A stretch of 64,000 nucleotides of DNA, from the NCBI RefSeq assembly GCF_004402375.1, contig NZ_SOGJ01000007.1, positions 58,232 through 122,231 of the forward strand, in the 5' to 3' direction. The notes beneath the pieces are model-generated. The model searched no databases. It was not told the origin of the DNA and saw nothing but the letters and a program-made list of their open reading frames with translations. This DNA is from Cryobacterium breve. Lineage in GTDB: Bacteria > Actinomycetota > Actinomycetes > Actinomycetales > Microbacteriaceae. Below are positions 1 through 64,000 of the stretch, in pieces (position 1 is the first letter of the stretch; each line of letters starts with the position of its first letter). The position numbers and the translations under genes were made by a program.

Positions 1-2
1 TC

Positions 3-851
3 GACCAGCTCTTCGTGAACGGCTACTTCCACGCCGACCCGCACCCCGGCAACATCTTCGTCACGCCGCTCGTCGGCGACGGTCGACAGTGGAAGTTCAC
101 CTTCATCGACTTCGGCATGATGGGTGATGTGCCCGATGCCCTGCGGCAAGGGTTGGTCAAGTTGCTCATCGCGGCTGCGGCACGAGACGGCAAGGGGATG
201 GTGGACGGCATCCGGGCCGTGGGCGTGCTCCTGCCTTCCGCTGACACCGCGGAACTCGAGCGGGCGATGACGAAACTGTTCGCCCGGTTTGGTGGGATGG
301 GCTTCGCCGAGTTGCAGGATGTCGACCCGCGCGAGTTCCGCGCCTTCGCCATCGAGTTCGGTGACGTGGTGCGCTCGCTGCCCTTTCAGCTGCCGGAGAA
401 CTTTCTCCTCATCGTGCGCGCGATGTCGCTGACCTCGGGGATGTGCAGTTCGCTGGACCCAGCCTTCAACATCTGGAACTCCGTCGAGCCGTATTCGGCC
501 AAGCTGATCCGCACCGAGGGCGGGAACGTGGTGCAGGCGGTCGCCAGGCAGGCCCTGTCGGTTGCGGGCGTGATAGCGCGGCTGCCCCAGCGGCTCGACA
601 ACCTCACTACTCGGTTCGAAGAGGGCGCCATCTCAGTGCAGACCCCGCGGCTCGAGCGTCGAATGGTGGGCCTGGAGCGGACAGGGCGGCAGATCATCTC
701 GGCCATCCTCTTCGCCGCTCTCCTGATTGGGGGCATCCTGCTCCGTGACGACGATGCCGTCATCGGAACGGTGCTCGTGGTCGGTTCCGCGCTTCCGTTG
801 TTGCATGCCCTGTTCGCCCAGGTGCTGGCGCGCCGCGGCCCGCTGCCCTAG
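3..851 (+). CDS. ABC1/AarF/UbiB-family atypical kinase, C-terminal part
   Basis: The gene runs in from the left edge, so its N-terminus and start are missing; about 282 codons remain. The motif HADPHPGN near the start and IDFG shortly after are the catalytic-loop and metal-binding signatures of the ABC1 (UbiB/ADCK/AarF) protein-kinase-like family. The last 60 residues hold two hydrophobic segments, as in family members anchored in the membrane by C-terminal helices. The family supports quinone or other isoprenoid-lipid metabolism; the exact substrate here cannot be read from the sequence. Stop is TAG at 849-851. Confidence 0.88.
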   Translation, partial: DQLFVNGYFHADPHPGNIFVTPLVGDGRQWKFTFIDFGMMGDVPDALRQGLVKLLIAAAARDGKGMVDGIRAVGVLLPSADTAELERAMTKLFARFGGMGFAELQDVDPREFRAFAIEFGDVVRSLPFQLPENFLLIVRAMSLTSGMCSSLDPAFNIWNSVEPYSAKLIRTEGGNVVQAVARQALSVAGVIARLPQRLDNLTTRFEEGAISVQTPRLERRMVGLERTGRQIISAILFAALLIGGILLRDDDAVIGTVLVVGSALPLLHALFAQVLARRGPLP

Positions 852-1211
852 GCGAGTGCGTCGGAATCGCTTGCGTGGTCGACGGTGGCTACCGCCTTAA
901 CGCTGGCCGGCGCCCGCGGTGAACCGTGCCCGCGGTGAACCAATTCGACGGAGATTTTGCCGAGAAGCTCAAGTTTTCACGGTTTCGGGGCTGTTTTGGG
1001 CAAAATCTCCGTCGAATTCGTTAGTGCGAGCTGCGGCAGGGCCTCAGACTCAAGGGTCACTGCAGGGCTCACTCATCTCGCCGTTGACCGGCTGAAGCGT
1101 TTGCCGCTTTCGATTTGGAGGAGAGCCCGATCCAGCAGGGCTGCGTCGAGCATCACGCCCGCAGACGTGCGAACAGCGCTGGAACGGACACCTGTCGAGG
1201 TTCTGGCCTCG
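852..1211. other. Intergenic gap with repeats
   Basis: The gap holds a directly repeated 14-mer gcccgcggtgaacc at 912-925 and 928-941, followed immediately by an inverted-repeat element at 940-1023 (listed separately). I see no convincing gene between 1024 and 1211. Confidence 0.5.
940..1023. repeat. Inverted-repeat element, subfamily A, copy 1
   Basis: The left arm aattcgacggagattttgcc at 942-961 is the exact reverse complement of the right arm at 999-1018, with a 37-base loop. This is the first of four subfamily A copies in the window. The others are at 6576-6657, 25391-25474 and 33698-33785. The long loop and absence of a T-run argue against a simple intrinsic terminator. Confidence 0.85.
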
Positions 1212-1484
1212 ATGACATCCGTGATCGGAACAGCGTTCGAGACCGAGCAAACTGCCCCGCCACTTCTTTCACACGACGCTGTACCCGACGACGGCGACCT
1301 CGGTAGCATGCTTGCGTGGGACCGCCCCGTTGACCGATGGTCAACGACACGCGTTGAAAATGGCGCACATGTCTTCGTCGCCGTCGCTGAGCTGGACTAC
1401 GGGACGGATGCTCAGCTGCTGACCAGGCTCGAAAGCGATCGGTCACGATTGCAGCAGGCTGCTCGTGATGCTTCGGCCCAGTAA
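1212..1484 (+). CDS. Hypothetical protein, possibly a gene remnant
   Basis: The frame is open from 957, but its 5' part runs through an inverted-repeat element, so a start at ATG 1212 (90 residues) is more plausible. The product is acidic in its middle (VPDDGD around residue 30), with a W-D-RPVDRW stretch, and resembles no family I recognise. It may be the end of a decayed gene, because no clear ribosome-binding site precedes 1212. The opposite-strand frames are Arg-rich and look like shadows. Confidence 0.3.
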   Translation: MTSVIGTAFETEQTAPPLLSHDAVPDDGDLGSMLAWDRPVDRWSTTRVENGAHVFVAVAELDYGTDAQLLTRLESDRSRLQQAARDASAQ

Positions 1485-1600
1485 TGATGTCCATTCGGAT
1501 GACTGGAACCAGCGGCATGCCCGGCCTTTGAAGACGGTGTGATACCACTTCTCTGGCAGCACACGACTCTTCTCTGGCAGCAGGTGACCGAGGGGCTACT

Positions 1601-2122
1601 GTGTTGCATATGTCTGGACAGAACGAGAAACAGGATCCGGGGTGGCCGTCGGCCTCAGAGTCACGGCAGGCGCCCGGTCGCCTACCTCACCGCGGCGGCG
1701 CACGAAGAGCGCAGACCGGTCGCGGCAGCAACTCTGAGCGGCGGGAACACCTGTGGAGCAGCCGGCTTCTCCACCAGGTGGGCGATGCCACCTCACTCGC
1801 CACGGTGGGGCTGGCCGTCGCCTCCCTCACGGCACTGTGGCTGGCGGTGGGATTCCTGGTTGGCTTTCCTGCCTGGTGGAACAACGTGCTCTACAGTGTG
1901 ACGTCGTCGATCACCCTCGTCATGGTGTTCGTCATCCAGCACACCCAAGCCCGGCAGCAGGCCGCGACACAGCGCAAACTCGACGAGGTGGTGCGTGCCC
2001 TTCCCACCGCGAACAATCGGCTCATTGCCGTTGAGGAGGCGGCTTCCGACGGAGAGCTGGAGAACTTGGCGGACACCAACCTCGATCACCGCAAGCAAGC
2101 AGAATCCGAAACCCCCCAATAA
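1601..2122 (+). CDS. Low-affinity iron permease family protein
   Basis: This 173-residue protein has a polar N-terminus, two hydrophobic segments at about residues 66-90 and 95-113, then a charged tail. The block TSSITLVMVFVIQHTQ followed by a KLDEVVRAL stretch is characteristic of the low-affinity iron/copper permease family (PF04120). GTG 1601 is chosen as start because AGGGG at 1591-1595 sits 5 bases upstream; ATG 1610 is the alternative. The gene stands alone. A transport role is taken from the family name only; biochemical evidence for bacterial members is thin. Confidence 0.75.
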   Translation: MLHMSGQNEKQDPGWPSASESRQAPGRLPHRGGARRAQTGRGSNSERREHLWSSRLLHQVGDATSLATVGLAVASLTALWLAVGFLVGFPAWWNNVLYSVTSSITLVMVFVIQHTQARQQAATQRKLDEVVRALPTANNRLIAVEEAASDGELENLADTNLDHRKQAESETPQ

Positions 2123-2693
2123 ATAGGGCGGGACACCGAAACCTCGCGGAGGGACCGGCCACGCTTGGACGCGCGCGCCAACTCGGACGCGCGCTCGGAC
2201 GCGCGCGCCAACTCGGACGCGCGCGCCAACGGGTCGGAAGCACCGTCGCCAGCGAGCTCGTTGTGCGGGTGCCCCTTCCTCGGGGACAGGTCTAGTTGGG
2301 CGGTGAGACCGGGCCGCACTCCGATGGGGCCTGGTGACCGATGCCCGTGCGGCCTGGCCGGATTCGCCCTCAGCCGTCCTGGAATATAGGTGTTCACGTC
2401 GATCCCGTTTTGTCTTCCGCAATTCGGATGCGTCGGCGAGGTAAAAATCCATGGCTGCTCCGTCGTGTAGACGGTGTTCACCCTTCAACAGGGCGTCCCG
2501 ACGGCCAGGCAGGCGATCGACCCGCCCGAAACACCTCGCACCGCCCAGCCGGGGGTAGCCATGCAAGGATGGTTAGCAACCCTCACCAAAGGCTTTCAGC
2601 CTGCGTCCCCATCCAGTTCGGCATTCGCGCCTCCAGTTGCGCCCGTGCCGGTGGCGGTGAATCGGAGTGTTATCGACTCGAAGAGGTTTTGAT
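2123..2693. other. Non-coding gap upstream of the osmoprotectant operon
   Basis: The gap begins with a short tandem array (2167-2232, listed separately). The rest, 2233-2690, shows only short, Arg/Pro-rich frames with no family resemblance. It must carry the promoter of the ABC transporter operon, but I cannot place -35 and -10 boxes with confidence. Confidence 0.5.
2167..2232. repeat. Tandem repeat, 18-bp unit
   Basis: The unit ggacgcgcgcgccaactc occurs at 2167-2184 and 2197-2214, with a near copy at 2215-2232 and a 12-base partial copy at 2185-2196. It is intergenic. Confidence 0.85.
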
Positions 2694-3335
2694 GTGTGGG
2701 ATTTTCTAGGGGATCAGTATGAGCAGATCCTATTCAGCAGTTGGCAGCATTTCAGCCTCGTCGTGCAATGCCTGATCCTGGCCACAGTGATTGCCGTCGT
2801 TCTGGCCGCACTCGTCTACCGCAATTCCGCGTTCACGGGGATCGCCAACTCGGTGTCAGCCATCGGCCTGACCATTCCGTCGTTCGCCTTCATCGGACTG
2901 CTCATCGCGCCGCTCGGCTTCGGCGTCGTTCCAGCCGTCATCGTCGTGGCGTTCTTCGCCACGCTGCCCATTCTGCGGAACGCGGTCGTGGGCCTGTCAG
3001 GTATCGCGCCGTCCATCGTTGAATCGGCGCGCGGCATCGGCATGAGCCGGTTTCGCACGTTGCTCCAGGTTGAACTGCCGATGGCGTGGCCGATCATCCT
3101 CACCGGCATCCGGGTCTCCGCCCAGATGGTGATGGGAATCGCCGCGGTCGCAGCGTATTCCCTCGGCCCAGGCCTGGGCGGGTTCATCTTCTCCGGCCTC
3201 TCCCGCCTCGGCGGCGCCAACTCACTTGAGTCGGTGCTGACCGGCGTCATCGGCGTCGTCGTGCTCGCCCTCATTCTTGATCTCCTTCTCGTCGGCCTCG
3301 GCCGCCTGACCACACCTCGAGGTATCCGTGTCTGA
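2694..3335 (+). CDS. Osmoprotectant (glycine betaine/choline type) ABC transporter permease
   Basis: A 213-residue inner-membrane protein with five to six hydrophobic segments and a binding-protein-dependent transport signature (ESARGIGMSRFRTLLQVELPMA, read in two pieces), the EAA loop that docks on the ATPase. GTG 2694 is taken as start, with AAGAGG 8-13 bases upstream. First gene of a four-gene operon; its end overlaps the ATPase start by 8 bases. Gene order permease-ATPase-permease-lipoprotein matches OpuC/OpuB/YehZYXW-type systems that import compatible solutes during osmotic stress. The substrate is inferred from the family. Confidence 0.88.
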   Translation: MWDFLGDQYEQILFSSWQHFSLVVQCLILATVIAVVLAALVYRNSAFTGIANSVSAIGLTIPSFAFIGLLIAPLGFGVVPAVIVVAFFATLPILRNAVVGLSGIAPSIVESARGIGMSRFRTLLQVELPMAWPIILTGIRVSAQMVMGIAAVAAYSLGPGLGGFIFSGLSRLGGANSLESVLTGVIGVVVLALILDLLLVGLGRLTTPRGIRV

Positions 3336-4665
3336 ACTCATCGCATCCAACCCCGCTGAATCCACCGCCACCGACGGCTCCACCGGTATCACCGGTGCGA
3401 GCATCCTGCTGGACCACGTCACCAAGCGGTTCCCCGGCCAGGCGAGGCCCGCCGTCGATGGTCTCACCATGGAGATCCCGGCCGGCAAGATCGTCATGTT
3501 CGTCGGCCCCTCGGGCTGCGGCAAGACCACGACCCTCAAGATGATCAACCGGCTCATTGAACCGACTGAGGGCCGCATCGTCGTCGATGGGGAGGACGTG
3601 ACCGAGATGAACGGCGACGCCCTGCGCCGGGGCATCGGCTATGTCATCCAGGCTGGGGGACTGTTCCCGCACATGACGGTCGCCACCAACATCGGCATAG
3701 TGCCGAAGATGCTGGGCTGGGACAAAGCCCGCATCGCGGCCCGCGTCGACGAACTTCTCGAGCTCGTCTCCCTCGACCCGGCGCTCTACCGCGACCGTTA
3801 CCCGAAGGAGCTCTCCGGCGGCCAGCAGCAACGCGTCGGCGTGGCCCGCGCACTCGCGGCTGACCCGCCCATCTTGCTCATGGACGAGCCCTTCGGGGCC
3901 GTCGACCCGATCACCCGCTTGCGCCTGCAGGACGAATTGATCAATATCCAGGAAGAGCTGCAGAAAACCATCGTCTGCGTCACCCACGACTTCGACGAGG
4001 CCGTGAAGCTCGGCGACTGGATCGCCATCTTCAACGAGGGTGCCCAGCTCGAGCAGTACGACACCCCGGAACGCATCCTTGGCGACCCGGCCAACGAGTT
4101 CGTCGAGAACTTCATCGGCTCCGGCGCCGGTCTCAAACAGCTCACACTGACTCGGGTAGCGGATGTCGCCCTCAGCGACGCCATCACGGGCAGGCCCGGA
4201 GAACGGGCAGCGGATGTCCTCGCTCGCATCGTGGAGGCCGGCCACGGCCACGCGGTCATCGTCGACGAGCGTCACCGACCCATCCAGTGGCTCTCCCGGC
4301 GCAAGCTCGGTCGTCTCGAGGTCGTCAGTCAGGTTCCCGACCCGAAACTCCCGGTGGTCGGCATTCGGTCCACGCTCAATGACGCGCTCGACACGATGCT
4401 CGTCTCGAGCGCCGGGGCGGCGCTCGTCACCGGCCGTCGCGACATGTTCAAAGGCGTCATCGATGTGAAGACAGTTATGGACGCCATCACCCGGTCACAG
4501 TCCGCTGCCGTGCTCGAGTCAGACCAGGCGCCCGTCGGGCTGAACACCGGCCTGTTCCAGGCCCAGGCGGCTGCCGCCGAGGCTGCTCCGGGCGAGTCCG
4601 CTCCGGGCGAGGCTGCGCCGGGCGAGTCCGCGAGCAGCACCGCCGACGCGCGGGCCGCTCAGTGA
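3328..4665 (+). CDS. Osmoprotectant ABC transporter ATP-binding protein with CBS region
   Basis: A 445-residue ATPase. Walker A GPSGCGKTT is at residues 60-68, signature LSGGQQQ at 162-168, Walker B LLMDEP at 183-188, and the switch His in VTHD near 220. Residues 270-400 form a CBS-like regulatory region, as in OpuCA/ProV, which sense ionic strength. The C-terminus is a low-complexity tail of Ala-Pro-Gly-Glu-Ser repeats, typical of nothing in the family and probably a spacer. The GTG start overlaps the upstream gene, and the stop overlaps the next start (GTGA), so translation is probably coupled. Confidence 0.92.
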   Translation: MSELIASNPAESTATDGSTGITGASILLDHVTKRFPGQARPAVDGLTMEIPAGKIVMFVGPSGCGKTTTLKMINRLIEPTEGRIVVDGEDVTEMNGDALRRGIGYVIQAGGLFPHMTVATNIGIVPKMLGWDKARIAARVDELLELVSLDPALYRDRYPKELSGGQQQRVGVARALAADPPILLMDEPFGAVDPITRLRLQDELINIQEELQKTIVCVTHDFDEAVKLGDWIAIFNEGAQLEQYDTPERILGDPANEFVENFIGSGAGLKQLTLTRVADVALSDAITGRPGERAADVLARIVEAGHGHAVIVDERHRPIQWLSRRKLGRLEVVSQVPDPKLPVVGIRSTLNDALDTMLVSSAGAALVTGRRDMFKGVIDVKTVMDAITRSQSAAVLESDQAPVGLNTGLFQAQAAAAEAAPGESAPGEAAPGESASSTADARAAQ

Positions 4666-5498
4666 GCACCCGCATCCTGAAGGCGGAAGCTGGCATCGCC
4701 GGCGGCGACAGCGCCGTCGAAATGCCGGGCGACCCGGCCGCGTCGGCCGTGCCGGTCACCCGGGCCCGCCTGGTGTGGCTGTCCTGGCGGGGACTGGTAT
4801 ACCAGTTGGCCGGCATCCTGCTCACGTTCCTCGGGCTCGTGATCTGGCTGCTGACGGCGAATCTCTCGCCGATCGAGCTCACCACCCTCGCCCCGGCAGC
4901 GCTCTGGGTCTACACCGTGGAGCACGTCCAACTCACCCTGCTCGCTGCGGTGATCGTGCTGGTCATCGCGATTCCGCTGGGGATCGCCCTGACCCGCAAG
5001 CCCCTGCGGTTTCTGACCGCTCCGGTGCTCGCGATCGCCAACGTCGGGCAGGCCGCCCCCGCCATCGGCGTCGTCGTACTGCTCGCGTTCTGGGTCGGCT
5101 TCGGCTTCTGGGCGGCGACGCTGAGCCTCGTGCTCTACGCGGTGCTCCCGGTGCTGCGCAACACCATGGTCGGACTGCAACAGGTTGACGACCGCCTCAT
5201 CGAGGCTGGACGAGGAATGGGCATGAGCTCAGCGGCCGTGTTGTTCCGCGTGGAGCTGCCGCTCGCCGTGCCGGTCATGCTCTCGGGCGTGCGCACCGCT
5301 CTCGTTCTGTTGGTGGGCACCGCAGCACTGGCCACGTTCGTCAACGGCGGGGGACTCGGCATCCTGATCACCACGGGCGTCAATCTCAGCCTCACTCCCG
5401 TGCTCGTCACCGGGGCCCTGCTGGTGGCTCTTCTCGCCCTCCTCATTGACTGGGTAGGCCGCGTTGTCGAACACGTTGCCCGCCCGAAGGGACTCTAG
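4662..5498 (+). CDS. Osmoprotectant ABC transporter permease, second subunit
   Basis: A 278-residue membrane protein with a 35-residue soluble N-terminus and about six hydrophobic segments. The EAA-type loop (DDRLIEAGRGMGMSS) lies near residues 175-190 and mirrors the one in the first permease of this operon. The GTG start lies inside the ATPase stop codon. The two unlike permeases would pair around one ATPase homodimer. The binding lipoprotein starts directly after the stop, at 5499. Confidence 0.9.
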   Translation: MSTRILKAEAGIAGGDSAVEMPGDPAASAVPVTRARLVWLSWRGLVYQLAGILLTFLGLVIWLLTANLSPIELTTLAPAALWVYTVEHVQLTLLAAVIVLVIAIPLGIALTRKPLRFLTAPVLAIANVGQAAPAIGVVVLLAFWVGFGFWAATLSLVLYAVLPVLRNTMVGLQQVDDRLIEAGRGMGMSSAAVLFRVELPLAVPVMLSGVRTALVLLVGTAALATFVNGGGLGILITTGVNLSLTPVLVTGALLVALLALLIDWVGRVVEHVARPKGL

Positions 5499-6524
5499 AT
5501 GTATCGCTCCCCATCTCGCATCCGTCGCACGTCCCTGGGGCGCTGGGGTGTGGCAACCGGTGTTCTCACCGTGTGCGCCCTCGCCCTCACCGGGTGCGGC
5601 CTGAAACCGGCGACCTCGTACGTTCCCGCGGTCGGACCCGGGTCGATCACCCCCCTTGACGGTGCAGAGGGTGTGAGCCTCACGGTCACGTCCAAGAACT
5701 TCACCGAGCAGCTGCTGCTCGGCAAGATCGCGGTGCTCGCCGGGACCGCCGCGGGCTTCGACGTGACCGACCTCAGCAATCTGCCCGGCAGCCAGCCGAC
5801 CCGCGAACTCCTGCTCTCCGGCCAGGCCGACGTGCTCTGGGAGTACACGGGAACCGCGTGGCTGACCTACCTCGGTCAGGAGGAGGCGATCGCTGACCAG
5901 AACGAGATGTGGCAGGCCGTGTACGACATCGACATCGACAACGGTCTCACCTGGGGCACTCCGGCACCGATGAACAACACCTACGCCCTGGCTGTGCGCA
6001 CTGAGGCGATCGCCGAGCTCGGCGGGATCACGACCCTGTCCGAACTCGCCTTGCTACCGGTCGAAGATCGGACTTTTTGCGTCGAGGCCGAATTCAACTC
6101 TCGGCCGGACGGTATGAACCCCATGCTCGCCCACTACGACCTGGAACGTGGCGCCGCCGACGGCGTGCCCGACGACAACATCGGAATCTACGACACCGGT
6201 GCGATCTACAGCGCGACCGATGATGGGGCCTGCAACTTCGGTGAGGTCTTCACGACCGACGGTCGCCTCGACGCGCTCGATCTCACGGTTCTGATCGACG
6301 ACCGAGCGTTCTTCCCTGCGTACAACGTTGCTCCCGTCTTCTTCACCGAGAAGCTCGAGACCACCCCCGGCCTGGAGCAGATCTTTGCCGACATCTCACC
6401 CAGGCTCACCGACGAAGTTCTGCGAGGCATGAACCGTCAGGTGGATGTCGACGGTGCCGACCCTGCCGACGTGGCCTATGACTGGATGATCGACGAGGGG
6501 TTCATCACCGACCCGGCCGATTAG
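5499..6524 (+). CDS. Osmoprotectant-binding lipoprotein (OpuC/ProX type)
   Basis: A 341-residue extracytoplasmic solute-binding protein of the quaternary-amine (OpuAC/OpuCC) fold. The N-terminus has positive charges, a hydrophobic stretch and the lipobox ALTGC with the lipidated Cys at 33. The mature part begins its binding domain with the VTSKNFTEQ block, a hallmark of OpuCC/YehZ proteins. ATG follows the permease stop with no gap. It captures betaine-, choline- or carnitine-like solutes and hands them to the two permeases; which solute cannot be decided from sequence. Confidence 0.9.
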   Translation: MYRSPSRIRRTSLGRWGVATGVLTVCALALTGCGLKPATSYVPAVGPGSITPLDGAEGVSLTVTSKNFTEQLLLGKIAVLAGTAAGFDVTDLSNLPGSQPTRELLLSGQADVLWEYTGTAWLTYLGQEEAIADQNEMWQAVYDIDIDNGLTWGTPAPMNNTYALAVRTEAIAELGGITTLSELALLPVEDRTFCVEAEFNSRPDGMNPMLAHYDLERGAADGVPDDNIGIYDTGAIYSATDDGACNFGEVFTTDGRLDALDLTVLIDDRAFFPAYNVAPVFFTEKLETTPGLEQIFADISPRLTDEVLRGMNRQVDVDGADPADVAYDWMIDEGFITDPAD

Positions 6525-6575
6525 TCGCAGGCCGCCGGTCTGTCGAGGCCGGCGCTCGGCATCCGCTCGCCCAGA

Positions 6576-6657
6576 ACGAATTCGACGGAGATTTTGCCTG
6601 AAACAGCTCATCTGGGCTCATAATCGGGCGTTTGACCCAAAATCTCCGTCGAATTGC
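6576..6657. repeat. Inverted-repeat element, subfamily A, copy 2
   Basis: The left arm at 6579-6598 is identical to the left arm of copy 1. The right arm at 6636-6655 (cccaaaatctccgtcgaatt) differs from its exact complement at one position. The element fills the gap between the osmoprotectant operon and the phosphatase gene. Confidence 0.85.
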
Positions 6658-6700
6658 TTCGGCGGCGAGCGCTCCCCAACCGTCTGTCTAGGCTGTACCC

Positions 6701-7405
6701 ATGGCCACTGTCATTCTCGTGCGGCACGGCCGCACCACCGCGAACGCCACCGGAATGCTGGCCGGGCGCACGCCCGGGGTGCGGCTCGATCAGATCGGAC
6801 AGGACCAGGCGGCCCTCATGGGCCGGCGCTTGGCGGCGGTGCCGCTGGTCGGTGTGGTCTCGAGCCCTCTGGAACGCTGCCGGCAGACTTCGCAGTTCAT
6901 CCTCGATCATCAGGCCGACTCGCTCGTGACACCGGTGGAGGAGGGCATCACCGAGTGCGACTACGGCGAGTGGCAAGGCCGCGCCCTCGGCGACCTCGCC
7001 AAGGAGAAGCTCTGGTCGACAGTCCAGACCCAGCCGTCGGCCGTCACATTCCCCGGCGGTGAGTCGATGGCGACCATGCAGGCCAGATCGGTCGCCGCCA
7101 TCCGTCGTCACGATGCCGCCTTCGAGGCCGAGCACGGACCCGGCGCGGTGTGGGTGGCGGTCAGTCACGGCGACATCATCAAGTCTGTTCTGGCCGATGC
7201 GCTCGGCATGCACCTTGACCTCTTCCAGCGCCTTGACGTGGGCCCGGCATCCGTTTCGATCGTGCGCTACGGCGCCAGCCGGCCGATCGTGCACGCCGTG
7301 AACACGGATGCCGGCGACCTCGCCTGGCTCGGCACCGGCACCCCTTCGGCCGACGCGGCGGTCGGCGGCGGGGCCGGTCAGGCGCCGCACACAACGGTCA
7401 CCTAA
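6701..7405 (+). CDS. Histidine phosphatase family protein (MSMEG_4193-like)
   Basis: A 234-residue cytosolic phosphatase of the phosphoglycerate-mutase-like fold. The RHG box at residues 8-10 carries the phospho-accepting His, SSPLERCRQT near 55-65 supplies the conserved Arg, and AVSHGD near 155 the second catalytic His. Length and sequence match the actinobacterial MSMEG_4193 subfamily, whose substrate is unknown. It is followed, 9 bases on, by DUF3090 and then the SCO1664-type gene. That trio is a conserved actinobacterial neighbourhood, which suggests a shared but undefined function. Confidence 0.88.
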   Translation: MATVILVRHGRTTANATGMLAGRTPGVRLDQIGQDQAALMGRRLAAVPLVGVVSSPLERCRQTSQFILDHQADSLVTPVEEGITECDYGEWQGRALGDLAKEKLWSTVQTQPSAVTFPGGESMATMQARSVAAIRRHDAAFEAEHGPGAVWVAVSHGDIIKSVLADALGMHLDLFQRLDVGPASVSIVRYGASRPIVHAVNTDAGDLAWLGTGTPSADAAVGGGAGQAPHTTVT

Positions 7406-7414
7406 AATACCCAC

Positions 7415-7987
7415 ATGCCCACAATCGTCCATGAGTTTGCCTGGCCGGATCGGGTCGTCGTCGGCACCGTCGGTCTGCCCGGGTCACGCACGTTCTACCT
7501 GCAGGTGCGCACGGGAGCTCAGATCGTGAGCATCGCCCTGGAGAAACAACAGTCCGCTCTGCTCGCCGAGAAGATCGACGAGATGCTCGACCAGCTGATG
7601 AGCCACGAGGGCAACCCGTTCAGCATCCCGACCAACACGCCCGTCGAGCTGGTCGACAACGACCCGCTGGACCAGCCGGTCGTAGAGGAATTCCGCACCG
7701 GCGGGATGAGCCTCGGCTGGGACCCCTCGACCGTGCAGGTCGTGATCGAGGCGTATCCACTTGTTGAGGTCGACCCAGGCATTGAGGACGCACTCGACGA
7801 GGATCTGCTCGATGCGATCATGGTGGAGCCGGAGGAGATGCTCCTGGTCCGGATGCCCGTCGGCACCGCCCGGGCCTTCGCGAAGCGCACCCGCGAGATA
7901 GTAGGGGCCGGCCGCCCCCTCTGCCCGTTCTGCGGCGACCCCATCGACGTCGAGGGGCACGTCTGCACCCTTCCCGGCAGCCTCTGA
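7415..7987 (+). CDS. DUF3090 family protein
   Basis: A 190-residue protein of the actinobacterial DUF3090 family. It opens with a beta-rich block (VVVGTVGLPGSRTFYLQV) and ends with a CPFCGDPI...C cluster near residues 168-184, which looks like a small zinc ribbon. No enzymatic motif is visible. It is the middle gene of the phosphatase-DUF3090-SCO1664 trio, and its TGA stop shares one base with the next ATG. Confidence 0.9.
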   Translation: MPTIVHEFAWPDRVVVGTVGLPGSRTFYLQVRTGAQIVSIALEKQQSALLAEKIDEMLDQLMSHEGNPFSIPTNTPVELVDNDPLDQPVVEEFRTGGMSLGWDPSTVQVVIEAYPLVEVDPGIEDALDEDLLDAIMVEPEEMLLVRMPVGTARAFAKRTREIVGAGRPLCPFCGDPIDVEGHVCTLPGSL

Positions 7988-8784
7988 TGCAGCCCGATGC
8001 GCCCCTCGGCGACGGGGACCTCGGCGACCTTGACCTCGACGGCGACCTTGAACTGACGGGACGCATCACCACGGCATCGAACGCGACCTTCCTGGGCAGC
8101 ATCGGCGACGCCACGGTGGTCTACAAGCCCATCGCCGGCGAGCACCCGCTCTGGGATTTTCCCGATGGTGACCTCGCCAGCCGGGAGGCCGCGGCCTACC
8201 TGGTCTCGGAGGCCTTCGGCTGGAATGTCGTGCCGCTCACCTGGCTGAGGGGCGGTCCGATGGGGCCGGGGATGGTGCAGCTCTGGCAGGATTCGGACCC
8301 CGAACAGGATGCCGTGGACCTGGTCCCGTGGGAGGCCGCGCCGATGGAGGGCTGGCGCCGGGTCTTCGACGGCCGGGACGAGCACAATCGCGCCGTCACG
8401 CTCATCCACGAGGACTCGGTCGCGCTTCGCCGGATGGCCGTGTTCGACATCGTGGTGAACAACGCCGATCGCAAGGGCGACCACATCCTCGCGATGCCGG
8501 ATGGACACCGGCACGGCGTCGACCACGGGCTCACCTTCCACGCCGAGCACAAGCTGCGCACCGTGCTCTGGGGCTGGCTGGGGGAGGAGCTCACCGCTGA
8601 CGAGCTCGACGGGATCGACCGGGTCAGCGCGCAGTTGGCGGGTGAGCTCGGCGCCGCTCTGGGCGCGTTGCTCACCGAGGTCGAAATAGCAGCACTGGCC
8701 ACGCGCTGCGACCGACTCCGCGCTGACGGGCGGTTCCCGGCCCCGCGCGGCGACATGCCCGCCGTGCCCTGGCCGCTGTTCTGA
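7987..8784 (+). CDS. SCO1664-type protein, phosphatidylinositol-kinase-like fold
   Basis: A 265-residue protein of the SCO1664 family, distantly related to PI3/4 kinases and HipA-like kinases. The catalytic-loop-like block VVNNADRKGDH (about residues 156-166) and the GVDHGLTFH block (about 177-185) stand where the family keeps its ATP and metal ligands. The ATG overlaps the DUF3090 stop. Substrate unknown. It converges with nrdG, leaving only 3 bases between the stops. Confidence 0.85.
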   Translation: MQPDAPLGDGDLGDLDLDGDLELTGRITTASNATFLGSIGDATVVYKPIAGEHPLWDFPDGDLASREAAAYLVSEAFGWNVVPLTWLRGGPMGPGMVQLWQDSDPEQDAVDLVPWEAAPMEGWRRVFDGRDEHNRAVTLIHEDSVALRRMAVFDIVVNNADRKGDHILAMPDGHRHGVDHGLTFHAEHKLRTVLWGWLGEELTADELDGIDRVSAQLAGELGAALGALLTEVEIAALATRCDRLRADGRFPAPRGDMPAVPWPLF

Positions 8785-8787
8785 ACC

Positions 8788-9423
8788 CTAGATCAGATTG
8801 CGCTTCTCGATCTGCTCGTAGCTGCTGGTCGCATCCTTCAGGCTGCCCCACAGTGTCACCTGTCCCGACCGCAGGGACGCCTTGACGTCGATGATCCGCT
8901 GGTTGCTGCTGCCCCGAAACTGCAGGCCAGGATCGCGCTTGGCCAGTTCGAACCGACCATCGACCAGGACGTCGACGGAGCCGAGCAGAGCGAGCTTGTC
9001 CTCGCTATCCAGCAGTAGTTCGTCGAACGTGTAACCGGTCCAGCACCACACGTCCTTCGACGTGCCGAGTTCCCGGTGCACCCGATCGAGCAGCGCCAGG
9101 CAGACCCCGGTATTGAGGAACGGCTCCCCACCGAGAAGGGTGATGCCCTGCACATACTCCTGGCCGAGGTCGGCCAGGATCTGGTCCTCGAGCTCTGGGG
9201 TGTACGGCTGCCCATAGCGAAAACTCCAGGTGGCCTCGTTGAAGCACCCCTCACAGGCGAAGAGGCACCCGGACAGGTACAGGCTGCACCGCACCCCCTC
9301 GCCGTCGACGAAGACGAAGGGCTTGTAGTCCCCGACGTACCGCTGACTCAGCTTCTCCGAGAGCCACTCGCCGGGCTGCGGGTCACGCATCCTCGGCAAC
9401 GGATGCGGCGGCATCCGCCCCAC
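8788..9423 (-). CDS. nrdG: Anaerobic ribonucleotide reductase activating enzyme
   Basis: A radical-SAM protein (211 residues from the longest start) that installs the glycyl radical on NrdD. The CLFACEGC motif gives the C-x3-C-x2-C cluster ligands at 53, 57 and 60, and TLLGGEPF is the SAM-binding GGE motif. Starts at 9423, 9414 or 9390 are possible; the last would make an 8-base overlap with nrdD. It lies directly behind nrdD in one operon. Together they make deoxynucleotides without oxygen, which implies growth under micro-oxic or anoxic conditions. Confidence 0.92.
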   Translation of the reverse strand: MGRMPPHPLPRMRDPQPGEWLSEKLSQRYVGDYKPFVFVDGEGVRCSLYLSGCLFACEGCFNEATWSFRYGQPYTPELEDQILADLGQEYVQGITLLGGEPFLNTGVCLALLDRVHRELGTSKDVWCWTGYTFDELLLDSEDKLALLGSVDVLVDGRFELAKRDPGLQFRGSSNQRIIDVKASLRSGQVTLWGSLKDATSSYEQIEKRNLI

Positions 9424-11629
9424 GGATGCCTGTCGCCCCGGCCATGTGCTTCACCCGGGAGGTGATCTCCGTGTGCCGGCCATGCACCATGGGGCGGGCC
9501 TGCGGGTTGCCGAGGTAGCCGCAGGTGCGCTTGACGACGTCGCACGTCATCGGGTCGGAGTTGTGGCATTCGGGACACTCGAACCCGCGCTCGGTGGCGT
9601 CGAAGTCGCCCGAGAAACCACAGGCGTAGCAGCGGTCGATCGGAGTGTTGGTGCCGAGGTAGCCGACGCGATCGTAGGAGTAATCCCAGACGGCTTCGAG
9701 GGCCTTGGGGTTCTGCTGCAGGATCGGGTACTCGCAGTAGTGGATGAACCCACCCGAGGAGAACGTCGGGTAGACCTTCTCGAAGTCCAGCTTCTCAAAC
9801 GGCGTCGGGTTCTTGCGCACGTCGTAGTGGAAGCTGTTGGTGTAGTAGTCCTTGTCGGTGATGTTCGGCACGGAGCCGAACTTCTCGGTGTCGAGGCGGC
9901 AGAACCGGTCGGTCAGGCTCTCGCTCGGCGTCGAGTACACGCTGAACTGGTAGCCGTACTCGTCGCTCCACGCCGTGGTGCGCTCATGCAGCGTGCGCAG
10001 GATGTCGATGGTGAAGTCCCGAGCCTCGGAGCTCGATTCCCAATCGCCGCCGTAGAAAGCCGCGGCTACCTCGTAGAGGCCGATGTAGCCGAGGGACACG
10101 GTTGCGCGCTTGTTCTTGAACAGGGTGTCGACGGGCTGGCCGGCATGGAGATGCTGGCCGAAGGCACCATAGACGTAGAGGATCGGGGCGTTCTGCGGGG
10201 TTGCTTCCTTGCACCGCTCGATCCGAAAGAGCAGGGCGTCCCGCGCCGTGCTCACCCGTTCGGTGAGAATGCTCCAGAACCTGTCCTTGTCGCCGGCAGC
10301 CTCCAGGGCGATCCGGGGCAGGTTGAGAGTCACGACTCCGAGGTTCATCCGGCCTTCGGAGACGTCGTTGCCGTTCTCGTCGGTCCAGCCCTGCAGAAAG
10401 GAGCGGCAGCCCATCGGCACCTTGAAGCTTCCGGTGAGTTCGACGATCTTGTCGTAGTTGAGGATGTCCGGGTACATCCGCTTGGTGGAGCATTCCAGCG
10501 CGAGCTGCTTGATGTCGTAGTTCGGGTCGGTCGGTTCGAGGTTGAGACCACGCTTGACGGTGAAGATCAGCTTCGGGAAGATCGCCGTGCGCTTCTCGCT
10601 GCCCAGCCCCTCGATCCGGATCTGCAGGATCGCCTTCTGGATCTCGCGCTCGAACCAGGTGGTGCCGAGGCCGAAGCCGAGCGAGGTGAAGGGTGTCTGC
10701 CCGTTCGAGGTGAACAGGGTGTTGATCTCGTATTCGAGGCTCTGCATCGCGTCGTAGATGTCCTTGAGAGTCTTCTCCTCGGCGTAGGACTGGTGCAGGG
10801 TCTCGTCGGCGATCCACTTGCGGGCGTCGGCCAAGTGCTTGTCGAGGTTTCTCTCGGCATAGGGGGCGAGGACCTCGTCGATTCGGTTGCCTGAGCATCC
10901 GCCGTACTGGGTCGACGACACGTTCGCGATGATCTGCGAGATCTGGGCCGTCGCCGTCTGAACCGACCGGGGCGGGTCGACATCCGCGTTGCCGATCCGG
11001 AAGCCCTGGCTCAGCATGGTCTTGAAGTCGATGAGGCAGCAGTTCGTCATCGGCGCATAGGGGTGGTAATCGAGGTCGTGGTAGTGCAGGTCGCCCTTCT
11101 GATGGGCATTGGCCACATGTGGGGGCAGCATTTTCAGGCCGATGGCCTTGCCCACGGCGCCGGCGGTCAGGTCGCGCTGGGTGTTGAAGACATCGCTGTC
11201 CTTGTTGGCGTTCTCGTTGACGACCGATTGGTCTTTGCTGATCAGCTTGACGATCGAGTGGTTGATGTCGGTGGCCTTGCTGCGCGCGAAGTCCCGCTGG
11301 ATGCGGTAATTGATGTATGCCTCGGCGGCGTCGTATTCCTTGCTGTCCAGTAGGGCGTGTTCCACGATGTTCTGCACTTCGTAGATCTTTACATCCACCG
11401 TGAAACGGGACGCTATCTCGCGATTGACGCGTGCGACCAGATCACGGATGGCGCGGTGCGTGAGCGGGGTCAGCTCACCATTCACTTCCGTGAAGCTCTT
11501 TGCGAGTGCCGCGTAGATTCGGGCGTCATCGAAGGCGAGCCGGCGTCCATCCCGTTTGGCCACCATGAGCGTGCTCAGAGTGTTCCCCGTCGTGAGGGTT
11601 CCTGCGCCGGGGTTTTCCATTTTCAACAC
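9383..11629 (-). CDS. nrdD: Anaerobic ribonucleoside-triphosphate reductase
   Basis: A 748-residue class III reductase. The N-terminus is an ATP-cone (DARIYAALAKSF). The C-terminus has a CxxC...CxxC zinc site (CYAC and CPEC), then RTCGYLGNP, where the glycyl radical forms. GTG 11629 is preferred because AAGGAG lies 10 bases upstream; ATG 11620 is the alternative. The gene precedes and overlaps nrdG. A palindrome resembling an NrdR box lies about 65 bases upstream (11693-11709), suggesting control by the nucleotide-sensing repressor NrdR. Confidence 0.94.
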   Translation of the reverse strand: MLKMENPGAGTLTTGNTLSTLMVAKRDGRRLAFDDARIYAALAKSFTEVNGELTPLTHRAIRDLVARVNREIASRFTVDVKIYEVQNIVEHALLDSKEYDAAEAYINYRIQRDFARSKATDINHSIVKLISKDQSVVNENANKDSDVFNTQRDLTAGAVGKAIGLKMLPPHVANAHQKGDLHYHDLDYHPYAPMTNCCLIDFKTMLSQGFRIGNADVDPPRSVQTATAQISQIIANVSSTQYGGCSGNRIDEVLAPYAERNLDKHLADARKWIADETLHQSYAEEKTLKDIYDAMQSLEYEINTLFTSNGQTPFTSLGFGLGTTWFEREIQKAILQIRIEGLGSEKRTAIFPKLIFTVKRGLNLEPTDPNYDIKQLALECSTKRMYPDILNYDKIVELTGSFKVPMGCRSFLQGWTDENGNDVSEGRMNLGVVTLNLPRIALEAAGDKDRFWSILTERVSTARDALLFRIERCKEATPQNAPILYVYGAFGQHLHAGQPVDTLFKNKRATVSLGYIGLYEVAAAFYGGDWESSSEARDFTIDILRTLHERTTAWSDEYGYQFSVYSTPSESLTDRFCRLDTEKFGSVPNITDKDYYTNSFHYDVRKNPTPFEKLDFEKVYPTFSSGGFIHYCEYPILQQNPKALEAVWDYSYDRVGYLGTNTPIDRCYACGFSGDFDATERGFECPECHNSDPMTCDVVKRTCGYLGNPQARPMVHGRHTEITSRVKHMAGATGIRGADAAASVAEDA

Positions 11630-11692
11630 TCTGTGCCATCTCCTTGGGTCAGCACCCACGACAATCGGGCGGGAGGTTGAACCGGGCGAGAG

Positions 11693-11709
11693 AACCATAT
11701 CTAGTGGTT
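11693..11709. promoter_or_regulatory. Candidate NrdR box upstream of nrdDG
   Basis: The 17-mer aaccatatctagtggtt has 5-base complementary ends and the C-ATAT-CT-GTG core of known NrdR boxes (acaCwATATmTwGTGt). NrdR sites usually come in pairs; a weak second match (catactacctgtgg) lies at 11722-11735. The site is upstream of nrdD on the minus strand and also precedes the divergent pseudouridine synthase gene. Confidence 0.5.
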
Positions 11710-11817
11710 GGGGTGTGATCTACATACTACCTGTGGGGGTTCGCCGTGATTTGCTACGGCTCGCCGCCGGCATCTCCAAGTTGGTGGGGCGGCTGCCCGG
11801 CGACATACGATCAGTGC

Positions 11818-12750
11818 ATGCCACCACCGTCTCCGCTACCGCAGCGCCACGGGCTCGAAGCCGCGTGGGTGTGCACGCCGGATCGGGATCGCGAGCGGCC
11901 GCATCCGTGGCCGACCATGGGCGCCTGGCTCGTCGAACGTCTCGCCGAATTCGTCGACGTCGTCGGGTTTCTCGCTGGGGAGCGCTTCGTGTACCAGTCG
12001 GGCGCGCCGGTTGACGGCACCGACCCCTACTGTCCGCACACCTTCGTCTGGTTTCACCGTGATCTCGCTGCCGAGCCAGTCGTGCCCGGGACCATCCACG
12101 TGGTGCATCGGGATGCCCGGCTCGTCGTGATCGACAAGCCCGCCTTCCTCTCGAGCATCCCGCGCGGACGACACATCGTGCAGAGTGTGGTGGTGCGCCT
12201 GCGCGCCGAACTGGGACTCCCCGAGCTGTCACCGCTGCACCGCCTGGACCGGGTGACGTCGGGCCTGCTGATCCTGGCCACCGAGCGACGCTGGCGTGGG
12301 GCGTATCAATCGATGTTCCAGCGCGGTGAGATCGGCAAGACCTATCGGGCACTGGCCCCGCTGCGGCCGGAGCTGGATTTTCCCGTCACCGTGCGCAACC
12401 ACCTCGCCATGCGGCGTGGACAGTGGCAGGCCGAGGTGACTGACGCACCGGCCAATGCCGAGTCGCTGATCGAGTTGGAGACCGTTCTGCAGGGTGCGGG
12501 CGTCTATCGGCTGACGCCGCGCACCGGACGCACCCACCAGCTGCGGATGCACATGTCTGGTCTCGGGATCCCGATCATCGACGACCCGATCTACCCCATC
12601 GTGCAGCCCGTCGCGATCGACGATTTCACCCGGCCGCTGCAGCTTCTGGCGAGCGGCGTGAGCTTCACCGATCCCATCGACGGGGCAGCGCGTCGGTTCG
12701 AGAGCGTGCGCAGGTTGCCGCTGTGCAGCGAGGTGGCGGCGGCCGGTTGA
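11818..12750 (+). CDS. RluA-family RNA pseudouridine synthase
   Basis: A 310-residue enzyme that isomerises uridine in rRNA or tRNA. HRLDRVTSGLL contains the catalytic Asp of the RluA family, and VIDKPAFLSS and RTGRTHQLRMHM are the other two conserved blocks. ATG 11818 is chosen over an upstream ATG at 11746 because similar actinobacterial proteins begin with a PLPQRHGL-like segment. It is divergent from nrdD. The exact target base cannot be read from the sequence. Confidence 0.9.
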   Translation: MPPPSPLPQRHGLEAAWVCTPDRDRERPHPWPTMGAWLVERLAEFVDVVGFLAGERFVYQSGAPVDGTDPYCPHTFVWFHRDLAAEPVVPGTIHVVHRDARLVVIDKPAFLSSIPRGRHIVQSVVVRLRAELGLPELSPLHRLDRVTSGLLILATERRWRGAYQSMFQRGEIGKTYRALAPLRPELDFPVTVRNHLAMRRGQWQAEVTDAPANAESLIELETVLQGAGVYRLTPRTGRTHQLRMHMSGLGIPIIDDPIYPIVQPVAIDDFTRPLQLLASGVSFTDPIDGAARRFESVRRLPLCSEVAAAG

Positions 12751-12819
12751 GCCGTCGGTGGTGGAGCCGGTCGACACCCCGCGAGCCATCCTTTGAACGC
12801 GGCCACCAGCATCCGTGCC

Positions 12820-12903
12820 CACGCCAACTGCGGAGATTTTCGCAACACGCCGCGCATGGGGCCGAGGCGCCCGGCGTGTTCCGAAAATCTCCGTACTAAC
12901 GTG
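12820..12903. repeat. Inverted-repeat element, subfamily B, copy 1
   Basis: The left arm at 12821-12852 (core gcggagattttcgcaacacg) pairs imperfectly with the right arm at 12872-12902 (core cgtgttccgaaaatctccg). It shares the cggagatttt core with subfamily A but continues into a different arm. It lies between the pseudouridine synthase gene and the DUF222/HNH gene. Confidence 0.8.
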
Positions 12904-12951
12904 ACAACGCCGACAGCTGGGATAATTACTTTCGTAACTACATCAAAAGCC

Positions 12952-12980
12952 TTGACTCCAGATTAGAAGTCTTTTACTAT
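12952..12980 (+). promoter_or_regulatory. Promoter of the DUF222/HNH gene, likely leaderless
   Basis: TTGACT at 12952-12957 and TACTAT at 12975-12980 are separated by 17 bases in an AT-rich island. The ATG at 12987 is 7 bases past the -10 box, where transcription would start, so the mRNA is probably leaderless. Confidence 0.65.
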
Positions 12981-12986
12981 TGAGGT

Positions 12987-14489
12987 ATGGCAGGAGCCAC
13001 CACTCCGCACCACCCCACCACCTCCACCCAGGTGGTAACTTCCGATGCACAGTGTTCTGTCCTGCAGCAGCTGCAGCAGGTGCGTGACCTGGCCGCGACC
13101 GTGCTCGACTCGGTGGCGTTCTCCCTCTTGAATGAGGCGGATGCGATGGCGGTGCTCTGCACGGTCGAAGACCTCGGTCGCCGGGTGGATGCTGCCAGGG
13201 TCGTCTCTGCCGCCGACATCTCCGTGCGGTCGCGCCGCATCCTGGGCCATGACTCACTCGCCTACAAGAACGGGGCCAGCAGCGGCACCGACTTGATCAC
13301 CCGGTTGACCCGCATTTCCTCCCGAGAGGCGAACCGACGGGTGCGGCTCGGCGGGAATGTGACGCGGCGCCTGGCCGGCACGAGCATGCTGCCGCCGTAC
13401 TACCCGGCCGTGGCGGATGCCCTCACTGCCGGTGATCTCGGTGTCGATGCGGCGGAGAACATCGTCACGGCCCTCGACCAGGTCGCCGCCCGGGTCGCGC
13501 CCGACGATCTCGGTGCGGCCGAACGCACCCTGGTTGCCAATGCGACCGGTGCGATCACCGATGAAACCCGCGGGCTTCCCGGAGAGGGGTTCGCCTTCCC
13601 AGCGGACCTTGTGCGGGGTCTGGCCACGCAGTGGCAGGCCCATCTCGACCCCGATGGCACCGCCCCGAACGAGCCAGTCGCCGAGGCCCGCAGCACCGTC
13701 GGCTTCGGGCTCTTCCGCGACGGCCTCTACCCGCTCCGCGGCGGCGTCACGGCGGAGTTCCGCGGCGCCCTGAACGGCCTCTTCGACACCTACCTTTCGG
13801 CTCACGCCGCCCCCGCGTTCCCGACGGCGGAGGAGAAGGCGCTGATGAATTCGGGCCAGCTCATTCCGGGCACTGAAGCCGCCGCGCTCAGCGACGACCG
13901 CAACGGCGGCGAGAAACGCGCCGACATCCTCCGCGGGATCCTCGAAGCCGCCACCCGCGACCCGAAAACCCCCACCATGGGCGGTGCTGCCCCCACGGTC
14001 ATGATCCACGTGAACAAGGCCGACCTCGTCGCCGGGCGCGGTGTGGGCTGGATCGACGGGGTCGAAGCCCCCATCTCCATGAAATCCGTGATGCAGGCTC
14101 TCTGCGCCGGCGGCCTCCAGGAGCTCCTCCTCGGTGAGAACGGCGAAGTCCTCTCCCTGAGCACCGAGAACCGCTTCTTCAACCGGGCCCAGCGCCGAGC
14201 CATCGCCGCCCGCGACGGCGGCTGCGCCATCACCGGCTGCACCGTGCCCGCAGCCTGGTGCGAAGTGCACCACGTGATCCCCTGGTACAAGGGCGGCATG
14301 ACGAGAATAGGCAACGGCGTCCTGCTCTGCTGGTACCACCACCACAGCATCGACACGTCCGGATGGGACATTCGCATGGTTCGCGGCAAGCCTGAGGTCA
14401 GGGCACCCTTCTGCTACGACCCCAGCCGAACCTGGCGGGCCGCCGGCGGGCACCGGGCCGGGGTCCGGTCTCGGTCAGGGTCTCGATAG
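12987..14489 (+). CDS. DUF222 / HNH endonuclease domain protein (13E12-repeat family)
   Basis: A 500-residue protein with an N-terminal DUF222 domain (about 40-330) and a C-terminal HNH nuclease domain. The HNH core is ITGC...CEVHHVIPW with the paired His at about 428-429, followed by NGVLLCWYHH. This family is greatly expanded in actinobacteria and behaves like a repeated selfish or mobile-associated family; its function is not established. ATG 12987 follows a good promoter with no room for a leader or ribosome-binding site. A decayed relative is at 53698-54357. Confidence 0.9.
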   Translation: MAGATTPHHPTTSTQVVTSDAQCSVLQQLQQVRDLAATVLDSVAFSLLNEADAMAVLCTVEDLGRRVDAARVVSAADISVRSRRILGHDSLAYKNGASSGTDLITRLTRISSREANRRVRLGGNVTRRLAGTSMLPPYYPAVADALTAGDLGVDAAENIVTALDQVAARVAPDDLGAAERTLVANATGAITDETRGLPGEGFAFPADLVRGLATQWQAHLDPDGTAPNEPVAEARSTVGFGLFRDGLYPLRGGVTAEFRGALNGLFDTYLSAHAAPAFPTAEEKALMNSGQLIPGTEAAALSDDRNGGEKRADILRGILEAATRDPKTPTMGGAAPTVMIHVNKADLVAGRGVGWIDGVEAPISMKSVMQALCAGGLQELLLGENGEVLSLSTENRFFNRAQRRAIAARDGGCAITGCTVPAAWCEVHHVIPWYKGGMTRIGNGVLLCWYHHHSIDTSGWDIRMVRGKPEVRAPFCYDPSRTWRAAGGHRAGVRSRSGSR

Positions 14490-14551
14490 GCTCGGCCACC
14501 GGGTTGCTCGTCCAGGCCTGCATTGCCGCCGGAACGTGGCACTCTGGACAC

Positions 14552-14974
14552 ATGGATCTGGAGGTGTCGCCCGCGCTCACCATCCCCGAGCGCGAACTCG
14601 GCTGGCGGTTCTCACGGTCCTCCGGGCCGGGCGGCCAGCACGTCAACACCTCCGACAGCCGCGTCGAACTCTTCTGGAACGTCGCCGAGTCGGCGTCGCT
14701 CTCCGACGACCAGCGGATGCGCCTGCTCACCCGACTCGCCACGCGTCTCGTCGGTGGAGTTATCACCGTGACCGCCTCCGAGCGGCGCTCCCAGCTGCGC
14801 AACCGTGAGCTCGCCCTCGCGAAGCTCGCCGATCTCGTTGCCGCGGGCCTGGCTCCCGACGCTCCTGCCCGCCGGCCGACCAAACCCACCCGGGGTTCGG
14901 GCCGGCGACACCTCGCCGCGAAACAACAGCGTTCGGCTACCAAGAAGCAGCGCCAGCGACCGTCCGCCGAGTAG
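14552..14974 (+). CDS. arfB: Alternative ribosome-rescue factor (ArfB/YaeJ type)
   Basis: A 140-residue release-factor-like protein. The GGQ motif at residues 27-29, within SSGPGGQHVN, hydrolyses peptidyl-tRNA, and the basic C-terminal tail (rich in Arg, Lys and Gln from 110 on) matches the part that enters the empty mRNA channel of stalled ribosomes. It lacks the codon-recognition domain of RF1/RF2, hence the ArfB call. ATG 14552 follows a GC-rich region with no strong ribosome-binding site. Confidence 0.9.
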   Translation: MDLEVSPALTIPERELGWRFSRSSGPGGQHVNTSDSRVELFWNVAESASLSDDQRMRLLTRLATRLVGGVITVTASERRSQLRNRELALAKLADLVAAGLAPDAPARRPTKPTRGSGRRHLAAKQQRSATKKQRQRPSAE

Positions 14975-14976
14975 GG

Positions 14977-15000
14977 CGGGCGCCCGGCAGAGGGCGCCCG
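14977..15000. terminator. Bidirectional stem-loop between convergent genes
   Basis: The arms cgggcgccc at 14977-14985 and gggcgcccg at 14992-15000 are perfectly complementary, with a 6-base loop. It lies between the convergent stops of arfB and the monooxygenase. There is no T-run, which is usual for high-GC actinobacterial terminators. Confidence 0.6.
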
Positions 15001-15008
15001 GCAGCGCG

Positions 15009-16892
15009 CTACCGCACGAGTAACATCTGGCGGAAGAAGGCGGCCAGCTCCGCTGTCGCGGTCAGAGGCAGAACCGCCGCCACGTACATGTCCGGGCGCA
15101 CCACCACGACGGCGCCACCGCGATCGACGCCGCTCAGCTCGAACACGTCGCTCTCCGGATCGGTCGCGTACAGCTTCTCGTAGTCGATCAGCTTGAAGGG
15201 GCCGGTCGTGGGGAGGAATGCCCGCGGCACCTGGCCGATGTCCACGCCGGTGTGCTCCTGCTGATAAACCACCTTGACATCGAAGACGCTGTCGATGTCG
15301 GTCCCGCCGGGGGTATGCGTGAGCAGCGGAGACTCGGGCGACGTCCGGATCCATTCGGCCCAATCGGAAAGTGCCGAGGCTTCACCGGATGCCGCGGCAT
15401 CCGCGAACGCGTAGACACGCCAACGTCCGTCGGCCCGGTGGTGGTGGCCGAGCTGCACGGGATTGGCGTCGGCGACGCGCACCACCGGGGCGGATTTGAA
15501 GCGCTTGCCGAGCGGGAACCCGGTCGCCAGGCTCTGGTGGGTGGCCTCGCTGATCAGCATCGACGGTGGGTACTGCGTCATGAAACCGGACGGGAACTCG
15601 GCGGTCTGCGTGTAGAACTCCTCCAGCGGCACCTCGAGGTCCTCCGACTTCGTCGCCATCAGGGTCGACCAGGTCCTGTCGAAGTCGATCAGGTTCTTGG
15701 CGATCACCTGCCGCTCGGCCGAGTAGGTGCCGAGCAGGGATTCGGGGCTACGGCCCTCGAGAACATAGGCGAGTTTCCAGGCCAGGTTGAAGCCATCCTG
15801 CATCGACACGTTCATGCCCTGGCCTGCTTTGGCGCTGTGAGTGTGGCAGGCGTCCCCGGTGATGAAGATCCGCGGCATCCGTGTGCCGATCTCGTGGGGA
15901 AGTACATCGTCGAAACGGTCGGTGAGGCGGTGGCCCACCTCGTAGACGCTGTTCCAGGCAACGTTCTTCACGTCGAGCGAGTAGGGGTGGATGATGTCAT
16001 TCGCCTTCGCGATGATCTCGTCGATCGTGGTCTTGCGCACGGCGCCATTGTCATCGGCGGCCACCTCGCCCAGGTCGACATACATGCGGAACAGGGCTCC
16101 GCCCTCACGCGGAATGAGCAGGATGTTGCCACCTGACTCGGACTGGATGGCGCACTTCAGTCGGATGTCCGGGAAATCGGTGACTGCGAGCACGTCCATC
16201 ACGCCCCAGGCGTGCCGGGCCTGGTCGCCGGCGAGAGTGCACCCGATCGACTCGCGCACGGCGCTACGGGCACCGTCGGCGCCCACCACGTATTTGGCGT
16301 GCACGATGCGTTCCCGGCCCTGTTTCTCTCCGGTCGTGTTCACCAGCGTCACCGTGACCGGATACTCGCCCTCGCCGGTGTTCTTCAGGCTGCGAAAGTC
16401 GTAGCCGAAATCAGGTTCCATCCTCGTGGGGGAATGTGCCATCACCTCGGCGAAGTAGTCGAGTACGCGCGCCTGGTTCACGATCAGGTGCGGGAACTCG
16501 CTGATGCCGGTGGGGTCGTCCACGGCCCGAGCTGAACGAATGATTCGGGTCGGGTCTGCGGGATCCGGCGTCCAGAAGGCCATCTCGGTGATGCGGTAGG
16601 CCTCGGCAATGATGCGCTCCGCGAAACCGAACGCCTGGAAGGTCTCGACGCTCCGGGCCTGGATGCCGTCAGCCTGCCCGATCGCGAGGCGCTCACCGCG
16701 GCGTTCCACGATGCGGGTCGTGATCCCGGGGAACTGGGAGAGCTGGGCTGCGGTGATCATGCCGGCCGGGCCCGTTCCGACGATAAGTACGTCGACGTTC
16801 TCGGGCAGTTCGACGGGGCGGTCGATACCCACTCCAGCGGCGTCGTGGATGCGGGGATCGGTGGACACGTATCCGTGGTGGTGAAACTGCAC
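15009..16892 (-). CDS. FAD-dependent aromatic monooxygenase (phenol 2-/3-hydroxybenzoate 4-monooxygenase type)
   Basis: A 627-residue flavoprotein hydroxylase. VGTGPAG near 38-44 is the FAD dinucleotide-binding loop, and FITGDACHTHSAKAGQGMN holds the GD motif that contacts FAD ribose. The N-terminal QFHHHGY start and the C-terminal thioredoxin-like dimerisation domain fit phenol 2-monooxygenase and MobA. GTG 16892 is the start, with GAGGA just upstream. An IclR-type palindrome lies 39-53 bases before the start. The likely role is hydroxylating a phenolic or hydroxybenzoate compound; no ring-cleavage genes are nearby. Confidence 0.85.
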   Translation of the reverse strand: MQFHHHGYVSTDPRIHDAAGVGIDRPVELPENVDVLIVGTGPAGMITAAQLSQFPGITTRIVERRGERLAIGQADGIQARSVETFQAFGFAERIIAEAYRITEMAFWTPDPADPTRIIRSARAVDDPTGISEFPHLIVNQARVLDYFAEVMAHSPTRMEPDFGYDFRSLKNTGEGEYPVTVTLVNTTGEKQGRERIVHAKYVVGADGARSAVRESIGCTLAGDQARHAWGVMDVLAVTDFPDIRLKCAIQSESGGNILLIPREGGALFRMYVDLGEVAADDNGAVRKTTIDEIIAKANDIIHPYSLDVKNVAWNSVYEVGHRLTDRFDDVLPHEIGTRMPRIFITGDACHTHSAKAGQGMNVSMQDGFNLAWKLAYVLEGRSPESLLGTYSAERQVIAKNLIDFDRTWSTLMATKSEDLEVPLEEFYTQTAEFPSGFMTQYPPSMLISEATHQSLATGFPLGKRFKSAPVVRVADANPVQLGHHHRADGRWRVYAFADAAASGEASALSDWAEWIRTSPESPLLTHTPGGTDIDSVFDVKVVYQQEHTGVDIGQVPRAFLPTTGPFKLIDYEKLYATDPESDVFELSGVDRGGAVVVVRPDMYVAAVLPLTATAELAAFFRQMLLVR

Positions 16893-16930
16893 GGCTTCCT
16901 CACTTCTTTGTGGGTTGCGCTGAAGGGTTT

Positions 16931-16965
16931 GTTCGATAATCGAACGCACAGTTCTATTATCGCTT
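16931..16965. promoter_or_regulatory. IclR/PcaR-type operator with a second half-conserved site
   Basis: The 15-mer gttcgataatcgaac at 16931-16945 is a perfect palindrome and nearly identical to the site described for the IclR-family regulator PcaR of Pseudomonas (gttcgataatcgcac). A degenerate copy, gttctattatcgctt, lies exactly 20 bases on (16951-16965), two helical turns. Position just upstream of the aromatic monooxygenase start supports effector-controlled transcription. No iclR gene is in the window. Confidence 0.65.
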
Positions 16966-17090
16966 GTTGAATCATATATTATCCGGCGGTTCAGGACCAG
17001 AGGCGACCAGATCAGTCTGGTGCCTGCTGCCGGCCGTGCCAGTAATGGATTCCCGTTTCGCACGCACGCGACGGTCAGCCAGCCCGTCTC

Positions 17091-17197
17091 GTGGCTAACT
17101 CAGGGAATCCGTCCCGCCGGGTCCGAGGTATCGATCCAGTTGCGCATTGGTCCGTGGCTGCCGGTGAATGCGGTAGACGGATGTCCTGAGTTAGCCA
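17091..17197. repeat. Long inverted repeat, distinct from subfamilies A and B
   Basis: The arms at 17091-17113 and 17175-17197 are complementary apart from a two-base mismatch. The outer 14 bases, gtggctaactcagg, pair perfectly. The loop is 61 bases. I see no second copy in the window. Confidence 0.75.
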
Positions 17198-17237
17198 CTC
17201 GGGCGGGCCCGGCCGGACCGTCCTGCGGTGCGGCGGG

Positions 17238-18098
17238 CTAGCGTGCGCTCTGGGGTGCGCTCTGGGGTGCGATCAGGTGCGGCAGGGCGGCGCGGATGCT
17301 GCTGATCACGCCTTCCTCGGAGCTCGACGGCGCCAGATTCACGGCCCGGGCACGGATGCTCGGGTGTGCGTTGGCCATGGCGTAGGAGTGCCCGGCGGCG
17401 TCGAGCATCTCAGCGTCGTTGAGATAGTCGCCGAAGGCCATCGTCTGGTCCCGGCCAATGCCGAGCCGCCGCTGGAGCCGCTCCAGCGCCCTGCCCTTAT
17501 TCGTGCCTCGACGCATCACGTCAACCCAGTCCTTGCCGGAGACCACGACGTCCCCCGGCAGATCGAGCCCGCGCAGCACCGGTCCGCTCCGTGTCTCGGC
17601 GAAAGCCGGGTCGTAGACGGCCAGCTTCAAGATGACGTCGTCGAGGGCGGCCGCCTGAACATCGGCAACGACCTCGACCGCCGCATAGTACCGGCCGATC
17701 TGGTTCACAAACCGCTCATCGCTGCGTTCGATGTAGGCGCTCCGGGCGCCACAGACGACAACACCGAGGTCGGCTCCCGTGGCGGCGACAGTGCGCACCC
17801 AGTCCACGATGGGCGCGATTATCGCGGGCTCGACGGGTTCGACGTCGATGCTGACGCCCCCTTGCACCACGTTGGTACCGTTTTCGGCGATATAGATCAG
17901 GCCTTCATGCTCGCCGAACGTGCGGTGCAGGGTCTGGTACTGGCGACCGCTGGCCGGCACGAACACGATTCCGGCCCGGTGCAGGTCGCTGAGGAGCGGC
18001 CAGAACGACTCGGGCACCTGGCCGGCGTCGTCGAGAAGGGTGCCATCCATGTCCGAAACGATGAGGCGGATGTCGGTGGGCTCTGCTGGACTATTCAT
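17238..18098 (-). CDS. Cof-type HAD-IIB phosphatase
   Basis: A 286-residue haloacid-dehalogenase-superfamily hydrolase. DMDGTLLDD at residues 16-24 is motif I, with nucleophile Asp16 and acid Asp18; PASGRQ is motif II; and AFGDYLNDAEML is motif IV. The large cap insert puts it in the Cof/YbiV group that dephosphorylates sugar phosphates and flavin precursors. ATG 18098 is chosen because homology begins there. The C-terminal end is a short Ala-Pro-Gln-Ser repeat encoded by tggggtgcgctc copies. Confidence 0.88.
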   Translation of the reverse strand: MNSPAEPTDIRLIVSDMDGTLLDDAGQVPESFWPLLSDLHRAGIVFVPASGRQYQTLHRTFGEHEGLIYIAENGTNVVQGGVSIDVEPVEPAIIAPIVDWVRTVAATGADLGVVVCGARSAYIERSDERFVNQIGRYYAAVEVVADVQAAALDDVILKLAVYDPAFAETRSGPVLRGLDLPGDVVVSGKDWVDVMRRGTNKGRALERLQRRLGIGRDQTMAFGDYLNDAEMLDAAGHSYAMANAHPSIRARAVNLAPSSSEEGVISSIRAALPHLIAPQSAPQSAR

Positions 18099-18307
18099 TG
18101 CGGCGGCTTTCGGTCGTTTCTTGCTCCCGCAAGGGTGAGTGGCTGCACACCTTCCTCGGGCTCTGGCGACGACGCTGTCTCTCTTGATGATGTCATCTCT
18201 GCCGGCCCGGCCCGGCGCTCCGCGCGGACTCAGCGCTGGGCACACGGAACCAACGCCCTGATGCCAAACTGGCAGGGTTCACTGTATTAACTGCGAGGAG
18301 CGTTGAC

Positions 18308-21300
18308 GTGCCTGGTTTTGACTTCTTCAGTGGCGAAGGGCTCGTGCGGCCGTTCATCACGGCGGCAGACGCCGAATCCATGGCGGCATCCCTCTTCGGC
18401 GTGACGGGCACGGCCCGTGAACTCGGCAGCCAGCAGGATCGCAACTTCCTGATCAGTACTGAAGATGCTCCAGGCAGTGCTCCAGGCAGTGCTCCAGGCA
18501 GTGCTCCAGGCAGCGACGCGAGCGGCGGCGCCCAGCGTTACGTGCTCAAGGTCGACAACCCAGCCTTCTCCGCCACCGAGCTGGCCGCCCAGGACGCCGT
18601 GATGGTGTTCCTGGCTGCGCGCGGCATGCGCGTGCCGCAGCCGGTGACGGGGCGAAATGGCAGGAGTCGCCAGCACTGGCCGGTAGCGGATGCCGCGCCC
18701 CTCCCGGTGCGCCTGCTCACCTTCCTCGAGGGCCCGTCGCTCGAGGCGCAGGGCCATCTGGCCCCGGCGGTGATCCGGGCGCTCGGCCGGCTCTCGGGCA
18801 CCACGGCGCTGCACCTGCGTGACTTCGCGGCGGAGGGACTCAACCGCACGCTGCAGTGGGACCTGCGCAACGCGAAAGCCGTGATCGACCTCCTGGTGCG
18901 CTGGGTTCCGGCCGCAGAGACCCGGGCGCAGCTGACCGCCATCGCCGAGAGCGCCGCCGTGCGCCTGGCGACCGTGGAATCCTCCCTCCGGTTACAGACG
19001 ATCCACGGAGACATCACCGATGACAACGTGATCTGCACTGTGCAGCCGAACGGTCACCACCTGCCCAAGGGGGTTATCGACTTCGGCGACCTGGGCACCG
19101 GATGGCTGGTGGCGGAGCTGGCGGTCACCGCGGCATCCGTTCTGCATCACGTCCCAAACAATCCGCTGGCGGCCCTCGACCCTATCGTCGCCTTCGACGC
19201 GGTTGTTCCCCTGACCGATGCCGAGATCGTGGCACTCTGGCCGCTGATCGTGCTGCGCGGGGCGGTGCTGGTCGCCAGCGGTGAGCAGCAGGTGCAGATC
19301 GACGCGGAGAATGACTACGCCCGGCACCGGATGGACGCCGAGTGGCGCGTGTTCGCCGCGGCCAGCGCGGTCGGCTGGGAGGAGGCGGAAGTGGCCATCC
19401 GACAGGCACTCGGCCGGCACCCGGCGGGTGCCGAGCCGCGCCCGGCGGGCGCCGAGCCCGAAACTTTCCTCCCGATGATTCCCGCCCTGACCGGCGGTGA
19501 CTACGAGATGCTCGACTTCTCCGTGACCAGCCCGGCGCTGGCGGACGGTCTCTGGCAGGCAGAGGATGCCGAGGCTCAGCTTGCTCGGGCTGCACTCACC
19601 CGGCGCAGCGTGGCCGTCGCCCCCTATGGCCAGTACCGGCTCACCCGTACGCCGCCGCTCGCGCGTCGGGAGCCAGCCACGTTCGCCCTGTTCACCGAGG
19701 TTTTCCTGCCGGCCGGGTCGAAGATCGTGGCGCCCGCTGCAGCGGTGGTCGCCGAAGCCGGTGACGACGACCTGATTCTGACACTGGCCGGTTTCGCCCT
19801 GCGCCTCGGCGGGATCAGGGCGAGCCTGCCGCATGGGGCAGTGGTTGCCGCGGGGGAGCAGATCGGTGTGGCCAGCCCGGTCGGCCGGGTGACCGTGCAG
19901 CAACTGGCCTACCCGGGGCTGGCCGACCCGAGTGCCGTGCCGCGGTTCGTGCCCGGATCCCGCGCCGCCGCGTGGGCAACCCTCGCACCGGACCCGGCGC
20001 GGTTGCTCGGGTTGGCGCCGCGGGCATCCGTCGTCGACCCTGCGGCCGAACTGGCCCGACGCGGCGGTGTGATGGCCGCGGCGCAGGAGAAGTATTACGA
20101 ACGGCCGCCGCAGATCGAGCGCGGTTGGCAGGAGCTGCTCGTCGACACCCACGGGCGCTCCTACGTGGACATGGTCAACAACGTGGCCGTGATCGGGCAC
20201 AGCCACCCCCGGTTCACGCGGGCCGTGAGCGACCAGCTGGCGCTGCTCAACACGAACTCCCGGTTTCTCTACTCGGCGCTGGCCGACCTCTGCGAACGTA
20301 TCGTGGAGAAATCGCCGCACCCGTCCCTCGACACCGTGCTGCTGGTCAACAGCGGCAGCGAGGCCGTGGACCTGGCTCTGCGCCTGGCCCGGATCCACAC
20401 CGGCCGCCGCGACGTCGTCGCTCTGCGCGAGGGGTACCACGGGTGGACGTCGGCCTCCGATGCGGTGTCTACCTCGGCCTTCGACAACCCACACACGGCG
20501 GCCTTCCGGCCCGACTGGGTGCACATCATCGATGCCCCCAACGCCTACCGCGGCACACACCGCGGCACCGGGGCCGCAGTGGAATACGCGGCCGACCTGG
20601 CCCGGCTGCTGGGCGCCCCTGGCGGCCCGGGGGAGAGCCTGGCCGCGTTCATCTCTGAACCCGTGCTGGGCAACGCCGGCGGAGTCGTGCCGCCGGAGGG
20701 CTACCTCGCGCTCGTCTACGAGCAGATCCGTGCCCAGGGAGGGCTGTGCATCGCTGACGAGGTGCAGGTGGGCTACGGGCGTCTGGGCAGCCACTTCTGG
20801 GCTGTGTCGCAGCAGGGCGTCGTGCCCGACATGATCACGGTGGCCAAGGCCATGGGCAACGGGTACCCACTCGGCGCGGTGCTCACCCGCCGCGATATCG
20901 CCGAGTCCCTGGCCAGGGAGGGCAACTTCTTCTCCTCCGCCGGCGGCAGCCCGGTCAGCTGTGTCGCGGGGCTGGCCGTGCTCGACGTCATTCGGGACGA
21001 ATCGTTGCAGCAGAACGCGGAAGCCGTGGGCCGGCATCTGGCGCACCGGCTCGCGGAGCTCGCCGAGCGGCATCCGCTGATCGGAATGGTGCACGGCTTG
21101 GGCCTGTACATGGGGGTGGAACTCGTGCGCGACCGGAAAACCCGGGAACCGGCCACCAACGAGACCGCCGCGATCTGCGAACGGATGCTGGAACTCGGCG
21201 TGATCGTGCAGCCTGCCTCGGAGCGGCAGAACGTGCTGAAGATCAAGCCGCCGCTGTGCCTGAGCCGGGAGAGTGCCGACTTCTTCGTCGACGCCCTCGA

Positions 21301-21325
21301 CGAGGTGCTGCAGGGCGGCTGGTAG
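18308..21325 (+). CDS. Three-domain fusion: APH-like kinase, M23-like domain, class III aminotransferase
   Basis: A 1005-residue protein from GTG 18308 (GAGGAG about 9 bases upstream). Residues 1-340 are an aminoglycoside-phosphotransferase/choline-kinase fold, with HGDITDDN near 232-240 and VIDFGDLG near 256. Residues about 455-540 resemble the M23/LytM beta fold, but the zinc-binding His residues of active peptidases are not visible. Residues 590-1005 are a class III PLP aminotransferase with the PLP lysine at 847 in TVAKAMGNGYPLGAV. Such fusions occur in proteobacteria and actinobacteria; the substrate is unknown. The kinase may phosphorylate an amino alcohol that the C-terminal domain eliminates, as in phosphoethanolamine or phosphohydroxylysine lyases (inference). 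Confidence 0.85.
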   Translation: MPGFDFFSGEGLVRPFITAADAESMAASLFGVTGTARELGSQQDRNFLISTEDAPGSAPGSAPGSAPGSDASGGAQRYVLKVDNPAFSATELAAQDAVMVFLAARGMRVPQPVTGRNGRSRQHWPVADAAPLPVRLLTFLEGPSLEAQGHLAPAVIRALGRLSGTTALHLRDFAAEGLNRTLQWDLRNAKAVIDLLVRWVPAAETRAQLTAIAESAAVRLATVESSLRLQTIHGDITDDNVICTVQPNGHHLPKGVIDFGDLGTGWLVAELAVTAASVLHHVPNNPLAALDPIVAFDAVVPLTDAEIVALWPLIVLRGAVLVASGEQQVQIDAENDYARHRMDAEWRVFAAASAVGWEEAEVAIRQALGRHPAGAEPRPAGAEPETFLPMIPALTGGDYEMLDFSVTSPALADGLWQAEDAEAQLARAALTRRSVAVAPYGQYRLTRTPPLARREPATFALFTEVFLPAGSKIVAPAAAVVAEAGDDDLILTLAGFALRLGGIRASLPHGAVVAAGEQIGVASPVGRVTVQQLAYPGLADPSAVPRFVPGSRAAAWATLAPDPARLLGLAPRASVVDPAAELARRGGVMAAAQEKYYERPPQIERGWQELLVDTHGRSYVDMVNNVAVIGHSHPRFTRAVSDQLALLNTNSRFLYSALADLCERIVEKSPHPSLDTVLLVNSGSEAVDLALRLARIHTGRRDVVALREGYHGWTSASDAVSTSAFDNPHTAAFRPDWVHIIDAPNAYRGTHRGTGAAVEYAADLARLLGAPGGPGESLAAFISEPVLGNAGGVVPPEGYLALVYEQIRAQGGLCIADEVQVGYGRLGSHFWAVSQQGVVPDMITVAKAMGNGYPLGAVLTRRDIAESLAREGNFFSSAGGSPVSCVAGLAVLDVIRDESLQQNAEAVGRHLAHRLAELAERHPLIGMVHGLGLYMGVELVRDRKTREPATNETAAICERMLELGVIVQPASERQNVLKIKPPLCLSRESADFFVDALDEVLQGGW
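18467..18514. repeat. In-frame 12-bp tandem repeat, four copies
   Basis: Four copies of gctccaggcagt (the last ending in c) encode Ala-Pro-Gly-Ser repeats in the kinase domain of the fusion protein, between two expected beta strands. The repeat length keeps frame, so copy-number change would only alter a surface loop. Confidence 0.9.
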
Positions 21326-21345
21326 CGCGCGGAACCGCCAGCCTC

Positions 21346-23733
<2,388 letters not shown>

Positions 23734-23891
23734 CGTGTCTCCCTCGGTTCAGCGGGCTTCCGGCGCGGACTGCATCGGGTGGTTCGATCTAACCAGCTTC
23801 GCGCCAACCTGCCGCTAGCACCAGGATCGTATCTGCATCCCACTGTCAGGAATTCCACTCGCGACTGCGCAAGACTGTAACCCAGGAGTGT

Positions 23892-23920
23892 GTCCTGCCT
23901 CGGCAGGACCCGTCCCTTTT
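23892..23920 (+). terminator. Stem-loop with T-run in the leader of the aldehyde dehydrogenase gene
   Basis: The arms gtcctgc at 23892-23898 and gcaggac at 23903-23909 close a ctcg tetraloop, followed by ccgtcccttttt. It has the form of an intrinsic terminator, but it lies on the plus strand between divergent genes and about 35 bases before the start at 23955. It could attenuate the dehydrogenase transcript. Confidence 0.5.
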
Positions 23921-23954
23921 TCGATCGGCGTTTTTCGACACCTACGGAGAGAAC

Positions 23955-25328
23955 ATGAACAAGTACGCAGTCACGAACCCCGCAACCGGGCTCAGCGAAT
24001 CCAGCTTCCCCCTGGCAACGGATGCCGAGGTCACCGATGCCATCGGGGCTGCGGATCGGGCCCACAAGGAGCTCGCCCGAGGAACGTCGGTTGCCGAACG
24101 GGCAGCCCTGATGCAGCGCGTCGCGGACCTTCACTCCGAGCGGCGTGAGCACCTGGCCGCCGTCATCGTGCGCGAGATGGGCAAGCCCCTCGAGCAGGCC
24201 CTTGGCGAGGTCGATTTCGCGGCGGACATCTACGGGTACTACGCCACCCATGGTGAGGCGTTCCTCGCCGACGAACCCATCGAGCTGCTCAGCGGTGAGG
24301 GATCCGCGTTCATCCGCAACGCCTCCCTGGGTGTACTGCTCGGGGTCATGCCGTGGAACTTCCCGTACTACCAGGTCGCCCGGTTCGCCGGCCCGAACCT
24401 GGTTCTCGGCAACACGATCCTGCTCAAGCACGCCTCGCAATGCCCCGAATCCGCCGCCGCCATCGAGCAGATCTTCACGGATGCCGGATTCCCCCAAGGC
24501 GCGTACCGCAACCTCTACGCGTCCAGTGCTCAGATCGCCGAGATCATCATTCCGGACCCGCGGGTCTGCGGCGTTTCGCTGACCGGTTCGGAGGGCGCGG
24601 GCGCGGCTGTCGCCGAGGTCGCCGGCCGCAACCTTAAGAAGGTCGTGCTCGAATTGGGCGGATCGGACCCGTTCATTGTGCTGAGCACCGACAACCTCGA
24701 AGAAGCCGTGGACGCGGCCGTCGACGCTCGCCTGGACAACTCCGGCCAGTCCTGCAACGCGGCCAAGCGCTTTATCGTGATCGACGGCCTGTTCGACGCC
24801 TTCGTGGAACTCTTCACGGAGAAGATGGCCAGCAATGTGCCGGCAGACCCGACGTCTCCGGAGACGACCCTCGGGCCGCTCTCATCGGTCGGCGCCGCCG
24901 AAGGTCTCGAAGAGCAGCTCCAGCGCGCCGAGACGCAAGGGGCGACGGTCACCCTGCGTGGGCGCCGCGATGGCGCCTTCTTCTCGCCGACGGTGCTCAC
25001 CGGGGTGTCCCCGCAGAGCGACGCCTACCGGGAGGAGTTCTTCGGACCGGTGGCCGCCATCTACCGTGTGCAGAACGAGGCCGAGGCGGTGGAGGTGGCC
25101 AATGACATCCCGTATGGCCTGGGTTCCTACCTCTTCACGACGGATCCGGAGCAGGCCCTGCGGGTCGCCGACCAGATCGAGGCGGGGATGGTCTTCATCA
25201 ACGGCTCACTTCTCGACGGCGCCGAGCTGCCCTTCGGCGGCGTGAAGCGGTCCGGCTTCGGCCGCGAGCTGGGACGCTTCGGCATCGCGGAGTTCGCCAA
25301 CAAGAAGCTCATCCGCATCCTCAAGTAG
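23955..25328 (+). CDS. NAD(P)-dependent aldehyde dehydrogenase (succinate-semialdehyde type)
   Basis: A 457-residue aldehyde dehydrogenase. The catalytic Cys is at 267 in NSGQSCNAAKRF, ELGGSDPF supplies the general-base Glu, and MPWNFPYYQ is the cofactor-binding block. Sequence style (VTNPATG start and the QSCNAAKR block) fits the short bacterial succinate-semialdehyde dehydrogenases. It oxidises an aldehyde to its acid, likely succinate semialdehyde to succinate. The gene stands alone, divergent from the UvrA-like gene. Confidence 0.88.
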   Translation: MNKYAVTNPATGLSESSFPLATDAEVTDAIGAADRAHKELARGTSVAERAALMQRVADLHSERREHLAAVIVREMGKPLEQALGEVDFAADIYGYYATHGEAFLADEPIELLSGEGSAFIRNASLGVLLGVMPWNFPYYQVARFAGPNLVLGNTILLKHASQCPESAAAIEQIFTDAGFPQGAYRNLYASSAQIAEIIIPDPRVCGVSLTGSEGAGAAVAEVAGRNLKKVVLELGGSDPFIVLSTDNLEEAVDAAVDARLDNSGQSCNAAKRFIVIDGLFDAFVELFTEKMASNVPADPTSPETTLGPLSSVGAAEGLEEQLQRAETQGATVTLRGRRDGAFFSPTVLTGVSPQSDAYREEFFGPVAAIYRVQNEAEAVEVANDIPYGLGSYLFTTDPEQALRVADQIEAGMVFINGSLLDGAELPFGGVKRSGFGRELGRFGIAEFANKKLIRILK

Positions 25329-25694
25329 CGCACGGTGGCGCGCTCACCCGTCCATGCGGTGGCGCGCCACCCGCCTGCACCTTCGCCCCTTACGAATTCG
25401 ACGGTGGTTGTGCCTGAATCGGCCCCAAATCCGCCGAGAAACGCGCGACAACCCAGAATCTCCGTCGAATTCGTCGGCCGCCGGGAGATGCTCCTCGCTG
25501 GATGTCCGGCTGCCTCGCGCTCGGTCGGGGTGGGCAGCACCGCCACAGCATCACGGTGAATGCACGTGCAGAACAGCGTTACGTCGGGTGATCCCCAGGT
25601 CAACGGATGGGCAGGTCCCGACGTTGTCGAGCGTGTGAGACTGGGTGGTGAGGTTTCGGGCGCCCCACCTCGACACAGAACAGGACTCACATAT
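25329..25694. other. Intergenic gap
   Basis: It holds inverted-repeat element A copy 3 (25391-25474). The remainder shows no gene; short frames here are not conserved-looking. The promoter of the aldo/keto reductase should lie in its right half. Confidence 0.5.
25391..25474. repeat. Inverted-repeat element, subfamily A, copy 3 (diverged)
   Basis: The left arm starts acgaattcgacgg and then departs from the consensus (tggttgtgcc). The right arm, agaatctccgtcgaattcgt (25455-25474), keeps nearly all of it. The outer 12 bases pair well. It is the most degraded A copy. Confidence 0.75.
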
Positions 25695-26720
25695 ATGCGG
25701 TATCGCACACTCGGCAACAGCGGCGCGGTCGTATCGACCTATGCCCTCGGCACCATGACCTTCGGCGCGGAGGCCGATCAGGAGATGGCGCACACCCTCC
25801 TGGACACGTACCTGGAAGCCGGAGGAACCTTCGTCGACACAGCGGATGTCTACAGTGCCGGCGTCTCAGAGGAAATGATCGGGTCATGGCTGGCGTCGCA
25901 CCCGACCGAGCGAGAGCAGATCGTTCTCGCGACCAAGGGCCGCTTCCCCATGGGCACCGGCCCCAACGATCGGGGAACCAGCCGCCGGCACCTGACCCGG
26001 GCGCTCGACGCTTCGCTGCGCCGACTGGGAACGGATCACGTCGACCTGTATCAACTGCACGCCTGGGACCCGGTCACGCCGCTGGAGGAGACCCTGCGTT
26101 TTCTCGACGACGCCGTCCGAAGCGGAAAGATCGGCTATTACGGCTTCTCCAACTTCCTGGGCTGGCAGCTGACGAAGGCCGTGCACGTGGCGCGGGCGCT
26201 GGGTTTCACTCCGCCGGTCACCGTGCAGCCGCAGTACAGCCTCCTCGTGCGGGAAATCGAATCCGAGATCGTGCCAGCGGCGCTCGACGCGGGCCTGGGG
26301 CTCCTGCCGTGGTCACCGCTCGGAGGAGGATGGTTGTCGGGCAAATACCGTCGCGACACGGATCCGACCGGGGCCACGCGCCTGGGCGAGGACCCCGCGC
26401 GCGGAATGGAAGCCTGGGGACCGCGCAACAAGCAGGAGCGTACCTGGCGGATCATCGACGCTGTCGCCGGGATTGCGGCCGAAATCGGGGCCACGAGTGC
26501 CCAGGTGTCCCTCGCGTGGCTCGAGGTTCAACCGGCGGTGACCTCGGTCATCCTTGGGGCGCGGAGCGTGGAGCAACTCAGTGAGAACCTCTCGGCGGCG
26601 CAGGTGCAGTTGAGCGCTGAGCACCTCGAACAGCTGAGCGCGTTGAGTTCTCCAGTGGTCTCCGACTACCCGTATGGGGAAGCCGCCGACGCTCAACGCT
26701 TCCGCGAGATCGGCTACTAG
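25695..26720 (+). CDS. Aldo/keto reductase
   Basis: A 341-residue NADPH-dependent reductase with the (beta/alpha)8 AKR fold. The tetrad is visible as Asp and Tyr in FVDTADVYSAG, Lys in LATKGRF and His in LYQLHAWD. The C-terminal VILGARSVEQLSENL block binds the cofactor phosphate. ATG 25695 fits the family N-terminus (MRYRTLGNSG). Substrate unknown; general carbonyl detoxification is likely. Confidence 0.9.
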   Translation: MRYRTLGNSGAVVSTYALGTMTFGAEADQEMAHTLLDTYLEAGGTFVDTADVYSAGVSEEMIGSWLASHPTEREQIVLATKGRFPMGTGPNDRGTSRRHLTRALDASLRRLGTDHVDLYQLHAWDPVTPLEETLRFLDDAVRSGKIGYYGFSNFLGWQLTKAVHVARALGFTPPVTVQPQYSLLVREIESEIVPAALDAGLGLLPWSPLGGGWLSGKYRRDTDPTGATRLGEDPARGMEAWGPRNKQERTWRIIDAVAGIAAEIGATSAQVSLAWLEVQPAVTSVILGARSVEQLSENLSAAQVQLSAEHLEQLSALSSPVVSDYPYGEAADAQRFREIGY

Positions 26721-27048
26721 GCCCCGGCGCGGGCGCACGTTGTCCGCTTGACCCAGTGGCCGGCGTAGACAGTGTGGACGGTACCGCGGGGATGTCGGAG
26801 TCGCCGTCCGGGTGCAGGGCGAGACCACGACTACCTCGGGGTGCCTGCCCACACGAATCTTTCGGGGACGGCGTTGCGATATGGCCGAATACCTCGGCTC
26901 CCAAGCCGACGACTTTTGCCGTTTCAGACTTTAGGCTCTCGGCACCGATGCTGTTGATCCGATACTGCTCCTATACCCATTGGAGTATCGACCGGGTTCG
27001 AGATCACTGCTTGCGGCTCCCACGTCGGCGGGAGTAAAGTGCAACCAA
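26721..27048. other. Intergenic gap
   Basis: No gene is recognisable. Its last ten bases form the left half of an ArsR-type operator that spans the next start codon. Confidence 0.5.
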
Positions 27049-27058
27049 ATGGTTGTAC
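27039..27058. promoter_or_regulatory. ArsR-type operator overlapping the regulator start codon
   Basis: GTGCAACCAAATGGTTGTAC is a near-perfect palindrome (one mismatched pair) centred on the ATG at 27049. CAACCA-TGGTTG is the half-site arrangement seen for ArsR regulators paired with AHSA1/SRPBCC genes. Binding here would block initiation of its own operon. Confidence 0.7.
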
Positions 27059-27411
27059 TTAGGCTGCCGGATGACGAAGTGGACCGCATCTTCCACGCAC
27101 TCGCTGATGCGACGCGACGCGACATCGTGATGCGCGTCGTCCAGCGCGAGCATTCCGTGTCGGCGCTCGCCGCGAGCTATGCGATGAGCTTCGCCGCGGT
27201 GCAGAAGCATGTGGCGGTGCTCGAGCGGGCACGCCTCGTCGTCAAGGAGAGACGAGGGAGGGAACAGGTGGTGCACCCGAACCCCGACACCGTGCGCGAG
27301 GCGGCGCGCCTGCTCGAGCACTACGAGGAACTGTGGCGACTTCGCGACCAGAGCATCAGCAAGGTCCTGTCTGAAGACCGAGAAGAAGACCGAGAAGGAG
27401 AGAAATCATGA
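27049..27411 (+). CDS. ArsR-family winged-helix regulator
   Basis: A 120-residue repressor. ALADATRRDIVMRV near residue 15 opens the ArsR helix-turn-helix region, and MSFAAVQKHVAVLERARLV near 50-68 is the recognition helix and wing. No metal-binding ELCVCDL-type Cys box is present, so it does not look like a metal sensor. The C-terminal acidic/basic tail is extended. It overlaps the SRPBCC gene by ATGA, a common pair in which the regulator controls the partner. Confidence 0.9.
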   Translation: MVVLRLPDDEVDRIFHALADATRRDIVMRVVQREHSVSALAASYAMSFAAVQKHVAVLERARLVVKERRGREQVVHPNPDTVREAARLLEHYEELWRLRDQSISKVLSEDREEDREGEKS

Positions 27412-27905
27412 CCGTGATCAGTTCGAACAAGGACACCGAGGCGCTCACCCTCACGTTCGTGGCCGATTTTGACGCGAGTGCAGAGCGGGTGTGGCAGCTC
27501 TGGGAGGACCCGCGCCAGCTCGAGCGCTGGTGGGGTCCGCCCACATGGCCGGCCACCTTCGATCGGCACGACTTCGTGCCCGGCGGGCGTTCGAACTACG
27601 TCATGACCGGACCCGAGGGCGAGAACGGTCCCGGCTGGTGGGTGACCACGGTCATCCAGCGACCCTACCGGCTGGAATTCGAGGACGGCTTCGCCGACGA
27701 GAACGGCGACCCGGTCGTCGAGATGGGGTCGGTGCGGGTGGTCGTGACCCTCGAGGAGATCGACGGTCGCACTCGTATGACCACGGTGTCGACGTTCGCG
27801 AATGTGGAACAGATGCAGCAGATGTCCGAGATGGGGATGGAAGAGGGCATGCGTGAGGCCATGGGGCAGATCGACCGCCTCCTCGCCGAAGACGACAGCG
27901 CCTGA
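27408..27905 (+). CDS. SRPBCC / AHSA1-like domain protein
   Basis: A 165-residue START-like helix-grip protein. The blocks FDASAERVWQLWEDPRQLERWWGPP and WWVTTVIQRPYRLEFEDGF (given in part) are typical of the activator-of-Hsp90-ATPase homology 1 group found behind ArsR regulators. It probably binds a small hydrophobic ligand; the function is otherwise undefined. The start overlaps the arsR stop, so both are translated from one mRNA. Confidence 0.88.
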   Translation: MTVISSNKDTEALTLTFVADFDASAERVWQLWEDPRQLERWWGPPTWPATFDRHDFVPGGRSNYVMTGPEGENGPGWWVTTVIQRPYRLEFEDGFADENGDPVVEMGSVRVVVTLEEIDGRTRMTTVSTFANVEQMQQMSEMGMEEGMREAMGQIDRLLAEDDSA

Positions 27906-28141
27906 GGGGCGCGCGGCCGTGGCGATGGATGCCCGTTGCGGGTCCGATGACGGATTCCCCGTTCGCCGGGAGCCTGGCGACCGCGGAGACGACCGCGGCG
28001 AAGGCGGTGAGGTGCCGCGATCTCGGGGGCACGCGTGACGAATTCGATCTGGGATACGTCTCACAGATGTACGTCTCACGGCGACCCGCGAATTTGCGTG
28101 TGATTGCCGCCTACGAAACACCGACGCGAAACGAGAGTCCA

Positions 28142-28315
28142 ATGAGTGCATCCGACAAGATCCAGAACGCCGCTGAAGACCTCAAGGGCAAGGCCACTGA
28201 GGCAGTGGGCAAGGCAACCAACGACGACTCCAAGGTCGCCGAAGGCCAGGCCGATCAGAGGGCTGCCAGCGCGAAGAAGGCCGGCGAGAACGTCAAGGAC
28301 GTTTTCAAGCGCTGA
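28142..28315 (+). CDS. CsbD family stress protein
   Basis: A 57-residue, highly charged, Ala/Lys/Glu-rich helical protein with the CsbD signature (KIQNAAEDLKGKATEAVGKAT). Family members are abundant general-stress proteins of unknown mechanism. A perfect 14-bp terminator stem follows 23 bases after the stop, so the gene is probably transcribed alone. Confidence 0.9.
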   Translation: MSASDKIQNAAEDLKGKATEAVGKATNDDSKVAEGQADQRAASAKKAGENVKDVFKR

Positions 28316-28746
28316 TTCAGTACCTCAAGGTCACCGCAACGGATGGCGCGGCGCCCCAGCGGGCGTCCGCGCCATCCGTTTGCGTTCGAGCTGACCCGCG
28401 AGCTCACCGGCGACCACGCTCGGGACTGCGACGAACGCACGGTGACATCGGCGCACGCATCCGCGGTGACGTCACCGTCCGCAGCCTCTCGTCCGGCGCG
28501 CACGCGAAGATGCTGACGGAAGGCGGACTCGACGCAGGTCAGGTGGGCTTCGTCGCGGGGCTCGACGCCGACGCCCGTGACGGTCTGCTCGGTGGGGCCG
28601 CCGCCGGCCTCCCTCCTCACGGCGAACCCACACCGCCGCTCGCAGCGGGCCTCGCCGCCCCTCTGTAAGAAATCTGCCTGCAGAGGAGGCGGCCCGTAGG
28701 CGCCAGTCTGACGTGCGCGGAGAACCGGGAGGCAGGGGGCCGGATG
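28316..28746. other. Intergenic stretch after csbD
   Basis: It begins with a strong terminator (28338-28380). From about 28440 to 28668 one plus-strand frame (reading GDIGARIRGDVTVRSL and ending TAA) has protein-like composition but no start codon or known family. It may be a remnant. Confidence 0.35.
28338..28380 (+). terminator. Terminator of csbD
   Basis: The arms aacggatggcgcgg (28338-28351) and ccgcgccatccgtt (28367-28380) pair perfectly over 14 bp, with further cgccc/gggcg pairing inside the loop. Confidence 0.8.
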
Positions 28747-30276
28747 CTAGTGACCGCCGCCGAGGTTTCCCGCCAGGCGGCTGTGCATTGTTGAACTGGC
28801 GTCGTTGAGACCCTCGATCACGACCCGTTTGCCGTGACGTTCGTACTTATTGCTGATCGCGTCCAGCGCGGCGACGGTCGAGGCGTCCCAGATGTGCGAT
28901 CGGGTCATGTCGATCACGATGCGGTCGGGGTCGTCCGCGTACTCGAACTGGGTGGTGAGGTCGTTGCTGGAGGCGAAGAACAGTTCGCCGGTGACCGTGT
29001 AGTACGCGGTGGCGACCGGTTCGCCTTCGGGCAGGGTTCGTTCGACGCTCACGAAGTGCGCGACCCGGCGGGCGAAGGCGACCATGGCAACGAGCACCCC
29101 CACGATGACGCCGATGGCCAGGTTGTGGGTGAGCACGACGACCACGACGGTGGCGAGCATGACGATCGTCTCGCTTCTGGGCATCCGTTTCAGGGTGGAG
29201 AGACGGATGCTGTGCCAGTCGAAGGTCAGCACCGACACCATGATCATCACCGCGACCAGGGCTGCCATCGGGATGATGGCGACCAGGTCGCCGAGGCCCA
29301 CGACGAGAATCAACAGGAACACGCCCGCGAGGAACGTGGAAATGCGAGTGCGGGCGCCGGAGGCCTGCACATTGATCATGGTCTGACCGATCATGGCGCA
29401 GCCGCCCATGCCGCCCATGCCGCCGAAGAGCCCGGAGAGCATGTTCGAGATGCCCTGTCCCCAGGCCTCGCGGGTCTTGCGTGAGTGGGTGTCGGTGATG
29501 TCGTCGACCAATTTCGCGGTCATCAGCGACTCGAGCAGGCCCACGAGTGCCATCGCGATGGCGTACGGGGCGATGATCGCAAAGGTGGCCCCGGTGAGCG
29601 GCACGTTGGGGATGAACAGCTCGGGCAGGCTCCTCGGCAGTTCGCCCTGGTCGCCGACCGTGGGCACGTTGATCGCCGTGACGACGACGGCCACGGTGAG
29701 CAGCACGATAGCGACGAGCGGAGCGGGAACGACCTTGGTGAGGCGGGGCATCACGACCATGATCAGCAGCCCCACCGCAACGAGCGGGTAGACCATGAAC
29801 GGCACACCGAGCAGGTGGGGGAGCTGGGCGACGAAAATCAGGATCGCCAGGGAATTGACGAACCCGACCATCACGCTGCGAGGGATGAACCTCATGAGTT
29901 TAGCGACGCCGAGCACGCCGAGCACCACTTGGAAGATCCCAGCCAGGATGACCGTGGCGATGAAGTAGTCCATGCCGAAATCGCGGGCGACGGGGGCGAT
30001 CACGAGGGCGACGGCGCCGGTCGCGGCGGTGATCATCGCCGGGCGTCCGCCGAGGAAAGCAATCGACACCGCCATGACGAACGACGAGAACAGGCCGACC
30101 TGGGGATCGACACCCGCGATGATGGAGAACGAGATCGCTTCCGGGATGAGCGCCATCGCCACGACGAGGCCGGCGAGCACCTCGCGGGTGAGCAGACGCG
30201 GAGAACGAAGCGCGTCGAGCACCGACGGGTCGGTCCGGTAGCGGCTGGGCGAGGGAGATTTGGTGAGGGTAGCCAT
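28747..30276 (-). CDS. SulP family inorganic anion transporter
   Basis: A 509-residue membrane protein with 10-12 hydrophobic segments and a C-terminal STAS domain (from about residue 430, containing VIDMTRSHIWDASTVAAL). LVVAMALIPEAISFS is the SulP signature in the first helices. Members carry sulfate or bicarbonate (BicA); here the substrate is undetermined. ATG 30276 has GGAAGG 4 bases upstream. The open frame extends further upstream through a low-complexity repeat that I regard as leader, not protein. Confidence 0.9.
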   Translation of the reverse strand: MATLTKSPSPSRYRTDPSVLDALRSPRLLTREVLAGLVVAMALIPEAISFSIIAGVDPQVGLFSSFVMAVSIAFLGGRPAMITAATGAVALVIAPVARDFGMDYFIATVILAGIFQVVLGVLGVAKLMRFIPRSVMVGFVNSLAILIFVAQLPHLLGVPFMVYPLVAVGLLIMVVMPRLTKVVPAPLVAIVLLTVAVVVTAINVPTVGDQGELPRSLPELFIPNVPLTGATFAIIAPYAIAMALVGLLESLMTAKLVDDITDTHSRKTREAWGQGISNMLSGLFGGMGGMGGCAMIGQTMINVQASGARTRISTFLAGVFLLILVVGLGDLVAIIPMAALVAVMIMVSVLTFDWHSIRLSTLKRMPRSETIVMLATVVVVVLTHNLAIGVIVGVLVAMVAFARRVAHFVSVERTLPEGEPVATAYYTVTGELFFASSNDLTTQFEYADDPDRIVIDMTRSHIWDASTVAALDAISNKYERHGKRVVIEGLNDASSTMHSRLAGNLGGGH

Positions 30277-30299
30277 GAGGCCTTCCGGGATGCGGCGCT

Positions 30300-30408
30300 C
30301 GAGGCGGAGTCGGTGGAGTCTGTGGAGTCGGTGGAGTGTGTGGAGTGTGTGGAGTGTGTGACGTCGGTGATGTCGGTGATGTCGGTGGAGGCGGCGGAGG
30401 CGGCGGTC
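30300..30408. repeat. Minisatellite upstream of the SulP gene
   Basis: Irregular copies of 9-base units such as gtcggtgga and gtgtggagt, then gtcggtgat and ggcggcgga, cover about 108 bases directly before the SulP start on the minus strand. The array lies in the likely 5' leader. Confidence 0.8.
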
Positions 30409-30558
30409 ACGAGTGAACGCTGCGACGCGCCGGGAGGCGATAAGGGTCAGCGAAGCGCTGGTCCGCATTGTGCAGCAGGCCCCCAATAGTACGCGGCACC
30501 GACCCGCGGAGGCTCCCGCCTCGGCATCCGCTGACGCCACCCGCTGACGCCACCCGCG

Positions 30559-30637
30559 CTAACTGCGGAGTATTTCGCAACACGCCGCGCAGCCAGGCGC
30601 CCAAACCGGCGCTCCGTGAAAATCTCCTCAGTTACGT
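30559..30637. repeat. Inverted-repeat element, subfamily B, copy 2
   Basis: The left arm starts ctaactgcggagtatttcgc (30559-30578). The right arm ends gaaaatctcctcagttacgt (30618-30637). Arms pair over about 20 bases with several mismatches. Confidence 0.75.
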
Positions 30638-30789
30638 GACGACGGATGCGCGTGGCAGGCCCGTGTGACGGATGCGTGAAGCAGGTCGGCGAGCTTCCGC
30701 ATACGTTGCAGCCGCACCTGGGCGATTCTCGCGTTGATGGCGATGAACGAGCCCAGGCGGTCGGCGGCAACCGAGCACCGGAAAACGAA

Positions 30790-30817
30790 TAAGCCCCGAT
30801 CCTGCGACCGGGGCTTA
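30790..30817 (-). terminator. Terminator of isocitrate lyase gene
   Basis: The arms taagccccg (30790-30798) and cggggctta (30809-30817) pair perfectly. Read on the minus strand the stem is followed by ttcgtttt. Confidence 0.8.
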
Positions 30818-30839
30818 CTCGTAGCGACAGCTGCTCGGA

Positions 30840-32453
30840 TTAGTGGCTCAGTGCCGGTTCCTCGAACTGGTTCATCGTGTTGTTGCTGCCCCCGGCCTTC
30901 AGCGCGGCCTCGCCGGCGAAGTACTCCTTGTGGTTGTCACCGATGTCGGATCCGGACATGTTCTGGTGCTTGACCGTGGCGATCCCCTCGCGGATCTCCC
31001 GACGCTGCACGCCCTTGACGTAGGCGAGCATGCCCTGGTCGGCGAAGTAGCCCTTGGCCAGGTCATCGGTGGACAAAGCAGCCGTGTGGTAGGTCGGCAG
31101 GGTGATGAGGTGGTGGAAGATACCGGCCTCGGCCGAGCCATCGCGCTGGAAGGTGCGGATGCTCTCGTCGGCGATCCGAGCGAGCTCGGTCTCGTCGTAG
31201 GAGACGCTCATCAGCTTGGCGCGGTCGTAGGCCGACACATCCTTGCCCTCGGCGAGCAGGTTGTCGTACGCCTGCTGGCGGAAGTTGAGCGTCCAGTTGA
31301 ACGACGGGCTGTTGTTGTAGACCAGCTTGGCGTTCGGGATGACCTTGCGCACCTCGTTCATCATTCCTGCGATTTGGGCGACGTGCGGCTTCTCCGTCTC
31401 GATCCAGAGCAGGTCAGCGCCGTTCTGCAGCGAGGTGATGCTGTCGAGCACGCAGCGGGCCTCACCGGTTCCCTGACGGAATTGGAACAGGTTGCTGGCC
31501 AGGCGCTTGGGGCGCAGCAGCCTGCCGTCGCGCTTGATGACAACGTCTCCGTTGCCCAGCTCGGCCTCGGTGATCTCGTCGACGTCGAGGAAGGAGTTGT
31601 ACTGGTCGCCCAGGTCCCCGGGCTGGTAGGTCACGGCGAGCTTCTGCGTCAGGCCCGCACCGAGCGAGTCGGTGCGGGAGACGATGATGCCGTTGTCGAT
31701 CCCAAGCTCGAGGAACGCGTACCGCACGGCGTTGATCTTGGCGATGAAATCCTCGTGAGGAACGGTGACCTTGCCGTCCTGGTGGCCGCACTGCTTCTCG
31801 TCCGAGACCTGGTTCTCGATCTGGATGGCGCAGGCGCCTGCCTCGATCATCTTCTTGGCCAGGAGGTACGTCGCCTCCGGGTTGCCGAAACCGGCGTCGA
31901 TGTCCGCGATGATCGGCACGACGTGAGTCTCGTAGTTGTCGATCTGGTTCTGGATGTCCGCGGCCTTGGCGTCGTTTCCGGCGGTGCGGGCCCCGTCCAG
32001 GGCGGTGAACAGCAGGTCCAGCTCGCGGGCGTCGGCCTGGCGGAGAAAGGTGTAGAGCTCCTCGACCAGCGCGGGAACGGCTGTCTTCTCGTGCATGGAC
32101 TGGTCGGGCAGCGGGCCGAAGTCGCTCCGCAGTGCGGCGACCATCCAGCCGGACAGGTACAGGTAACGCTTGTTCGTGGTCTTCAGGTGCTTCTTGATCG
32201 AGATCATCTTCTGCTGGCCGATGAATCCGTGCCAGACCCCGAGGGACTGCGTGTAAACGGAGGAGTCGGCGTCGTACTCCGCCATGTCCGTGCGCATGAT
32301 ATCGGCGGTGTATTGGGCGATTTCGAGGCCGGTTTTGAAGCGGTTCTGTGCCCGCATCCGGGCGACCGACTCAGGGTTGATCGCGTCCCAGCTGCTACCG
32401 GCCGCGTTCTTGAGGGCTTCGACAGCCTGGGTGTCGTCTTGATAGAGGGTCAT
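30840..32453 (-). CDS. aceA: Isocitrate lyase
   Basis: A 537-residue enzyme cleaving isocitrate to glyoxylate and succinate, the first step of the glyoxylate shunt used on acetate and fatty acids. KQCGHQDGK carries the catalytic Cys in the family's K-(K/R)-CGH signature (here KQCGH), ADIDAGFGN binds Mg and substrate, and NYNNSPSFNW-type block VYNNSPSFNW closes the site. It is longer than the E. coli enzyme (about 434) and fits the long AceA type. ATG 32453 or 32459 is the start. Upstream are three 16-bp repeats and an 8-bp inverted repeat that may be operators. Confidence 0.94.
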   Translation of the reverse strand: MTLYQDDTQAVEALKNAAGSSWDAINPESVARMRAQNRFKTGLEIAQYTADIMRTDMAEYDADSSVYTQSLGVWHGFIGQQKMISIKKHLKTTNKRYLYLSGWMVAALRSDFGPLPDQSMHEKTAVPALVEELYTFLRQADARELDLLFTALDGARTAGNDAKAADIQNQIDNYETHVVPIIADIDAGFGNPEATYLLAKKMIEAGACAIQIENQVSDEKQCGHQDGKVTVPHEDFIAKINAVRYAFLELGIDNGIIVSRTDSLGAGLTQKLAVTYQPGDLGDQYNSFLDVDEITEAELGNGDVVIKRDGRLLRPKRLASNLFQFRQGTGEARCVLDSITSLQNGADLLWIETEKPHVAQIAGMMNEVRKVIPNAKLVYNNSPSFNWTLNFRQQAYDNLLAEGKDVSAYDRAKLMSVSYDETELARIADESIRTFQRDGSAEAGIFHHLITLPTYHTAALSTDDLAKGYFADQGMLAYVKGVQRREIREGIATVKHQNMSGSDIGDNHKEYFAGEAALKAGGSNNTMNQFEEPALSH

Positions 32454-32990
32454 GTGCATTCCTTCGACGTTGAATTGTGCAGAGCTTGAGTCGTGCAGAG
32501 CTTGAATCGTGCAGAGCTTGGACGGCTGTTCCGGCGGCCCCGATATCGGCTGCTAAATGAAGACTGCTGCAACAACCAACAGTCTTCTTCGGGATTCCCA
32601 GCAGAACTTTCGCGATTCTTCTTCGTTTGAGAAGAAATTCCGGAGTGAGCCGGGCCGTGGCCGGGTAGGAGCGCCCGCCGGGCGCGACCGGGGAATCGCG
32701 CGGATGGCAGCTCATCGGGCAGGAGGACCAGGTGATGAGACACAGGGAGGATCCCGGTAGTGCTGGCTCGCGGTCGGCATTTCGGGGGTCTGACCGTGAT
32801 CGGGGTGTTGCTCGCCGACCGGGCACGGCGGCAGACCAGACCGCCGGCCGACGATGTTCCGCCGACCGATTCGGATAAGGTGCCCGAGGGCGAAGCGGAT
32901 GCCTGCCACCACCTGGCGCCAGGCGCTCGGCACGACCGGAGCGGACATCCGCTCCATCCGCGTCGCCCTCACCAACGAAAGGAACCCGCT
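32454..32990. other. Intergenic regulatory region of aceA
   Basis: It holds the 16-bp triplet repeat (32475-32522), an inverted repeat gaagactg/cagtcttc (32559-32566 and 32580-32587) and a further ttcttc/gaagaa pair (32619-32636) on the aceA side. The right half, 32650-32985, shows no gene. Confidence 0.5.
32475..32522. repeat. Three 16-bp direct repeats in the aceA leader
   Basis: Units ttgtgcagagcttgag, tcgtgcagagcttgaa and tcgtgcagagcttgga occur head to tail, 22 bases before the aceA start. The 16-bp period is not a helical multiple. They lie within the likely leader RNA. Confidence 0.85.
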
Positions 32991-33701
32991 ATGACCAGCA
33001 CGCCCTCGGCGATCGTTTTCGACGTCAACGAGACTCTCTCCGACATGACCCCGCTGAGTGCCCGGTTCGCGGAGATCGGCGCCCCTGCCTCCCTGGCGCG
33101 GGTCTGGTTCGCCACACTGCTGCGGGACGGCTTCGCCCTCGCCGCCGCGGGCGGAACGGCGAAATTCTCCTTGATCGGATCCGAGATCCTACGCGGGGTC
33201 CTCCGCGACGTCGCCCTGACCCGCAGTCTTGACGACGCCGTTCGCCACGTGATGGACGGCTTTGAAACGTTGAGCCTGCACCCGGACATCGCCGACGGCA
33301 TCCGTGGTCTGAAGCAGGCTGGGCTGCGCCTGGTGACCCTATCCAATGGATCCGCGCAGGTGGCCGAGTCTCTCCTGACCCGGGCGGGTCTCCGCGGCGA
33401 GTTCGAGGCCGTGCTCACAGTGGAAGACGCCCCGGCCTGGAAACCGGTTCGCTCTGCCTACTCCTACGCCGCGGATGCCTGCGGCGTCCAGCCGTCCGAT
33501 CTGCTCTTGGTAGCCGTGCACCCTTGGGACATCCACGGGGCCGCTCAGGCAGGCCTCCGTACCGCGTGGCTGAACCGCACCGACGAGATTTACCCCAGCT
33601 ACTTCACGGCACCGGAACACACCATCACCGCCCTCACGGAGCTCGCCCTCCGGCTCGCGCCCGACCCTCACCCCGCGTCCCGTCCAGCCCCCCGCCCCTA
33701 A
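32991..33701 (+). CDS. Haloacid dehalogenase type II
   Basis: A 236-residue HAD hydrolase. FDVNETLSD near residues 10-18 is motif I with nucleophile Asp11, LVTLSNGS is motif II, and VAVHPWDIHGA is the typical type II haloacid dehalogenase motif IV. Substrate could be a 2-haloacid, but many members are of unknown specificity. GAAAGGA precedes the ATG. Its TAA stop lies in the left tip of an inverted-repeat element, so the Pro-rich C-terminal tail may have been altered by the element's arrival. Confidence 0.88.
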   Translation: MTSTPSAIVFDVNETLSDMTPLSARFAEIGAPASLARVWFATLLRDGFALAAAGGTAKFSLIGSEILRGVLRDVALTRSLDDAVRHVMDGFETLSLHPDIADGIRGLKQAGLRLVTLSNGSAQVAESLLTRAGLRGEFEAVLTVEDAPAWKPVRSAYSYAADACGVQPSDLLLVAVHPWDIHGAAQAGLRTAWLNRTDEIYPSYFTAPEHTITALTELALRLAPDPHPASRPAPRP

Positions 33702-33785
33702 CGAATTCGACGGAGATTTTGGCCCTGGAGCCCGGTTGTGGGCCAAAACGGGCCGAAAATCGGAAAATTTCCGCCGAATTCGTTA
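33698..33785. repeat. Inverted-repeat element, subfamily A, copy 4
   Basis: The left arm taacgaattcgacggagatt begins at 33699. The right arm ends with aatttccgccgaattcgtta at 33785. The outer 14 bases pair with no mismatch. It overlaps the stop codon of the haloacid dehalogenase gene. Confidence 0.85.
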
Positions 33786-33787
33786 GG

Positions 33788-33842
33788 ACACGGGCACGGG
33801 CACGGGCACGGACACGGACAAGGACACGGGCAAGGGCAAGGA
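33788..33842. repeat. Hexanucleotide tandem repeat (cacggg)n
   Basis: About nine imperfect 6-base units (cacggg, cacgga, caaggg) run from the edge of element A copy 4 to 23 bases before a CsoR/CstR-type operator. The same hexamer in reverse complement occurs inside the kinase pseudogene at 34939-34982. Confidence 0.85.
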
Positions 33843-33864
33843 TGAGGTCGGTGGTGGTTCTTTG

Positions 33865-33880
33865 ATACCCTAGGGGGTAT
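33865..33880. promoter_or_regulatory. CsoR/CstR-type operator O1
   Basis: The 16-mer ataccctagggggtat matches the TACCC-N4-GGGTA pattern of CsoR-family operators. It lies 36 bases before the start of the 40-residue Cys-rich gene and its rhodanese partner. Confidence 0.8.
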
Positions 33881-33915
33881 ATTGGAACCCTCATTGAATC
33901 GAGAAGGAGTTACCC

Positions 33916-34038
33916 ATGTGCAGTCCTATTCGTTGTAACCGCTGCGGCAAGATCACCTGGACCGGCTGTGGCGAGCACGTCGACAGCGTCATGGCCGATG
34001 TTCCGCTTGCTCAGCGTTGCACCTGCAACCAGGCATGA
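33916..34038 (+). CDS. Small Cys-rich protein (40 residues), putative zinc ribbon
   Basis: A 40-residue protein. Cysteines occur at C2, C7, C10, C18, C36 and C38, in the pattern CNRCGK...GCGEHV...CTC, with one His, so it could bind a metal or carry thiols. ATG 33916 has AAGGAG 5-10 bases upstream. Its TGA overlaps the ATG of the rhodanese (ATGA), so the two are coupled. It lies behind operator O1, which supports expression as a real gene. Similar short proteins occur beside rhodaneses in actinobacteria (from memory, unverified). Confidence 0.75.
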   Translation: MCSPIRCNRCGKITWTGCGEHVDSVMADVPLAQRCTCNQA

Positions 34039-34412
34039 AAAACCTCGTCGCAGCAGTCGTCCTGGCCGGTGCCGCCCTGTTCGGCCTCACCGCCTGCTCC
34101 ACCCCCGCGGCCCCGGCCGCCTCGTCGACCATCGCAGCCGACGCCGTCGTGATCGATGTGCGCACTCCGGGGGAGTACGCTGCCGGTCACCTCAAGGGCG
34201 CGATGAACATCGACGTGCAGGCATCCGACTTCGACAGCCAGGCCTCGGCATTGCCGACCGACGGCGACTACGTGGTGTACTGCCGGTCGGGCAGTCGTTC
34301 GGCAGCCGCCACGGCCCGTCTGGCCGATCTCGGATTCACCTCGGTGACGGATGCCGGCGCCATGTCCGCCGCCGCCGTCTCCACCGGGCTCCCGATCGTC
34401 ACCACCCCGTAG
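34035..34412 (+). CDS. Rhodanese-domain lipoprotein
   Basis: A 125-residue exported protein. The N-terminus is a signal peptide with lipobox LTAC (Cys21). The rest is a single rhodanese domain with VIDVRTPGEYAAGHL and the active-site loop CRSGSRS, whose Cys would carry the persulfide. It would move sulfane sulfur outside the membrane. Coupled to the Cys-rich 40-residue gene and under operator O1, it belongs to the sulfide-response set of this region. Confidence 0.88.
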   Translation: MKNLVAAVVLAGAALFGLTACSTPAAPAASSTIAADAVVIDVRTPGEYAAGHLKGAMNIDVQASDFDSQASALPTDGDYVVYCRSGSRSAAATARLADLGFTSVTDAGAMSAAAVSTGLPIVTTP

Positions 34413-34466
34413 CACCCGTGGCACCCGTACCGCCCGCAACCAGCGAACGTCACCCACGATCGGTGC

Positions 34467-35329
34467 CCTTCGCTGATCAGGGCGATGACGGATGCCGCGC
34501 AGTCGTTCACGGCCGGAGACCGGCATTCGCGCACCACCGGCCGGGCACCGGGGGAGCTGGGCGACCTGGCGGTCGCGTTCGATGACATGGCCGACGCGGT
34601 GGTGCGGTCGGAGCGGGATCGCCGCACCATGACGGCCGACGTGGCCCGGAACTGCGCACGCCGCTGGCCGCGCTGCTGGCCGCGCTGCAGGCCGGGCTGG
34701 AGGAACTGCGCGACGGACTGGTGCGGCTCACACGCGAGGGCCTCGCCGGCCTGAATGACCAGTCTCTCCGGCTGGGACGAGTGGTGGCCGACCTGGCCGA
34801 ACTGACCGCGGTCGAGACAGCGGGGCCGTCGTTGCGCCTCGCCTCCGTCGACCTGGCCCAGATCGTGCGGGAGGAGTCGACCGTGCGGGAATCGGAGCTT
34901 CGGGCGGCGGAGGTGAACCTGGAGCTCGACGGGCACGGCCCCGTGCCCGTGCCCGTGCCCGTGCCCGTGCCCGTGCCCGTGCGAGCTGATGCCGACCGTC
35001 TGCACCAGGCCGTCGGCAACCTGCTGGCCAACGCGGCCCGATACTGCCGCCCGGGAGAAACGGTGAACCTGAGCGTCACCGCGGACGAGCGTCAGGCTGT
35101 GCTCCGGGTCGCCGACCACGGACCCGGCTTCTCGGCCGACGAACTGCCGCACATCTTCGATCGGCTGTGGCAAGGCCGGGCGGCCGAGCAGGTCGCGGGG
35201 TCGGGGATCGGCCTGGCGTTCGTGCGCAAATTCGTCGTCAGCCAGGGTGGAACGATCGAGGCGGCATCCGCTCCGGGCCAGGGCACCGTGATGACGATCA
35301 GCCTGCCGCGTGAAGCCCACAAAGGGTAG
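34467..35329 (+). pseudogene. Sensor histidine kinase remnant, frameshifted at the H-box
   Basis: Two frames together match the second half of a HAMP-type sensor kinase. Frame 1 (to about 34646) has the end of a HAMP domain (LGDLAVAFDDMADAVVRSERDRR). Frame 2 (to 35329) has DHp, N-box, DHGPGF and GSGIGLAFVRK blocks. At 34646-34650 a one-base loss turns the expected HELRTP into a frameshift, removing the phospho-acceptor His. The N-terminal sensor and membrane part are absent. A (gtgccc)n repeat adds Val-Pro repeats inside the ATPase domain. Confidence 0.8.
34939..34982. repeat. Hexanucleotide tandem repeat (gtgccc)n
   Basis: About seven exact 6-base units encode alternating Pro-Val in the kinase remnant. 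The unit is the reverse complement of the array at 33788-33842. Confidence 0.9.
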
Positions 35330-35359
35330 GGCCCGGAAGGCAGTGGCGCCGGGGACCGG

Positions 35360-35740
35360 TTAGGCGGAGGCCTGGTCTGAGGCCTGGCGGGCCGCGATGC
35401 TGGCGTGCACCTCGTCCATGTCGAGGTTCCGCACGGCCGTGATGACCTCGTCCAAGGAGGTGGCATTCAGGGCTCCGGGCTGGGAGAACACGAGCACCGT
35501 GTCGCGGAACGCCATCAGCGTCGGGATCGAACGGATGCCCGCAGCTGCGGCCAGGCTCTGCTCGGCCTCGGTGTCGACCTTGGCGAATACGATGTCGGGG
35601 TGCTTCTCGGAGGCAGCGGTGAAGGTGGGCGCGAACATGCGGCAGGGGCCGCACCAGGCGGCCCAGAAGTCAACCAGCACGATGGGATTGTCGGTGATGG
35701 TCTGGTCGAAGGTTTTCTCGGTGGTGTCGATGGTTGCCAT
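35360..35740 (-). CDS. Thioredoxin
   Basis: A 126-residue cytosolic thioredoxin with WCGPC (Cys30, Cys33) and the cis-Pro block SIPTLMAF. ATG 35740 lies 12 bases inside operator O2, so the reading frame upstream of it is not coding. The promoter region is shared with the divergent persulfide dioxygenase gene, each with its own CsoR/CstR-type operator. In this context it probably reduces persulfides and disulfides during sulfur stress. Confidence 0.92.
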   Translation of the reverse strand: MATIDTTEKTFDQTITDNPIVLVDFWAAWCGPCRMFAPTFTAASEKHPDIVFAKVDTEAEQSLAAAAGIRSIPTLMAFRDTVLVFSQPGALNATSLDEVITAVRNLDMDEVHASIAARQASDQASA

Positions 35741-35751
35741 CGTCTCACAAT

Positions 35752-35767
35752 ATACCCCATGGGGTAT
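35752..35767. promoter_or_regulatory. CsoR/CstR-type operator O2
   Basis: ataccccatggggtat is a perfect 16-bp palindrome, 12 bases before the thioredoxin start on the minus strand. Confidence 0.85.
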
Positions 35768-35796
35768 GTAGGTCAAGCGATCACGGTTGCGCAAAA

Positions 35797-35812
35797 ATAC
35801 CCTGGGGGGTAT
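35797..35812. promoter_or_regulatory. CsoR/CstR-type operator O3
   Basis: ataccctggggggtat, 53 bases before the dioxygenase start and 45 bases from O2 centre to centre. It belongs to the plus-strand operon. Confidence 0.8.
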
Positions 35813-35864
35813 CGTGTCCATCGTGCAATCCGATCCGCATGCATGACCTGGAGGACTTCGAACC

Positions 35865-37226
35865 ATGGACGTTATCGTTATCGAAACCCCGCAACTGGGA
35901 GACCGCAGCTACCTGGTGCATGACGGCGCCGTCGCGCTCGTCATCGACCCACAGCGGGACACCGACCGCGTGGAGAACGCGGCACGCGAGGCCGGGGTCA
36001 TCATCACCCACGTCGCCGAGACCCACCTGCACAACGACTATGTGACCGGCGGATTTGAACTCGCCCGGGCGCACGGCGCGAAGTACCTGGTCAACGCCGT
36101 CGACGCCGTCACGTTCGAGCGGGAGCCCGTCACCGACGGCCAGATCCTCCCCGTCGGCGGCCTGACCGTGGCCGTCGTGGCCACGCCGGGTCACACTCAC
36201 ACGCACGTGTCGTACATCGTCAGCGACGGCAGCACCGAGGCGGTCTTCTCCGGCGGCAGCCTGCTGTTCGGCTCGGTCGGACGTACCGACCTGGTGGCCG
36301 CGGGCGACACCGTCGGACTCACCCACGACCAATACGCCTCGGCGCGTCGCCTCGTGCACGAAGCCGAGCATGACGCCGCCCTCTTCCCAACCCACGGGTT
36401 CGGTTCCTTCTGCTCCAGCGGCCCAGCCACCGGCGCGGGAGCGTCCACCATCGGCGAGCAGCTCACGGCGAACCATGCCCTGACCGACGCCGATGAGGAG
36501 CACTTCGTGCGCGACCTGATCGCCAACCTCACCGCGTACCCCTCATACTACGCGCACATGGCCCCCGCAAACATGCAGGGTCCCAGCGCCGCAAACCTGC
36601 AGGTGCCGGACTCCCTCGACGCCGCCGAGCTCACCCGCCGCCTGGCCGAGGGGGAGTGGGTCGTCGACTTGCGCAACCGCGTCGCCTTCTCGAGCAACCA
36701 CCTGCAGGGTGCCGTGAGCTTCGAATACGGCAACGGCTCCAACTTCACCACCTATCTGGGCTGGGTTCTGCCCTGGAACGAGCAGCTCACCCTGGTGGGC
36801 GACCGGGCAGACGTCGAGGACGCCATCCGTGACCTGTCGCGTATCGGCATCGACTCCCCACTTGCCGCCATCGGCACCGATCCGCACACCCTGTCGCCGG
36901 ACGCACCGGTCGCCTCCTACCCGCGCGTGGGCTGGGATGGACTACTGCTGGACCTGGCTGAGACGGACGTTCTGCTGGACACGCGGCGCACCGACGAGTT
37001 CGCCGCATCCCACCTGCTGGGTGCGGTGAACGTTCCGTTGCACGAGATGCTCTCCCGGATGGGGGAGATCCCGGCCGGGAAGATCTGGGTGCACTGCGGT
37101 TCCGGCTACCGGGCCGGGGTCGCCGCCAGCCTGCTGCAGCGCGCCGGACGCGAGGTCGTGCACGTGGACGCGAACTTCGACCAGGCCGCGGCCGCCGGAC
37201 TCACCCTGGCCGAGCTGGCCGTCTAA
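35865..37226 (+). CDS. Persulfide dioxygenase-sulfurtransferase fusion (CstB type)
   Basis: A 453-residue protein. Residues 1-240 are a metallo-beta-lactamase fold with THLHNDYVTG (His54, His56, Asp58) and PGHTHTH metal ligands, as in ETHE1-type non-heme-iron persulfide dioxygenases. Two rhodanese domains follow. The first (about 255-345) lacks an active-site Cys at GWVLPW, and the second (about 360-453) has HCGSGYR with the sulfur-carrying Cys. This matches CstB, which oxidises low-molecular-weight persulfides to thiosulfate or sulfite. First gene of an operon with two tiny ORFs and a TauE-like exporter, under operator O3. Confidence 0.92.
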   Translation: MDVIVIETPQLGDRSYLVHDGAVALVIDPQRDTDRVENAAREAGVIITHVAETHLHNDYVTGGFELARAHGAKYLVNAVDAVTFEREPVTDGQILPVGGLTVAVVATPGHTHTHVSYIVSDGSTEAVFSGGSLLFGSVGRTDLVAAGDTVGLTHDQYASARRLVHEAEHDAALFPTHGFGSFCSSGPATGAGASTIGEQLTANHALTDADEEHFVRDLIANLTAYPSYYAHMAPANMQGPSAANLQVPDSLDAAELTRRLAEGEWVVDLRNRVAFSSNHLQGAVSFEYGNGSNFTTYLGWVLPWNEQLTLVGDRADVEDAIRDLSRIGIDSPLAAIGTDPHTLSPDAPVASYPRVGWDGLLLDLAETDVLLDTRRTDEFAASHLLGAVNVPLHEMLSRMGEIPAGKIWVHCGSGYRAGVAASLLQRAGREVVHVDANFDQAAAAGLTLAELAV

Positions 37227-37246
37227 CCCCATGACGGGAATGCGAA

Positions 37247-37369
37247 TTGCGATCTCGCCTCACCTGCCTGGGAACCGCTCTGTTCGGCGTTGTCGCACTG
37301 GGTGCACTCCTTCTGATTCTGGGGGGACGATTCCGCCCCTACCTGTCCCAGGAAAGGTGCTCACAATGA
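37247..37369 (+). CDS. Small single-span membrane protein (40 residues)
   Basis: A 40-codon frame from TTG 37247 (GGGA 7-10 bases upstream) contains one hydrophobic helix (TALFGVVALGALLLILGG) and two Cys. Its TGA overlaps the ATG of the next small ORF, and that ORF in turn overlaps the exporter, so the whole chain looks translationally coupled. It resembles the short membrane segments seen with rhodaneses (YgaP-like) in size only. Unidentified. Confidence 0.45.
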   Translation: MRSRLTCLGTALFGVVALGALLLILGGRFRPYLSQERCSQ

Positions 37370-37530
37370 AGGGCCCCCCGCAGCAGGTCTTCACCCGACT
37401 GGATGAGGCTCAGATCGTCGAAGTGGGGGAGGCCTCCGAACGGATCGTCGGCATGACTTTCGGACGCCGCAACATTCCGCACTGCACCATTCCCGGGCGG
37501 CTGCCCCTTGTCCTTCCTCAGCGTCCATGA
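37366..37530 (+). CDS. Small hypothetical protein (54 residues)
   Basis: The ATG at 37366 overlaps the stop of the upstream 40-residue frame, and the TGA at 37528-37530 overlaps the ATG of the exporter gene. The product has an acidic N-terminal half (LDEAQIVEVGEASERIVG) and a short tail. I do not recognise it. Placement with ATGA overlaps at both ends, in an operator-controlled operon, is the main reason to believe in it; it could be a truncated gene. Confidence 0.45.
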   Translation: MKGPPQQVFTRLDEAQIVEVGEASERIVGMTFGRRNIPHCTIPGRLPLVLPQRP

Positions 37531-38300
37531 TCGCCGTGGCCCTCGTTCTCGGGCTCGTCGTGGGGGCGCTGTTGGGTCTGGTCGGAGGCGGCGGGGCGAT
37601 CATCGCCGTGCCGGCCCTCGTCTATGGGGTCGGACTGCCGCTGGAGGAGGCGATACCTACCTCCCTGATCGTGGTCGGAGCGGCTTCCGCCGTCGCCGTC
37701 TTGCCCCGGCTGCGACGCGGTGTCAACTGGCGCCTGGCCCTGATCGTCGGCTCCGCCGGAGTGGGGACCGCCGCGCTGGGCACGATGGTCAACCGGCTGC
37801 TCGACCAGGGCGTCCTACTCCTGGCCTTTGCCGTGATCATGGTGATCGCCGGCATCCGCATGTTCGTGCCCATCCGGGCCGGAGGCGGCCCGTGTTCCCT
37901 CCCCGGCGGCGGCACCGACTGGCGCGGCTGCCTGCCCCGGGCACTCGCCACGGGTGCGGTGGTCGGTTTTCTCACCGGGCTGCTCGGCGTTGGCGGCGGC
38001 TTTCTCATCGTTCCCGCGCTCACCCTGGCGCTCGGGTTGCCCATGAGCGTGACCGTGGGGACCTCGCTCGTCATCATCGTGATCAATTCGATCGCCGGGT
38101 TCACGGCACACGTCGGTGGTGTGGAGATCGACTGGGCCGTGACCGGCGCGTTCGCCGCGACGGCCATGGCGGCGTCGCTGATCGCCGGCCGGTTGGCCCG
38201 TGGCCTGTCGGACACGTTGCTGAAACGCGGATTCGCGGTTCTCGTTCTGATCGTCGCAGGCTACGTGGCCGTGCAGGCCGTGATCGCGTTGTTCGGCTAG
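37527..38300 (+). CDS. TSUP family exporter (TauE/SafE type)
   Basis: A 257-residue membrane protein with seven to eight hydrophobic segments and two internal repeats, each opening with a Gly-rich block (GLVGGGGAIIAVPALVY and GLLGVGGGFLIVPAL). This is the TSUP/TauE/SafE family, which moves sulfite, sulfoacetate or related anions. Third downstream gene behind the persulfide dioxygenase, so export of its sulfite or thiosulfate product is the likely job. Confidence 0.9.
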   Translation: MIAVALVLGLVVGALLGLVGGGGAIIAVPALVYGVGLPLEEAIPTSLIVVGAASAVAVLPRLRRGVNWRLALIVGSAGVGTAALGTMVNRLLDQGVLLLAFAVIMVIAGIRMFVPIRAGGGPCSLPGGGTDWRGCLPRALATGAVVGFLTGLLGVGGGFLIVPALTLALGLPMSVTVGTSLVIIVINSIAGFTAHVGGVEIDWAVTGAFAATAMAASLIAGRLARGLSDTLLKRGFAVLVLIVAGYVAVQAVIALFG

Positions 38301-38329
38301 GGCAGCGCCAGGAACAGCTTCTGCATAAA

Positions 38330-38345
38330 ATACCCCGTGGGGTAT
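38330..38345. promoter_or_regulatory. CsoR/CstR-type operator O4
   Basis: ataccccgtggggtat, 36 bases before the start at 38381. The spacing is the same as that of O1 to its gene. Confidence 0.85.
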
Positions 38346-38380
38346 AAACTCCCAATCGCAATCGAGGAAACGGTCACGCC

Positions 38381-38884
38381 ATGAGAATTTCGGGAATGCT
38401 GACCGGACTCCGCACCTGGCACGGCCGGCGATGGATGATCGCCGCCGGTGTCGCCGCGGCGGCGCTGGTCGTTCTGACCCTCGCCACGGGATCCGTCGCC
38501 GTGGCCGGCGGATCGCTGGTGTTCCCCGGAGCCGCGTGGGCCTCTGCGGTCACGGTCGTGGGGGTGGGGCTGATCGGCCTGGTCGCCGGCAGCTACTTCG
38601 ATGCCCCGATCGGCGGAGAGGCCACGAGGTGTGACGTGCGCTGGCCGGTGCTCGGCCTGATCGCGGTCTACCTCACCACCGAACTGCGGGAGGCCGTGCC
38701 GCTCATCTCCGACGCCGTCCGCCCGGTCGTCGCCGTCGCCGCGCTCGCGCTGCTGATGTGGGCGCTGCTCGAGCGACTGGGCAGAGAGCACCGAGCCGTC
38801 GCCGGCCGGAGTGAGATCGGTGGGGACGGTGAGGTCTGCACGACGTGCAAGCCGTTGTTTCCGGAGCCGCGCAATCGCGCCTAG
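38381..38884 (+). CDS. Membrane protein under CsoR/CstR-type operator
   Basis: A 167-residue protein with about four hydrophobic segments (about 18-45, 50-72, 88-104 and 112-128) and a soluble tail with CTTC near residue 150. I do not recognise the family. The preceding operator O4 places it with the sulfide/persulfide or copper response of this region. The C-terminal CxxC could bind a metal or react with persulfides. Confidence 0.75.
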   Translation: MRISGMLTGLRTWHGRRWMIAAGVAAAALVVLTLATGSVAVAGGSLVFPGAAWASAVTVVGVGLIGLVAGSYFDAPIGGEATRCDVRWPVLGLIAVYLTTELREAVPLISDAVRPVVAVAALALLMWALLERLGREHRAVAGRSEIGGDGEVCTTCKPLFPEPRNRA

Positions 38885-38971
38885 CTGCTCCCCGACAACC
38901 CGCTACCCGCCAGCGGGAGGTGTGGGCCCCTGCCGCGGATTGCAGGACGATCTTCCGCCATAGCCCTGTCG

Positions 38972-39373
38972 TTACATGGACGCCGCAACCACGGCGAGCA
39001 CGTTGGCGGCCGGGTCCGTGAACCAGGCGATCGCTGCCCTGTTCTCCTCATCGCGCATGATGCCCTTCTCGTCGTTGGGCGGCATGTCGGCCAGATCCTC
39101 GTCGCCGAAGATCTTCGTGGTCACGCCGCGGGCGTTGAGCTCGTCGACCGCCTTCTCGACGTCGTCGGCCACGAAGTTGAGCACGGTGAAGGTGGCCGGC
39201 ACGTGATCGGGCTTGGCGTAGATGAACAGCTGCGCGCCGTTGCCGAGCCGAATTTCGAGGTTGCCCATCATGCCCTCCTGCACATCGAGGCCGAGGGTCT
39301 CCTCGTAGAAGAGCCTCGCCTTGTCGATGTCGTCCACGGAGAACGAACTGAAGGCCTCGGAACTGGTGAACAT
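38972..39373 (-). CDS. VOC (glyoxalase/bleomycin-resistance) family protein
   Basis: A 133-residue protein made of two beta-alpha-beta-beta-beta modules. FSVDDIDKARLFYEETLGLDVQEG near residue 10 and WFTDPAANVLAVVA near 115 are the module signatures. ATG 39373 has GGGAGA just upstream. Members include metal-dependent isomerases, dioxygenases and binding proteins; the exact role is unknown. Confidence 0.88.
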   Translation of the reverse strand: MFTSSEAFSSFSVDDIDKARLFYEETLGLDVQEGMMGNLEIRLGNGAQLFIYAKPDHVPATFTVLNFVADDVEKAVDELNARGVTTKIFGDEDLADMPPNDEKGIMRDEENRAAIAWFTDPAANVLAVVAASM

Positions 39374-39491
39374 GGCAGTCTCCCTTGTCAGGAACCATTC
39401 GGTTGGCCTCCGACGATTGCACGCTACACCGGAGCCGGATAGCCCTCGGCACACCGAGTGCGGATGGCCCCGGTGTGCCGTGTGCGTATGC

Positions 39492-41300
39492 CTAGTAGCT
39501 GCGCGGCTGGCGCGGAGGACGCTCGGTGCGGCTCTCGCGGCGCACGGGTCCGCCGCCGTCGGCGCGGATCTCGATGAGCTTGCCGCTGATGCGGGTGTTT
39601 TCCAGGCGCCCAAGAACGTCGCCGGGCATATCGGCCGGCAGCTCCACGAGCGAGTACTCCGGGTTGATCTGGATGTGACCGAAGTCTTCACGGCTCAGGC
39701 CACCCTCGTTGGCGAGAGCGCCGACGATCTGGCGTGGCTCCACCTTGTGGCGCTTGCCGACCTCGATGCGGTACGAGGCCATCGCCCGGTTGTTGTCGCG
39801 GGGACGTCGTTCCACCCGCTCCACGCGTTCGCCGCGTTCGCCATGATCGTCACGGCGGTCGCCGCGACCAGCGTCGGCTCGGGCGCGCTCGGCACGGTCG
39901 CCGCGGTCGGCACGCTCGACGCGCTGCGCGCGGGCATCCGCTTGGGTGAGCAGCAGGGGGGTCTCACCCTGGGCGACGACCGCGAGGGCCGCCGCGACAT
40001 CCGCTTCGGGAACGTCGTGGTGCGAGACGTAGTGACCGATGATGTCGCGGAAGGCGCTGATCCGTTCGGACTGGCCGAGGGCCTCGGAGATGGCGTCGTC
40101 GAAGCGCGCCAGGCGCGTGACGTTGACGTCTTCGAAGCTCGGCAGCTGCATCTGCGTCAGCGGCTGGCGGGTCGCCCGCTCGATGGCGTTGAGCAGGTGG
40201 CGCTCACGGGGCGTGACGAAGCTGATCGCGGCGCCGCTGCGGCCGGCGCGGCCGGTGCGGCCGATGCGGTGCACATAGGACTCAGTGTCGATCGGGATGT
40301 CGTAGTTCACGACGTGGCTGATGCGGTCCACGTCGAGGCCGCGCGCGGCGACATCCGTTGCGACCAGGATGTCCAGCTTGCCGGACTTGAGCTGGTTGAC
40401 GGTGCGCTCACGCTGCACTTGGGCAACGTCGCCGTTGATGGCCGCTGCGGAGTAGCCACGTGCGCGCAGCTTCTCGGCCAGTAGCTCGGTCTCGTTCTTG
40501 GTGCGCGTGAACACGATCATGCCCTCGAAGTTCTCGACCTCGAGGATTCGGGTGAGCGCGTCGACCTTCTGCGGGTACGACACCATCAGGTAGCGCTGGG
40601 TGGTATTCGCGGAAGTCGTCGTCTTGTTCTTGATCGTGATCTCTTCGGGGTCGTTCAGATACTTTTTCGAGATCCGCCGGATCTGCGCCGGCATGGTCGC
40701 CGAGAACAGGGCGACCTGCTTGTCGTCCGGGGTGTCGGCGAGAATCGTCTCGACGTCTTCGGCGAAGCCCATCTTGAGCATCTCGTCGGCCTCGTCGAGC
40801 ACCAGGTACTTCAGCTCCGACAGGTCGAGCGTGCCCTTTTCGAGGTGGTCCATGATGCGGCCGGGCGTACCGACGACGATGTGCACTCCGCGGCGCAGCG
40901 CGGAAAGCTGAACGCCGTATCCCTGCCCGCCGTAGACGGGGAGTACGTGCACGCCGCGCATGTGGGCGGCATACTTCTCGAATGCCTCGCAGACCTGCAG
41001 GGCGAGCTCACGGGTCGGGGAGAGCACGAGTGCCTGCGGGGTCTTCTGAGCCATGTCGAGGCGCGACAAGATCGGGAGTGCGAAGGCGGCCGTCTTGCCG
41101 GTTCCGGTCTGAGCGAGGCCGACGACGTCCCGCCCGGCCAGAAGAGGAGGAATGGTGGCGGCCTGGATGGCCGAAGGAGTTTCGTACCCGACGTCCTTGA
41201 GGGCCTTGAGCATGGAGTCGCTGAGCCCAAGGTCGGCAAAGGTTTTCGTATCGCGGGCAGTATCTGCCTCGGTCTGCGTGATGGTGTCAGGGGTGTGCAT
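39492..41300 (-). CDS. DEAD-box RNA helicase (DeaD/CsdA type)
   Basis: A 602-residue helicase. The Q motif precedes AQTGTGKT (motif I); VLDEADEML is the DEAD box, SATMP motif III and HRIGRTGRAG motif VI. Residues about 440-500 are an Arg/Asp/Glu-rich low-complexity linker. The C-terminus is a DbpA-like RNA-binding domain (YRIEVGKRHKVEPRQIVGAL). These proteins unwind structured rRNA and mRNA and are often cold-induced. ATG 41300 is likely; an in-frame ATG at 41318 is possible. Confidence 0.92.
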   Translation of the reverse strand: MHTPDTITQTEADTARDTKTFADLGLSDSMLKALKDVGYETPSAIQAATIPPLLAGRDVVGLAQTGTGKTAAFALPILSRLDMAQKTPQALVLSPTRELALQVCEAFEKYAAHMRGVHVLPVYGGQGYGVQLSALRRGVHIVVGTPGRIMDHLEKGTLDLSELKYLVLDEADEMLKMGFAEDVETILADTPDDKQVALFSATMPAQIRRISKKYLNDPEEITIKNKTTTSANTTQRYLMVSYPQKVDALTRILEVENFEGMIVFTRTKNETELLAEKLRARGYSAAAINGDVAQVQRERTVNQLKSGKLDILVATDVAARGLDVDRISHVVNYDIPIDTESYVHRIGRTGRAGRSGAAISFVTPRERHLLNAIERATRQPLTQMQLPSFEDVNVTRLARFDDAISEALGQSERISAFRDIIGHYVSHHDVPEADVAAALAVVAQGETPLLLTQADARAQRVERADRGDRAERARADAGRGDRRDDHGERGERVERVERRPRDNNRAMASYRIEVGKRHKVEPRQIVGALANEGGLSREDFGHIQINPEYSLVELPADMPGDVLGRLENTRISGKLIEIRADGGGPVRRESRTERPPRQPRSY

Positions 41301-41442
41301 ACTACAACGGTAATCCATCCGGGGGTGCCCCCCGTTCGTGCGGGGCGATTCGTGGCCTGTCACGGCCCGAATCCAGGTCGGATTTCGGGTGCGGCCCCGC
41401 TCGTCGTCCGCCCGGGTCTGCACTTCGCGGCAGGATATGAGC

Positions 41443-43131
41443 ATGTCGACTACTGAGCAGCAGCCCTGGGTGAAGAACTACCAACCGGGTGTCCCGGCCG
41501 AAATCGATCTGCCCACGGAGTCCCTCGTCGCGATGCTGGAGCGCTCGGTGGCCGAGGCCGGCGACCACCCGGCTCTGGAGTTCTTCGGGCGCCGCACGAG
41601 CTACGCCGAGCTCGGCGACCAGGTAGACCGGGCGGCGGAGGGTTTGCGTCAATTGGGCGTTCGCGCGGGGGACCGGGTGGCCCTCATCCTGCCGAACTGC
41701 CCCCAGCACGTCGTCGCCTTCTACGCCGTGCTGCGCCTGGGCGGTGTGGTTGTGGAGCACAACCCGCTCTACACCTCCCGCGAACTCCGCCACCAATTCG
41801 AAGACCACCAGGCCCGCATCGTGATCGCCTGGGACAAGTCCGTGGCCTCCGTGCGCGCCTTCCCCGAGGACGTCGAGATCGACCACATCGTTTCCGTCAA
41901 CCTGCTGGCCGCGTTCCCGGCCATCAAGCGCCTTGCCCTGCACCTGCCGGTGAAGAAACTGCGCGAGTCCCGCGACGCACTCTCGGGGTCCGCGCCGGGC
42001 ACCATCTCCTGGAAAGACGTGCTCAGCCACGGCGCGATCGACCCCGAGCATCCGCGCCCGGCGGTTGACGACCTCGCGGCCCTGCAGTACACCTCGGGCA
42101 CGACGGGGCAGCCCAAGGGTGCCATGCTCACCCACTTCAACCTCTACTCCAACGCCCTGCAAGGCGAGGCGTGGATGCACGGGGCCGAGTACCGCAAGGA
42201 GATCTTCTACGCGATCCTGCCCATGTTCCACGCGTTCGGAATGACCCTCTACCTGACCTACGGCATCCGCAAACAGGCCCTGCTCGTTCTGTTCCCCAAA
42301 TTCGACCCCAACCTGATTCTCGACGCCATGAAGAAGTCGCCCGCCACGGTCTACTGCGCGGTGCCGCCGATCTACGAGCGCACGGCCGTGGTCGCAAAGG
42401 AGCGCGGAATCTCGCTGCGCTCCTGCAAGTACTGCATCTCGGGCGCCATGAACCTGCCGGACCACGTCGTGGAACTGTGGGAATCGGTCTCGGGAGGGCT
42501 CCTAGTGGAGGGCTACGGCATGACGGAGTCATCGCCGGTGGCACTCGGCAACCCGTTCCACCCCACTCGCCGGCCCGGCACGGTGGGTGTGCCGTTCCCC
42601 TCCACCCAGATGAAGGTCGTCGATCTGGACGACCCCACCACCCTCGTGGCGCTGGGCGAGCCCGGCGAACTGCTACTGAAGGGGCCGCAGGTCTTCCAGG
42701 GCTATTGGAACAACCCCGAGGAGACCGCGAAGACCCTCCTACCCGGCGGCTGGCTGCGCACCGGCGACATCGTGACCGTCGACGCCGACGGCTTCACCAC
42801 GATCGTGGACCGGGCCAAGGAACTCGTGATCAGCGGCGGCTTCAACGTCTCTCCCTCGGAGGTGGAGGCGGTGCTGCGACTGCACGCGGATGTCGTCGAC
42901 GCGGCCGTCTTCGGCAAGACTCTCGAACGGGGTGGGGAGATGGTCGTCGCAGCGGTCGAGCTCAAGCCAGGGGCGGCTCTTGATGAGGAAGCGCTGAGAT
43001 TCCACTGCCGCGACCAGCTCGCGGCATACAAGATCCCGCGTCGAATCGTTAAAGTCGAGGAGATGCCCCGCTCAATGCTGGGCAAAATTCTGCGCAAACA
43101 GGTGCGGGAGCAGGTTCTGCCGCTGCTCTGA
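41443..43131 (+). CDS. Long-chain fatty-acid-CoA ligase
   Basis: A 562-residue adenylate-forming enzyme. YTSGTTGQPKGAML is the AMP-binding P-loop, GYGMTESSP and GWLRTGDI are the adenylation core motifs, and the C-terminal LGKILRK holds the catalytic Lys. It activates fatty acids to CoA thioesters for beta-oxidation or lipid synthesis. ATG 41443 has an AGG 8-9 bases upstream; ATG 41437 is closer to it. Divergent from the helicase with a 142-base gap. Confidence 0.92.
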   Translation: MSTTEQQPWVKNYQPGVPAEIDLPTESLVAMLERSVAEAGDHPALEFFGRRTSYAELGDQVDRAAEGLRQLGVRAGDRVALILPNCPQHVVAFYAVLRLGGVVVEHNPLYTSRELRHQFEDHQARIVIAWDKSVASVRAFPEDVEIDHIVSVNLLAAFPAIKRLALHLPVKKLRESRDALSGSAPGTISWKDVLSHGAIDPEHPRPAVDDLAALQYTSGTTGQPKGAMLTHFNLYSNALQGEAWMHGAEYRKEIFYAILPMFHAFGMTLYLTYGIRKQALLVLFPKFDPNLILDAMKKSPATVYCAVPPIYERTAVVAKERGISLRSCKYCISGAMNLPDHVVELWESVSGGLLVEGYGMTESSPVALGNPFHPTRRPGTVGVPFPSTQMKVVDLDDPTTLVALGEPGELLLKGPQVFQGYWNNPEETAKTLLPGGWLRTGDIVTVDADGFTTIVDRAKELVISGGFNVSPSEVEAVLRLHADVVDAAVFGKTLERGGEMVVAAVELKPGAALDEEALRFHCRDQLAAYKIPRRIVKVEEMPRSMLGKILRKQVREQVLPLL

Positions 43132-43188
43132 GCGGGTTAGGGGCGCGGGTTCGAGACGTCGGGTTATCGGGTTAGGGGCGCGGCTCGG
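43132..43188. repeat. 16-bp direct repeat at the end of alkD
   Basis: cgggttaggggcgcgg occurs at 43133-43148 and again at 43168-43183. The second copy contains the stop codon of the shortened AlkD gene. Confidence 0.75.
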
Positions 43189-43669
43189 ATCGCCCCGCCG
43201 CAAGCAAGGCTGCCCGGCGCAACCACCGGTCGCTGTCGCCGGCCCAGCGATCGAGCACGCTCGATGCCCGGGCGCGGTCCGGCGCAGCCAAGCGCTCCAG
43301 CAGCGGACCCACCACGTCGACGGCGATCGGGTCGACCAGTTCCCGTAGCCCCGCACTGCGCAGGAAACCCTCAATCCGGGTCAGGTCGGAGTTGTCCAGC
43401 CGCCACACGTTCGACTGCAGCAGCACCACCGCCGCGAGTCGGCGCTCGAACACCGGCACCGCCCAGAGCTCCGTGCTCAGCGCGGTCACGTCGTCGTGCG
43501 TCAGACCGGGGTATCGGCGGGCAGCGTCTCGGATCGTGCCGCGCACCGCGCCGACCGAGGCGCCGTAGAACCGCAGATCACTGCCCAGCCGCTCTTTTTC
43601 CGCTGCGGCCCGGTAATCGTCCCCTTCGGCCTGCAGGGTCGCGTCCACAAAGCTGCCGGCGTCACTCAC
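43172..43669 (-). CDS. AlkD-like DNA alkylation repair protein, short C-terminus
   Basis: A 165-residue HEAT-like repeat protein of the AlkD family, which excises alkylated bases. ELWAVPVFERRLAAVVLL near 65-85 and WRLDNSD near 92 are family blocks, and WAGDSDRWLRRAALLA near 140 is a late repeat that normally contacts DNA. Typical members have about 220-235 residues, so 60-70 residues are missing. The frame ends inside a 16-bp direct repeat, suggesting a recombination that cut the gene short. Activity is doubtful. Confidence 0.75.
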   Translation of the reverse strand: MSDAGSFVDATLQAEGDDYRAAAEKERLGSDLRFYGASVGAVRGTIRDAARRYPGLTHDDVTALSTELWAVPVFERRLAAVVLLQSNVWRLDNSDLTRIEGFLRSAGLRELVDPIAVDVVGPLLERLAAPDRARASSVLDRWAGDSDRWLRRAALLAAGRSEPRP

Positions 43670-43725
43670 CTGTCCATTCTCTCGGTTCCGGAGGTCGACG
43701 ACATCTGGGCCGTTACGCTGAAAAC

Positions 43726-44514
43726 ATGATGACGGCGCCCGGCTACACCGTGACGGATGCGCAATTCACCCGACTGCGCGCCATGAACCTCATCGCCGGA
43801 ATCATCCTTTTCGCACAGGCCGTGCTGATCTCGGCAGCCGCCCTGGCCGAGAAAACCCCCGTACTGTTGCCGGTCACGGCCAGGTTCCCCGGCGGACCGG
43901 TGGGTTCCGCGGTCATTCCGCAGACCGCGCACCTGGCCGACGTCAACCTCGGAGTGGCCGTCGTCATCCTGCTCACCCTTTCCGCGGTCCTGCGGTTCGC
44001 GCAGCTCCTGCCGGCGGTCGCCGGCCGGTACCGGAGCGGCCTGGACGCGGCACGCAACACGACCCGCTGGGTCGAGTATTCGCAAGTCTCCGCAATCACG
44101 GTGTTCCTGATCGCCCAGCTCAACGGCGTCACGGAAGTCGGCACGCTCGTGGCGCTCTATGCGATCACAGCGAGTGCGACGCTCTTCCTGGCCCTTCAGG
44201 AGAGCGAGCCGCGCGGGGCCGGGTCGCTCCGGCCGTTCGTCTTCGGGACCATGGTCGGCATCGTGCCGTGGGGCATCATCGCCTTCTATCAAATTGGTGC
44301 CGGAACTCTCGGCGACGTCCCCGAACTCTTCGTACGCACCGTCACGCTGTCGCTGCTCGCTGTGGCCACCCTGGTCTGGACCAACGCCTGGCTCGGCCGG
44401 AAGGCCCGTCGGGGTTGGGCCCATCCGCATCGGGTGGAGATGGCCCAGATCATCCTGGTCACCTTCGGAACCACGCTTCTGGCCGGACAGGTGCTGACGG
44501 GGGTGCTGCTCTAG
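43726..44514 (+). CDS. Heliorhodopsin homologue lacking the retinal lysine
   Basis: A 262-residue protein with seven hydrophobic helices. It aligns end to end with heliorhodopsin 48C12: NLIAG...Q in helix 1, LPVTARF in the first loop, RWVEYS with the counter-ion Glu at 117, LQE, FVFG...GIVPW and a final LLAGQVLTG. The helix 7 Lys that binds retinal (K241 in 48C12) is Thr249 here, and the two internal His residues (H23, H80) are Leu28 and Arg90. It therefore cannot form the usual Schiff base. Role unknown; possibly a light-independent sensor or transport-related protein. It is divergent from the short alkD, with a 56-base gap and no clear ribosome-binding site. Confidence 0.78.
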   Translation: MMTAPGYTVTDAQFTRLRAMNLIAGIILFAQAVLISAAALAEKTPVLLPVTARFPGGPVGSAVIPQTAHLADVNLGVAVVILLTLSAVLRFAQLLPAVAGRYRSGLDAARNTTRWVEYSQVSAITVFLIAQLNGVTEVGTLVALYAITASATLFLALQESEPRGAGSLRPFVFGTMVGIVPWGIIAFYQIGAGTLGDVPELFVRTVTLSLLAVATLVWTNAWLGRKARRGWAHPHRVEMAQIILVTFGTTLLAGQVLTGVLL

Positions 44515-44524
44515 TACTCTCGCC

Positions 44525-44607
44525 TGCCACTGCCACTGCCACTGCCACTGCCACTGCCATTGCCATTGCCATTGCCACTGTTGCAAGTCGCCGGTCGCCG
44601 GTCGCCG
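44525..44607. repeat. Tandem arrays (tgccac)n and (gtcgccg)3
   Basis: Nine 6-base units, five tgccac, three tgccat and a final tgccac, lie at 44525-44578, starting 10 bases after the heliorhodopsin-like stop. Three copies of gtcgccg follow at 44587-44607. Confidence 0.9.
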
Positions 44608-44893
44608 GCTGCCTGTCACCTGTTAACTGCCGCCTCGGTGGGTGAGCCTGGCGGTGCGGCTCAGAGGGGGTGCTGGCTGCTCCGAGTCCTGCAGCGCCAT
44701 CTCCTTCGCCGTGGATTTCTCAGCGTTCGTTTCTCCGAGCGGCGTTGTTCCCGGCCAACGGATGATCGTGGTCGGCTCGCTGACGCGCGTGCGCCCGATC
44801 GGGGAGGTTCATCTCGGTGTGCTGTCGGGCAGTTGCGCGGAGCTTTGCCGGGCATGGCGAATTCGTTTCCCGGTCCGCCACAGGCATCCGTCG

Positions 44894-44973
44894 TCACGCT
44901 ACGGAGGAGATTTTCGCGAAACGCCGGAGTTCGTGGCCGCCTGGGCGGCGTGTTGCGAAAATCTCCTCACGAA
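44894..44973. repeat. Inverted-repeat element, subfamily B, copy 3
   Basis: The left arm has ggaggagattttcgcgaaac (44903-44922). The right arm has cggcgtgttgcgaaaatctc (44947-44966) and ends tcctcacga at 44973. The arms pair imperfectly and the aggagattttcgc core is exact. Confidence 0.8.
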
Positions 44974-45077
44974 GCGGCGGCGGTGGCGGCGGCTGCAACG
45001 GATGCACGGATGCACGGGCGCACCAGTCGTACGCTTGTCCTGTTGTCACACACACCACCCACCCAGAGGAGTCCCGC

Positions 45078-45923
45078 ATGAAGATCGTCGTCACAGGTGG
45101 AAGCGGAAAGCTCGGCCGGACCGTCGTGAAGTACCTAGTGGCCGAGGGCCACGAGGTGTTGAACCTCGACCGTGACGGTGCCCGCAGCCACGATCTGGTG
45201 GTCGTGGACCTCACGGACTACGGCCAGGTCATCGACGCGATCCTCGGTGTCGATGACCGGCACTCGGGCTTCGACGCAATCGTTCACCTGGGCGCGATCC
45301 CGGCTCCCGGCCTGGTTCCCGACGTGGCCACTTTCCACAACAACATCCTCTCCACCTACAACGTGTTCCAGGCGGCCCGGCGTGCGGGCATCACGAAACT
45401 GGTCTACGCCTCCAGTGAGACCGTGCTCGGCCTGCCGTTCGACATCGACCCGCCCTACCTTCCCGTGGACGAGGAGTACCCGGCCCGTCCCGAAAGTACC
45501 TACTCGCTGGTGAAGCACCTCGAGGAGCAGATGGCGATCCAACTCACCCGGTGGGATCCCGAACTCAGCATCACGGCCCTGCGCTTCTCCAACGTCAAGG
45601 ACCCGGAGGACTACGCGGCCTTCCCCGCCTTCAACGCCGACGCCACCCTGCGCAAGTGGAACCTGTGGGGCTACATCGACGGCCGCGACGGCGCCCAGGC
45701 CGTGCTGCGTGCCCTGGAGAATGCGAAGCCGGGCTTCGAGGCATTCATCATCGCCGCCGCCGATACGGTGATGAGTCGGCCCAACGCCGCTTTGGCGGCC
45801 GAGGTCTTCCCCGGCGTCGAACTACGGCCGGTCGGCGAGAACGACACGCTGCTCTCCATCGACAAGGCCCGACGGATGCTGGGCTACGCCCCCGAGCACA
45901 GCTGGCGCGACCACGTGGCGTAG
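45078..45923 (+). CDS. NAD-dependent epimerase/dehydratase (extended SDR)
   Basis: A 281-residue extended short-chain dehydrogenase. GGSGKLG near residues 7-13 is the NAD loop, and STYSLVKHLEE holds the YxxxK catalytic pair. Substrate is probably a sugar nucleotide or uronate (uronate dehydrogenases have a similar layout). ATG 45078 is preceded by AGAGGA at 45065-45070. The gene stands alone downstream of an inverted-repeat element. Confidence 0.88.
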   Translation: MKIVVTGGSGKLGRTVVKYLVAEGHEVLNLDRDGARSHDLVVVDLTDYGQVIDAILGVDDRHSGFDAIVHLGAIPAPGLVPDVATFHNNILSTYNVFQAARRAGITKLVYASSETVLGLPFDIDPPYLPVDEEYPARPESTYSLVKHLEEQMAIQLTRWDPELSITALRFSNVKDPEDYAAFPAFNADATLRKWNLWGYIDGRDGAQAVLRALENAKPGFEAFIIAAADTVMSRPNAALAAEVFPGVELRPVGENDTLLSIDKARRMLGYAPEHSWRDHVA

Positions 45924-46336
45924 CAGCCACGCTCCTCGAACTGCCCGAAGGAGCCCGACCGGATGTGCCTCACCGTGGGGTGCACGGCGCTCCGCCGGCA
46001 CGACCGCGGATCGATAGCCCAGACCCACCACAGCGTGCGGGCATCCGCACCCGAGGTGCTGGGCCATGTCGGTGCCGTGGAGCGCCCCGAGGTCGCCGAA
46101 CGAGCAGACGTTCGGCAGCACCGTGCCGAGGTCTGCTCGTTCGGCGCCACGTTCGCCTCTCTTCTGGTCGGGAGCCGGCCCTCGAGGTATTCCTCGCTCG
46201 CGCCAGGGGCTGCGATCCGGGCCACCAGCAGCGGATCCTGCCCTGGCGGCTTTCGCCGCCTCTCTGATCATCGGGTCGTGATCATCATGACCTGCCTGAA
46301 ACCGAGCACCACGACTCTTCGAGAAGAGCGCACATC
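45924..46336. other. Gap with an inverted repeat
   Basis: No gene recognised. It contains the inverted repeat at 46094-46146. Confidence 0.5.
46094..46146. repeat. Inverted repeat around a 21-base loop
   Basis: The arms cgccgaacgagcagac (46094-46109) and gtctgctcgttcggcg (46131-46146) are perfectly complementary over 16 bp. No copy elsewhere in the window. It could be an operator or a stem-loop. Confidence 0.8.
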
Positions 46337-46731
46337 GTGAGCGACATCCCGGCGGCCGTCACCGTGCGTCGTCAGCGGGACCTGATCGCCGGCGGCTCGA
46401 TCGCCCTTGAGGCGGTCCTCGTCGGCGGTGCCGGCATCTGGGTCTTCGGGGCCCTCTTCTCCGAATTGGGCGGCGCCGTGAGGCCGGAGGCCGCCGTGAA
46501 GCAGCTGCTCTCCGAGACCATGGCTGGGCTCTACGTCGACCTGATTCGCCCCCGGCTGACGGCCCAGCTCACCGAGGCCGCGAGCCGAGCATTGTGGCCG
46601 TTGAGGAAGACGGTGACTGGTTCGTCAGTCCTCTCGAGACCCTGTTCGATGCCACTGCGATCGCCGTCGACAACGCCGCACGGCTGAGCGACGAGGGCAA
46701 GCTGATCGACGCCTTGGCCCCGGAGGAGTGA
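46337..46731 (+). pseudogene. Frameshifted hypothetical gene
   Basis: From ATG 46337 the first 75-80 codons give a protein-like frame with one hydrophobic helix (IALEAVLVGGAGIWVFGALF). From about 46580 the same frame becomes Arg/Ser-rich, while the +1-shifted frame continues plausibly (SIVAVEEDGDWFVSPLETLF) to a TGA at 46729. This suggests a frameshift, or two fused remnants. I do not recognise the family. A strong terminator follows at 46765. Confidence 0.5.
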
Positions 46732-46764
46732 CACGGCGTTGAGCCGTCGCTCAGCACCCGAAAC

Positions 46765-46802
46765 AACGGATGCACCCGCCCAGTCGGGCGGGTGCATCCG
46801 TT
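46765..46802. terminator. Bidirectional terminator between convergent genes
   Basis: The arms aacggatgcacccgcc (46765-46780) and ggcgggtgcatccgtt (46787-46802) pair perfectly over 16 bp with a 6-base loop. It serves the chitinase gene on the minus strand and the broken gene on the plus strand. Confidence 0.85.
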
Positions 46803-46825
46803 GTCTTCGTTCTGTGGTGACCGGG

Positions 46826-48322
46826 CTAGGAGGTCGCTGCCACGAACGCCGTGGAGTACGACCACTGCGGGCTGCTCACCCCGGAGCACATGTAGGCGGG
46901 AATGCCGCCCGTGCAGGGCTGGTCCCTGGTCATTTCCCACCAGCCGACGTAGTTCAGCGCGTTCGCCTTGGCGAAGGCGCTGACCTTATTCGTGTCGGCG
47001 AGGGTGAAAATCTCACCTGTGTCGTTCAAACCGATCATCGGCGTGATGCCGATCATGGACAGGCGCTGGGCGTCGGTCAGGCCAGCGTACGCAGGGAACG
47101 CGGCCAGCTGCTTCGCTGTGGAGTTCGCCGCGCTGATGGCGGCCGTGCCCATGTCGACCGTGCCGTCGCCGTAGTCCATGGCCATGATGTTGACGGCGGA
47201 GAGTTTCACTCCTCCGGCGGCGAATTCCTTGAGTGTGCGTTGACCGCTTGCGACGAGGCCGTAGGGCATCACCGGGAGGGTCAGGGATACCTGCAAGGGC
47301 CGGCCTGCTGCGGACTGCTGCTTCTGGAGAGCGACGATCGCGACCACGCGGCGTGCGTTGGCGGAAGGGTCGGAGACGTCGGAACCCTCGATGTCGAAGT
47401 CGATCCGGTCCACGTTGAACCGGTTGACCACCTTTGTGTACGCGGCGAGCAGAGCGGCCGGGTCGGTGCAGACCCGGGCGAGCTCGTTGTTCACGGCCCC
47501 GCCGAACGACACCACGAACTGCCCGCCGCCGGTCTGGAACTTGGAAATCGCTCCCACGAAGTCCTGGGTTCCGCCCACGGTGTAGTCGGTGTAGCCGGCC
47601 CAGGTCGGGCTGCAGTTGCTGGAGCGGTCGGCGACGATGAACGCCCCGGTGACGGCCTTGACCCCGGTCGCCGCAGCGAATGCGGAGAGGTCAGCGCTCG
47701 GCCAGAGGCCCATGTCCACGTAGGGGGCGACGAGAAGGCTGCCCGCCGGAGTTGGGGTGGCCGTCGGAACCGGGGTCGGAGTCGGGGTGGCCGTCGGAGT
47801 CGGAGTCGGAGTCGGAGTCGGGGTCGGAGTCGGGGTGGCCGTCGGAACCGGAGTCGGAACTGTCGAGCCGGAGCCGTTCACGGAGCACGGGATCGACGCG
47901 GCACCGGCCGGAAGGCCGATCACCGTGCAGGCGGTGGGGTACAGCGGAGCGGTTCCCACCTTGTACGACGTGAGGCCGAATGACGCGGTCGAGCCGGGCG
48001 CGAGCTTCGATGCCCAGGTCGGCGCCTTCACGGCGAATCCGCCGGTCGCGGTCTGAAGCGTCCCGTTCCACAGGGTGTTCACCTTGTTGCCGTAGGTGAA
48101 GGAGATCTGCCACGGCTGCAGCGTGGTCGTCGACGCGTTGTGAACCCCTGCCTCCGACTGGAACCCGGTCGTCCACACGTTCGTGTTCTTCCACGTCACC
48201 TCCACGCCGGACGTGGCCGCCGCCGCCGGCAGCCCGGTGGCGCCGAGACCGAGTATGAGCAGAACGGAAGAGCTGATCGCGATCGCCAGTGGTCGCAGCC
48301 GCCGGGAAGTGGAATCTTTCAC
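46826..48322 (-). CDS. GH18 chitinase with N-terminal CBM2
   Basis: A 498-residue secreted enzyme from GTG 48322 (GAGGA about 7 bases upstream). A signal peptide covers about residues 1-36. A carbohydrate-binding module family 2 domain covers about 37-145, with conserved Trp residues. A Thr-Pro repeat linker runs from about 155 to 195. The GH18 barrel follows, with DRIDFDIE giving the D-x-x-D-x-D-x-E motif and catalytic Glu312. It degrades chitin outside the cell. The linker repeat is a simple tandem array in the DNA (about 47757-47855). Confidence 0.93.
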   Translation of the reverse strand: MKDSTSRRLRPLAIAISSSVLLILGLGATGLPAAAATSGVEVTWKNTNVWTTGFQSEAGVHNASTTTLQPWQISFTYGNKVNTLWNGTLQTATGGFAVKAPTWASKLAPGSTASFGLTSYKVGTAPLYPTACTVIGLPAGAASIPCSVNGSGSTVPTPVPTATPTPTPTPTPTPTPTATPTPTPVPTATPTPAGSLLVAPYVDMGLWPSADLSAFAAATGVKAVTGAFIVADRSSNCSPTWAGYTDYTVGGTQDFVGAISKFQTGGGQFVVSFGGAVNNELARVCTDPAALLAAYTKVVNRFNVDRIDFDIEGSDVSDPSANARRVVAIVALQKQQSAAGRPLQVSLTLPVMPYGLVASGQRTLKEFAAGGVKLSAVNIMAMDYGDGTVDMGTAAISAANSTAKQLAAFPAYAGLTDAQRLSMIGITPMIGLNDTGEIFTLADTNKVSAFAKANALNYVGWWEMTRDQPCTGGIPAYMCSGVSSPQWSYSTAFVAATS

Positions 48323-48477
48323 TCGGTGTCCTCGTATCCTTGTCCTGAATGCGGTGGAGCGGCCGGGGCCGTCAGACATCAGCGGGAGCTGAACTCCAGT
48401 GATGACTATCGTCCGGAAGAGTTCTCACGTTAGAGTTCCGGCCGGAAATTCGACTCCGTCGAAGTAGTGTCGTTGGC

Positions 48478-48828
48478 ATGACCACGGATGAACTCGCCGA
48501 CTACTGTCTGAGCCTCCCGCTGGCGATTGAGACGTTCCCGTTCGGCGAGGAGACGAGCGTGTTCAAGACCAGCGGCAACGGCAAGATCTTCGCCCTCAGT
48601 GCCCTCGCCGCGGAACCTCTCACTGTCTCGCTCAAATGCGACCCTGAGGAGGGCCGGGCACTCCGTGAGGAGTTTCCGGATCGGATCACTCCGGGCTACC
48701 ACCTCAACAAGAAGCACTGGATCACGGTCGTGCCGGGCGGGCCGGTCGACGACGAGCTGGTGCGCCAACTGCTTCGGGACAGCCATTCTCTGGTCCGTCC
48801 CAAGGTGCCGCGGGCTCCAGAGTACTGA
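48478..48828 (+). CDS. MmcQ/YjbR family protein
   Basis: A 116-residue protein of the MmcQ/YjbR fold, similar to CyaY-like and DNA-binding-like alpha/beta proteins. TFPFGEETSVFKTSGNGKIFAL (in part) and the end motif HWITVVPGG...RDSHSLVRPKVPR are the family blocks. Function unknown. Divergent from the chitinase gene. Confidence 0.9.
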   Translation: MTTDELADYCLSLPLAIETFPFGEETSVFKTSGNGKIFALSALAAEPLTVSLKCDPEEGRALREEFPDRITPGYHLNKKHWITVVPGGPVDDELVRQLLRDSHSLVRPKVPRAPEY

Positions 48829-49051
48829 CCCGCCACAAGTTGCTGTCCGTTCGGCGAGCCTGCGCTGAGGCTGACCCAGGACCCGAGGGTCCAGCCGCCC
48901 GCCTCGCCCTCAACCACGAACGTTCCGCGCTCAGCCGGTCGCCCTCTGGGTGCAGCACCGCGAGGAGATGAACGAGTTGGTGGGCCAGAGCGACCGCCGA
49001 AAGTGACAGCATGGGGGAATAGGCACCGCATCCACGAGAGGGACACCCCCC

Positions 49052-49378
49052 ATGACGATCATCAAAATCAACGCCATCACCGTGCCCGGTGACAACGGCG
49101 ACGAGCTGGCCCGCCGGTTCGCCGCCCGTGCCGGCGCCGTCGACGGCCGACCGGGATTCGAGGGTTTCGAACTCCTCAAGCCCACGGATGACCGCACCAC
49201 CTGGTTGGTCGTCACCCGGTGGGCCGACGAGGAGTCCTTCCAGAACTGGCTGACCTCGCCGTCCTTCACCCAGGGCCACCACGGCAACAGCTTGAAGGAA
49301 GGCGAGGCACCGGCCCGACCCGTGGGCATCAGCAGCGAACTGTGGTCCTATGAGATCGCGGGTGGGTCGCAGGCCTGA
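49052..49378 (+). CDS. Antibiotic biosynthesis monooxygenase-like protein, MhuD/HmoA type
   Basis: A 108-residue ferredoxin-like dimeric protein. The N-terminal IIKINAITVP with Asn7-region, the aromatic VVTRWADEESFQNW block and a GHHGN loop with two His match actinobacterial MhuD/IsdG-like heme-degrading enzymes. A heme oxygenase role for iron release is likely; an alternative is a general ABM family protein. RBS GAGAGGGAC is at 49037-49045. Confidence 0.8.
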   Translation: MTIIKINAITVPGDNGDELARRFAARAGAVDGRPGFEGFELLKPTDDRTTWLVVTRWADEESFQNWLTSPSFTQGHHGNSLKEGEAPARPVGISSELWSYEIAGGSQA

Positions 49379-49523
49379 CCCGCACCCATAACCGGTCGCC
49401 GCCGGGCCGGCAGAACGCCGGCATGAATGTGAAGCGGGTGGGGAGGCGACGTGCCGGGTCGTTCACCCGGAGGGCGGACAGCAGGCGTCGGTCGAGATCG
49501 TCGAAGGAATATATTGCTCGTTG

Positions 49524-49542
49524 TGCACATAGGGTCTATGCA
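49524..49542. promoter_or_regulatory. Imperfect palindrome upstream of ornithine cyclodeaminase
   Basis: tgcacatagggtctatgca has 8 complementary base pairs around a short centre, about 97 bases before the start. It may be an operator for amino-acid-responsive control. No regulator gene is adjacent. Confidence 0.4.
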
Positions 49543-49638
49543 GAGTGCGTGATCTTCTGCACAGATTGTTGCAAAAATGAAATTGCCGACGCACATCGCC
49601 CATGCATAGGGTTGATTTCTGACCGAGGGGAGTGGCAC

Positions 49639-50670
49639 GTGGTGCGCTTTGTAGACGTAGGAAACATCAACCGCTGGGCCGCCAAGACCGGTGTGGAACG
49701 CATCCTCACCGATATGGTCGAATACTTGGAGCGTGACTTCCGGCGCTGGCCCTCATTCGACAAGGTTCCGCGCGTAGCCAGCCACTCTCCGCTCGGCGTG
49801 ATCGAACTCATGCCCACGAGCGACGGCGTCACGTACGGCTTCAAGTACGTCAACGGACATCCGTCGAACCCGTCGCGGGGCCTGCAGACCGTGACCGCAT
49901 TCGGCGTGCTCGCCGATGTGCAGAGCGGCTACCCCACCTTCTGGTCTGAGATGACCGTGCTCACGGCCTTCCGCACCGCCGCGACGTCGGCCATGGTCGC
50001 CCGGGCGTTGGCCCGCCCCGACGCGCACACCATGGCAATGATCGGCACAGGCACCCAGTCGGAGTTCCAGGCGCTCGCCTTCCGCGGGCTCCTTGGCATC
50101 AATCGGTTGCGGGTCTGGGACACCGACCCCGAGGCCATCGCCAAATTCGTGCGCAACCTGGCCCCGCTCGGTTTCGAGATCGTCGTGGCCACGGGGGCGA
50201 CGGATGCCGTCACCGGCGCCGATATCATCACCACCTGCACCGCGGACAAGGCCAACGCCACAGTGCTCACCGACGCCATGGTCGCCCCCGGCGTGCACAT
50301 CAATGCCATCGGGGGCGACTGCCCCGGCAAGACCGAGCTCGACCCGGGCATCCTGCACCGCGCCGATGTCTTCGTGGAATTCACCGCGCAAACCCGCATC
50401 GAAGGCGAGATCCAGCAGATGCAGCCCGACTTCCCGGTCACCGAGATCTGGCAGGTGCTCCTCGGCGAGGCGACCGGGCGCACCTCGGCCCGGCAGATCA
50501 CGGTCTTCGACTCCGTCGGCTTCGCCATTGAGGACTTCTCGGCGCTCCGCTTCCTGCAGGACGCCGTCGACCAGACCCCGTTCTACATCGACATCGACCT
50601 CGTCGCCGACCCCGATGACCCGAAAGACCTCTTCGGTCTGGTCACCGCCGGCGCGCCCGTTCTCGTCTGA
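49639..50670 (+). CDS. Ornithine cyclodeaminase
   Basis: A 343-residue NAD-dependent enzyme of the ornithine cyclodeaminase/mu-crystallin family, converting ornithine to proline and ammonia. MAMIGTGTQSEFQ is the NAD-binding loop, and FKYVNGHPSNP is the substrate-binding block typical of true ornithine cyclodeaminases. GTG 49639 (or GTG 49642) has GAGGGG about 8 bases upstream. CtlX starts 5 bases after the stop, giving a citrulline-to-proline catabolic pair. Confidence 0.9.
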   Translation: MVRFVDVGNINRWAAKTGVERILTDMVEYLERDFRRWPSFDKVPRVASHSPLGVIELMPTSDGVTYGFKYVNGHPSNPSRGLQTVTAFGVLADVQSGYPTFWSEMTVLTAFRTAATSAMVARALARPDAHTMAMIGTGTQSEFQALAFRGLLGINRLRVWDTDPEAIAKFVRNLAPLGFEIVVATGATDAVTGADIITTCTADKANATVLTDAMVAPGVHINAIGGDCPGKTELDPGILHRADVFVEFTAQTRIEGEIQQMQPDFPVTEIWQVLLGEATGRTSARQITVFDSVGFAIEDFSALRFLQDAVDQTPFYIDIDLVADPDDPKDLFGLVTAGAPVLV

Positions 50671-50675
50671 CCCTG

Positions 50676-51710
50676 GTGTCCGTTCAGGCTCCCTCGGCCG
50701 TTCTCTTGATCAGGCCACACTTCTTCACGCCGAACCCGGAGACGGCGCACGACAACACCTTCCAGTCGAGGGACGCCGGGCACGATGCGGCGCTGATCGC
50801 CGAGGCTGCCTTCGCCGAGGTGACCGTGGTGGCCGAGACGCTGGAGGCCCACGGTGTCGCGGTGCATCTGTTCGACGACGACGGCCCTGGTCGCCCCGAC
50901 AGCGTGTTCCCCAACAACTGGATCTCGACTCACGCCGGGGGACACGTGGCTCTCTACCCGATGCACGCGCCGAGCCGGCGCACGGAACGCCGGGGCGACA
51001 TCGTCGAGATGCTCAAGCAGCGCTACCGCGTGCAGGACGTCGTCGACTACTCGGGGCTCGAACCCGACGATGTCTTCCTCGAGGGGACCGGGGCGATGGT
51101 GCTCGACCATGCGGCGCGAATCGCCTACGTTTCCCGGTCGCGGCGGGCCGACCCGATCGCACTCGAGCGGTTCTGCACCAATTTCGGCTACGAGCCCATT
51201 GCCTTCGATGCGTCCGATGAGAACGGAACGCCGATCTATCACACCAATGTGATGATGTGCATCGCCACGGACTTCGCCCTGGTCGGGCTCGATCTGATCG
51301 AATCGCCCGCCCGGCGCAGCCATGTCGTCGAGCGACTGGCCGCGCAGGACCGGCACGTGCTCGCTCTCGACCGGAATCAGATCCGCAACTACGCTGGCAA
51401 CGCCATCGAACTCCACGGTCGGAACGGACGGATGCTGGCGCTCTCACGCCGCGCCCTCGCCAGCCTGTCCGCAGAGCAGCGGCGGGTGATCGAGCGGAGC
51501 TGCATGATTCTGCCTCTCGACGTGCCCACGATCGAGCTTGCCGGTGGCTCAGTGCGGTGCATGCTCGCCGGGATCCACCTAGACCGGCGCGGTGCCCGTG
51601 CTGCTGATGTCGGTGCTGACGTCGGTACTGGTGCCCGTGCTGCTGATGTCGGTGCTGACGCTGCCGTTCTGGCGGAAGAACTTGATCGCCGTCTCCCGAA
51701 AAGCGCGTGA
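50676..51710 (+). CDS. Citrulline utilisation hydrolase CtlX-like (amidinotransferase fold)
   Basis: A 344-residue guanidine-modifying-family hydrolase. NNWISTHAGG, the EGTGAMVLD block, the catalytic His in YHTNVMM and the nucleophile Cys in GGSVRCMLAGIH (near residue 296) are conserved. CtlX-type enzymes convert citrulline to ornithine. After the usual family end the protein continues for about 40 residues (AADVGAD repeats), which are encoded by a duplicated 39-bp repeat also used on the other strand by the alpha/beta hydrolase tail. The GTG start is 5 bases from ornithine cyclodeaminase. Confidence 0.88.
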   Translation: MSVQAPSAVLLIRPHFFTPNPETAHDNTFQSRDAGHDAALIAEAAFAEVTVVAETLEAHGVAVHLFDDDGPGRPDSVFPNNWISTHAGGHVALYPMHAPSRRTERRGDIVEMLKQRYRVQDVVDYSGLEPDDVFLEGTGAMVLDHAARIAYVSRSRRADPIALERFCTNFGYEPIAFDASDENGTPIYHTNVMMCIATDFALVGLDLIESPARRSHVVERLAAQDRHVLALDRNQIRNYAGNAIELHGRNGRMLALSRRALASLSAEQRRVIERSCMILPLDVPTIELAGGSVRCMLAGIHLDRRGARAADVGADVGTGARAADVGADAAVLAEELDRRLPKSA

Positions 51711-52445
51711 CGTCGGGGCGTTGAAGTGGTTGCGCCCGGGGATTTCGAAGAACTCGCCGTTCGGCGTGGCCGCGGCCAGCGCTTTGGAAGCCGGGAGGAT
51801 GCTGTCCTTGCTCCCGGTGGCGAAGAGCACGGGCTGGGCCGGCGAATTCTCGGGCCCGGGCTGGGGGCCGCCGCGCATGCCCTCGACCAGGGCCACGAGG
51901 GCCTTGAGGTCGTTTCCGGGTAGTGCGCGGGCCATGGTCAGGTAGGCGCCGGTGAGGCGGTCGTCGACCTCGGTGCCGTGCTCGATGTGAGCGCGGGCAT
52001 CCGTTACCTTGAAGCGTTTGAGGGGGTCACCATCGGGGATACCGCCGAGTACGGCCATCGTGATGCGGCCTTCCAATTCGCGGGCGGCCTGCCAGCCCAC
52101 CCGGGCGCCGAGAGAGTATCCCGCGTAGCAGACCTCGTCGAGCAGGTAGGCGTCGAGAACCTGGAGCACATCATCGACCAGCGCCTCCATCGTGTATTCG
52201 GCGGGGGAGCGGGGCTTGTCACTCAGTCCGTGCCCGCGCTGGTCGATCGCGATCACGTGGAAGCCGGCGCGGACGAGATCCCGGGTCCAGCCGGTCACGT
52301 GCCAATTGGTGAGCGCGCTGGAGGCGAAGCCGTGTACGGCGAGCACGGTGGGGGTGCTCGGATCACCGAATTCGTAGGTGGCAAGATTGACGCCGTCGGT
52401 CGAGTAGACGAAGCGGTGCGGAGGAGCGGTGCGTGTTGACATCAC
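51579..52445 (-). CDS. Alpha/beta hydrolase
   Basis: A 288-residue hydrolase. VHGFASS near residue 39 is the oxyanion-hole region, GYSLGA near 113 the nucleophilic elbow with Ser, and the C-terminal GRNHFNAP the catalytic His. Substrate unknown. The last 25 residues (Ser-Thr-rich, TDISSTGT repeats) come from the shared tandem repeat and overlap the CtlX end by 132 bases on the opposite strand. ATG 52445 and 52442 are both possible starts. Confidence 0.85.
   Translation of the reverse strand: MMSTRTAPPHRFVYSTDGVNLATYEFGDPSTPTVLAVHGFASSALTNWHVTGWTRDLVRAGFHVIAIDQRGHGLSDKPRSPAEYTMEALVDDVLQVLDAYLLDEVCYAGYSLGARVGWQAARELEGRITMAVLGGIPDGDPLKRFKVTDARAHIEHGTEVDDRLTGAYLTMARALPGNDLKALVALVEGMRGGPQPGPENSPAQPVLFATGSKDSILPASKALAAATPNGEFFEIPGRNHFNAPTSRAFRETAIKFFRQNGSVSTDISSTGTSTDVSTDISSTGTAPV
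51591..51660. repeat. Duplicated 31-bp unit (39-bp period) read in both strands
   Basis: Positions 51591-51621 and 51630-51660 are identical 31-mers, starting ggtgcccgtgctgctgatgt. The period is 39 bases, 13 codons, so both antisense genes stay in frame. Confidence 0.92.
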
Positions 52446-52676
52446 CCACTATCAGACCACGAAGCCGGACCCCACGTGCCCATCCTTTTTTTGTCCACCG
52501 ATTTGGTGAAAGGGCAAGCCCTCCACCTCTCCTATCGGCACTTTGCCAGCTTTAACTGAGGATTTATCCAGTAATCCCGTGCAGTCTTGCAGCTTCGCCC
52601 GGTCGGGACCCCGTCCGTGGAACGTCGAACAAGAACCGTGAGCGCAGCCGCACGAGCGATTCGCCCTGTGAAAGTC

Positions 52677-53702
52677 ATGCCCAACTCATATTCGTCTTCT
52701 CGTAAGCCCGACCCTCTCAACGACCTGATCCCCAGTTCAAACCTTGATTCCGGCACCACCTTCACCGACGCGACCGCCACTTTGGGCGCCGATATCGGGT
52801 TCTCCCGCCACCGGGAAGCGCGCAGCAGGCGGTTGCGCAGCCGTCTTCTGATGGTCGGTTCCCTCATTGCCGTCAGCGCCGTCGTGGTGAGCGGATTCTC
52901 TGCCCAATCCGCGGCACAGGCCGCCGCAGCAGACGAAAAGGAGCGCATCGCCGATACCGCTGTGATGGCCACAGCCACCGGCCCTCACCCCGAGCAGGCA
53001 GGCAGTCTCGACGGGGTCGTCCCGGCCCATGCGTCCGCGAGTGCGCGCACTACCCTGGCGGGCGCCACCAGCGTGATCGCGGCGGCCCAGGGCAAGGCGG
53101 ATGCGTCAGCGCTCTCGAGCTCTGTCGCTTCCCTCAGCGAGTACACGCTCCTTGCCCCTGAACGGGTCTTCGACCTGGTCGACCAGGTCAAGGCCGAAAG
53201 CGCAGTCGTGCAGGCTTCAACGACCGAGGCTGACCGCGTGGCCGCGGAGCAGGCTGCCGCCGCTGCCAAGGCCGCTGCCGAGGCCGCCGCTGCCGCCGAG
53301 GCTCAGGCCGCCGCTGCGGCGAAAGCCAGAGCAGCCGTTCCCTCGGCCGAGGCACCGGCCCCTGCAGCTCCCGCGCGCCCGGCCGCCCCGGCCAGCCCGA
53401 GTGGGGCCCAGGCGATCGCCCGGGACATCATGGCGGCCCAGTACGGGTGGGGAGGTGACCAGTTCGGATGCCTGGTGAGCCTCTGGAACAAGGAGTCAGG
53501 CTGGAATGTGAATGCCTACAACGCCTCAAGTGGTGCCACGGGAATCCCGCAGGCCCTCCCCGGCAGCAAGATGGCGTCGGCCGGCGCCGACTGGGCCACC
53601 AACCCGGCGACTCAAATCACCTGGGGTCTGGGCTACATCGCCGGTCGCTATGGAACCCCCTGCGGAGCCTGGGACCACTCCGTCTCCGCGGGCTGGTATT
53701 GA
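52677..53702 (+). CDS. Cell-wall protein with SLT-like lytic transglycosylase domain
   Basis: A 341-residue protein from ATG 52677 (GTG 52668 is an alternative). One transmembrane helix lies at about 60-80, followed by an Ala-rich coiled-coil (about 180-220), a Pro/Ala linker and a C-terminal SLT-like domain (about 255-341). That domain has GGDQFGCLVSLWNKESGWN, where the Glu in NKESGW is the expected catalytic acid, and the GIPQALPG block. It cuts or binds peptidoglycan at the cell surface. A long leader (52446-52676) precedes it; I found no recognised riboswitch in it. Confidence 0.85.
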   Translation: MPNSYSSSRKPDPLNDLIPSSNLDSGTTFTDATATLGADIGFSRHREARSRRLRSRLLMVGSLIAVSAVVVSGFSAQSAAQAAAADEKERIADTAVMATATGPHPEQAGSLDGVVPAHASASARTTLAGATSVIAAAQGKADASALSSSVASLSEYTLLAPERVFDLVDQVKAESAVVQASTTEADRVAAEQAAAAAKAAAEAAAAAEAQAAAAAKARAAVPSAEAPAPAAPARPAAPASPSGAQAIARDIMAAQYGWGGDQFGCLVSLWNKESGWNVNAYNASSGATGIPQALPGSKMASAGADWATNPATQITWGLGYIAGRYGTPCGAWDHSVSAGWY

Positions 53703-54357
53703 CGGTCTGGAGTCCGGCCGTTCGCGGCTGGCCGACTCCACCAGCCTGCAGGGCCCCGACGAGTCCCGAACCCTGGCCCAGCTGCGAGCGGATGCCTTCG
53801 CGGCACTCCTGATCGACGGTGTCACTCGCGCGGGGCTCGGCCGGGGCATCCGTGCCACCGCCACTGTGACGGTGCCCGTGCTCACCCTCCTCGGTCGCGG
53901 CGACGAGCCGGGTCACCTCGAGGGGTGCGGTCCGATCGACCCCGAGACGGCCCGCGAGCTGGCCGCCGGTGCCCCGAGTTTCACCCGCATCCTCGTTCAC
54001 CCCGAGACCGGGGTCATGCTGTCGGTGGGTCGAAATCAGTACCGCGTGCCGAAAGACCTCCGGTGACTCCTCTTGATCCGAGACGAGACCTGTCGATTCG
54101 CCGGCTGCAACCGGCCGGCGGCCCGCGCCGAGATGGACCACACCCACGACTGGCAGGCGGACGGGACCACCCGCTACGACAACCTCGCCAGTCTCTGCGC
54201 GCCCGACCATCGGTTGAAGACCCAAACCAACTGGACGGTGACCCAGTCACCCGGGGGCGGGCTCCACTGGACTGCGCCCAGCGGCCTCCACTACCGATCT
54301 GATCCGGCGATTCCCTTCGAGCCTCCGGGCGATGTTGTCGATCCGCCGCCCTTCTAG
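53698..54357 (+). pseudogene. DUF222/HNH remnant, 5'-truncated with a nonsense mutation
   Basis: The frame begins in mid-domain directly at the end of the SLT gene. It has GHLEGCGPIDPETARELAAG and LSVGRNQYRVP, then CRFAGCNRP...EMDHTHDW...CAPDHRLK of the HNH domain. At 54064-54066 a TGA interrupts it where relatives have a Trp (DLRRW), most simply TGG to TGA. No start is left. The only intact relative in the window is at 12987-14489. Confidence 0.82.
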
Positions 54358-54433
54358 GGTCGTTGATACCGGGACTTTCGGTTGGGGTCACAATGTCTTG
54401 TGAAACTCCCTCATCGACAAGGAGATCCTCACC

Positions 54434-54784
54434 ATGATCGACGACCAGAAACCACGCTACGCACCGGCCGGGCCGAGCACCGCTCATGCGTTCGCGCCAC
54501 CGAAGTCATTCGTGGCCACGTGGCTGTTCGCGTGGATGCTCGGCTTCCTCGCACTCGACCGTTTCTATCTCGGCAAGGTGGGCACCGGTCTGCTGAAGCT
54601 GTTCACCCTCGGTGGTTTCGGACTCTGGTGGCTGATCGACCTGATCCTGGTGCTCGCGGGGGCCCAGACCGACAAGAACGACCGCCCGTTGGCTGGATAC
54701 GAGGAGAACAAGAAGCTGGCCTGGATCGTCACGGCCGCGGTCTTCGTGATCTCCGCGGTCTCCTCCGCTGTCACGAGTATGTGA
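54434..54784 (+). CDS. TM2 domain protein
   Basis: A 116-residue membrane protein. Residues 28-75 form the TM2 module (two helices joined by a short DRFYLGKVGTGLLKL turn), and a third helix ends the protein. Function unknown. ATG 54434 has AAGGAGA 9 bases upstream. It converges with the MFS gene. Confidence 0.9.
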   Translation: MIDDQKPRYAPAGPSTAHAFAPPKSFVATWLFAWMLGFLALDRFYLGKVGTGLLKLFTLGGFGLWWLIDLILVLAGAQTDKNDRPLAGYEENKKLAWIVTAAVFVISAVSSAVTSM

Positions 54785-54801
54785 ACAGAACAGTCGTTCG
54801 G

Positions 54802-56208
54802 TCAGTGGCCTCCGGGCGTGGTCGTCTCGGTGCCCTGGCGTTCCAGAACGCCGACGAAGACGCGGTAGAGCACCAGCCCGAGGGCAGCGACCCCCGTGAG
54901 AATCAACAGTATCGACCCGTACGAGGATTCCTGGTCGGAGCCGGTGATGCCGCGAAGGAGGTTGGGCTGCAGTTTCATCAGTGCTGCGGTGTAGGCGATC
55001 CCGACCGGCACCGCGATGTTGATGGTGAGGTTGTAGAAGCCGATGGCGATACCGGTGTTCTCGACCGGTACTCGCAACACGGCAGTCGACACGAGCGGAC
55101 CATACATCAACGCAAAGCCCATCCCGAACAGGATCATGGAGATCACGAAAATGCCGATCCACTTGCCCACCAGCAGAGCCGGAATCAGCATCGCGACCAC
55201 AATCACGATCAAGGCGATCGTGATTGCCTGCTTGGAGGTGAGCACCTTGGCGATCTTGCCGGTTGCGGTGCCGACGATCACTGCGGCGACGTATCCGGGG
55301 ATCAACAGCAGGGAGACTTCGCCGAGGTTGTAGTCGTACACGTCAGAAATCAGGAATGAGAACAGGAAGGTGTACCCCAGCTGCACCGAGTAGGTGACGA
55401 ATACCACAATGATCATCAGTGAGTACTGGGCGTTGGCGAAGAACGCGCTTGTGATCACGGCGTTGTCGTGGGTCCGGATGTGCCAGATGAAGAGAACCAG
55501 CCCCGCGAAGACCGGCAGCAGGTACAACGCGTTGAAGTTCTGCATGAACAGGATGACCCCGGTTGAGAACACGGCGATCAAGAAGAGGCCGAACACATCT
55601 ACGCGGCTGCCGCCCGTCGTCTCCTTGGAGACGGTCCGCAACACGACAGGGATGGCCAGCAGGGACAGAAGCGCGACCAGGAAGAATGCAGCCCAGCCGA
55701 TGTAGGTGGCAATGAAGCCGCTGCCCACTGTGCCGATCAACAGGGACAGCTGGAAGGCCGCGGTGCTGAAGCCCAGATACTTCTTCTGCTCGTCGCCCCT
55801 GAAATGCTTGGTGACATAGATCACGTAGAGGGTCTCGGCAGCCGCCAGGCCTGCGCTCTGAATCAGGCGACCGACCAGGATCAGCCAGAAGTTGCCCTGA
55901 AAGATGAAGCCGACAAGTGACCCGATCGTCATCACGATGATCGCGAAGATGATGAGTTTCCGGATGCTGATCGAGTCGGCGAGTGCGGCGTAGACCACGG
56001 CCCCGATACCGATCAGAATTCCGGCCAGAGTCGCTTGCAGGCTGACGGTGTTGACCGGGAGGTCGAGGCTATCCGCCAGCGCCGGCGACATGAACTTGAA
56101 GCCGTTGTCCAGCACCAGCGAGAATACGAAGAGGAACAGCAGAACGGGGACGGCACGGCTCGGTGTGAAGGCCTTGGCCGGAACTGTGGCTCGGGTTGCG
56201 GTGCTCAT
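54802..56208 (-). CDS. MFS transporter, probable nucleoside permease
   Basis: A 468-residue transporter with 12-14 hydrophobic segments. The loop after helix 2 (AALADSISIRKLI) is a variant of the MFS A motif. It starts one base inside the deoD stop, so both genes are one operon. Given the deoD partner and a divergent GntR regulator, purine nucleosides are the likely cargo; the family alone would not decide it. Confidence 0.85.
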   Translation of the reverse strand: MSTATRATVPAKAFTPSRAVPVLLFLFVFSLVLDNGFKFMSPALADSLDLPVNTVSLQATLAGILIGIGAVVYAALADSISIRKLIIFAIIVMTIGSLVGFIFQGNFWLILVGRLIQSAGLAAAETLYVIYVTKHFRGDEQKKYLGFSTAAFQLSLLIGTVGSGFIATYIGWAAFFLVALLSLLAIPVVLRTVSKETTGGSRVDVFGLFLIAVFSTGVILFMQNFNALYLLPVFAGLVLFIWHIRTHDNAVITSAFFANAQYSLMIIVVFVTYSVQLGYTFLFSFLISDVYDYNLGEVSLLLIPGYVAAVIVGTATGKIAKVLTSKQAITIALIVIVVAMLIPALLVGKWIGIFVISMILFGMGFALMYGPLVSTAVLRVPVENTGIAIGFYNLTINIAVPVGIAYTAALMKLQPNLLRGITGSDQESSYGSILLILTGVAALGLVLYRVFVGVLERQGTETTTPGGH

Positions 56209-56918
56209 CAGGCCAGTTCCAGTGCAATCTCGATCATTGCGGTGAAGGCGGTTTGCCGTTCCGCCGGGGTGGTCTTGGCGTTGGTGACGATCTGGTCGCT
56301 GACAGTGAAGATCGCGAGCGCATCGACGCCGGCGGCTGCGGCATTGGCGAACAGCCCGGCCGACTCCATCTCGACGGCCAGGATTCCCATCTTCATCCAC
56401 CTGCTCAAGGCCTCAGGATCGGCGCTGTAGAACACGTCGGAGGAGAGGACGTTGCCGACGTGGGTGCGGTGACCGCGCTCGTCGGCGATTCGCTTGGCCT
56501 GCTCCAGTAATCGGTACGATGACAACGGTGCCCACTGACCGGGCAGTTTGAACTGGTCAAGATAGTTGGAGTCGGTCGACGCGCCCTGGGCGATGACAAC
56601 GTCATAGAGGTCCATGTTCTCCTGCATTGCGCCGCAGGTACCCACGCGAATCAGGTTCTTCACCCCGAAGTGGTGGATCAGCTCGTAGCTGTAGAGCGAG
56701 ATGGAGGGGATTCCCATGCCCGTTCCCATGACGGACACAGGCCGCCCCTGATACGTGCCGGTGAAGCCCAGCATGTTGCGCACTTCGTTAAAGCAACGAA
56801 TGTCGTCGAGATAGGTCTCGGCGATGAATTTCGCTCGCAACGGATCGCCGGGCAGGAGGATTGTTTCGGCAATCTCCACCCCCTGTGGATCAATGTGCGG
56901 TGTGCTGGTCGTGGTCAT
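56208..56918 (-). CDS. deoD: Purine-nucleoside phosphorylase, DeoD type
   Basis: A 236-residue hexameric-type enzyme that splits purine nucleosides into base and ribose-1-phosphate. ILLPGDPLRAKFIAE binds phosphate, and AVEMESAGLFANAA with the acidic VSDQI block is the nucleoside site. ATG 56918 is preceded by GAAGGAG. First gene of the operon with the MFS transporter, divergent from a GntR regulator with an operator-like region between. Confidence 0.94.
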   Translation of the reverse strand: MTTTSTPHIDPQGVEIAETILLPGDPLRAKFIAETYLDDIRCFNEVRNMLGFTGTYQGRPVSVMGTGMGIPSISLYSYELIHHFGVKNLIRVGTCGAMQENMDLYDVVIAQGASTDSNYLDQFKLPGQWAPLSSYRLLEQAKRIADERGHRTHVGNVLSSDVFYSADPEALSRWMKMGILAVEMESAGLFANAAAAGVDALAIFTVSDQIVTNAKTTPAERQTAFTAMIEIALELA

Positions 56919-56947
56919 GGTGACTCCTTCGTCTGGGCTGCAGTATG

Positions 56948-56974
56948 AAGTTACACCTCTAAAGTTACATGTAA
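56948..56974. promoter_or_regulatory. Candidate GntR operator between deoD and the regulator
   Basis: aagttaca occurs twice (56948-56955 and 56962-56969), and ttacatgtaa (56965-56974) is a perfect palindrome. The position between divergent regulator and target genes supports a regulatory role. Confidence 0.55.
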
Positions 56975-57007
56975 AATGTGATAGCGTGGGAGCGACAAGG
57001 AGGTCTC

Positions 57008-57799
57008 GTGAAGACCCGTTTGGATCCCCCCACGTTCTTGCGACAGCAGCTCCACCTTGCGGTCGGTCAGCCGATTCGAGTCGCCGTTTACACGCGCCTT
57101 GCGGATGGGATCCGCTCCGGCGTGTTCCGGCTCGGCGAGATGCTGCCACGGGAGACAGAGCTCTCTGCCCTGCTCGGTGTGAGCCGCACGCCGGTGCGCG
57201 AGGCGCTGATGCTCCTCGAAGAAGACGGGTTGCTGGTCACCCGTCGCGGAGTCGGGCGATTCGTCACGGACTCCATCCCGCACGGCGGACTGGAGCAGTT
57301 GCGGCCACTTGAGATCGCTTTGGCTGACCCGAACATGACGCTGACCGTGCAGCCCGTGCGCTTCGAGTTGGAGGGCTTCACAGACTTCGTGTCCAGCCGG
57401 CTCGCGCTCGACCCGGCTGCCAATGCTTGGATCCGCGAGAGTGTCCTGCTGCACGACGGCCTTCCCATGGCCATTGTTCAAGAGCATCTCCCCGCTGGGC
57501 GCTACCTCAGCGATGTGAGCGCGCTGATCGCATCCGAACTCCCGAAGATGGCCACCGAACCCCGCACGCTCCTCGCTTCCATGCAGGCGAACGGCCACGT
57601 CTTCACCAACGGAATGTGCCAGATCGTCGCCACCAACGCAGGCCCCACACGAGCGAACCTGCTGAACATCGAGCCGTCAGTGGCGGTCCTCATCCTCACC
57701 CAGACAGCGGAGCTCGGCGGAACGCCGCTCTACGCCGCGAAGTGTGTCGTCGCACCCGGTCACGGGGCGCTGTCGATAATGCAGCACAACCCGAACTAG
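57008..57799 (+). CDS. GntR-family regulator (HutC/UTRA type)
   Basis: A 263-residue repressor. The winged helix-turn-helix (about 20-90) has ETELSALLGVSRTPVREALMLLEEDGLLVTRRGVGRFV, shown here only in outline, and the C-terminal UTRA domain binds an effector, often a sugar phosphate or nucleoside product. GTG 57008 has AGGAGG 5-6 bases upstream. It is divergent from deoD-MFS and probably represses it. Confidence 0.88.
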   Translation: MKTRLDPPTFLRQQLHLAVGQPIRVAVYTRLADGIRSGVFRLGEMLPRETELSALLGVSRTPVREALMLLEEDGLLVTRRGVGRFVTDSIPHGGLEQLRPLEIALADPNMTLTVQPVRFELEGFTDFVSSRLALDPAANAWIRESVLLHDGLPMAIVQEHLPAGRYLSDVSALIASELPKMATEPRTLLASMQANGHVFTNGMCQIVATNAGPTRANLLNIEPSVAVLILTQTAELGGTPLYAAKCVVAPGHGALSIMQHNPN

Positions 57800-57845
57800 T
57801 CGGCGAAGCACCCGAGGCTGGTCCCACGGCGCGCTGTGTGACCCA

Positions 57846-58418
57846 TCACGTGTGGCGGTGGCCGGGCAGGTGCGCGCGTTCACCGTCGTGGTCGAAGATC
57901 GTCAGCATCTCCGCGGGCCCGTCGTGCGCCTCGATCGCATGCGGGGTCATCGTGGAGTATTCGGCTGCCTGTCCCTGGCGCACCAGGATCGTCCGTTCTC
58001 CGAGCCGCAGCCGGATGGTTCCGCTGAGCACAGTGAACCACTCGTGGCCGGGGTGCACTTGCGGCTCGCTGCGCGCGCGGTCGGCCGTGATACGCATTTT
58101 GGCCACCGTGACGCCGCGGCGATCTCGCTCGCGCGAGAGTAGCCACACGGTCGATCCGGCGGTCGTCTCGGGCTCGGGGCGGATGACGACGTCGTTGTCT
58201 CCCTCCGGCTCAACGAGCTGGTCAAGCGTTGTGCCCAGGGCCGAAGCGATGGGCACGAGCTGGTCCAGGGCGATGCGGCGGTGACCGGTCTCGATTCGAC
58301 TGAGCGTCGAGGGCGATAGATAGCAGCGGGTGGCGAGAGTATCGAGTGTCCAGCCTCGCGCAAGTCGCAGGCCGCGGATGCGTTGGCGGACAACATCGTC
58401 GATCACATCTTGCGTCAT
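57846..58418 (-). CDS. XRE-family regulator with cupin domain
   Basis: A 190-residue protein. Helix-turn-helix at about 15-70 (TLDTLATRCYLSPSTLSRIETG) and C-terminal cupin at about 110-180 (HPGHEWFTVLSGTIRLRLG) with conserved His and Glu. Such proteins sense small molecules through the cupin. ATG 58418 lies within a palindrome (58410-58424) that could be its own operator. Divergent from the methyltransferase/oxidoreductase operon, which it likely controls. Confidence 0.9.
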   Translation of the reverse strand: MTQDVIDDVVRQRIRGLRLARGWTLDTLATRCYLSPSTLSRIETGHRRIALDQLVPIASALGTTLDQLVEPEGDNDVVIRPEPETTAGSTVWLLSRERDRRGVTVAKMRITADRARSEPQVHPGHEWFTVLSGTIRLRLGERTILVRQGQAAEYSTMTPHAIEAHDGPAEMLTIFDHDGERAHLPGHRHT

Positions 58419-58424
58419 ACGCAA
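58410..58424. promoter_or_regulatory. Palindrome over the XRE-cupin start codon
   Basis: ttgcgtcatacgcaa has perfect 6-bp arms around cat, which is the ATG of the regulator on the minus strand. A half-site-like ttgcg recurs at 58444-58448. Confidence 0.55.
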
Positions 58425-58466
58425 AAGACTATGCCATTGACGAATTGCGCGCCTAACGTGATCATC

Positions 58467-59342
58467 ATGACCCACACCCACATTTCGGATCCCCACCCGC
58501 ACCACGAACGGCCCGGCCACAGCCCTGCCCTGAACCACGATACCGACCTTGCCGAGCTTCTGGACCTGGACGCCGCGCTCGGCGCCCCGGTGCTGGTGGA
58601 GGCAATGGACGCCGCGTCGGCAGTGCTGGGCACCGCGCCCCGCCGCGCCGTCGACCTCGGCGCCGGAACGGGAACCGGCACTCTGGCTCTCGCGACCCGC
58701 TTCCCTGACGTGCTGATTCACAGCCTGGACGCTTCCCCCAAGATGCTGGACCGACTCAGTGCCGCAGCCGCGAGAGCAGATGTCGCCAACCGCGTCGAGA
58801 CGCATCTGGTCGACCTCGATGGCGACTGGCCCTCCGTGTTGCCGGGCCCGGCGGACCTCGCCTGGGCCGCACTCTCGCTGCATCATGTGACGGATCCGGC
58901 GCAGGTGCTGCGTCAGGTGATCGGTGCGCTGCGACCCGGCGGTGTGCTCGTCGTCACCGAGTTCACCGGTGGGACGAAATACGAACCCGCGGACCTGGGC
59001 ACCGGCCGCGACGGCCTCGGCGAACGCCTTGTGAGTGCACTCGCCGCGCATGGCTACCCCGTCACCGCTGAATGGTCGATGGCCCTCAGCTCGGCCGGAT
59101 TCACCTCGGTCCAGCGCCTCGAGTCCGCGCTCACCGCCTCGGCTCGCACACCCGACGGCGCTCGCTACCTCGCGGTTCAGCTGACCCACTACCGTGCCCT
59201 GCTCACCGATGACCTGCCTGCCGACGACCTCAGCGCGCTGGACGTCACGATCGCCGCGCTTACGGCCGGAACATCGGAGCTCGGCCTCACCTCCGGTCGC
59301 GCCATCTGGATCGCTGTCCGACCGGACGGTGCCGACCGATGA
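58467..59342 (+). CDS. Class I SAM-dependent methyltransferase
   Basis: A 291-residue methyltransferase. VDLGAGTGTGTLAL near residue 62 is motif I, and the LSLHHVTDPAQVLRQVIGALRPGG block covers motifs II-III. Substrate unknown. It overlaps the next gene by ATGA, and the pair sits divergently behind an XRE-cupin regulator, a common actinobacterial trio. Confidence 0.88.
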   Translation: MTHTHISDPHPHHERPGHSPALNHDTDLAELLDLDAALGAPVLVEAMDAASAVLGTAPRRAVDLGAGTGTGTLALATRFPDVLIHSLDASPKMLDRLSAAAARADVANRVETHLVDLDGDWPSVLPGPADLAWAALSLHHVTDPAQVLRQVIGALRPGGVLVVTEFTGGTKYEPADLGTGRDGLGERLVSALAAHGYPVTAEWSMALSSAGFTSVQRLESALTASARTPDGARYLAVQLTHYRALLTDDLPADDLSALDVTIAALTAGTSELGLTSGRAIWIAVRPDGADR

Positions 59343-60283
59343 CCGACGAGCTGCGGGCGGATGTCGTAGTCGTCGGCGGGGGAGTCGCCGGCCTGGCGGC
59401 CGCTGTTGCGCTCAGCCGTTCGCGACGAAGCGTTGTCGTCGTCGACGCGGGCGAACCGCGCAATGCCCCGTCCCACGGCGTGCACAACGTGATCGGCCAG
59501 GAGGGAGTTCTGCCCCTCGAGCTTCTGTCCCGCGGCCGGGCCGAGGCCCAGGCCTACGGCGTGCGAATCGTGACCGGGCTCGTAACCGGTGCGTCCGGAA
59601 TGCTTGACGACTTCACCGTCGAGGTGCACGGCGGCGTGCGCCGCGTTCGCGCCCGCCGCGTTGTCCTCGCGACCGGGCTCGTGGACGAGTTGCCCGCCGT
59701 CCCCGGCGTCGAGGAGGCCTGGGGTCACAGCGTGCTGCACTGCCCGTACTGCCACGGTTGGGAGGTGCGCGATCAGCGCGTCGCGGTGCTCGGTCGAAAC
59801 GAGAACGCGCTGCACCAGGTCATGCTGTTTCGTCAATTGAGCGATGACGTGACACTTTTCCTGCACGATGCGCCGGAACCGACCGACGAGCAATGGGAGC
59901 AGCTTGCGGCGATGGGAGTGGGCGTCGTGACGCCGCGGGTCGAGCGTCTGGTGGTGGAAGGCTCGCAGGTCAGAGCGGTCGAGATCGAGGGCGGACGGTT
60001 GTTCGAGATGGACGCCGTCGTGGTCGCGCCGCAGTTCATCGCACGGACCGAGGTCTTCGAAACGCTCGGGGGTGAGCGCACGACGACACCCTTCGGCGAG
60101 CAGCTCGCGGCGGACCCGCGGGGGATGACCGCGGTGCCGGGTGTCTGGGTGGCCGGCAATGCCAGTGATCCCATGGCGATGATTGCCGCTGCGGCCGCAT
60201 CGGGAGTGATGACGGGTGCCGCGGTGCACGGCGACCTCGCCGTCGCCGATCTCATGCAGGCCGTGCGTGAACGGGCTAGATGA
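59339..60283 (+). CDS. Thioredoxin reductase-like FAD oxidoreductase
   Basis: A 314-residue flavoprotein. VVGGGVAGLAAA near 11-22 is the FAD loop, HCPYCHGWE carries the redox Cys135 and Cys138, and GVWVAGNASDPMAMI near the end binds FAD. The second half binds NAD(P)H. The group is close to TrxB but usually has no own thioredoxin; its partner is unknown. Translation is coupled to the methyltransferase. Confidence 0.88.
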   Translation: MTDELRADVVVVGGGVAGLAAAVALSRSRRSVVVVDAGEPRNAPSHGVHNVIGQEGVLPLELLSRGRAEAQAYGVRIVTGLVTGASGMLDDFTVEVHGGVRRVRARRVVLATGLVDELPAVPGVEEAWGHSVLHCPYCHGWEVRDQRVAVLGRNENALHQVMLFRQLSDDVTLFLHDAPEPTDEQWEQLAAMGVGVVTPRVERLVVEGSQVRAVEIEGGRLFEMDAVVVAPQFIARTEVFETLGGERTTTPFGEQLAADPRGMTAVPGVWVAGNASDPMAMIAAAAASGVMTGAAVHGDLAVADLMQAVRERAR

Positions 60284-60298
60284 ACGTAGCCTCGAGCC

Positions 60299-60763
60299 AT
60301 GAAGCGTGCGCTAGCGATTGCCCTGGTGTCGGTCCAGTTCCTGTTGCTGCTGGCTCTGGCGTTCCTGCCCCACGGCACGCTGTGGTCGGTGAACCTCGGC
60401 GTTGTCGTGGCCGCGATCCTGCTTGCCAGCGCCGGTGCGGTCATCGCCGTGCTCGGAGTGCTCGGCCTCGGGCCGGCCCTCACCGCGAGCCCGATCCCGC
60501 GGGAGCACGCACCCCTGGTCACCGGTGGCATCTACGGCCTCGTGCGCAGCCCCATCTACACCGGACTGATGGCCGGCGGCCTCGGCCTGGCTCTGATCGG
60601 CAGCTCAGTTTGGCACGTCACGGCCTGGCTCGCCCTCGTGCTGCTGCTGGCCGGCAAGGCACGCTGGGAAGAACGGATGCTCGTGGCCGAGCACCCCGAC
60701 TACGTCGCCTACGGTGCCCGCGTCGGTCGTTTCCTGCCTCGGGTCGGCCGGCTGAAGCCGTAA
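60299..60763 (+). CDS. ICMT/PEMT family membrane methyltransferase
   Basis: A 154-residue membrane protein with four helices. The C-terminal block GIYGLVRSPIYTGLMAG...EERMLVAEHPDYVAYGARVGRFLP is the SAM-binding signature of isoprenylcysteine carboxyl methyltransferase/phospholipid methyltransferase-like proteins. Bacterial members methylate lipids or sugars at the membrane. It follows the reductase by 15 bases, possibly in one operon. Confidence 0.88.
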   Translation: MKRALAIALVSVQFLLLLALAFLPHGTLWSVNLGVVVAAILLASAGAVIAVLGVLGLGPALTASPIPREHAPLVTGGIYGLVRSPIYTGLMAGGLGLALIGSSVWHVTAWLALVLLLAGKARWEERMLVAEHPDYVAYGARVGRFLPRVGRLKP

Positions 60764-60856
60764 GCAGTCCGTAACACCTGACGGTCCCGCCATCGACAAC
60801 GATAGGAATCGCAGTGACGAGTCGATCTCGGTGAAAACCGTGGCCAAAGGATCCCA

Positions 60857-61342
60857 ATGAACTTGCACAAGATCGCTGCCACGCTGACCCTGACCATCGC
60901 GGTGTCCGTCGGAGTGAGCGGCTGCGCCGGCAGCATGGCCGGCCCCCAACCCGACGGTCAGGCCGACGGCCAGGCAGGTTCGTCTGCCAGTCCCGCCACG
61001 CCGGCAGCCGGCGAGGCGTCCACCCCTGCGGTGACCCCCGGGGCCTATATCGACTATTCCGACGGAATCATCGCGAAGACTGAGGGCACCAAGGTGCTTT
61101 TTTTCCACGCGTCCTGGTGCCCGAATTGCCGGGCACTGGAGAAAGACATCAACGCGGGTCCGATCCCGGCCGGGCTCACCATCATCAAGGTCGACTTCGA
61201 CAACTCCGCCGACCTCCGCCGACAGTACGGCGTCACCCTGCAGACGACCGTTGTCTACGTCGACGACGACGGCTCCGAGCTCGGTAAGGCGATCCTCGCC
61301 GAAGATCCCAGCGTCGACGCCCTCATCGCGGCTGCCCCATAG
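60857..61342 (+). CDS. Thioredoxin-like lipoprotein
   Basis: A 161-residue exported protein with lipobox VSGC (Cys23), a Gly/Ser/Ala-rich linker to about residue 60, and a thioredoxin domain with WCPNC (Cys88, Cys91). It would carry reducing power outside the membrane. The CcdA-like transporter next door, which starts one base inside this stop, probably keeps it reduced. Confidence 0.9.
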   Translation: MNLHKIAATLTLTIAVSVGVSGCAGSMAGPQPDGQADGQAGSSASPATPAAGEASTPAVTPGAYIDYSDGIIAKTEGTKVLFFHASWCPNCRALEKDINAGPIPAGLTIIKVDFDNSADLRRQYGVTLQTTVVYVDDDGSELGKAILAEDPSVDALIAAAP

Positions 61343-62091
61343 TGGACGGTCTGCTCCTGGTCAGCCTTGCCGCGGGCATCCTGACCGTCGCTGCACCCTG
61401 CGTGCTGCCGCTCCTGCCCGTGATCGTGGGTGGATCGATGGTGAGCGAGGATGCCGATCCGGGTCGGGCACGGCTACGACCGCTGGTCATCGCCGCCTCC
61501 CTCGCCGTCAGCGTGGTGGCGTTCACGCTCCTGCTCAAGGCAACCACGGCGCTGCTGGGCATTCCTCCGCAGGTGTGGCAGATCATTGCCGGCGGCATAG
61601 TGGTTCTGCTGGGCCTGAACCTGCTGGTCCCCGCGTTGTGGGAGCGGGTTTCAACTACTCTCGGCTTGCAGCACCGCAGCAACCGCGCACTGGACGCGTC
61701 GATCGGGCGACAGAGCCTCGGCGGGGATGTCCTCACGGGGGCGGCGCTCGGGCCGGTCTTCAGCAGCTGCAGTCCTACCTACGCGCTCATCGTCGCGACC
61801 GTTCTGCCGGTCTCCTTCGGCGAGGGGCTCCTGTACATCGTCGTCTACGCGACCGGTCTCGCGGGCACGTTGATGCTCGTCGCCTACCTCGGTCGGTCCT
61901 TTGCCAGACGACTGGGCTGGCTGGCCAACCCCGCGGGCTGGTTCCGCAGGGCCGTCGGCGTGGCTTTCATTCTGGTCGGGATCGCCGTCTTGTTCGGCCT
62001 CGACAAAACGCTGCAGTCCTTTGTCCTTGACCTCGGCTGGTACGACCCGATTGCCGGGCTCGAGGGGATCCTCCGCTCCTCGCCCTCGTAG
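61342..62091 (+). CDS. CcdA-like thiol:disulfide transporter
   Basis: A 249-residue membrane protein with six helices. Cys20 in AAPCVLPLLP and Cys143 in SSCSPTYA are the redox pair that moves electrons from cytosolic thioredoxin across the membrane. GTG 61342 overlaps the lipoprotein stop. Together they supply reductant to extracytoplasmic proteins, for example in cytochrome c maturation or oxidative-stress repair. Confidence 0.9.
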   Translation: MDGLLLVSLAAGILTVAAPCVLPLLPVIVGGSMVSEDADPGRARLRPLVIAASLAVSVVAFTLLLKATTALLGIPPQVWQIIAGGIVVLLGLNLLVPALWERVSTTLGLQHRSNRALDASIGRQSLGGDVLTGAALGPVFSSCSPTYALIVATVLPVSFGEGLLYIVVYATGLAGTLMLVAYLGRSFARRLGWLANPAGWFRRAVGVAFILVGIAVLFGLDKTLQSFVLDLGWYDPIAGLEGILRSSPS

Positions 62092-62108
62092 TCAGACCGG
62101 TCCGACTA
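62089..62108. terminator. Weak stem-loop between convergent genes
   Basis: tagtcagaccggtccgacta has complementary 5-bp ends and a gaccggtc core, in a 14-base gap. It may terminate both genes, but has no T-run. Confidence 0.4.
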
Positions 62109-62411
62109 GACCAGGACCAGGACCAGTCGCATGGCGACAGCCAGAACGGCCGCTCCGGACAGCACCAGCGACGCGAGCACCAGCCCGCGTCCGCGGGCTC
62201 CGGCCGGGATGACACCGTAGGCCCGGAGCGAGAGGGAGAGCCCGATCAGGGCCGCGAACAGGGCGGGAAATGGCAGCAGCGCCGCGAGGATGACGCTCAC
62301 GACCGATACCCAGAAGCCCGTCACCCGGCCGGGCGTCTTCGACCAGTCGAGCTTGGGCGCCCCGAGTTTGAGCAGGTTGTTGCCCTCCATGTTCGCGCGC
62401 GGGTCGGTCAC
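62106..62411 (-). CDS. Small membrane protein
   Basis: A 101-residue protein with two hydrophobic helices (about 34-57 and 76-99) separated by a basic loop; the first 30 residues are polar. No family recognised with confidence, although it resembles short DUF4190-like integral proteins. Convergent with ccdA-like and divergent from the DUF3375 gene. Confidence 0.65.
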   Translation of the reverse strand: MTDPRANMEGNNLLKLGAPKLDWSKTPGRVTGFWVSVVSVILAALLPFPALFAALIGLSLSLRAYGVIPAGARGRGLVLASLVLSGAAVLAVAMRLVLVLV

Positions 62412-62511
62412 TCTATGCTCCTTCGGCTTGTCCTGACAGTCTCACACGCCGCGTGCCTGGTCTGCACGCCGGTGCGACTACCCTTGAGGAGGCCCGGAAA
62501 GGAGCTTCTAG

Positions 62512-64000
62512 ATGAGCGAGCTTGCGGGCGAACTTGCGCGGGTGCGCGAAGCCTTCGACAAACCCACCCTGCGCCTGCTGGACCGCAAGTGGGCGCCGTT
62601 CGTGCTCTTCGTGTTCAAGTCTTCTTTCAGCCGCGACCGGCGCAGTGTGCAGGCAGATCTGCTGCACACCCAGGTCGACGCCTACCTCGCCGACCTGCGC
62701 TCGGTCGGCAGCGACGTTCCCGGCAAGACCGGCCGCGCCCTCTGCGTGCAGTGGATGAACGACCAGTGGCTCTACCGCGAAACGGGGGAGGGCGACGAGG
62801 AACACTATTCGCTCACGTCGCACGCTCTGGAGGCGCTGCTCCTGGTCGAGAGCCTGTCCCGCGACCGGGCATTGATCAGCGAATCTCGTCTCACCACGAT
62901 CGTCGACACGGTGCGGCACCGTGCCACGCAGGCCAACCCTGACCGGGAGGAGCGTATCCGTCGACTCGACCAAGAGATCGCCGAGAAGACCGCCGAGCGC
63001 GATCGCCTCGCGGCCGGCGGGGAGATCGCGCCCGTCTCGAACGAGCAGATGCACGAGGGTTACGCCAACCTGATCGACCTGATCAGCCAACTGCCCAGCG
63101 ACTTCAAACGGGTCGAGGAATCCGTCGCCGCCATGCACCGTCAAATCGTCAACGACTTCCGCGGCGAGGAACGCCCGATCAGTGAGGTCCTCGATGAATA
63201 CCTCGCCAAAACGGATGCCCTGATGACGTCGACCCCGGAAGGCCGGGCTTTCGAGGGGGCGTTCACGCTGCTCCGCAACGACGATCTTCTGCAGGAGCTC
63301 AAAGATGACCTCGAGACGATCCTGCTGCACCCCTTCGCCCTCGAACTCAGCTCCACCGACCGCCGCGGCCTGATGGGCACCGTGCGCCTGATCCGCAAGG
63401 GAATCGACGATGTGCTCACCCAGCGCAACGGGCTCACCACCACCTTGCGCGAGCACATCGTCAACCACGATGTGGTCAAGGACCGGGAACTCGAACGCCT
63501 GCTGCGCGAGATCAACAAGGAACTGGCCACCTGGATGAAGACCGCTGGACCTCGCTCCACGGTCACCGCCGAGCTCATGCCGGGAACACTCGACGTCGAA
63601 CACCTCCGGGAACGCTTCTACGACCCCGGCGCACACCGGGCCCCGCCTGCGCTGCAGGATGTCTCCGACGATGCCCCTCTGCCGCCGAGCCTCGACGAGA
63701 TGCGTCGGCAGGGCGGCCCACTGCTGGGGGAGCTACGCGACGCGATCCTGACAGCCTTCAGCCACGGCGACGCCGCATCCGTCGGCGACGCCTTCAACGA
63801 CCTGGATCCCACCCTGCGACGGCCGGTCGAAATCCTGGGGATGTTGCAGATCGCCACCCAGATCGACGCGGTCAGCCGGGCGCAAACCCTGGAGCGCTTC
63901 GAAACCGTGCGACCGGACGGCTCCACCCGCAGCTTCGCGGTGCCCCGAATCCTGCTCAACGACGACGAAACCGCGGCGCTGTCCGCCCTGAACTACGGAT
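62512..64000 (+). CDS. jetA: DUF3375 protein, JetA subunit of a Wadjet system (3' end cut by window)
   Basis: The frame is open from ATG 62512 (AAAGGAG 7 bases upstream) to the window edge, 496 codons, with no stop. The layout is N-terminal winged-helix-like region, HYSLTSHALEALLLVESL, a Glu/Arg-rich coiled coil (about 150-190), EGYANLIDLISQLPSDFKRVEESV and a long helical core. This matches DUF3375, the kleisin-like JetA of Wadjet. Wadjet (JetABCD) is a condensin-like complex that recognises and cuts plasmids. JetB, JetC and JetD should lie beyond 64000. Confidence 0.88.
   Translation, partial: MSELAGELARVREAFDKPTLRLLDRKWAPFVLFVFKSSFSRDRRSVQADLLHTQVDAYLADLRSVGSDVPGKTGRALCVQWMNDQWLYRETGEGDEEHYSLTSHALEALLLVESLSRDRALISESRLTTIVDTVRHRATQANPDREERIRRLDQEIAEKTAERDRLAAGGEIAPVSNEQMHEGYANLIDLISQLPSDFKRVEESVAAMHRQIVNDFRGEERPISEVLDEYLAKTDALMTSTPEGRAFEGAFTLLRNDDLLQELKDDLETILLHPFALELSSTDRRGLMGTVRLIRKGIDDVLTQRNGLTTTLREHIVNHDVVKDRELERLLREINKELATWMKTAGPRSTVTAELMPGTLDVEHLRERFYDPGAHRAPPALQDVSDDAPLPPSLDEMRRQGGPLLGELRDAILTAFSHGDAASVGDAFNDLDPTLRRPVEILGMLQIATQIDAVSRAQTLERFETVRPDGSTRSFAVPRILLNDDETAALSALNYG

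Follow-up and report, generated by a model that had tools for sequence, protein, structure and literature searches.

A stretch of 64,000 nucleotides of Cryobacterium breve DNA (the window) carries at 43726..44514 on the forward strand a gene for a heliorhodopsin homologue of 262 residues without the retinal-binding Lys (HeR-noK). Judged from its sequence, the protein belongs to the heliorhodopsin family without being a retinal protein of the usual, covalently binding kind, and phylogenetic trees place it in a single Lys-less clade. The reading that we favor, with a probability of roughly 0.55, is that of a membrane regulator or sensor with a heliorhodopsin fold and a heliorhodopsin-like cytoplasmic face, which would act independently of light and retinal. 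The function of heliorhodopsins is largely open, with a few reported cases in which they regulate partner proteins, and a natural clade in which the fold and part of the cytoplasmic charge network persist while the anchor is gone uncouples the output function from the sensing of light. Some carriers of such a gene live without any other detected retinal protein, and the named strains Cryobacterium cheniae TMT2-48-2 and Cryobacterium cryoconiti TMT1-51 make the question directly testable.

The reading frame is complete, with start and stop as given by an earlier note on this DNA, which had proposed a heliorhodopsin homologue devoid of the retinal Lys. The homology is confirmed by a match to the full length of PF18761 (138.1 bits against a cut-off of 26.7, E 3.9e-40, profile positions 1-242 of 242), a profile that matches none of 14 control genomes, and by the closest relatives in the PDB, which are entries of heliorhodopsin 48C12 (9ljj, 6su3, and 6uh3; E 2-3e-28). 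Among the motifs that the note had listed as common to both proteins, RWVEYS, GIVPW and the terminal A-Q-V/I-G block are indeed shared, while LPVTARF is so only in part, as 48C12 reads LPMTGTY. NF038020 ("heliorhodopsin HeR"), an NCBIfam equivalog, gives 140.8 bits (cut-off 100), hence this model would name such Lys-less proteins photoreceptors.

The last 48 residues of the protein align with 48C12 without gaps, so that Thr249 (codon ACC, 44470..44472) sits on Lys241 and the TM7 motif SxxxK reads VxxxT. The His23/His80 pair is also absent, with Leu28 (43807..43809) and Arg90 (43993..43995) at these places, while the counter-ion Glu107 is kept as Glu117 (44074..44076; all codons on the forward strand); the earlier assignment of all four residues is borne out by the alignment. 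A sequencing or frame error hiding a Lys in helix 7, which the note had named as a possible objection, is ruled out because five assemblies agree on Thr, with codon ACC in each. Since the Lys is missing, retinal would not be held covalently at its usual place. A QM/MM study of 48C12 describes two hydrogen-bond chains, one (His80-His23-Gln26-Trp246) leading toward the outside and the other (Asn16-Tyr92-Glu230-Arg104-Glu149) toward the cytoplasm (PMC9726877). The cytoplasmic chain is complete in the window protein (Asn21, Tyr102, Glu238, Arg114, and Glu159), next to the retained Glu117, whereas only Gln26 (Gln31) is left of the outward chain, from which His23, His80 and Trp246 are gone. Ser237 and Phe206 have become Val245 and Ala214, and Pro172-Trp173 is kept as P181-W182.

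The predicted structure is that of a heliorhodopsin as well. An AlphaFold2 model built from the window protein and 19 homologues (mean pLDDT 84.2, pTM 0.81) shows seven long helices and an AB loop that contains two strands, and a Foldseek comparison with the PDB, of the kind that the earlier note had proposed, gave ten matches with E <= 0.001, all of them heliorhodopsins (query-normalised TM 0.84-0.89). The next match is a type-1 rhodopsin with E 2e-3, compared with 8e-14 for heliorhodopsin, which, together with the nesting of the clade among heliorhodopsins described below, speaks against descent from type-1 rhodopsins. The model of a much diverged member from Curtobacterium (pLDDT 80.9) likewise finds heliorhodopsins in all ten of its hits with E <= 0.001 (TM 0.71-0.81). 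Arg and Lys residues in the loops of the window protein number 0, 3, 1, and 3 on the N-terminal side and 2, 0, 0, and 0 on the other, a distribution that fits the inverted topology of heliorhodopsins, so that the N terminus likely faces the cytoplasm.

An intact Lys-less gene is present in five of the 57 Cryobacterium genomes searched. The four orthologues share 75-79% identity with the protein of the window and come from C. cryoconiti TMT1-51, C. cheniae TMT2-48-2, Cryobacterium sp. M96 and a Cryobacterium MAG. The question raised in the note, whether Thr is fixed at the Lys site in a clade, can be answered positively for all five Cryobacterium proteins, while the loss of Lys itself extends to a clade across the family. 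In the ten pairs of the five orthologues dN/dS is 0.25-0.41 (NG86). The corresponding range is 0.04-0.14 for the canonical, Lys-bearing heliorhodopsin that these five genomes also encode, and 0.18-0.29 for the alkD-like neighbor. By these ratios the Lys-less gene is under purifying selection in Cryobacterium, although looser than that on its Lys-bearing paralogue. The ATG of the window gene aligns with the ATG of the four orthologues and is preceded at a distance of 6 nt by TACGCT (43714..43719, forward strand), of which TA..CT is invariant in the five; we take this hexamer to be -10-like, and its spacing would presumably fit a leaderless transcript. The gene is nevertheless dispensable, as one Cryobacterium genome (G030) holds a decayed remnant with an internal deletion (L148, 6370-6786) and another (G029, L085) an empty site, at which the alkD and epimerase genes are ~95 bases apart. 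Together with a copy from Salinibacterium xinjiangense that contains an in-frame stop (L157, 5992-6630), and with a dN/dS above that of the canonical paralogue, this remnant could indicate a decaying copy without function; such a view is highly improbable and already largely refuted by the dN/dS values of all ten pairs, the open frame in all five genomes, the conserved start and -10-like site, and the residues conserved in common by 40 diverged sequences of the clade. A C. breve assembly (G007; L168, 5848-6797) holds a heliorhodopsin with a broken frame, in which Arg occupies the Lys site. This gene was left out of the counts; the assembly is 83% complete, and a sequencing fault is possible.

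Beyond the genus, 398 genomes of Microbacteriaceae were searched with a profile built from the five orthologues, with at most six candidates scored per genome. The profile matched 84 genomes at 99 places, of which 66 have the Lys, 32 are Lys-less and one (L283) is cut by a contig end, hence at least 32 of the 398 genomes carry a Lys-less homologue. Two of these carriers belong to Cryobacterium, and the remaining 30 are spread over 11 other genus groups, for example Agromyces, Frigoribacterium, Subtercola, Microcella, Curtobacterium, and Labedella. The Lys site holds Thr in 13 of 42 aligned Lys-less sequences and Ala, Val, Gly, Pro, Ser, Leu, or other residues in the rest. A relocation of the Lys within TM7 is ruled out, as a stretch of 26 alignment columns there is devoid of Lys in all 42.

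In a maximum likelihood tree of 85 sequences, built without the Lys column, a single branch (98/94) splits Lys-bearing from Lys-less proteins. In a second tree, to which 15 heliorhodopsins of other actinobacterial families were added and from which L116 (a long branch) and L169 (a copy of L122) were removed, the Lys-less proteins form one clade (100/94) nested in the Lys-bearing ones, and in the rooted tree their closest sister is a pair of Cryobacterium heliorhodopsins (L034/L035; 100/99) that, unlike the clade, keep both Lys and His. Many near-identical Lys-bearing sequences were left out of both trees, and both came with warnings of uneven letter composition and of long branches, including L121, which has Arg at the site and branches off at the base of the clade. 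A further warning on the first tree concerned long branches that meet. The 15 outgroup sequences do not fall on one side of a branch, with the Lys-bearing family members L032, L033, L135, and L137 among them, and the root is therefore not certain, but there are Lys-bearing lines on both sides of it. Repeated independent loss is not supported, as both trees require a single change, and the retinal Lys would most simply have been lost once, in an ancestor within Microbacteriaceae. In a sample of the phylum, 109 of 396 genomes match the profile, and among the 69 further places read there none was recognised as Lys-less; 65 have the Lys, L200, L201 and L204 are unreadable at the site, and L203 gave no usable row.

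Some Lys-bearing relatives have features of their own. A second kind of Lys-bearing heliorhodopsin adjoins a Blh gene (PF15461) in G003 (C59:34418-36131) and G007 (C1:2128804-2130518), an arrangement that is not found in G046; it is frame-broken in G007, while the intact G003 copy belongs to the sister pair of the Lys-less clade. In G021, two heliorhodopsins, one canonical and one diverged, lie ~5-6 kb apart on contig C36 (L037; 328-1128 and 6542-7330). In the diverged copy, which keeps the Lys, Asp-Phe replaces Glu-Tyr in TM3, and a type-1 rhodopsin follows at 7606-8283 of the contig.

The loss of the Lys is accompanied by further changes across the clade. At site 80 (48C12 numbering) His is found in 32 of 32 Lys-bearing sequences, none of which has Arg, while Arg occupies the site in 27 of 40 Lys-less ones. 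All 27 have an acid (Glu or Asp) at 107, and Arg80 occurs in none of the seven Lys-less sequences that have no acid there (Fisher p 9e-5, kinship ignored), although the pair is not universal, as Arg80 is missing from six of the 33 sequences in which site 107 is acidic. In the simplest reading of this covariation, Arg at 80 would supply the buried counter-ion with the positive charge formerly given by the protonated Schiff base, and in the window protein Arg90 would do so for Glu117. Several residues that each occur in fewer than 30% of Lys-bearing sequences are newly conserved in the clade, namely Asn133, Gly183, Ala186, Thr207 and Leu211 (40/40 each), Tyr145 (39/40) and Gln189 (37/40). The cytoplasmic network that is intact in the window protein has been partly lost in diverged members, with Arg104 kept in 25, Glu149 in 19 and Glu230 in 23 of 40 sequences and the site of Tyr92 gapped in 21, which counts against a mechanism that would be uniform throughout the clade.

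Two further readings draw on these conserved residues. More tentatively than the reading favored here, it may be proposed that a type-3 rhodopsin was turned once, in Microbacteriaceae, into light-independent receptors, in which the buried Arg-Glu pair would stand in for the Schiff base, the former retinal cavity (Asn133, Tyr145, Gln189, Thr207) would accommodate a different ligand and the inherited cytoplasmic network would relay the signal; if true, this would be a bacterial counterpart, in inverted topology, of the change of opsins into chemoreceptors. Alternatively, the polar residues Asn133, Thr207 and Gln189 and the small residues Gly183, Ala186 and Ala214 could line the path of a small-solute transporter or ion conductor, for which a viral heliorhodopsin described as a proton transporter offers a precedent (PMC9448325). 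Such a protein, or a purely structural membrane protein, would have no part in signaling. We regard this as unlikely, as no transporter gene recurs beside the Lys-less gene across lineages in the flanks compared.

The retinal apparatus of the carriers bears on whether the clade still has to do with light. The window genome contains a canonical Lys-bearing heliorhodopsin and a type-1 rhodopsin, and searches with family profiles found no Blh and no RPE65-type oxygenase in it. The search for retinal synthesis genes that the earlier note had suggested was thus informative in part, with blh not found, while the lycopene cyclase profile PF05834, with two matches of 36 residues only, is uninformative, since it also matches ten of 14 control genomes. 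Inside the genus, Blh is present in three of the five carriers and hence does not track the Lys-less gene. Among the 30 carriers outside Cryobacterium, 25 have a type-1 rhodopsin, 20 Blh, and nine a Lys-bearing heliorhodopsin. In five carriers (G333, G207, G163, G060, and G367), a search that covered PF01036, PF15461 and heliorhodopsin among retinal-related genes gave no match to a PF01036 rhodopsin, a PF15461 Blh or a Lys-bearing heliorhodopsin; four of these genomes are 98-100% complete, and G367 is 81% complete. Such carriers argue for a role independent of retinal; where a type-1 rhodopsin (25/30 and the window genome) or Blh (20/30) is present, the protein may still be linked to retinal.

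Two readings would keep the protein tied to retinal proteins or to their chromophore. The first is an atypical photoreceptor, with retinal or a carotenoid bound non-covalently, which would agree with the conservation of Pro172-Trp173 in 40 of 40 Lys-less sequences, with the other retinal proteins of the window genome, and with the report that Lys-less opsins worked weakly with amine-bearing retinal compounds (PMC4915679). It is nevertheless quite improbable, since the pocket itself has changed, with Phe206 retained in one of the 40 sequences and replaced by Ala in 27 (Ala214 in the window protein), Ser237 replaced by Val245 and both His lost; moreover, the window genome has neither of the two cleavage enzymes searched for, and the five carriers described above have no match to the searched retinal proteins and Blh. 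The second is an accessory subunit, which would form mixed dimers with a Lys-bearing heliorhodopsin or another rhodopsin and modulate its partner, as has been proposed for type-1 Rh-noK (PMC10308929). A canonical heliorhodopsin accompanies the Lys-less gene in each of the five Cryobacterium carriers, a coincidence with a chance of 0.04 if kinship is ignored and the canonical gene is taken to be present in 31 of 57 genomes, including one whose copy contains an in-frame stop. This reading too is improbable, as in the other genera no Lys-bearing heliorhodopsin was detected in 21 of 30 carriers and the five just mentioned also have no PF01036 match. An obligate heterodimer is not supported by these counts.

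By contrast, a regulator or sensor that dispenses with light and retinal would account for both the intact and the altered parts of the window protein. A seven-helix line of the heliorhodopsin fold would have lost its retinal Lys and have been kept for a function that needs neither. The combination of an intact cytoplasmic side (Asn21, Tyr102, Arg114, Glu117, Glu159, and Glu238) with a chromophore side and extracellular end that are largely gone (His23, His80, Ser237, Lys241, and Trp246) can be read as the keeping of a signaling or partner-binding face. The switch would be other than light, for instance a small molecule, pH or ions, or the membrane, or else the protein would be a constitutive regulator of a partner. 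Heliorhodopsins are reported to bind and regulate glutamine synthetase (PMC9529153), assist photolyase (PMC9769723) or modulate an ABC transporter (PMC11109279), and control of a partner in this manner, either constitutive or ligand-switched, would be the most economical idea. The earlier note had spoken of a new sensor, transport or regulatory role; the independence from retinal that this implied is backed by selection and by carriers without detected retinal apparatus, while the choice among the three roles is not decided by the results.

Several systems invite comparison. To heliorhodopsin itself (48C12, 6SU3) the window protein is similar in sequence family, predicted fold and likely inverted topology, and in Glu107, Arg104, Glu149, Glu230, Asn16, Tyr92 and Pro172-Trp173; it differs in the absence of Lys241, His23, His80, Ser237, Trp246 and Phe206, in Arg at site 80, in Asn133, Gln189 and Thr207, which are conserved in the clade, and in that retinal would not be covalently bound at the usual place. 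The opsin-related proteins of haloarchaea and fungi also have no Lys and have a small residue in place of an aromatic one in the pocket (Ala or Gly in the haloarchaeal proteins), keep residues on the signaling side and occur in species without other opsins and retinal synthesis genes; eight haloarchaea with a Lys-less opsin and no canonical one are reported to have neither crtY nor brp (Becker, 2016, PMC4915679). These proteins are of type 1 and often lie beside HAMP/MCP transducers, whereas the clade described here is of type 3 and has no transducer among ten neighbors scanned with Pfam. Rh-noK (Yamauchi, 2019) and the freshwater FArhodopsins are further microbial rhodopsins without the retinal Lys (PMC7714340, PMC10308929), yet they are of type 1, and their genes either form a tandem with that of a proteorhodopsin or adjoin a flotillin gene. 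About 600 of 5,558 microbial rhodopsins, heliorhodopsins included, were counted as Rh-noK in one survey (PMC7714340), and single sequences of the clade may be part of this number, while in another survey only sequences with a Lys in TM7 were retained, which would have removed the clade (PMC9601134). Lys-less type-1 opsins are thus known, while a Lys-less heliorhodopsin clade, a variant of a known family, is apparently new with respect to the open-access literature, where searches brought up no description recognisable from titles and the starts of abstracts.

The genomic company of the gene was compared across 13 lineages, with neighbor genes called by a rule based on GC content by codon position. 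The site of the gene is stable within several lineages, and within the flanks fetched no neighbor recurs in more than two of the 13, the gene itself aside. Nine gene families are each common to two lineages, among them an acyl-CoA ligase-like family shared by Cryobacterium and L140/L141; in L141 it directly follows the Lys-less gene, but the superfamily is large and no weight is placed on it. The ten neighbors scanned with Pfam are a glycosyltransferase, a glycosyl hydrolase, a DUF1684 protein, an ABC-2 permease, a glycerophosphotransferase, two GNAT acetyltransferases, a molybdopterin oxidoreductase, an epimerase and an SDR, and no transducer, kinase, photolyase or retinal gene is among these ten. 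The SDR-type neighbors of Cryobacterium, Labedella and Agromyces do not cluster together.

In the window, the Lys-less gene is preceded by a gene which we take from its sequence to be acyl-CoA ligase-like (41338..43131, forward strand; its orthologues align from residue 31) and by the divergent gene of an AlkD-like DNA alkylation repair family protein (43172..43669, reverse strand; 165 residues, matching PF08713 positions 2-143 of 213), and it is followed by an NAD-dependent epimerase (SDR) gene (45078..45923, forward strand). The order is the same in all five Cryobacterium loci, with some spacers enlarged and the distance to the epimerase gene varying. A joint role with AlkD in DNA repair, which would draw on this constant adjacency and on the reported help of a heliorhodopsin to photolyase (PMC9769723), is hardly credible, as the alkD-like gene is found in 48 of the 57 Cryobacterium genomes, of which no more than five hold an intact Lys-less gene, and does not recur next to the Lys-less gene in the flanks fetched from other lineages; such a partnership is not supported, and the gene is best taken as a neighbor rather than a partner. 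The earlier note had, moreover, described this alkD as shortened, a point that needs correction, as it matches its homologues in the genus over nearly the whole length in most of the places listed. Just past the stop codon of the Lys-less gene lies a tandem array of the hexamer CTGCCA (44524-44580, 9.5 copies), and an array of a GTCGGA-type hexamer is found at 47747-47858. An inverted repeat of 23 nt (91% complementary, arms 19 nt apart) with the core GGAGATTTTCGC occurs at 44904-44968 and at 12832-12892; with at most one mismatch this core has seven matches in the window against 0.28 expected, and it looks like a dispersed palindromic repeat.
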